This document shows positions 1 to 23,373 of a stretch of DNA of 23,373 bases, piece after piece. Location of the stretch: positions 1 through 23,373 of IMG/VR virus record IMGVR_UViG_3300032050_000839, one strand, 5' to 3'. The position numbers and the translations under genes were made by a program. Source of the DNA: a virus. The notes below the pieces were generated by a model. The model was not told the DNA's origin. It did no database searches and worked only from the letters and a program-made list of their open reading frames with translations. Every line of letters begins with the position of its first letter. Position 1 is the first letter of the stretch.

Positions 1-104
1 TTCTCAAAAACACCCTCTGGCTCCCACCGGGAGTGGGTGGCAAGCCAGCAGGTTTCACACACGGCGGCAATAGCTATTTGCGACGCAAAATTATTGTCTG
101 CCAT
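1..104 (-). CDS. Partial small phage protein with a Cys-x2-Cys motif (3' end outside window)
   Basis: Only the first 34 codons are inside the window, and the frame is open to the edge. The ATG at 104-102 sits behind a strong ribosome binding site (GGGAGGAC, about 4 bases upstream), so this is a real gene start. The visible peptide begins MADNNFASQIAIAAV and continues with CETCW and RWEPEG. The C-x2-C-W pair followed by a Trp-Glu-Pro motif suggests a small metal-binding protein, but half a zinc site is not enough to call a fold. It is the last gene of the minus-strand run, 31 bases after the hypermodification-type gene. I do not recognise the family. Confidence 0.7.
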   Translation of the reverse strand, partial: MADNNFASQIAIAAVCETCWLATHSRWEPEGVFE

Positions 105-135
105 GCCTGTCCTCCCTGGTCTAAAACCTACTGGC

Positions 136-999
136 CTAGCGTACCGCAACGGGGGCACTCCAGTTGTGCGGCAGTCTGTCCAGTGTTTTTAGGCTAGTGC
201 TGTACGTACGCATCTTTACTTTTTTAGTGCCACTTTCAGCGTGTTTTATGTATTTATAGTACTCGCACAGGCTGTGCTCAAGTGCCCTGGCGTCGTATGC
301 GACCGGACTGCCGGCTACCATCGGTCTGCTGTCTAGAGGTAACCCAGCGTCCACTGTCTGCAGCAACGTGTCCCAGTCGCCCTGTCCCGTGGCGGCACAG
401 TGTGCTAGGCCTCGAACTGCTCCAGGCCCCAGCGAGGGCATAAACGCGCCGTGAAACGGTCCTCCTTGCCACACCAAGTCCATTACTAGCTGGTCCACTA
501 AAAAGTCACCAAATGAGTATATCTCCCTAAGCAACTTCCATGCCCTAGTAGTTGCACCGGCCTCCAAGGCTTGCGCCGTCTTCGTGGCGACCTCACGTAA
601 ATCACACAGTGCCTCGCACACCTTTTTTAGGTCTGGACAGCGTACATAAGCACCCGTGAAGTTTTTTTCTCTGGCTGATAAAAACGCGTACAGTGCTTTT
701 GCGTCTGCTCTAGCCGTTGGCCAGTTATTAAAATGGGCCAGTATCGCCTCGTGCGTGTCAATTCGATTAAACGCTCTATAGCAGATAGTGTCCGCCACTA
801 GCTTAGCGCTGTTCTCGCTATTAACCTGTACGTTATTGAAAAGGTAGACAGTGTGTCTGTCGAGCTCTCGCCAAAGGTTTGTGTAGTGGTACTGCCTGAG
901 TTCGGCGGTATTTTTGCTCAAGCTTTCTACCGGCAGACCGTACGAGCGCTCTAGCCATAAAGCGTGCCGTGCCTGACAGAACTCTACTAGTGTTAGCAC
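136..999 (-). CDS. Amino acid:DNA transferase / 5-hmdU DNA kinase helical-domain superfamily protein (aGPT-Pplase-like)
   Basis: This 287-residue protein has the signature series of the alpha-glutamyl/putrescinyl-thymine pyrophosphorylase superfamily: NLWRELDRHT (41-50), YRAFNRIDTHE (74-84), FTGAY (114-118), FGDFLVDQLVMDL (163-175), GPGAVRGL (191-198) and EHSLCEYYKY (241-250). Known members act on phage DNA after replication. Some phosphorylate 5-hydroxymethyluracil, others join an amino acid to the activated base. There is no P-loop, so a transferase-type (ADDT-like) role is more likely than a fused kinase. The start is GTG at 999, with AGGAG 9 bases upstream, overlapping the WhiB stop. The family match is by remembered motif pattern and I consider it good. 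The substrate here (thymine- or cytosine-derived) is unknown. Its partners may be the kinase, TS homologue and glycosyltransferase-like genes upstream. Confidence 0.75.
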   Translation of the reverse strand: MLTLVEFCQARHALWLERSYGLPVESLSKNTAELRQYHYTNLWRELDRHTVYLFNNVQVNSENSAKLVADTICYRAFNRIDTHEAILAHFNNWPTARADAKALYAFLSAREKNFTGAYVRCPDLKKVCEALCDLREVATKTAQALEAGATTRAWKLLREIYSFGDFLVDQLVMDLVWQGGPFHGAFMPSLGPGAVRGLAHCAATGQGDWDTLLQTVDAGLPLDSRPMVAGSPVAYDARALEHSLCEYYKYIKHAESGTKKVKMRTYSTSLKTLDRLPHNWSAPVAVR

Positions 1000-1265
1000 G
1001 CTTTTTTACTCCTGGTCTTTTTTCTTTTGTAGGCACGTCGTTCTACTACAGACATTCCGCCCCAGATGCCGTGGGCTTCGTTGGTTTCTATCGCCCATTC
1101 CAAACATTCTTCTTTATGTTTGCAGGCACTGCACAGCTTTTTTGCTAGTCTCCAATTTTCTGGGTGCACTATCTCTCTGTCACTTGTATCGTCCGCAAGG
1201 GGAAAGTAGGCTGAAGTGCCTATCTCTGCGCACAGTGGCTGCTCGAATGTCCACGGTGTTTTCAT
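993..1265 (-). CDS. WhiB-family [4Fe-4S] transcriptional regulator
   Basis: The 90-residue protein has the four WhiB cysteines at C12, C45, C48 and C54 (C-x2-C-x5-C). They are followed by the family turn HGIWGGMS (65-72), then ERR and a Lys/Arg-rich tail that contacts DNA. WhiB proteins bind an O2/NO-sensitive cluster and usually work with the housekeeping sigma factor. They are essentially restricted to Actinobacteria and their phages, so this gene is the strongest host clue in the window. I chose the ATG at 1265 because GGAG lies 9 bases upstream; an in-frame GTG at 1295 would add ten residues without better support. The stop overlaps the start of the next gene. It may control phage genes or host WhiB targets. 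Confidence 0.95.
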   Translation of the reverse strand: MKTPWTFEQPLCAEIGTSAYFPLADDTSDREIVHPENWRLAKKLCSACKHKEECLEWAIETNEAHGIWGGMSVVERRAYKRKKTRSKKAC

Positions 1266-1309
1266 GTGTGTCTTCTCCGTCCTGCATGTAACCACGCAAA
1301 AGTACTGTC

Positions 1310-1627
1310 TTAGTTGGTTTGAGTTGCTTGTTGCTCTTTCTCTTTTTCTATACTGCCAACCTCGTACCCGCAGCCTGCGTATCCAGCAATGTCTACCCAG
1401 GTGTCTGGCTTGTACGGAATGCCAGGACCTACGTCTCTGGAAAGTTTAACCAAGATGAGTGCGGTTGCTACGTCACGTCTGCTAAACTTGCGTCCAAACG
1501 CCGTAGTCCAAAACTCTGCAATACGCCCAAAGTTTTCATACGGACCGCCGTAGTCGGCGTCTCTGGATCCAGAGATTAGACTTGCTGCCTCTCTGAGGGC
1601 CTCCACTCTCAAAGCGTCTTGGCTCAT
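1310..1627 (-). CDS. DUF6378-type phage protein
   Basis: A 105-residue protein with the pattern SRDADYGGPYENFGRI (21-36), a central FSRRDVATALILVKLSRD stretch and DTWVDIAGYAGCGYEV near the C terminus. This matches a small family widespread in actinophages (DUF6378 by recollection), whose function is unknown. The conserved acidic residues on predicted helices recall all-alpha NTP pyrophosphatases, so a nucleotide-related role is possible but unproven. The last 15 residues are Glu/Lys/Gln-rich and probably disordered. The ATG overlaps the upstream stop in an ATGA, which implies translational coupling. No strong ribosome binding site precedes it. Confidence 0.75.
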   Translation of the reverse strand: MSQDALRVEALREAASLISGSRDADYGGPYENFGRIAEFWTTAFGRKFSRRDVATALILVKLSRDVGPGIPYKPDTWVDIAGYAGCGYEVGSIEKEKEQQATQTN

Positions 1628-2049
1628 ACTGCTGCTCTTTTCTCAAGCACGTGCGGTGAAAAATGTGTTCCGTCTAGGCCTGGCAGTACTCCGTCTACGC
1701 TGTTTACGATTACATCACCGTATCTAATTGCCACGACTTTAGCAATTCGTCCGTTGTGTAGCACCCCTGTGCTGCCAGTAAATGCGTCTAGTTTTACTCG
1801 CACTTCATCTCCGACCTTAATCAGTCCCGGTCCGGCGGCAACCCAGTTAGAGCCTTTGTCTTCAACTAGTACGTGTCTCTTTGCTAGCTTAGAAAAGTAG
1901 CTCAAGGTTTGATCTACGGCATCTTCTTTCATTTTTTCAGACGCAACGTCCCACACCTCGAGCAGCTTTAGCACTGTGTCTCCCACTGCTTTTCGAGCCT
2001 TGACGCTCTGAAGCTGCTGTAAGACCCACTCTTTGTCTTGCTGTTTCAC
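1624..2049 (-). CDS. Conserved phage protein with a KOW/SH3-like C-terminal half
   Basis: A 141-residue protein. Residues 1-60 look helical (KEWVLQQLQSVKARKAVGDT), and residues 65-135 read as beta strands around VGDEVRVKLDAFTG and HNGRIAKVVAIRYGDVIV, a KOW/SH3-barrel-like layout. Such barrels often bind RNA polymerase, ribosomes or nucleic acid, but nothing here fixes a partner. The start is GTG at 2049, supported by GGAG 6 bases upstream. It overlaps the upstream stop as GTGA, and its own stop overlaps the next gene as ATGA, so it is part of a tightly coupled run. Function unknown. Confidence 0.7.
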   Translation of the reverse strand: MKQQDKEWVLQQLQSVKARKAVGDTVLKLLEVWDVASEKMKEDAVDQTLSYFSKLAKRHVLVEDKGSNWVAAGPGLIKVGDEVRVKLDAFTGSTGVLHNGRIAKVVAIRYGDVIVNSVDGVLPGLDGTHFSPHVLEKRAAV

Positions 2050-2522
2050 GTGTCACTCCGTTCTTTTTTCTTGTTTGGACAGACAGACTCTCTGCACTGT
2101 TCTACGTCAAAGTCGTCTAGTGCTCTGCTGCACTGGTTGCACTTTACGCCTTCAGCCTTTACTTTGTAGCCCTCTAGCTGACGTTTTTTGTTTTTTTCCA
2201 TTTTTTGCAGGTAGAGCTTGTTTAGCTCTTCGTCTGTACCACCGGCAGCTACGATCATGTTTGCTATGAAGTGCAGCACGTCTACCGCTTCCTTGAGTAT
2301 CTCTTCGCGGTCCGCGTATGGCGCGTCGTGCTGCCATGGCTTCCATGATATTGCTTGGCGCATCTCGGCTAGCTCGTCGTCTACTGCAAGCATGTTCCAG
2401 CGCATGTACTCGACTAGGTTGCGAATGTTTTGTGGACGGTCTCCCTCGAACTTGTCAAACTCTATAAAGTACACTTCTTTCTGTAGCTTTTTTGTCATGT
2501 CTAGCCATTTGTTAAACAGCAT
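2046..2522 (-). CDS. All-alpha dUTPase/dCTPase-like (MazG-fold) pyrophosphatase with C-terminal zinc ribbon
   Basis: Residues 1-120 carry the metal-binding helices of the all-alpha NTP pyrophosphatase superfamily: E50-x2-E53 in DDELAEM and E78-x2-D81 in KEAVDVLHF. A Trp-Lys-Pro-Trp substrate-loop segment lies between them and NKKRQLEGY closes the domain. This layout fits dimeric dUTPases and the T4 gp56 dCTPase/dUTPase group better than housekeeping MazG. These enzymes hydrolyse dUTP or dCTP to the monophosphate, keeping uracil or unmodified cytosine out of phage DNA. Residues 128-148 add C128, C131, C143 and C148, a plausible zinc ribbon not typical of the family. ATG at 2522 follows GGAG at 10 bases. 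In this neighbourhood it could feed dCMP or dUMP to the TS homologue. Specificity cannot be read from sequence. Confidence 0.75.
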   Translation of the reverse strand: MLFNKWLDMTKKLQKEVYFIEFDKFEGDRPQNIRNLVEYMRWNMLAVDDELAEMRQAISWKPWQHDAPYADREEILKEAVDVLHFIANMIVAAGGTDEELNKLYLQKMEKNKKRQLEGYKVKAEGVKCNQCSRALDDFDVEQCRESVCPNKKKERSDT

Positions 2523-2524
2523 TT

Positions 2525-3562
2525 TTATACCACTCCTGTCAGTTGATTTTGTAGACTTAGTGCAAGTGTAATTTGAGCAGTGCTTTCTAACGTGCTAGGC
2601 ACCGCTTCCGTGTACGCGACTTTTTGTCTAATAGCCATTTCGTACCGCTCTAGCTTGTCCATGCTCTCTACGGTGGACGGTAGCGTTACCCAGTCTGATC
2701 CGAGCCCAGCGGAGTGTCGCCAGTCGGTAAGCGCCGGTGTGTTTACTGCAAGACTCTGCGCTAGTTTGTTTGTCCACCAAGGAACGCCGTTTCTGTACGT
2801 GCTAACCAACAAACCAATTGCGCCCGCAATTGTGGCTAATGTTTCCAAGTCGCTACTTTTTGCGTGTCTCTTTACTGGCACGACTGGGTAGTGCAGCTGC
2901 TTTTGTACTTCGTCAACCCAGTTGGTGCCTAGGGCAGTTGCGCACCACCAACTGGTTCCAAATTTGGCTGCAGTTGGTTTGACGGTATCTCGCAGAATAA
3001 ATGCGTCTAGGCAGATAGAAAAAAGACTGCTGTCCGAAAGCGCTGGAATCTGCGAAACTAGGTGCTCATCTTCTGACCATGGCAGCGCCGCGTACATAGT
3101 TCTAGCCCAAGAGTCACTCAATAAACTACGTACTGTTTTTACTAAACGTTCATAATGCGCTGGCTCTGCTGCTTTGGCGTGCTCGTATCTACTCTTGTAA
3201 AAAGATTTTACTAGGCTTTCTGGAGAACGGTCTACTGTTTTTAGGCTAGTCCAAATCTTGTATGGCTCGGGTGCGTCAATTAGAAGTGTAAGCCTAGGAT
3301 CGTTCTTAAGAATGTCTAGAGACCCCAACGCTCCGTAGGCTCTGTGCGCAGAAGTACTTGTGAGAGGGGCTATACCTACCACTACACTGTCGTACTTATC
3401 AAAACTTTTTTCTGTCCAGTCAAGAGAAGGAGGAAGCTGCTCTACGTTGTAGCCATGCTCAGTTAATGCAGTGTACATCAAACTACTGAAGCCCTGTGTT
3501 TTTGCGTTTAATTTTCTAGACGTGTGCTGAGCAGTCATCCCTGTTAAAAGTATGTTTTTCAT
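2525..3562 (-). CDS. Glycosyltransferase-like (GT-B type) phage protein
   Basis: The 345-residue protein opens with a Rossmann-type strand and turn (MKNILLTGMTAQHTSRK), then YDSVVVGIAPLTS (57-69) and LTLLIDAPEP (91-100), an N-terminal domain as in actinophage GT-B-like proteins. The C-terminal half has GLLVSTYRNGVPWW, then TPALTDWRHSAGLGSDW and a closing helix, the arrangement expected of a nucleotide-sugar-binding domain. I recognise it as the type usually annotated glycosyltransferase in actinophages, on pattern rather than on catalytic residues. Possible acceptors are modified bases in phage DNA, virion proteins or host envelope. The neighbouring base-modification genes make DNA worth testing. 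It overlaps the upstream gene as ATGA. Confidence 0.55.
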   Translation of the reverse strand: MKNILLTGMTAQHTSRKLNAKTQGFSSLMYTALTEHGYNVEQLPPSLDWTEKSFDKYDSVVVGIAPLTSTSAHRAYGALGSLDILKNDPRLTLLIDAPEPYKIWTSLKTVDRSPESLVKSFYKSRYEHAKAAEPAHYERLVKTVRSLLSDSWARTMYAALPWSEDEHLVSQIPALSDSSLFSICLDAFILRDTVKPTAAKFGTSWWCATALGTNWVDEVQKQLHYPVVPVKRHAKSSDLETLATIAGAIGLLVSTYRNGVPWWTNKLAQSLAVNTPALTDWRHSAGLGSDWVTLPSTVESMDKLERYEMAIRQKVAYTEAVPSTLESTAQITLALSLQNQLTGVV

Positions 3563-3783
3563 TTAACACCGTCTTCTAGACTGTCCAGCGCGTCTATAAC
3601 TATTCTTGCTTCTGTAAAGCATATCTCCCACCATTTTTTATAGGACTCGTTGTCCATTGGCTCGATTGACGGCCACCAATACTTCCAAAGCGCACGAGCA
3701 CTTGCGGACAGGCGTGCATCCGTGCCTTCTGGCTCAGTAAGTTCCATAAGTATCTTTCTGTTAGAGTCAAGCGGTGTTGACAA
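3559..3783 (-). CDS. Small uncharacterised phage protein (start uncertain)
   Basis: The open frame gives 74 residues from a TTG at 3783, with a Trp-rich centre (ALWKYWWPSIEP, then YKKWWE) and an acidic end. I do not recognise a family. TTG has no clear ribosome binding site. The first ATG, at about 3747, would start MELTEPEG behind a weak AGAAAG. The frame stays open upstream through the 12-bp hairpin at 3790-3823, where it would read CSSCRTCHDEY, a zinc-knuckle-like pattern, but no ATG, GTG or TTG exists there. The real N terminus is therefore unresolved. The stop overlaps the next start as ATGA. Confidence 0.55.
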   Translation of the reverse strand: MSTPLDSNRKILMELTEPEGTDARLSASARALWKYWWPSIEPMDNESYKKWWEICFTEARIVIDALDSLEDGVK

Positions 3784-3789
3784 CTTAAA

Positions 3790-3823
3790 GTACTCGTCGT
3801 GGCACGTGCGACACGACGAGCAC
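3790..3823 (-). promoter_or_regulatory. 12-bp RNA hairpin between the SSB-like gene and the next gene
   Basis: Arms 3790-3801 and 3812-3823 are inverted copies around a 10-base loop, which itself contains the palindrome GCACGTGC. The DNA arms differ at one position, but that pair becomes G-U in a minus-strand transcript, giving 12 continuous RNA pairs. Only three U residues follow, so it is not a textbook intrinsic terminator. It lies directly after the SSB-like stop codon and just before the uncertain start at 3783. It may protect the 3' end of the abundant SSB message or reduce translation of the next gene. Confidence 0.6.
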
Positions 3824-3836
3824 TCTACGTTTGTTG

Positions 3837-4379
3837 TTAGAACGGTGCGGCTGGTGCCTGCACATTTGCCGGTGCAGGCGCTGGTGCCGGCGCTGGTGCT
3901 GGTGCAGGCGCTGGTGCTGGTGCCGCTGCGGCTGGTGGCATTGCTGCAGCAGGTGCAGCAGCTGCGTTTACCGCGATATTAAAGTAGTTCTTGATCTCGT
4001 TTTTCTTCTGACCTTGCCATGTTCTGCTTCCAACAGTGGCACGAAACTTTTTGCCAACTATTGCTGACTCAATCTGTGCATTGGTTGGGTTTTGTGCAAA
4101 GTAGTCTCTGTTTAAGCCAAGTGCGTACATCTTACGGAAGAAGATGCCAAGAGCTGCCTGGTTTTCAGGAGAAATAACTAGATTGTCCCAGACTAGTCGC
4201 TTGTTATGCGCTCCGCCTTGAACTTGTGCCTTGATCGCAAACATTGTTTTACCAGACTGCGAAACCTTTGCGGTGGCTTCTAGTACTACGAGATCGTAGT
4301 CACCATCTGGAAGTGGATCGTAACTGCCGCCGGCGTCTCCGGCGTCTTTGACTAGGTCGCCCCAGTTGAGAGTGCTCAT
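3837..4379 (-). CDS. DUF669-type single-stranded DNA-binding protein with Ala-Pro tail
   Basis: Residues 1-135 match the DUF669/phage SSB-like pattern. The N terminus is SYDPLPDGDYDLVVLEA (19-35), followed by a strand with KTMFAIKAQV, the KRLVWDNLVISPEN region (60-73) and GKKFRATVGSRTWQGQKKNEI (109-129), the likely OB-fold. Residues 138-170 are almost only Ala and Pro, and the chain ends in QAPAAPF. SSB-like proteins coat single-stranded DNA during replication and recombination, and the flexible tail normally recruits partners. Here the tail is not acidic as in bacterial SSB. ATG at 4379 follows AAAGGAG closely. It lies 9 bases after the Sak4-like ATPase gene, a usual pairing in single-strand annealing or recombination modules. 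Confidence 0.85.
   Translation of the reverse strand: MSTLNWGDLVKDAGDAGGSYDPLPDGDYDLVVLEATAKVSQSGKTMFAIKAQVQGGAHNKRLVWDNLVISPENQAALGIFFRKMYALGLNRDYFAQNPTNAQIESAIVGKKFRATVGSRTWQGQKKNEIKNYFNIAVNAAAAPAAAMPPAAAAPAPAPAPAPAPAPAPAPANVQAPAAPF
3870..3920 (-). repeat. Low-complexity Ala-Pro coding repeat in the SSB-like gene
   Basis: Near-tandem 6-base units of the GGTGCT / GGTGCA / GGCGCT type on the plus strand encode Ala-Pro pairs at about residues 154-170. The codons vary at the third base, so this is not a pure microsatellite. Repeat length could still change by slippage, which would alter the length of the flexible tail without shifting frame when whole 6-base units change. Confidence 0.8.
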
Positions 4380-4388
4380 GTTTCTCCT

Positions 4389-5168
4389 TTAAGCGCTTAG
4401 CGCGGTTGTGGTTGGTTGTGTTGCTGCTTGTTGCTTTGGACCAAAAACTATGTCTAGCATGTTTTCAATCCCAAGGTTTTCTTGCTCTACGATTTTGCCG
4501 AGGCGTCCCTGAACGCGCTCGCCTGCCTCGTATTGGTTTGTTCTCTCTATGTACATACGTCGAACTTTGAGAGAGCCAACTTGTGTAGGGTCGGGATTAG
4601 GAAACTCCTCAACCGTGATAGCTCCGAGCAAATCGTAGAAGTACGGAGCTTGAATTGCTAGTTGTCCTTGCAGGTAAGGACGGTATCTGCCGTCAGTATT
4701 AGGTCTGGCCATCGCGGTCAGAACTACAGCTTCTAGTGGCGCAGTCGGGTGCATAGTTAGGTCGCGTAAGTCACGTAGCAATGCTCCCATGTGACGAAGT
4801 AGCTCTCCCCACTGCTGCTGGCTCATCTGCTGCTTTCCAGCTATGTTCTCAAGACACTTTACTTGCAACTCACTCACCGAGTCAATGATGAGAGACTTGA
4901 ATTGGTGTTTGCCAATTTGAAGCCACTGATAAGCTTTTAGCACGGTGTCGTAGTCACGAACTTGCACTACACACGTGTCCCAAGTGCCGTCTGCTATTGG
5001 TGGTTCTTCACGCAGTGGATCCCAGTATTTAACGACTATAGGTAAAAATCTATGGCCGCCTTCGACGTCTAGCATTAGCCTCGGATATGGAGCTGTTACC
5101 GCAAAAGTAGACTTACCAACTTTACTTTCACCGTACACCATCATCGTCAGCGATCTCTGTACCGTCAT
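4389..5168 (-). CDS. Sak4-like RecA-fold recombinase ATPase
   Basis: This 259-residue protein has a Walker A P-loop GESKVGKST at 13-21 and a Walker B strand SLIIDSV at 92-98 with D96. A DVEGGH segment (35-39) lies between, as in the phage AAA_24/Sak4 group of short RecA-like ATPases. The MSQQQWGELLRHM region follows. Sak4 proteins use ATP to promote single-strand annealing or strand exchange with the phage SSB. The SSB-like gene is immediately downstream and the Cas4/RecB-like nuclease immediately upstream (3-base gap), so the three probably form one recombination module. The last 20 residues are Gln/Thr/Ala-rich and likely disordered. The ATG at 5168 is preceded by AGGAAG. Confidence 0.85.
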   Translation of the reverse strand: MTVQRSLTMMVYGESKVGKSTFAVTAPYPRLMLDVEGGHRFLPIVVKYWDPLREEPPIADGTWDTCVVQVRDYDTVLKAYQWLQIGKHQFKSLIIDSVSELQVKCLENIAGKQQMSQQQWGELLRHMGALLRDLRDLTMHPTAPLEAVVLTAMARPNTDGRYRPYLQGQLAIQAPYFYDLLGAITVEEFPNPDPTQVGSLKVRRMYIERTNQYEAGERVQGRLGKIVEQENLGIENMLDIVFGPKQQAATQPTTTALSA

Positions 5169-5171
5169 GTG

Positions 5172-6104
5172 TCATTCACTTCCTTTCTTGTTGTCGTTTT
5201 CGTAGTAGGCATACGGGTCGGCGACCTCGTACATTTCACTGATTGCTTGTTCGGCGGCGCTTCCGTCGTCGATCATGTTACATACAGCGAAAAACTGACA
5301 CTTCCAATTGCAGTCTCTGCTCGGCCGCGGGTAGGCAACAAAGTTTGGATCTGCACCGGCATCTAGCGATTTTCTAGTCTGCATGATGTCAGCTATGACA
5401 CCGTGAAGTCTAGCCCAGAAAGACCTTAAAGTAAATACGTTGTGTCTTACTTCTATCTGCTGGTAGAAAGGTGGCTTAGCCGTAGCGGCTCTCTTTACTT
5501 TTTTAAGCATAGTAAATATGCCCCCGTCGCATCGCTCATCTGCGCTGTTTTTAGACGACTCTAAGATCATGTAAGTCATGATCTGCTCGTTCATGTGCGC
5601 CATACGGGTAAAGTCTGTAAATGAACCGCCAACAGTCTTAAAGTCGCGGAACATCCGTACTCCGTCTCCCTTACGGCGTACTCTCATATCCAGTTTTCCC
5701 TGTAGCTCTACTGCACCGCCAAAGAGGGGCATGGAAATTTTTTCTTCGCTCGACACGAACTCTAGCTCGGCGTCGACACCTTCCTCTTCTACCCACTGAA
5801 GGTAGCCTTCTAACATTAGTCGGCCTAGCTCTGCTTCCCCGTCTAAGTCCGTGGTGTCACGCATAGTTTCAATCAACTTTTGTCGGTCCGTCTCGATCAG
5901 CTTACTGTGTGCGTCTAGCAGCGGCACACCGTTTGCGTAGTAGTCTTCCAAAGCCGAGTGAATGCGACTTCCTAGTGCAAGTGCACCGGTCATATCGCGC
6001 TGTGCTGGCTGTAGTCTTCTGTAGTACGAGAGCCACCACTTTCTACGGCAGTCTTTGAACGTTTGGATCTCCGAGTTGGAAAGCCTTAGTACGTTTTCAT
6101 CCAT
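5172..6104 (-). CDS. Cas4/RecB-like PD-(D/E)XK nuclease with iron-sulfur cysteines
   Basis: The 310-residue protein has the PD-(D/E)XK core: H49 in LGSRIHSALEDYY, D139 in GKLDMRV, D154-F-K156 in FRDFKTV, and Q174 followed by Tyr in NEQIMTYMI. Cys19 near the N terminus and C265, C269 and C275 near the C terminus are the four ligands expected for a Cas4/AddB-type [4Fe-4S] cluster that locks the nuclease fold. Phage members resect DNA ends from 5' or 3' for recombination. ATG at 6104 has GGGAG close upstream. It is followed directly by the Sak4-like ATPase and SSB-like genes, and no CRISPR elements are nearby, so a recombination role is much more likely than spacer acquisition. Confidence 0.88.
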   Translation of the reverse strand: MDENVLRLSNSEIQTFKDCRRKWWLSYYRRLQPAQRDMTGALALGSRIHSALEDYYANGVPLLDAHSKLIETDRQKLIETMRDTTDLDGEAELGRLMLEGYLQWVEEEGVDAELEFVSSEEKISMPLFGGAVELQGKLDMRVRRKGDGVRMFRDFKTVGGSFTDFTRMAHMNEQIMTYMILESSKNSADERCDGGIFTMLKKVKRAATAKPPFYQQIEVRHNVFTLRSFWARLHGVIADIMQTRKSLDAGADPNFVAYPRPSRDCNWKCQFFAVCNMIDDGSAAEQAISEMYEVADPYAYYENDNKKGSE

Positions 6105-6131
6105 TTTTTCTCCCAGTGTCTCTGTAGTCTT

Positions 6132-7934
6132 TCATAGTCTTCCTGCCTTTTCGTCTTTTAGCATGGCGAGTAGTTTTGCTCTATCTCGAACTACTTCGTC
6201 AAAATTGTCTGCTTTAGTGTCTAGCACCTCTATCACACGCTCTTCAACCGTATTTTCAGTTACGTAGTCAATTATCGAGATTGAGTCATGCACTTCTGAG
6301 CCAATGCGGTGGACTCTGTCCATTGCTTGTTTGTAGTCGACTAACGACCACGGTCGTTGTAGCATTACCAGCCTTCGCGCTGCAGTAAGCGTAATCCCCA
6401 CACCGCCGGCTTGAGCGGTAAACAACAGCCATTTAGTGTTGCCAGACTGAAAGTCGTCAATTGCCTGCTGGCGTTCGTCTTCATCTTGTGCACCGGTGAC
6501 TAGTCCGTGCCTTATGTCCAGCTTGGTAAGGCGCGCGCTGAGCAGCTCTATTAACTGCCTTGACACGGCGCACACAGCTACAGAATCTTCGCCAAAGTCA
6601 CCGTTTTCTATGTCCTCTATCAGTGCGTCTACTTTGCATGAAGGCTCCACTAAAACTGCTTTAGTCTCTCCGCTCTCCGTGTCAGTGCTTATAGTTGCGT
6701 ATGAGCTCGCAAACTGTAAAAGTCTAGTAGTCTGAGTGAGAGCGCTGGGCGCCGTTAGAGCTTCTCCATTTTCTAGCTCAGCTATCATCGTGTCGCGCAT
6801 TTGTTCATACGCTTTTTTCTGCTTAGTAGACATTTCAACGTCTCTGCGCTCTTTCATTACTGGTGGCAGCCATTTGAGAACTTGCTGCTTTAACATTCGA
6901 CGCATGCGTGGATTTATTGACTTATAGAACTCTTCTTGCATGTGCGGCTTAACACCAAGTACAGTCATACCACCGAACGCATTAAGCATAGTGTCGACCA
7001 TGCGGTCTACCCACTTTGTTTTGCTTGGCCATTCCTCGGGTGACAGCCAGTGCAAAATTGCCCATAGATCAAGTACGTTATTCGCAATAGGAGTACCCGT
7101 GAGAGCAAATCTAAACGGAGCGTCTCCAGTTGCTGCCCACAGCGCTCTAGTCTGTTTGCTGCGCGGGTCTTTTGACCGGTGAATTTCGTCTGCTATGACC
7201 GTATTAAAGTCTATGTTGTTCAGCTCTCTTGGTCTGACTTCGCAGCGCGCTTCGGTCACTCTTTCGTCGTGTCCACCGTACTCTGGACTTCTTGCCAGCG
7301 CTATTGAACCGTAAGCTGCAAGTTTAGAGTGTGCGCGTAGCGACTCCCAGTTAATGATGTACACCTGCGCGTCAGGCTCTTCTAGCTGTCTGCGTCTCTG
7401 CAGCGCAGAGCCTTTGACTACTTGAGTTACTACGCCTGGCCACCATATTTCAAACTCTCTTGCCCAGTTCTTTTTCAGCGTGTTTGGGCAGACTATTAGT
7501 GCTGGAAACACTGCCTCGCCGCGGTCGTGGAGCAGCTTCATAGTGTGTATTGCCTGAGCAGTCTTTCCAAGCCCTGGCTCGTCGGCCAGCAGTGCCCTGC
7601 GTGCTGTAGCTAAAAACTGTACGCCAGCTCGTTGATAAGGAAACAATTTTTCTGCGCCATCACCGTCTTCGGCCTCGCGGAGGGCGAGTGACGGAGTGAT
7701 TCTGTCAGAGACTTCTCTTGCAGCCCATTCGCCCAGTGCGTCTCCAATAGTGAGCTGGTCGCGAAATGTGGACCTTAAAGCAAGACAGCTACTCCAACTA
7801 AGGGGTACACGCCAAACTTTGTCCGTGGTCGACCACGTGGCCCCTGGGATGCTCTTACAGAGCTCCTTGTAGCGCCATTCCGCCGTTATTAGAATGGACC
7901 CTTTTTTAGGGTCTATGTCTACTGTAACTGACAT
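6132..7934 (-). CDS. SNF2-type (SF2) DNA helicase with HARP-like N-terminal region
   Basis: A 600-residue superfamily 2 helicase/translocase. Motif I is DEPGLGKT (118-125), motif II DEIH (249-252) and motif III LTGTP (278-282). The second RecA domain carries GLVTGAQDEDERQQAIDDF, then GGVGITLTAA and QAMDRVHRIG (motifs V and VI). Residues 10-60 (WRYKELCKSIPGATWS...DKVWRVP) resemble the small HARP-like region of annealing helicases such as SMARCAL1. These enzymes move on double-stranded DNA and remodel forks; phage copies are common in replication modules. I start at ATG 7934 because GAGGAG lies 6 bases upstream; a GTG at 7973 would add 13 residues and run into the upstream hairpin. The gene lies between the RuvC-like and Cas4-like genes. 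Confidence 0.92.
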   Translation of the reverse strand: MSVTVDIDPKKGSILITAEWRYKELCKSIPGATWSTTDKVWRVPLSWSSCLALRSTFRDQLTIGDALGEWAAREVSDRITPSLALREAEDGDGAEKLFPYQRAGVQFLATARRALLADEPGLGKTAQAIHTMKLLHDRGEAVFPALIVCPNTLKKNWAREFEIWWPGVVTQVVKGSALQRRRQLEEPDAQVYIINWESLRAHSKLAAYGSIALARSPEYGGHDERVTEARCEVRPRELNNIDFNTVIADEIHRSKDPRSKQTRALWAATGDAPFRFALTGTPIANNVLDLWAILHWLSPEEWPSKTKWVDRMVDTMLNAFGGMTVLGVKPHMQEEFYKSINPRMRRMLKQQVLKWLPPVMKERRDVEMSTKQKKAYEQMRDTMIAELENGEALTAPSALTQTTRLLQFASSYATISTDTESGETKAVLVEPSCKVDALIEDIENGDFGEDSVAVCAVSRQLIELLSARLTKLDIRHGLVTGAQDEDERQQAIDDFQSGNTKWLLFTAQAGGVGITLTAARRLVMLQRPWSLVDYKQAMDRVHRIGSEVHDSISIIDYVTENTVEERVIEVLDTKADNFDEVVRDRAKLLAMLKDEKAGRL

Positions 7935-7961
7935 GCACTGCTCCTCGTCTTTCGTCTTTGT

Positions 7962-8012
7962 AGATACTACCACGGTTTAACAAAAAATTTTAATCTATTT
8001 ACGGCAGTATCT
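7962..8012 (-). promoter_or_regulatory. 10-bp hairpin with A/T-rich loop between the resolvase and helicase genes
   Basis: Arms 7962-7971 and 8003-8012 pair over 10 bases, with the single mismatch becoming G-U in minus-strand RNA. The 31-base loop is A/T-rich and includes a run of six T. The structure starts 2 bases after the resolvase stop and ends about 28 bases before the helicase start, within the 80-base spacer. The T run is inside the loop, so it is not a classical terminator. RNA processing, protein binding or attenuation are options. Confidence 0.45.
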
Positions 8013-8014
8013 TT

Positions 8015-8515
8015 CTAGCCCTCCAATAGAGCTCGGGGGACCCAGCCGGCTTTAACCAGCCTCAACAGACCGTGCCGTATGGCGTCCAGCGCGTGGCCAT
8101 CTCCCCCTACGTGCCAGTAGCCAAGCTTCTTTAGCGCTTGGTTCGGGAACATGTTTTTAGCGTCTGACGGTGCCTGCATTGCCAACCCAGGTAGATAGTG
8201 ACCTACTCTGTTAAGATGCTTTTCCATGTCTTTCAGCGCTTGTTTTAGAATGCCTATCTGCTCTAGGCTGTATGGCGCTTGGCTGTTTTTTACCGTCTGA
8301 GCGTTTATGGTAAACCGCTCACACGCAACCAGTAGCCTGTCGGCACCTCCTTGTACGCTTACGTATATCATCCCTCGAATGGTGTCCGCGTACGTGTCAA
8401 AGTCAGTTTCGTAGGAATGTAGAAGCGTCGGAACTCCATTCTGATACTGGAATAGAGCTATACCACTCAGCTTGCCTGGGTCTACAGCCAGCACAAACGT
8501 GTTTAGTTCTGTCAT
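8015..8515 (-). CDS. RuvC-like Holliday junction resolvase / RNase H-fold nuclease
   Basis: A 166-residue protein with the RNase H-fold start VLAVDPGKLSGIALF (8-22), where D12 is the first acidic ligand. CERF (65-68) supplies E66 at the second position, and a C-terminal GDGHALDAIRHGL (138-150) supplies D144 with H141. This is the usual phage RuvC-like pattern; such enzymes cut Holliday junctions and branched replication intermediates before packaging. I start at ATG 8515, where the codon overlaps the polymerase stop as ATGA and GGGGAG lies about 10 bases upstream. A start at 8599 would be buried in the polymerase gene. It sits directly after the polymerase gene, as in many phage replication operons. 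Confidence 0.8.
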   Translation of the reverse strand: MTELNTFVLAVDPGKLSGIALFQYQNGVPTLLHSYETDFDTYADTIRGMIYVSVQGGADRLLVACERFTINAQTVKNSQAPYSLEQIGILKQALKDMEKHLNRVGHYLPGLAMQAPSDAKNMFPNQALKKLGYWHVGGDGHALDAIRHGLLRLVKAGWVPRALLEG

Positions 8516-10335
8516 TTGTATTTGTCTCCCCATGTCTCTAGCGGTCCTTCTACACCGGCAGTTAGTGGAACTTCCCAGTTTTCTCTGGTAGTCATGCACT
8601 CACGAACGGTCTCCATGACATCTCTAGCGTCTTCTCTACGTGCCTGCAGCACAATTTCGTCATGCACCGGCACAATTAAATTTTCTGTAAGGTCGGCTTG
8701 GTCTAGCTTTATTAAGTTTTGTTTGAAGACCTCCGCGGCTCCGCCCTGTATTAAGTAGTTTACCAAAGTGTACACTCGGTCTTCGTCACAAGGCAATCTT
8801 CGTCCGGTCCACGTGTACACGTAGCCCTGGCCTTCGTTTTTTAATCTGCGCATACCAGCATCCTCTATTTTTCTTTGAAACATGGCCATGCCCGGGTAGC
8901 GCTGGTCAAATGCGTCTGAGACCGCCCGCATCTGCGCCTCCGGCACTCCCGCAGTCAAGGCTTGTTTTGGAACTCCAGCGCCGTACAGTCTTCCGTATAC
9001 AGTTCCTTTTATCAAGTTTCTGCGCTTGTCGGTTCTCATCATGCTGGGGTCTTTGTATATCTCTCTGCCTATTTCTGTAAAAGGATCCGAGCCGGTAGCA
9101 TCTGCACGATTGAACAGAGTTATCAAGTTTGAGTCCGTAGACAGGGAAGCAAACATTCTAAACTCGACTTGGTCAAGATCTGATGTGATAATTACATGGT
9201 CTTCGTCTTTAGGTATAAACGCAGTTCTGACTACTTCGTCGCCTTTAGGCAGTGTCTGCAAAGCTGGGGCCTGAATAGACATTCTAGAAGTTCTAGCTCC
9301 GAGAGTCTTTACTGACGGGTGCACAAATCCGTTTACGTTGTCGTTTAGAAAGTTTGCAAAGTATGTAGTAGCTAGTTTGTCTGCCTTGCGCTGCTTAAGC
9401 ACCAAAGAAGCTAACTCTTTTACCTGCTCATTTCCCTCTATTTGCAGCAGCTTTAGCTGGTCTTTAGTGCACGCCTTTTGTCCGCTCGGCGTCAACTCTG
9501 TAATCTCTGCGCCTAAACTTTCAAAGAGCCTAGTCAGCTGTATGTTGCTGGTGATAGAAACGCCGTTGTATCTGTTGTCTGCCCAGTCTTTTACTTGCGT
9601 AGAGTAGTGTATTAACTCGTCGTACTTTTTGCGTGAGTACTCTAAGTCAATTTTTGCGCCGTTTATCTCCATGCGCGTAACTATCTTTCTTGCCGCCATC
9701 TCTAGTTCGTATGGCCTATGGTACTTTCCATCTGGTCCACAGTCTTTGTAGAACTGGTGCCACAGCCGCATAGTAAGCACGCAGTCGAGTGCGCCGTACG
9801 CCCAGTACGGTTGAAAGTTGGTAGGCACTGTTCCCCAGGTCCAGCCGTTCTTGGCCATCTCTACGTCTAAGTTTTCTTGCAGCGCAACGGCCTTGCCGTC
9901 TATGTGTAGTGCCGCAAGACGCTTGAGTGCGCCAGAGCCAAGCGGGTCAATGATGTGCGCCATGATCATGGTGTCGTGCGCTTGGTGCCAGGGCAGCTTC
10001 CAACGAGACTGTACGTCAAACCACCGCGCCTCAAAAGCGATGTTGTGAAATACTATTGGTCCATCGTAGTTTTCCATTGCTTGATAGAAAACGCCGCCCC
10101 ACTCGTTCCAAGGTATCGCCCAGGCCTGTTCGGCGTCTCCAACCTGCACGAGCCGCAGCTGCCCGTGCCAAGGCGACAGCGCATGTGCACGCACGCCGCC
10201 AGGACGTTCTCCGGTTTCAGTGTCCACCGCAATAGCGTTTAGCGGCCTGCGTTGGCTGATCCAGTGAATAAACTCAGAAGCTTTTTCAGCAGTGTCCACC
10301 AAGTGCAGCTTAACTTCGTTCATGGAAATTGTCAT
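8512..10335 (-). CDS. Family A DNA polymerase with 3'-5' exonuclease domain
   Basis: The 607-residue protein has a DnaQ-like proofreading domain, with D38/E40 in AVDTETG, HNIAFEARWFD (97-107) and Y180-x3-D184. The polymerase domain has RTSRMSIQAPALQTLP (348-363), motif A SDLDQVEFR (385-393, D386), motif B RRNLIKGTVYGRLYG (438-452, K443) and motif C PVHDEIV (556-562, D559). It lacks the 5'-3' nuclease domain of bacterial Pol I, as usual for phage replicative copies. The residue equivalent to E. coli Phe762 is Tyr (Y447), as in T7. ATG 10335 overlaps the dCMP deaminase stop as ATGA. An in-frame ATG at 10323 is an alternative, and neither has a strong ribosome binding site, so coupling is likely. 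If modified dNTPs are made, this enzyme must accept them. Confidence 0.95.
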   Translation of the reverse strand: MTISMNEVKLHLVDTAEKASEFIHWISQRRPLNAIAVDTETGERPGGVRAHALSPWHGQLRLVQVGDAEQAWAIPWNEWGGVFYQAMENYDGPIVFHNIAFEARWFDVQSRWKLPWHQAHDTMIMAHIIDPLGSGALKRLAALHIDGKAVALQENLDVEMAKNGWTWGTVPTNFQPYWAYGALDCVLTMRLWHQFYKDCGPDGKYHRPYELEMAARKIVTRMEINGAKIDLEYSRKKYDELIHYSTQVKDWADNRYNGVSITSNIQLTRLFESLGAEITELTPSGQKACTKDQLKLLQIEGNEQVKELASLVLKQRKADKLATTYFANFLNDNVNGFVHPSVKTLGARTSRMSIQAPALQTLPKGDEVVRTAFIPKDEDHVIITSDLDQVEFRMFASLSTDSNLITLFNRADATGSDPFTEIGREIYKDPSMMRTDKRRNLIKGTVYGRLYGAGVPKQALTAGVPEAQMRAVSDAFDQRYPGMAMFQRKIEDAGMRRLKNEGQGYVYTWTGRRLPCDEDRVYTLVNYLIQGGAAEVFKQNLIKLDQADLTENLIVPVHDEIVLQARREDARDVMETVRECMTTRENWEVPLTAGVEGPLETWGDKYK

Positions 10336-10799
10336 ACTGTCTGCACTACTTCTATGCTGCACTTGCGTAGATAAGCAATAACGTCGTCTGGGTTTCTGTG
10401 CGAGTCGTTTTTGACTTTAAGCAGCACTACTCTGGTTAACCCAGAGTTTGACACAGCTTTTGCACAGTTCATGCAGATAGAGCTGTTTACGTACAGAGTT
10501 CCGCCCTCTACTCTAGACCGGTCTACGTACATCAGGGCGTTCATCTCGGCGTGTATAGCCGGACACTCGTCGTAGCTCTTGTCGAGCGGCGCCTCTCCTC
10601 TAGCTCGTTTGCACCAGTTTATGCAGTCCGAGTTTTCTGGCCAAGAAGCGGCGGGACCGTTGTATCCAGTAGACGCAATTCGACCGTTTAGCGAAACTAT
10701 GACCGCGCCAATTCGAGCACGTGAGCAACGACTTCGACGCCCGATAGCTACAGCTACGCTCATCCAAGTGTCGTCCCACGACGGTCTAGGTGTGTTCAT
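10332..10799 (-). CDS. dCMP deaminase
   Basis: A 155-residue zinc enzyme of the cytidine/deoxycytidylate deaminase fold. The zinc site is H83-A-E85 in PAIHAEMNAL together with C109-x2-C112 in SICMNCAKA. ARIGAVIVSLNGRIASTGYNG (28-48) matches the substrate-side strand and loop of dCMP deaminases. It converts dCMP to dUMP, the precursor of dTMP. I chose ATG 10799 (MNTPRPSWDDTW), 11 bases after the TS-homologue stop; upstream in-frame codons would give a basic extension unlike the family. It lies between the TS homologue and the polymerase gene. In T4 a dCMP deaminase coexists with dCMP hydroxymethylase, so its presence does not settle which nucleotide the TS homologue uses. Confidence 0.9.
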   Translation of the reverse strand: MNTPRPSWDDTWMSVAVAIGRRSRCSRARIGAVIVSLNGRIASTGYNGPAASWPENSDCINWCKRARGEAPLDKSYDECPAIHAEMNALMYVDRSRVEGGTLYVNSSICMNCAKAVSNSGLTRVVLLKVKNDSHRNPDDVIAYLRKCSIEVVQTV

Positions 10800-10810
10800 T
10801 TGCGTGTTGT

Positions 10811-11692
10811 TTACTTTACTTCTGGTTCTGCGGGTGCGGCTTTGGCATTTTTCTCTATCGCCGAGATCATGGCATCTGCATACCACTTTTCATTTTCTGC
10901 TAGTCTGTCTAGCACGCTTGGATTTATCGCTGCTTGCAGACATAGAAGTGCTGACGACTCTACTTCTCTCCAGTTTCTGCCCTTGATTGCTGGAATAGCC
11001 TCCGGCTGTTTTTCTGGTGCATGCAGCTTTTCTGCCTTCTCAAAATGCTGCTCGTATAGATGCAGCGATCCAACGTGGTGTGCGTAGACGCCTGGCTCTA
11101 TGTCTAGCACTGAAGCGATAGCAATTTGTACTCTTGTAAACTGGAACCAGTCGTACGCTGCGCCAAGCCAAGCGTCGTTTGACCGCATGTACACGCTCAT
11201 GTTTAGCTTGCCGTCTCTGATACGAAACTGGTGCAGCACCGTGCATGGATAGTCTTTTTTTCCCTTTAGCAGGTCTAGGTTTGGGTTCCACAGTGTAACT
11301 ACAGCCTGCCTGGTGTCTTTGTCGGCGATTAGACGCTCGATTACGTGGTCGTACTGCCCCCTTGTTCTTACGCCGTACGGTCCGTGAAAGGTGTTGTTTG
11401 GTTCTAAGAACTGTGCAAAGTTTGGACTGACTGCTACGGTCAACGCAGGGTGCGTTATGCCAGACAACAACTGGCACGCCTCAACCGCGCCTATGCCTGC
11501 TACTGCGCCGCGACCCGTTCCAAGCGGCAGCGTGTTTTGTACGTCGTTGATGTACACCACTGCGTCTTCTAGCTCAACGGTGTTCATTCCTCTTGGCGAT
11601 GTCTTTTTTCCGTTTTTTAGGACCCACTGAACCATTTCTGTGTATCCAGTTACTCCGTCTTCTACCTCGATCGCATTTACGCGAGAACCCAT
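10811..11692 (-). CDS. Thymidylate synthase homologue, predicted dCMP hydroxymethylase type
   Basis: The 293-residue protein keeps the TS catalytic core. Cys150 is in YPCTVLHQF, followed by RDGKLNMSVYMRSND (159-173), WLGAAYDWFQF (175-185) and HHVGSLHLYEQH (205-216). R128 in DTRQAVV matches a phosphate-binding Arg. The key point is D181, in the position of E. coli Asn177, the residue that recognises dUMP. Asp at this site is the hallmark of T4 dCMP hydroxymethylase, so hydroxymethylation of dCMP (using methylenetetrahydrofolate) is my preferred call. A TS of altered specificity remains possible, and dUMP hydroxymethylase is less likely because SPO1-type enzymes are expected to keep Asn. ATG 11692 has a perfect AAAGGAG 5 bases upstream and overlaps the kinase gene by 16 bases. 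The last 20 residues are Ala/Glu/Lys-rich. Confidence 0.8.
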   Translation of the reverse strand: MGSRVNAIEVEDGVTGYTEMVQWVLKNGKKTSPRGMNTVELEDAVVYINDVQNTLPLGTGRGAVAGIGAVEACQLLSGITHPALTVAVSPNFAQFLEPNNTFHGPYGVRTRGQYDHVIERLIADKDTRQAVVTLWNPNLDLLKGKKDYPCTVLHQFRIRDGKLNMSVYMRSNDAWLGAAYDWFQFTRVQIAIASVLDIEPGVYAHHVGSLHLYEQHFEKAEKLHAPEKQPEAIPAIKGRNWREVESSALLCLQAAINPSVLDRLAENEKWYADAMISAIEKNAKAAPAEPEVK

Positions 11693-12711
11693 GATGTCTC
11701 CTTTGCCCAGTTAGTACTTCTGTTTTTTGGTGTTTCTCCACGCGCTAGAGCGGCTATTGCTGCTCCGTACTCTTGCTGTTGTCCCGCGTAGAATCTTTTT
11801 ATGTGCTGAGGGTGCGAAGTAACAGCAGTTAGTTCTACTTCTGCTTTTTTACATATTGCTTCGGCGTTTCTTCCAAGTGCAATTACTGTCGGAGAACCGA
11901 GCGTACTCCATGACGAGTGCAGGACTTCTGGAGATAGCTCGCTGCCGTTTAGTATTCCAGCAGTAGGCCAAAAGTTGTCTTCTAAGGCACCCAGTAAAAA
12001 GTCACCGCTGTTTCCGTCAACTGGTATAAATGGCAACATTGTTGCTTTTCCGTACCACCTGTTTTGATTACGCTGGTCTCCAATCAACAAAGTTTTTGGT
12101 TTAGGCGCACCGATGTAAAACGGCATGTTTGCTAAATGCTTTACATCGTTTTCTACTTGAAAAGCGGTATCAACAATCATGTCAGCAAGTGCGGCTAGTT
12201 CGTTTAGATCGTCCGGGTTTGGCTGCAGCTTTCCAGTAAACACGGCTGATTTAGTTACTGTTTTTTCGTGTAAGTCGATGAGCGCGCCTAGCTCGTCTGA
12301 CTTTACATAGTCATCGCCGCGGCTGTCTAGTCGTCTGGTAACTACGTCTAGTGGTTGATACAGCCAAAACAGTGCGGCCCCGCGGGACATTAAAAACATC
12401 TCTGTCCATCTCCACCCAGCCGCGCCTAAAAGACCGTATCCGTCGCTGTCGCTGCTCGGTCGCTTTAGCGGAGCATAGGTGGCTTCTCCCCAGTGCCATC
12501 TATCGGCAACTATCAAGGAGTCAGGGTGCGCAATGTTTTCTATGGACAGTACATAGTCTTTTAGCGCCCAGCGTCTGTTGAGTTCCTCTGGCTTACTTTT
12601 GTGAAAAACATGCACTGGACTTCCAGTGTCTAAATTGCACAAAAGTAGTTTTATTTCTTCTACCAATGTGCTCTTCCCAGAGGCGTCTGTGCCCTCAATT
12701 ATGATAAACAA
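11677..12711 (-). CDS. P-loop (thymidylate-kinase-like) nucleotide kinase fused to a uracil-DNA-glycosylase-like domain
   Basis: Residues 1-185 form a dNMP/thymidylate-kinase-like domain: P-loop GTDASGKST (7-15), DRWHWGEATYAPL (70-82) as the base-binding DR motif, and a RRLDSRGDDY lid region (126-135). Residues 200-325 look like a second domain of the uracil-DNA glycosylase superfamily: KTLLIGDQ (206-212), an SG-loop (235-236), VIALGRNAEAI (276-286) and TSHPQHIKRF (298-307). The usual GEAPG catalytic loop is altered to IGDQRNQ, so the domain may bind bases without cutting. The kinase would charge dTMP or hydroxymethyl-dNMP, the product of the next gene. The start is TTG at 12711 with AAGGA 6 bases upstream and an in-frame stop just before it. 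The kinase call is strong. The C-terminal fold is an inference from weak motifs. Confidence 0.75.
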   Translation of the reverse strand: MFIIIEGTDASGKSTLVEEIKLLLCNLDTGSPVHVFHKSKPEELNRRWALKDYVLSIENIAHPDSLIVADRWHWGEATYAPLKRPSSDSDGYGLLGAAGWRWTEMFLMSRGAALFWLYQPLDVVTRRLDSRGDDYVKSDELGALIDLHEKTVTKSAVFTGKLQPNPDDLNELAALADMIVDTAFQVENDVKHLANMPFYIGAPKPKTLLIGDQRNQNRWYGKATMLPFIPVDGNSGDFLLGALEDNFWPTAGILNGSELSPEVLHSSWSTLGSPTVIALGRNAEAICKKAEVELTAVTSHPQHIKRFYAGQQQEYGAAIAALARGETPKNRSTNWAKETSWVLA

Positions 12712-12765
12712 TTTTTATCCTTCATCCTTTGTCTTGTGTCTTTTGCGCTTGTTACTACTATTGTT

Positions 12766-12771
12766 ATTATA
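12766..12771 (-). promoter_or_regulatory. Possible -10 promoter element upstream of the kinase-TS-deaminase run
   Basis: A perfect TATAAT on the minus strand lies in the 99-base spacer before the kinase start at 12711. No convincing TTGACA-like -35 element is found at 16-18 bases, and there is no extended -10 TG. It would place an internal promoter at the head of the nucleotide-metabolism and replication block, separating it from the tail operon. It could equally be a chance hexamer in an A/T-rich spacer. Confidence 0.3.
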
Positions 12772-12773
12772 GG

Positions 12774-12817
12774 CCCGTGTAGACCTAAAAGTACACGACT
12801 GGCCAGGCGTCTACGGG
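12774..12817 (-). promoter_or_regulatory. Hairpin at the junction of the tail/accessory block and the replication block
   Basis: Arms 12774-12784 and 12809-12817 pair over nine bases (CCCGT plus AGAC) with a two-base bulge on one side, around a loop of 24 bases that contains the palindrome TGGCCA. The stop codon of the gene at 12811-13305 lies in one arm. No T run follows, so it is not an intrinsic terminator by sequence. It directly precedes the candidate TATAAT. Possible roles are message-end protection or an operator. Confidence 0.35.
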
Positions 12818-13305
12818 ATTATTTCTACCCGGTACATTTTTTCTATCTTCTGGTCGACGTCAGCTGCCTGCTCCAACAGTCGCTGGGCCACATTCGTGAG
12901 ATACCTGGCGCCACCCTGGTCGTACTTGTACAGCGCGTCTAGTACTGCCTGCGGGTCTTCACTGACCTGTGCCCAGTACCGGTACTTTTCTGGAAACACC
13001 AGGTCTATGCTGTCGTCTGGCTGACATGCCACTGGGCAGCTCTCCCTCTGGTCACCACACAGGACGGCGGCAGAGTCTAGCTCACTGCGACTGGCTTCGT
13101 TTAGCGAGTATCTAGTTACCAAGGGACATGTCGCGCCGTGGTACACAATAGAGACCCCTACCCTAGACAAGACGTACGAGCCGTTGTCAGTTTTGTAAAG
13201 CTTAAACTCTATCCAACGGTAAGAGCCACGACGCCATGAGGAAGACTCTGCCAATAGCTTACCGTTGAACTGTAGTGTTCTGGTGCCGTCTTTTATTTCA
13301 AACAT
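12811..13305 (-). CDS. Conserved hypothetical actinophage protein
   Basis: A 164-residue soluble protein starting FEIKDGTRTLQFNGKLLAE, with a beta-rich first half (RWIEFKLYKT, SYVLSRVGVS) and a cysteine-containing middle (CPLVTRY, CGDQRESCPVAC). A helical C-terminal part (QAVLDALYKYDQGGARYLT, then LLEQAADVDQKI) follows. I believe similar proteins occur in Streptomyces phages, but I cannot name a function. The cysteine group may bind metal. ATG 13305 has only a weak AGG about 10 bases upstream. It is the last gene before the 99-base spacer that opens the replication block. Confidence 0.6.
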   Translation of the reverse strand: MFEIKDGTRTLQFNGKLLAESSSWRRGSYRWIEFKLYKTDNGSYVLSRVGVSIVYHGATCPLVTRYSLNEASRSELDSAAVLCGDQRESCPVACQPDDSIDLVFPEKYRYWAQVSEDPQAVLDALYKYDQGGARYLTNVAQRLLEQAADVDQKIEKMYRVEIIP

Positions 13306-13341
13306 ATAGTCGCTGCCTCACTGTTTCTGTGTTGTTTAGTG

Positions 13342-13551
13342 CTACTGCTGGCTAGGTTCTTCTTTTTGCTTTTCTCTTGGCTCAAAGTTTCCCGGGAGAA
13401 GGTTTGCTACTTTTTCTTTTTCAAGAATCAGCATGCCTTCCAGCTCAGAAGCCAGCGCCATTGCCCTGTTTAGTTGGTCCCTAGTTATACGAATTACCTG
13501 CTGCAGTAGTGCTATCTGCTCGGCTTGTTCCCGCTGTTTTTCTTCTGACAT
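13342..13551 (-). CDS. Small coiled-coil hypothetical protein
   Basis: 69 residues, almost entirely charged or helical. EQAEQIALLQQVIRITRDQL and the following ALASELEGMLILEKEKV show heptad-like spacing of Leu/Ile, suggesting a short coiled coil, and the tail is Glu/Lys/Gln-rich. The ATG overlaps the stop of the upstream small gene as TAATG, so the two are probably co-translated and may pair with each other. No family recognised. Confidence 0.55.
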   Translation of the reverse strand: MSEEKQREQAEQIALLQQVIRITRDQLNRAMALASELEGMLILEKEKVANLLPGNFEPREKQKEEPSQQ

Positions 13552-13781
13552 TAGTTTTCTTCTGGCAGCAGGGCAGCTCTACTGGCATTGAGCGCCGCGA
13601 TCTGTCGATCTTTTTCTGCAATTTGATTTGTTAGTTCCAGCAAGGTAATAGCGTCGGGTGCACTCTTTGCCTGTTCGGCAATTTTTGCAATCTCGTTAGT
13701 GTACTTACTGTACTCAATTGTACGGATCTGAGACTCCACTATTGCAATTTTTTCAGAATTGTCTATGAACGTATAAGACAT
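13551..13781 (-). CDS. Small coiled-coil hypothetical protein
   Basis: 76 residues, starting MSYTFIDNSEKIAIVESQIR, followed by helical segments NEIAKIAEQAKSAPDA and TNQIAEKDRQIAALNASRA with regular Ile/Leu/Ala spacing. The size, helicity and overlap with the next coiled-coil gene suggest a small helical pair. GAGGAA precedes the ATG by about 11 bases. No family recognised and no enzymatic motif visible. Confidence 0.55.
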   Translation of the reverse strand: MSYTFIDNSEKIAIVESQIRTIEYSKYTNEIAKIAEQAKSAPDAITLLELTNQIAEKDRQIAALNASRAALLPEEN

Positions 13782-13785
13782 GTCT

Positions 13786-13953
13786 TTACATTCCTCTCTC
13801 GTTTATCATGGTTTTTACTTCATCTAGTTTGGCTTTAAGCGCTAGCACCTGCGAGTACTCTAGCTTTGGCTCGCCCAACGCCATTCGAACGGGACGCAGT
13901 AGCTGATCGCTGTCTAAATACTTGTACGTGTAGACACCGTCGTTTTCACTCAT
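13786..13953 (-). CDS. 55-residue hypothetical protein
   Basis: This gene is short and easily missed. It starts at ATG 13953, reads MSENDGVYTYKYLDSDQLLR, then PVRMALGEPKLEYSQVLALK, and ends KTMINERGM before TAA. The start overlaps the oxygenase stop as TAATG, and its 3' end carries the ribosome binding site for the next gene, so it fills what would otherwise be a 170-base gap exactly. Four of its eight leucines use CTA, as elsewhere in the accessory and replication genes. It looks like a small helical protein of unknown role. Confidence 0.7.
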   Translation of the reverse strand: MSENDGVYTYKYLDSDQLLRPVRMALGEPKLEYSQVLALKAKLDEVKTMINERGM

Positions 13954-14528
13954 TACATCGTTCCTATCTGTTTGCCAAGCTTTTCTTTCGCCCTTATGGT
14001 GTCTAGATAGCTAGGTCCATGTGTATAGTACCAGTGATCTGGCTCTACGAAGTGAAAAAAGACCATAGCTACTTGATTAGTGGCGGGCGAGGGGAACTGC
14101 TCTCGCCAGTGCCATTGATCGTTGCCAAAGTACGCAAGTGACTGATTTGGTCTGAGCATGTACGGTCGGTCAGCCACCCAGAGCGCCCAGGGCTCATTTT
14201 GGTAGATGCACATGTCTATAGTGTACGTACAGGCGTTATTGTCCCGGTGCTTAAACAGGTTTGCTCTCTCTGTTTCATAGTGTGCAAATAGTGCGTAAGA
14301 AGGTAGAAGAGTGTCACTGTCAAAAGTCTCTCTGGCCAGCGGCAGCACCGATTCAAATGCCTGCATAAGGAGCGGCTCGGCCTGCGCACTCAAACAAAAA
14401 CGTCCAAATCCCGGGTCCCAAGACATCGAGCCGGTACCGCGTTTCTTGAGCACGTCTACTAGACTTTTGTGCATGCCTATGTCTAGTGTTTCCTCGATTA
14501 TTACCGGGTCTGGTCTGCGTCTGCCCAT
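13953..14528 (-). CDS. Predicted 2-oxoglutarate/Fe(II) oxygenase
   Basis: A 191-residue protein with a likely double-stranded beta-helix core. The motif LFKHRDNNACTYTIDMCIYQ (91-110) contains H94-x-D96, the first two iron ligands. NQSLAYFGNDQWHWRE (128-143) provides the distal H140 with R142 close by, followed by QVAMVFFHFV. This matches small phage and bacterial oxygenases that hydroxylate proteins or small molecules with 2-oxoglutarate and O2. I start at ATG 14528, which overlaps the previous oxygenase stop as TAATG; a longer frame to 14579 would overlap that gene heavily. It is a different subfamily from its neighbour. The substrate is unknown; the adhesin or modified DNA bases are both possible. 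Confidence 0.7.
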   Translation of the reverse strand: MGRRRPDPVIIEETLDIGMHKSLVDVLKKRGTGSMSWDPGFGRFCLSAQAEPLLMQAFESVLPLARETFDSDTLLPSYALFAHYETERANLFKHRDNNACTYTIDMCIYQNEPWALWVADRPYMLRPNQSLAYFGNDQWHWREQFPSPATNQVAMVFFHFVEPDHWYYTHGPSYLDTIRAKEKLGKQIGTM

Positions 14529-15166
14529 TAGTGAAACCACCCAACCACACAGTAACGCAGGCCACTTATGACCGGCCACACTTTGTGTGTGTACACGTAC
14601 GTCGAGGGAAAAAACACGACTTGGTTTGTTTCTGGTTTTATTTTTAGATTGAACTGATCAAATTCTATCTCGCCACCCTCGAAGTCTGAATTTAGGTAGA
14701 AACTCATCGACACACGACGTTGAAACATTTTGGCTGCGTCAGCGTGTCTGTCAAAGTGCTGCCCCGTGCCGTACTTTAGAAGCTGCCAGCCCTCGTTGTC
14801 TAGATCGCCACCTATTCCAAACTGCCTAGAGTAGGCGTCTAGCAGCGGCAGTAGACTCGCGTCTAGCAGGTCGCTTAGTACCGCCAGTACACCACCCGTG
14901 GCCTTTAGCTCCGGCGTTTTTGCGAAAGCCGGTATAGACACCGTCTCGACGTCGCGAATTGACCTAGTGAGAGCACCGGCTCTGTTTTGAATGCCACTGC
15001 CCTGCTGGCCTGGTTGCCAGATCAGTTGACGCATCTCTGTAAGACCGTCTAAATCGCGTATAAGCCCGGCGGGATCCCGCATAACGTTGGAGTAGCTGAC
15101 TATGCCCGGAGCCAATAGTTTTCCTTCTATTTGACTCGGGTTAGCGCCTACTGTCACTGTGTTCAC
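14528..15166 (-). CDS. Prolyl-4-hydroxylase-like 2-oxoglutarate/Fe(II) oxygenase
   Basis: The 212-residue protein has the full P4H-type core: LLKYGTGQHFDRHADA (129-144) with iron ligands H141 and D143, MSFYLNSDFEGGEIEF (154-169), FFPSTYVYTH (185-194) with distal H194, and PVISGLRYCVVGWF (198-211) with R204 for 2-oxoglutarate. Family members hydroxylate Pro, Lys or Asn side chains, and some phage copies may act on other substrates. The start is GTG 15166 with GGAG 7 bases upstream, overlapping the previous stop as GTGA. It is cotranscribed with, and downstream of, an adhesin full of Val-Pro linkers, which makes proline hydroxylation of that adhesin an attractive inference. The fold call is firm and the substrate call is not. 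Confidence 0.88.
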   Translation of the reverse strand: MNTVTVGANPSQIEGKLLAPGIVSYSNVMRDPAGLIRDLDGLTEMRQLIWQPGQQGSGIQNRAGALTRSIRDVETVSIPAFAKTPELKATGGVLAVLSDLLDASLLPLLDAYSRQFGIGGDLDNEGWQLLKYGTGQHFDRHADAAKMFQRRVSMSFYLNSDFEGGEIEFDQFNLKIKPETNQVVFFPSTYVYTHKVWPVISGLRYCVVGWFH

Positions 15167-15576
15167 TGTTGCACTCCGTTCTGTGGTAGCACTGCTTGAG
15201 GATTAAAGTAAAAAACACCGTTATCGTAGAAGTCACCAATTTCTGGAAGCCAGGGCTGAGTGGTCACGTCTACAATCGTTGGGCTGCTTTGCAGGGCCGC
15301 CGAAAGACGCTCTGTCGCCATAAGAGCCTCTACTACGGCTCCGTCTATAACTATAGCTATGAAACGCTGCCCCGGTATTGTTGGTGGTTGGTGTCTACCC
15401 TGTGGCACTCCCTGTGTCTGTGGCTGCTGCACGAGTGCTGTAATCGCTGTGTTGCTCTGTGCCATGTTAAGCGGCGAAGGCGCCGGCTTTCCTTCCGCAG
15501 CTGCTTTTCTCGCAAGAGCTGCCTGTAGCTCCGCAGAGTTAATCACTGAAAAGCCATTGTTGTTTGTAGTGCTCAT
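15163..15576 (-). CDS. Hypothetical tail-fibre-assembly-like protein
   Basis: 137 residues. The first 65 are Ala/Gln/Pro-rich and probably disordered. The second half reads RFIAIVIDGAVVEALMATER (71-90) and closes with PWLPEIGDFYDNGVFYFNPQ (108-127). This strand-helix layout ending in a G-D-x-Y-D-N-G-x-F motif is seen in small proteins next to phage tail-fibre genes, often called fibre assembly proteins. Its place two genes after the giant adhesin supports this, but I have only a motif-level resemblance. ATG 15576 overlaps the upstream stop as ATGA. Confidence 0.45.
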   Translation of the reverse strand: MSTTNNNGFSVINSAELQAALARKAAAEGKPAPSPLNMAQSNTAITALVQQPQTQGVPQGRHQPPTIPGQRFIAIVIDGAVVEALMATERLSAALQSSPTIVDVTTQPWLPEIGDFYDNGVFYFNPQAVLPQNGVQQ

Positions 15577-15848
15577 GACTGCACCTGAGAGTTTTCGTTT
15601 CCGTAGTCAGTAACGTTTACGGCTGTCCACTTCGGTGGGTCTAGCGGGCACTGGGCGTGCGGCAGCTTAGTTTTTGCCGGCATAAAGCAACCGCACTTAG
15701 TGCATTGTTTTGTTAGACCAATAAAATGCGGACAACCTTTGCAGATCTCCATTCGATCTGCTTGCAACTGCTCTTCTACACGTCCGTACTTGCTAATAAA
15801 CAAGTCCCACGGCCTTGCAGTTTTTGGTTTTGGTGCGTCTTCAGTCAT
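15573..15848 (-). CDS. Small zinc-ribbon-like phage protein
   Basis: 91 residues with a compact cysteine pattern: C36-x2-C39, C49-x2-C52-x-C54 and C67, in the context RMEICKGCPHF...QCTKCGCFMPAKTKL...QCPL. I recognise this pattern from many aquatic phages, where the gene sits near tail-fibre or structural genes, but no function is established to my knowledge. The Cys residues probably hold zinc. AAGGAG lies ideally before ATG 15848. It is the first gene after the adhesin and leads a set of four overlapping genes that ends with the two oxygenases. Confidence 0.7.
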   Translation of the reverse strand: MTEDAPKPKTARPWDLFISKYGRVEEQLQADRMEICKGCPHFIGLTKQCTKCGCFMPAKTKLPHAQCPLDPPKWTAVNVTDYGNENSQVQS

Positions 15849-15900
15849 GCGTTCTCCTTGTCTTTCGGTGTGCGTCGTGGTAGTACCCTATCATACGATG

Positions 15901-18900
15901 TTACATTTTTAGGTTGTGCGTGAGCATGCCCACCGTAAATAGCACGTCGTCTTCCTCCGTGTCAAAAATGTAGGCTATGGCCGGAAGGTCTATGACTGTC
16001 TTTTCCATCACTGGAGTCCACTCCAGGTCAGCAACAGTGTCTCCGCCCCTACGCAGTACTAAATCACCGACTTGAACCGAGCCAGCGCTAAGAAATGAAT
16101 AGGTGGTGTGTCGCCTGACTAGTATCGGGTGTTCTGGTGTAAATCGGTCTCCGTTTATAGAAACCTGTATCATGCTGGCCCTAGTCACGCGTACTTGTTG
16201 CACAACTGTCGTCAGCATTTGTACCGGCGTTAAACTCTCGCTGGACCACAGTGGCAGTGAGTAGACGGTCTCATCCGTGGTAAGTTCTGCAAATCTCACG
16301 GAGTAAACGACGTCACCTCCACGTAGGTGCTGCGCCTCCACCGGGCCGTTAGGTGTGGCGACTAGCGTAGAACCGACTATACAGCCACCGCCACCACTAG
16401 GTGGGTTGTAGTTGTCCTGCTGCTCCTGTGGAGCCGACGGCGGCACCGGACTCGACTGTGGAGGTGCCGGAGTCGGAGCTGGTTCACCACCACTTTCGTA
16501 AATCGCGGGAAGGCTCGGGTAGTCGATGCTAAACGGCGGGAAAGTCGGCAGGGTGAACGGCGGGAACGGCTGTGGGTTGTCCGGGTAGTAGTACGGGAAC
16601 GCGGCCGGTGCGTCGCTCGGCGGGGGCGGAAGCTGCGGTGTAGTCGGGGTAAACGGCTCAGGTACGAAGAAGTCAATTGGGATAGGCGGAATTGTCGGAG
16701 TAACCGGAGTCGGCGTTGGAACATTGCCGCCGCTGCAGTTGCAGCACCGCTGCCCGGCCGGAATGGCGTATTGGCTCGAGCCGCCTATGTCCGTGCAGCC
16801 GAGTTCGGCGCACGTGTAGTTAACTGGGTTAGTGATGGTCCCCGGGCAGTCAGGCAGGCCGCCAGTCGGCACAGGCACTGTTGTCGGCACCGGCACGCTC
16901 GGGGCACAGCCCAGGTCGTCGTACCGGTTGGCACAGCCGTCCGGTGTCCAGCACAGGTACCAGTTGCGAGTACCGCTTGGGCAGTTACTGTCGCTGGTGG
17001 TGTAGTTGTAGCTTTGCGTAGGGCTGCACGTGTTGCAGTTTGCTGCTACTGGCACCGGCACCGGTGTCGGCACAGGCACTGTTGTCGGCACGGGGACTGG
17101 CACTGTTCCCGGACACGGCGACGGAAAGGCGGGGTGCTGCAGGCACTGTGTGCTGTAGCAGGTGCCGCTCGCAGACTGGTTGGTAGCTGACGAGTACGTG
17201 CTGCAGCCGCCGCCGCAGTCGACCGTCTTGCAGTTCCACGGCTGGCCTACGATCGGGACTGGCACGGGGCCGTCTCCGTCGGCCACACAAGCAGTAACGT
17301 AGTCGGCACAGCCCTGCGGCGTGATGCAGTACGAGTTTCTTCCCGGTCTGGCGTACCCGAGGTCGTTGTTTGTGCACGGTTGGTCTATCGCATAGCCGTA
17401 CGGACAGCACGCGGCCGTAAACTGTGGCGGGTTGCAGCACTGCGAGGCGACCGGCACCGGAACGGGGATCGGCGTCGGCACGGGAACCGGAACGGCGGTG
17501 GCCACGCAAGGAGTGTAGTAGTTGTCGCAGCCGTCCGGTGTGATGCAGTAGGAGTACTTTCCCGGCTGGCCAAGCGTGGTTGTACAATTGACGTTGAATT
17601 GAAAACCGTACGGACAGCACTCTGCGGAGATCTCAGGCGGGTTGCAGCACTGTGCGTTAACTGGCACCGGTATCGGCACCGGCGTCGGCACGGGGACCGG
17701 CACGTTCTCGCACGGCGCAGGGTAGCCGTACAGCGCGAACTCCGCCGCAGGCCTGCAGATGGTGCTGTAGCACGTGCCGCTGCCGGTCGTGTTTGTCGGG
17801 CTGTAATACATGTTGCAGCCGCCGCCGCAGTCGCGGGTGGTGCAGTAAAAGCCGGTCGTGGCAACTGGGATCGGGATCGGGACGGGCACGGGCACGCTGG
17901 CGCACGCCGGCTGCGCAGCGGCCTCTATCGGAGGGTACGTACCTGCAGTGCACACGATCAGCTCTCGCCAGAAAGAGCCTGAGAGGTACGAGTCTGAGGA
18001 CTGGTTTTCGGTGTAGCAGCCATAGAAAGAAGGCGACGACTGGTAGGTGCCGCTCTGGGTGTCACAGATAGACTTTGCACAGCAGAAGTTAGCCGGGCAG
18101 CAGTACTTGTCGTTGTTTATGTACGTGACGACGTACCCAGCAGAGCAGTCGGTGTAGAAGCCAACCGGCCCGTAGCCGCCCGCGCAGGCCTGGGCGCAGC
18201 CAGCAATCTCCGGCCCCTGTGCCGGATACGGTGGGTAGACTGCGCTGTTTAACTGTGAGCTGGTGTACAGAGCCGAGTTGCAGGAGCAGCTGGTGGAGGT
18301 GCACTGTGTCGTCGAGTAGCCGGCCTCACTGCAGCTTCTCTGTGGCCCCGGCCAGCCTATCTCTGTGCCGATCGAGACCTGTTGAAACTGATAGTTTCTG
18401 GTGGTGTAGCTGCCGCTAAAGCCGTTGCAGACGCTGCAGACGCACGAGTAGTACCAGTAGCGTGTCTCGCTGAAGTCGTACGGTCCTATGTAGTTTTCCG
18501 CGGCGACCCACTCTGACCACTCTCCGGTGGAGCCGACGCGCGCTCTGACCTCCAGCGCGCTGTACTTGCCGTTGTACGACTGGCCGCTGATTGTCTTCTC
18601 TTGACCGGTGCCGTCGGACGTCCAGTTTCCTATGGTGCCTACGTACCAACGGTACTCCGCCTGTATGTTGGTGTTCGGCTCCCAGACGCCCGGGTAGCCG
18701 ACGATCACCATCGGCGCGAGGTTTATGGCGCCGGTCTGTACTAGGATGCTGGGAGGAACTGTGTTTATAGGCGCGGCGCCGCCGATTGTAACTAAGCCGG
18801 TGAAGGCGGTGCTAGTTCTACAGGTTCCAGACTTGTGGGCGACTCCGGCGTAGTAGGTCTGCCCCTGAGTAAGCGGCCCGACGTCTACGGTAGCCTGCTG

Positions 18901-21132
18901 CCCCGCCACAAACGGACCGGCGTTGCCAGAAGAAAATTCATACGTGGGTCCAGTGGACTCTACAGCGTTTAATATGCGGGTAGTTGTCACCTCGACGGGC
19001 ACGGACGAGCCGGCGGTAAAAGAAATGCGCAGGTAGCCCCCGATGCTGATCGCGCTCGCAAAAGAAGGAGCAGGTCCTACGCCTACAACTGTCGCCGGGT
19101 CCGTGAAAGAGATCGCGGAGCTCTCGCCGCCGCTGTTTGTCGCCGTGACAGTTCCAGTCCAGTAGACGTCGAGGCAGCCGCTGGCCGTGCGTGTCTGGCT
19201 GGTGGTTTCTGAGGTGACTATTCCGTTTAGTCCGGTGTTGGTCAACAAATTGCCGTTGTTACTGTACTGGTACGCGGCTATGTTCACTCTGTAGGCAGTT
19301 GCCGCCGAGTGGTCGGCGTCTATCGCAGGGGCGTCCCATAAAAATTCTACCTGCCTACCAGTGATAACAAAACGCAGGTTTGTCGGCGGGTTTGGAGCGG
19401 AGGCCTCTACAGAGAAGTTCGGGGTGTCTACGTAGTCCTGTGAGTCCACCTGCGTCTCGGACGCGTGGCCGTACAGTCTCGCCCTGTAGCGCTTGCCACC
19501 AACTAGCGCCACCGTGAGGGTCGTGGCAGTGTCGTTGTCTACGTACACCGTGTCAATGAGAGCGCCAAAGCTGCAGGGCGGATAGTCTTGCTGACTGCAC
19601 GCCGTAGAGTAGCCTGAGCCGCTGCTCGTGATATTAGACACATTCCTAGAGTAGCTGCAGGCCACCTGCGGCAGTGGAAATGTGTTTACAGACGTAGTGC
19701 AGTACCAGTAGTTCGAGCCCGGTATTTTTGGAAGAGGCGTTCCCAGGTCGTACAACTCTATCTTTGTCTGGTCGGAGCCCACGCCCGGCGTCCACGAGAT
19801 GAGCGCCTGTTGTGCCGCACGACTGACCGTGACCGTGACGTTTGTTGGCGGTTGCGGTCTGCCCACTACTGTTATTATCTTGTAAACTGCGCTCGAGTAC
19901 TGGAACGCACCAGTTGTTCCACGCCGACCTCGTACGCGGACGTAGTACGTCACGTTCTCTGGCACCATGCAGAACAGTGCGTCTCCTCGTTGCCCGACTG
20001 AGGTTACGGTGATTATCACGGGTTTGACCAGTGTCTGCTCTTCTATTGGTTTGAACCTGTCTTCTTCTGGTATGAGCGCAAACTCCAGCCTGAAGGTACC
20101 AGTGCTTGCGGTGGCGCCCGCTGAAACGTAGTAGTTGCACGACGGGTCTGCTGCCTGTCCGGTGGCCACTATAAGATTAGTCGGCGGCAGCGGCGCCTCT
20201 ATGATTGGACCGACGTACGAGTCTTCTAGTGACTCGTCACTTATGTACAACGCCGGAGTATAGTTACTGTACTCTACGCCGTCGCTGGACGCGGCAACTC
20301 GCACGTACACGTACTCATTTTCGTAGGCAGACGAGTTTGGGATCGTAAAGTTGTAGTTCGGCGAGTTTATAGTGGTGACCAGCAAATCTGGCAGCCCGTC
20401 TGCGTCTCTGGTCTTGTAGTACCTAAACTTGTAGTCGCTCGGCTCAGGTGTCCAGGTGCCCGGGTCAGTTGTCAGCAGCGCGCCTAGTTTTCCCTCTCCC
20501 AGAAGTTTTGGCGGAACTATGTTTACGGGCACTCCGGTGGACACGCGGACGTAGGTGGTTGTAAACACGTCTGTCTGCCCCAGCGCGACTTCTTCGCTGT
20601 CGTCGTTGATGTACACCTTGTTGCGTGCCGTAATCTTGCAGCGTAGGCGGCCGCGTAGCTCTTCGGCGGTCGTGTCTATGGTCAGTAGGTTGCTCTTGTA
20701 CTTTGCGTTAGTCTCGTCGTTAGGGTCTACTAAGTCTTCCCAACCTTCAATGGTGCTGTCGCTGGTGTTGTTCTGCCACTGAAACAGGATGTCTGTAGGC
20801 TTGCGGTAGTCGTCCGGCTCCCAGTGTGTAAAAAATGAGCGGGCCTGTAGAATCATGCCGTCTGTAACTCTTGTGTCCGCCGGTATCGTCACTCCGTAGC
20901 CGACGTCTACTGGCGTAGTCGGCGAGGTGTCTGAGAACCTGATGGTCGGTAAAAACTTGTTTACCGGGTCGCCGGGGTAGCTCACATACCAAGTGTTGTT
21001 AGAGAAGTTGCGCTGCCAGACTACGTTTGGCTTTTGCCACTCGTCTTGGCGGTACAGCTGGATAGAGCGCGCCAGCTTCCAGTTTGAGGCCGCCGTGCCG
21101 CTCGTCGCTGCGATTCTCCATTGTCTTGCCAC
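15901..21132 (-). CDS. Giant multidomain tail adhesin: Ig/FN3-like domains, Cys-rich modules, Val-Pro linkers, Hint domain
   Basis: 1743 residues. Residues 1-200 have the virion-attached pattern (SNWKLARSIQLYRQDEW). Ig/FN3-like domains follow, with signatures IVPPKLLGEGKLGALL (205-220), PLPPTNLIV (314-322), RPQPPTNVTVTV (425-436), APNPPTNLRFVI (579-590) and NTVPPSILV (790-798). Residues 897-1466 are cysteine-rich modules separated by Val-Pro linkers, 1471-1580 are proline-rich, and 1584-1743 form a Hint domain. It probably forms the distal host-binding tail structure. The start is GTG 21132, the first possible start after an in-frame TGA; it lacks a clear ribosome binding site but lies 4 bases after an 11-codon leader frame. 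GC and codon choice rise sharply in the Cys-rich part, which suggests modular acquisition. Confidence 0.85.
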   Translation of the reverse strand: MARQWRIAATSGTAASNWKLARSIQLYRQDEWQKPNVVWQRNFSNNTWYVSYPGDPVNKFLPTIRFSDTSPTTPVDVGYGVTIPADTRVTDGMILQARSFFTHWEPDDYRKPTDILFQWQNNTSDSTIEGWEDLVDPNDETNAKYKSNLLTIDTTAEELRGRLRCKITARNKVYINDDSEEVALGQTDVFTTTYVRVSTGVPVNIVPPKLLGEGKLGALLTTDPGTWTPEPSDYKFRYYKTRDADGLPDLLVTTINSPNYNFTIPNSSAYENEYVYVRVAASSDGVEYSNYTPALYISDESLEDSYVGPIIEAPLPPTNLIVATGQAADPSCNYYVSAGATASTGTFRLEFALIPEEDRFKPIEEQTLVKPVIITVTSVGQRGDALFCMVPENVTYYVRVRGRRGTTGAFQYSSAVYKIITVVGRPQPPTNVTVTVSRAAQQALISWTPGVGSDQTKIELYDLGTPLPKIPGSNYWYCTTSVNTFPLPQVACSYSRNVSNITSSGSGYSTACSQQDYPPCSFGALIDTVYVDNDTATTLTVALVGGKRYRARLYGHASETQVDSQDYVDTPNFSVEASAPNPPTNLRFVITGRQVEFLWDAPAIDADHSAATAYRVNIAAYQYSNNGNLLTNTGLNGIVTSETTSQTRTASGCLDVYWTGTVTATNSGGESSAISFTDPATVVGVGPAPSFASAISIGGYLRISFTAGSSVPVEVTTTRILNAVESTGPTYEFSSGNAGPFVAGQQATVDVGPLTQGQTYYAGVAHKSGTCRTSTAFTGLVTIGGAAPINTVPPSILVQTGAINLAPMVIVGYPGVWEPNTNIQAEYRWYVGTIGNWTSDGTGQEKTISGQSYNGKYSALEVRARVGSTGEWSEWVAAENYIGPYDFSETRYWYYSCVCSVCNGFSGSYTTRNYQFQQVSIGTEIGWPGPQRSCSEAGYSTTQCTSTSCSCNSALYTSSQLNSAVYPPYPAQGPEIAGCAQACAGGYGPVGFYTDCSAGYVVTYINNDKYCCPANFCCAKSICDTQSGTYQSSPSFYGCYTENQSSDSYLSGSFWRELIVCTAGTYPPIEAAAQPACASVPVPVPIPIPVATTGFYCTTRDCGGGCNMYYSPTNTTGSGTCYSTICRPAAEFALYGYPAPCENVPVPVPTPVPIPVPVNAQCCNPPEISAECCPYGFQFNVNCTTTLGQPGKYSYCITPDGCDNYYTPCVATAVPVPVPTPIPVPVPVASQCCNPPQFTAACCPYGYAIDQPCTNNDLGYARPGRNSYCITPQGCADYVTACVADGDGPVPVPIVGQPWNCKTVDCGGGCSTYSSATNQSASGTCYSTQCLQHPAFPSPCPGTVPVPVPTTVPVPTPVPVPVAANCNTCSPTQSYNYTTSDSNCPSGTRNWYLCWTPDGCANRYDDLGCAPSVPVPTTVPVPTGGLPDCPGTITNPVNYTCAELGCTDIGGSSQYAIPAGQRCCNCSGGNVPTPTPVTPTIPPIPIDFFVPEPFTPTTPQLPPPPSDAPAAFPYYYPDNPQPFPPFTLPTFPPFSIDYPSLPAIYESGGEPAPTPAPPQSSPVPPSAPQEQQDNYNPPSGGGGCIVGSTLVATPNGPVEAQHLRGGDVVYSVRFAELTTDETVYSLPLWSSESLTPVQMLTTVVQQVRVTRASMIQVSINGDRFTPEHPILVRRHTTYSFLSAGSVQVGDLVLRRGGDTVADLEWTPVMEKTVIDLPAIAYIFDTEEDDVLFTVGMLTHNLKM
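15904..16383 (-). other. C-terminal Hint (intein/hedgehog-type) autoprocessing domain of the adhesin
   Basis: The 160 residues after a GGGG stretch begin C-IVGSTLVATPNGPVEAQHL (block A, Cys1 nucleophile at residue 1584). They contain FTPEHPILV (block B, with the T-x2-H motif) and end VGMLTHNLKM (block G, His-Asn), so all residues expected for N-S acyl shift and Asn cyclisation are visible. Length fits a minimal Hint fold without an endonuclease. Only three residues follow the Asn, so no useful C-extein exists. The likely result is cleavage at Gly1583/Cys1584 or transfer of the adhesin C terminus to a nucleophile, as in hedgehog or bacterial intein-like domains, rather than splicing. Confidence 0.85.
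16675..17898 (-). repeat. Recurrent Val-Pro linkers of the adhesin
   Basis: Seven related linkers of 5-19 residues lie at residues 1079-1090, 1144-1158, 1213-1228, 1289-1293, 1343-1361, 1412-1422 and 1471-1486. Each is built from PVPVP, PTPVP or PIPVP units. At the DNA level they are imperfect GGCACCGGCACC-like tracts on the plus strand, between about 16675 and 17898. Such segments should form stiff polyproline-II rods that space the Cys modules. They are good candidate sites for recombination, slippage and prolyl hydroxylation. Confidence 0.85.
17113..17844 (-). repeat. Duplicated Cys-rich adhesin modules in A-B-B'-A' order
   Basis: Module A (residues 1097-1141, nt 17710-17844) and A' (1300-1340, nt 17113-17235) share C-x4-DCGGGC, SGTCYST and a final Cys-Pro region. 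Module B (1161-1209, nt 17506-17652) and B' (1231-1282, nt 17287-17442) share QCCNPP, CCPYG, SYCITP and GC. A partly related module C (1366-1409) with WTPDGC and a shorter D (1429-1466) follow. The even, conserved cysteines suggest disulfide-knotted mini-domains that fold in the oxidising environment outside the cell. I recognise no named family for A or B. Confidence 0.8.
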
Positions 21133-21136
21133 GTTG

Positions 21137-21172
21137 CTAAGTGTACCAGAGAGTGGTTGTCAATGCGTCCAT
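21137..21172 (-). CDS. Possible 11-codon leader peptide before the adhesin gene
   Basis: ATG at 21172 reads MDALTTTLWYT and stops at TAG 21139-21137, four bases before the adhesin GTG at 21132. An AAAGG just upstream of the ATG is a fair ribosome binding site, whereas the adhesin GTG has none of its own. Ribosomes finishing the short frame could re-initiate at GTG, so the leader may set adhesin translation. A frame this short can arise by chance. Confidence 0.3.
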   Translation of the reverse strand: MDALTTTLWYT

Positions 21173-21183
21173 GAAGCACGCCT

Positions 21184-22653
21184 TTAGGTGGTGAACCAGA
21201 TTAGGATGTCGCCCGCCCTCGCGGAGCCGGGGTAGCTGTTCGAGTTGTTGTAGAAGATTCTGTTGTTCAACGTGCCGGGAGAGGAGCCGTTGAAGTAGCC
21301 GGCGGTGCCGGTGCCCCCGCCGCCGTTTACCAGTACTATGTTGCTGGTGTCATTGTCGTATCCCAGCGCGAAGTATCGTGCAGTATCCACTTCTCTTATG
21401 ATCGATGGGTCCATGTCATTAGTTATTATTTTTAGCACACCTGCTGCCAGTGTTAATACACCTGACTGCTCCTCTGGGTCCTCTGACGATGTGCTGCCAG
21501 ACGCAGATATGTACGTTTGGTCGCCTAGGAGATCGATCTGCGGTGAAAATATAGTGGCGTACCTGTTGCCTCCATATTTAGTTGTTGCTATGTAGTTCTG
21601 TGCCGAGTAGTTGTCGCCAGCGTCGTCCGAGTACATGTAGGCTCCGTCATTCTCTGCAAGAATCACTCTAGGGCCAGCCAGACCTGTGCCAGACTGTAGA
21701 CGGATTACTGGAAGGTTTCCGCCAGAAGGGTTGTCAGACTCTCCTACAGTTTCTGTGGTCTGCTCCAGCGCGCCGACGAAGGTTCCATTTCGATAAAAGT
21801 TTACCTTGTCGTTTGTGGCCAGCTCGATGCGGGTGCCGGACGAAGACGTTCGTATAGTCTTACCGGTAATGACAGAGCCGGTGATGTTCTCGGCCTGCAC
21901 GCTGTCCGCGATGATCGAGCGGCCGGCGATGACGTCCGCGCCCATCTGGCCGGCGAGAATCTTGTCCGCCGCCACCGTGCCGGCGTAGACCACTCCGGCG
22001 GCGAGGGTGCCCGCGGTGATCTTTCCGGCGTTTAGTCCTGCGATGGCGCCGTCTCCGAATGTCGCCGGCACCCACTGCGGTACCGCAGTCGTGCCGCCCG
22101 ACGGGATGAAGTCCGGGTCCCACTTGTACGGCTTGTTGCCGTCGTCTGTGTCGAACCAGAGGTCGCTCTTTCGCAGGTTGTAGGAGACTGTGCCGGTGCC
22201 GTTTGGGTTTGGCACCGTGGACGGGTTGCTAGGCGCGCTGGTCTGGTAGAAGACGCGGTTCGAGTTGTTCGCGGCGATGCTCGCGGCGTTGGCGGCGACC
22301 AGCGCGGCCTGTCCGGCCTCGTTGACCAGTGGCTTCCAGGCGTCAAACGGCGTGCTGTCTTCCTCGGTCGGTGCGTATACTTTTTCTTCGTACGCTCCGT
22401 CTGGTGTTGCCTTGAGCCAGCTGTCTCCCTCGTTTACGTCGCTCGCGTCTGGAGCGTCGTCACTGATTATGGTGCCAGACGCGGAGACGGTGTCTCTTAT
22501 GTCGGCAGCGTCGTCTGGGTCGAGCAGCGCCGCTGTGATGTACCTCGGCGCAATTCTTTTTACGGACGGCCTGCGTTCTATGTCTCTTAGGCGTGCGTCG
22601 ACTGTGGTGAGCAGTGCACCTAAATTTGCTCTACGTGCTCTTCTAATCGCCAA
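21184..22653 (-). CDS. Minor tail / tail fibre protein with beta-helix-like repeats
   Basis: 489 residues. The N terminus is a basic helix (MAIRRARRANLGALLTTVDA, then RLRDIERRP), typical of proteins that anchor to the tail tip. Residues 113-135 form an Ala-rich helix, followed by an RVFYQTSAPS...DLWFDTDDGNKPYKWD domain (133-180). Residues 205-270 are a ladder of short units (ITAGTLAAG, YAGTVAADKILAG, VIAGRSIIADSV, NITGSVITGKT) that suggests a right-handed beta-helix. The rest is beta-rich and Gly/Ser/Asn-rich, ending in a possible receptor-binding tip (IFYNNSNSYPG...WFTT). It starts at TTG 22653 behind GGTGGA, overlapping the previous gene by 11 bases. The layout matches siphophage minor tail proteins between the Gp37-like protein and fibre genes. 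Confidence 0.75.
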   Translation of the reverse strand: MAIRRARRANLGALLTTVDARLRDIERRPSVKRIAPRYITAALLDPDDAADIRDTVSASGTIISDDAPDASDVNEGDSWLKATPDGAYEEKVYAPTEEDSTPFDAWKPLVNEAGQAALVAANAASIAANNSNRVFYQTSAPSNPSTVPNPNGTGTVSYNLRKSDLWFDTDDGNKPYKWDPDFIPSGGTTAVPQWVPATFGDGAIAGLNAGKITAGTLAAGVVYAGTVAADKILAGQMGADVIAGRSIIADSVQAENITGSVITGKTIRTSSSGTRIELATNDKVNFYRNGTFVGALEQTTETVGESDNPSGGNLPVIRLQSGTGLAGPRVILAENDGAYMYSDDAGDNYSAQNYIATTKYGGNRYATIFSPQIDLLGDQTYISASGSTSSEDPEEQSGVLTLAAGVLKIITNDMDPSIIREVDTARYFALGYDNDTSNIVLVNGGGGTGTAGYFNGSSPGTLNNRIFYNNSNSYPGSARAGDILIWFTT

Positions 22654-23373
22654 CTCTGTCCACCGCCCCTTCTACTGCCAGGTCTAGGTCTACTTTTTCT
22701 GGAAAGCTGCTTCCGTCTGGCACTGTTACCTTTATTTTTTCTATCTTGCGTACCAGCACCGTGTCTCTGGGCTCTAGATCGCTCGCCAGGCGCATGAGTA
22801 TGAAGTCGTCGTCTATGATAATGGTGCACCAGTCTCCGGGTGCGTAGCTGCCGACTATCGGTGTCACCGAGCCGTTTACTTCTATTTTAATGTTAGAGAG
22901 CGGCGGCCTAGACTCGTCTAAAAAAGTCTGGGCGTACGCGGCTAGAGTTTCCTCGTCTCCGGTGTCGTTCAGACTCTCCACTTCTTCCAGTAGTGGCCAG
23001 CCCGCGTTGAGCAGGTCGTAGGCAGACGCGGCCGAGTACGGCTGGCTTACGTCGCCGCCCAGGTCGCCTATGTTGCCCTTCACCCACATCCTAGTCGCGG
23101 CTCCCTCTGCGGTCTCGTCCATGCTTACGCTCGTGATGTTGCCGGGCCACTCGAATATGATCTCGTCCGAGATCAGACGAATTGGGTCGTCTGATGCCAG
23201 TTCTTCTGCCGTCAGTGTACTCAGTATGTTTATTGGTCTTAGAACCAGCGTTCTGCCAAAAGTTTTTGTAGTGGCGTCGTAGTTGCAGTCAATTCTGTAC
23301 TCAAAGCCGTTAATTTGGTTAGAGTACTTTGCTAGCTCTTCGCCCAGCATGCGCACTTCAAAGCCTCTAAAAT
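22643..23373 (-). CDS. Partial Gp37-like minor tail protein (5' end outside window)
   Basis: The frame is open to the window edge (it begins ...FRGFEVRMLGEELAKYSN), so the N terminus is missing; the GTG at 23356 is not a convincing start. The segment has INGFEYRIDCNYD, FGRTLVLRP, FEWPGNITSVSMDET and ATRMWVKGNIG, then a helix with LNAGWPLLEEVESLND and a C-terminal GSYAPGDWCTIIIDDDFILMRL. This matches the siphovirus ReqiPepy6 Gp37-like minor tail family of actinophages, part of the tail tip complex and related to baseplate hub proteins. About 240 C-terminal residues are visible. It leads into the beta-helix fibre gene with an 11-base overlap. Confidence 0.7.
   Translation of the reverse strand, partial: FRGFEVRMLGEELAKYSNQINGFEYRIDCNYDATTKTFGRTLVLRPINILSTLTAEELASDDPIRLISDEIIFEWPGNITSVSMDETAEGAATRMWVKGNIGDLGGDVSQPYSAASAYDLLNAGWPLLEEVESLNDTGDEETLAAYAQTFLDESRPPLSNIKIEVNGSVTPIVGSYAPGDWCTIIIDDDFILMRLASDLEPRDTVLVRKIEKIKVTVPDGSSFPEKVDLDLAVEGAVDRVGD

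Follow-up and report, generated by a model that had tools for sequence, protein, structure and literature searches.

Which base of its DNA does a phage decorate when it encodes both a protein of a family named for the thymine pathway and a hydroxymethylase of the cytosine type? The question is raised by the window analysed here, a viral sequence record 23,373 bases long. The first-pass annotation had placed the product of 136-999 in the aGPT-Pplase/ADDT superfamily of thymine hypermodification and noted a cytosine-type thymidylate synthase (TS) homologue in the same record. It suggested either that this TS tolerates dUMP or that the 136-999 product adds an amino acid or a sugar to hydroxymethylcytosine. 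In phage T4, the 5-hydroxymethylcytosine (5hmC) pathway consists of a dCMP hydroxymethylase, a dNMP kinase and a beta-glucosyltransferase. A tested 5-hydroxymethyluracil (5-hmU) DNA kinase does not phosphorylate 5hmC in DNA (PMC6457204), and a cytosine version would therefore be a new specificity.

Identity and Fold of the HMUDK_hel Protein

The 287-residue open reading frame at 136-999 is found only on the minus strand, the plus strand across the interval being full of stops. Its product matches Pfam family PF18723, HMUDK_hel ("5-hmdU DNA kinase, helical domain"), with an E-value of 1.8e-28 and 100.1 bits, about four times the cut-off of 25. The match covers residues 3-255 of 287 and profile positions 6-276 of 281, and the product also matches phrog_2396 (E 2.6e-29). 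PF18723 matched none of 14 control genomes, and PF18724 (ADDT) was absent from the Pfam matches of the product at E<=1. Ten residues are invariant in an alignment of 55 sequences that includes the window protein, and all of them are present in it (R11, R44, D47, F166, D174, G193, G197, C245, E246, and K249). Five other contigs carry the frame intact, with 89-100% identity. In the window the start of the frame is overlapped by seven bases by the end of a WhiB-like gene (993-1295, minus strand).

The predicted structure (pLDDT 87.8, from 50 sequences) is mostly alpha-helical. Its top VIA-align match is PUGT of phage PaMx11 (gp46, 8z2m), aligned over 217 residues with an rmsd of 3.7, 10% identity and a Z of 11.6, a score that may be high by chance for helical models. 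Helix-hairpin-helix (HhH) DNA glycosylases and queuosine-salvage DUF2419 proteins follow at Z 8.5 and below; a common fold is no proof of function. Foldseek returned nothing significant with the model. PDB sequence searches gave no informative match, the family profile retrieving designed repeat proteins and chance matches. PaMx11 gp46 is the 5-phosphomethyl-dU glycinyltransferase. PUGT/ADDT is thus the nearest solved fold, from which the window protein differs in its 10% identity and in having no PF18724 match. Judged by its sequence, the product is a member of HMUDK_hel, a fold relative of ADDT and not an ADDT itself. The superfamily assignment of the first-pass annotation therefore holds for the HMUDK_hel match and the PUGT-like fold and fails for ADDT by sequence. 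The protein is proposed to be a 5hmC-handling DNA modification protein with an HhH-glycosylase/PUGT-like fold and an inferred reaction.

Comparison With 5-hmU DNA Kinase Cassettes

A near full-length HMUDK_hel and its invariant residues are common to the window and to the 5-hmU DNA kinase system of Pseudomonas phage M6 and, by gene content, Ab18. In M6 and Ab18 the HMUDK_hel gene follows a P-loop kinase gene, and in Ab18 an ADDT gene (PF18724) lies three genes before the kinase. The M6-like phage SN1 is described with a single cassette of aGPT-Pplase1, a nucleotide kinase, a radical-SAM enzyme, a PLP enzyme and aGPT-Pplase2 (PMC9476957). The window lineage differs in having neither the M6/Ab18-type kinase nor, judged from its sister phage record G001 (117,837 bp), an ADDT, and in a hydroxymethylase with cytosine-type Asp177, not dUMP-type Asn177. 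Neither the kinase model nor an ORF search found an Ab18-type kinase in the window, in G001 or in the pieces of a further record, G003, that were searched. PF18751 (Ploopntkinase3) was found in neither G001 nor G003, and no Walker-A kinase frame lies beside HMUDK_hel in the window or in loci L004-L008. The ADDT search matched Ab18 and gave no match in G001 or G003. The P-loop kinases adjacent to HMUDK_hel in M6, Ab18, and the Microbacterium phage Golden are publicly annotated as "terminase small subunit" (L222:4426-4989, L003:11056-11625, and L208:1353-1958).

A Predicted Cytosine-Type Hydroxymethylase

The TS homologue is encoded on the minus strand at 10811-11692 (PF00303, E 1.9e-25), and it has the catalytic Cys146 together with Thr147 and Asp177 (E. 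coli numbering). Its best PDB match is CMP 5-hydroxymethylase 5b6d (E 1.4e-19), with 5jnh also matched, and the Asp pairs with an Asp in this alignment. Among the best 60 of 127 PDB matches, CMP 5-hydroxymethylase outranks every thymidylate synthase and T4 dCMP hydroxymethylase does not appear. All of the best 80 of 108 close relatives have Cys146/Thr147/Asp177; in 78 of these 80 a window-type kinase, and in 78 a deaminase, is found at the same locus. In the MetaGPA study, positions 177 and 147 are the two most discriminating in TS, and position 177 is mostly Asp in modified contigs, which was taken to indicate modified cytosine (PMC8670742). On the PDB ranking, the Cys/Thr/Asp relatives and MetaGPA position 177, we read the 10811-11692 product as a predicted dCMP 5-hydroxymethylase; it may instead methylate dCMP.

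That the Asp-type TS uses dUMP and feeds an ordinary thymine pathway was only ever a suggestion of the first-pass annotation, and it is very unlikely. Asp177 with Thr147 occurs in every one of those 80 relatives, the nearest solved enzyme among the 60 PDB matches is a cytosine hydroxymethylase, and Asp177 marks the modified-cytosine contigs of MetaGPA (PMC8670742). A dUMP-type hydroxymethylase elsewhere in the genome would also have explained a thymine pathway. None was found in G001, which, like the records G002 and G003, has a single PF00303 match, the 10811-11692 orthologue. Because the window, G001, G002 and G003 show a single TS match each, of the cytosine type, and an HMUDK_hel match is present, the mismatch pointed out in the first-pass annotation is real.

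Glycosyltransferase-Like Protein and Nucleotide Enzymes of the Window

The product of 2525-3562 (minus strand) has a T4 beta-glucosyltransferase (BGT)-type fold and no sequence-profile match to that enzyme. Pfam (no family at E<=1) and PHROG searches with it gave no match, and a profile search of the PDB with its family gave no glycosyltransferase. The AlphaFold model (pLDDT 92.0, 29 sequences) aligned best by VIA-align to T4 beta-glucosyltransferase 1qkj (Z 17.4, 300 residues, rmsd 4.0), with SenB tied at Z 16.7 and T4 alpha-glucosyltransferase at 14.8. The six Foldseek matches at E<=0.001 are all glycosyltransferases, and Asp96 is invariant in both alignments. The Actinomycetia phage DSL-LC01 (OQ999401) has two relatives of this protein, one of them annotated as a glycosyltransferase (24.7% identity, E 5e-14). 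Relatives in Gordonia phages lie near glycosyltransferase, MazG or dUTPase, and C5-cytosine DNA methylase genes. The family is present in 47 of the 80 Asp-type TS loci (best 80 of 108), with two copies in 40; many of the remaining loci do not extend far enough to show it. We consider 2525-3562 the strongest candidate for the sugar step and propose it as a 5hmC DNA glycosyltransferase. The earlier idea that the 136-999 product adds the sugar is the less plausible one, and we rejected HMUDK_hel as the sugar transferase because this separate gene exists.

Four further minus-strand genes may belong to the same pathway. A thymidylate-kinase-like P-loop kinase (11677-12711, from PHROG and homologues) is a proposed hm-dCMP kinase. 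The dCMP deaminase (10332-10886) has a longest frame that overlaps the TS frame. A dUTPase_2/MazG-like nucleotide pyrophosphohydrolase (2046-2522, Pfam and PHROG) is a proposed pool cleaner, and a family A DNA polymerase (8512-10362, Pfam) would incorporate modified dCTP. The C-terminal stretch of about 150 residues in the kinase has no Pfam match, and the DSL-LC01 homologue is similar in length (44% identity). The window thus resembles T4 in having an Asp-type hydroxymethylase, a nucleotide kinase, a deaminase and a BGT-like fold; it differs in its extra HMUDK_hel and in a hydroxymethylase nearer to CMP 5-hydroxymethylase. DSL-LC01 shares with the window a syntenic kinase-TS-deaminase-PolA-helicase-nuclease-RecA segment, a TS of 59% identity and a homologous glycosyltransferase. 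It differs in lacking HMUDK_hel and in having a second glycosyltransferase of the 2525-3562 family, a UDP-galactopyranose mutase and a C5-cytosine methylase.

Pfam scans of 20 window ORFs gave no match to any FAD, PLP or radical-SAM family, and a tRNA scan of the window found no tRNA. Searches of 7 and 13 records for Tet_JBP (the TET route) gave no match, and no positive control matched either. Just downstream of a gene for a proline-rich giant tail protein, 14528-15166 encodes a 2OG-Fe(II) oxygenase (PF13640). The adjoining 13953-14579, for which Pfam gives nothing at E<=1, is oxygenase-like by reading; the pair (13953-15166) possibly encodes prolyl hydroxylases of the tail repeats. At 15901-16400 lies the C-terminal end of a 1743-residue tail protein (CIVGSTLVATPNG...THN), which is Hint (intein/hedgehog-type)-like by eye only.

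Co-occurrence of HMUDK_hel and TS Types

The pairing of HMUDK_hel with either type of TS was surveyed in the best 80 of at least 309 HMUDK_hel relatives, seven phage loci and the window. Of 72 TS homologues, 61 are Asn147/Asn177, 10 are Thr147/Asp177 and one is unreadable (truncated sequence). The ten Asp-type loci represent nine genomes (L049 copies Neferthena), namely the window and Microbacterium EA-type phages; the combination that the first-pass annotation singled out therefore recurs. None of the ten shows an Ab18-type kinase or an ADDT at its locus. A thymidylate-kinase-like gene is found in nine of these ten and in none of the 61 Asn-type loci, with a search model seeded from two Asp-type phages. 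Within flanks of up to 10 kb, the 61 Asn-type loci contain 17 Ab18-type kinases and 7 ADDT genes, and so HMUDK_hel does not always travel with a kinase. The other 44 (L037, L040, L048, and L102 among them) have HMUDK_hel without an Ab18-type kinase. Some Asn-type loci bear a radical-SAM gene or a glycosyltransferase, the latter being a TAGT in L059 and of a group-1 type in L102. Since some kinase-less loci carry such genes instead, HMUDK_hel may function independently of the Ab18-type kinase. In 19 prokaryote loci with HMUDK_hel, 12 have a TS homologue, 11 of them Asn-type by eye and one unreadable. HMUDK_hel-like proteins are also encoded in haloarchaeal genomes (L224, L229, L231, and L233), and none of these four loci showed a TS homologue.

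In a 55-row tree of HMUDK_hel, the Asp-type label needs two changes, and the Asp-type rows fall outside a cluster of 47 rows (support 81) to which every Asn-type row belongs; long branches meet in this tree, which leaves the number of Asp-type origins unsure. Residue 170 is Glu in 38 of 38 Asn-type rows and Gln in 7 of 7 Asp-type rows. It was rejected as a uracil/cytosine switch because Gln is also found in Rhizobium phage TM26, which has an Asn-type TS, and in Klebsiella phage PWKp5 (TS unread). Residue 52 was rejected as well: Tyr occurs in the seven Asp-type rows and Golden, and also in L035, L064, and a Nodularia phage, three for which no TS is known. L064, a virus record of 176,803 bases, has Tyr52 and Gln170 as in the cytosine-type group and no PF00303 match anywhere in the record.

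A Second Cytosine Lineage in Microbacterium Phages

The TS of Neferthena matches T4 dCMP hydroxymethylase alone in the PDB (E 2.1e-28) and is 27% identical to the window TS over 115 residues. As the former is T4-like and the latter resembles CMP 5-hydroxymethylase, HMUDK_hel has met two different cytosine hydroxymethylases. Counting RefSeq duplicates, 191 Microbacterium records have a Neferthena-type TS (E<=1e-20) and 42 have HMUDK_hel (E<=1e-5). Of ten records searched, L064 gave no TS match and each of the other nine gave one, which in Hamlet and G017 falls below the family cut-off. In the Microbacterium phages that were read, HMUDK_hel lies a few mostly small genes from the TS, glycosyltransferase and kinase genes. 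TAGT (PF20691), to which the T-even enzyme that glucosylates glucosyl-5hmC belongs (PMC13216743), was found in eight of nine Microbacterium-type records searched, one below the cut-off. Golden gave no TAGT match, and its whole-record annotation shows no recognised glycosyltransferase. Hamlet has TS, TAGT and kinase, and no HMUDK_hel was found in a search of its whole record.

Golden (Kojivirus), alone among 16 records, has a PF18751 P-loop kinase. The gene overlaps the start of HMUDK_hel by eight bases, an arrangement that resembles the one-base overlap in Ab18, and the TS of Golden is Asp-type. The Ab18-type kinase model does not find this kinase. The same kinase is encoded in 13 Microbacterium records (78-100% identity) and has more distant relatives in mycobacteriophages; its family therefore extends beyond the phages that carry HMUDK_hel. 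From sequence, the Golden kinase together with HMUDK_hel is a candidate 5hmC DNA kinase.

T-even deaminases accept hm-dCMP. One hydroxymethylase might therefore serve two modified bases, the deaminase turning some hm-dCMP to hm-dUMP, with HMUDK_hel acting on hmU and the glycosyltransferase on 5hmC. The dCMP deaminase gene adjoins the TS gene, and dUMP-type hydroxymethylases stand beside most HMUDK_hel relatives (the 61 of 72 TS neighbours in the survey). The deaminase is nevertheless found in 78 of the best 80 of 108 Asp-type TS loci even though HMUDK_hel is absent from that group at large. The sister record has neither the Ab18-type kinase nor an ADDT, and a deaminase profile seeded from DSL-LC01 (one sequence, not exhaustive) finds none in Neferthena or Golden. 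We regard two modified bases as improbable.

HMUDK_hel as an Accessory Gene

Fifty other Asp-type TS records were searched whole for PF18723 and none matched; 30 of the 80, including the lineage of the window, lie outside that search, and the same search did match in five of six records elsewhere. With DSL-LC01 the count is none in 51. HMUDK_hel is therefore not needed for the cytosine pathway. In G001, an HMUDK_hel 89% identical to that of the window (16975-17940) sits between a MazG gene and the orthologue of the WhiB gene of DSL-LC01. In the matching MazG-WhiB interval DSL-LC01 carries a C5-cytosine methylase, and Gordonia phages have such a methylase between MazG/dUTPase and WhiB genes; a search of G001 for a C5 methylase found none. 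Given this interval comparison and its absence from the other Asp-type TS records, HMUDK_hel is an accessory gene that a single lineage has gained, perhaps through an exchange.

An accessory gene need not act on the DNA of its own phage. The main rival reading is a defence role, in which HMUDK_hel attacks the hydroxymethylated DNA of competitors or protects against a glycosylase or Type IV enzyme of the host. Besides its accessory status, its fold resembles DNA glycosylases, and one study names a 5-hydroxymethyluracil kinase and a thymidylate synthase as newly validated defence domains, with aGPT-Pplase on its predicted list (PMC13092281). The window gene belongs, however, to a replication/modification segment, with the MazG and glycosyltransferase genes roughly 1 to 1.5 kb away, and in the Microbacterium phages that were read it is close to TS, glycosyltransferase and kinase. 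We therefore consider defence unlikely. Recent horizontal arrival as a passenger with no working role and no kinase partner is more doubtful still. Among Asp-type TS phages of the window type, HMUDK_hel was seen nowhere but in the window and in relatives 89-100% identical to it, and no partner kinase was found. Against this, the ten family-invariant positions are kept, the frame is intact in the five other contigs, and HMUDK_hel has been retained beside a cytosine hydroxymethylase in a second lineage too.

Proposed Pathway

The reading we favour, by a little over even chances, is that of an actinobacterial phage with a T4-like pathway of 5hmC plus sugar to which HMUDK_hel was added as an accessory acting on cytosine. 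Beyond the computed families, residues, folds and neighbourhoods, we infer the order of the steps, cytosine as the HMUDK_hel substrate and the HMUDK_hel reaction. The 10811-11692 enzyme would make hm-dCMP from dCMP and the 11677-12711 kinase would phosphorylate it, while the dCMP deaminase and the MazG/dUTPase-like enzyme would hold normal dCTP low. The family A polymerase would polymerise the modified dCTP into DNA, and the 2525-3562 glycosyltransferase would add a sugar after replication. HMUDK_hel would then bind DNA, flip out a hydroxymethylated (or glycosylated) cytosine and take part in a further change at 5-CH2OH, most simply phosphorylation or displacement, as in the pathways of its relatives on 5-hmU.

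A broader and more tentative proposal, which we hold to be less likely than not, is that the hydroxymethyl-pyrimidine DNA kinase pathway has a cytosine branch. In this branch, HMUDK_hel and a P-loop kinase (in Kojivirus) or another partner (in the window phage) would activate 5hmC in finished DNA, as 5-phosphomethylcytosine or through a change to the glycoside, and would thereby open cytosine to thymine-type tailoring.

Significance

In the open-access literature, subscription papers aside, no paper was found on HMUDK_hel with a cytosine hydroxymethylase; Iyer 2013 may have predicted such links. The presence of HMUDK_hel, named for the thymine pathway, beside two cytosine hydroxymethylases predicts a decoration of cytosine for which we found no described enzyme. 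The cultured phages Golden and Koji, which have HMUDK_hel and a kinase, Neferthena, which has HMUDK_hel and TAGT, and Hamlet, a control free of HMUDK_hel, open virion nucleosides to direct measurement. If the reading is true, the family would supply a candidate 5hmC-specific DNA kinase, an activity absent from the tested 5-hmU kinase (PMC6457204).
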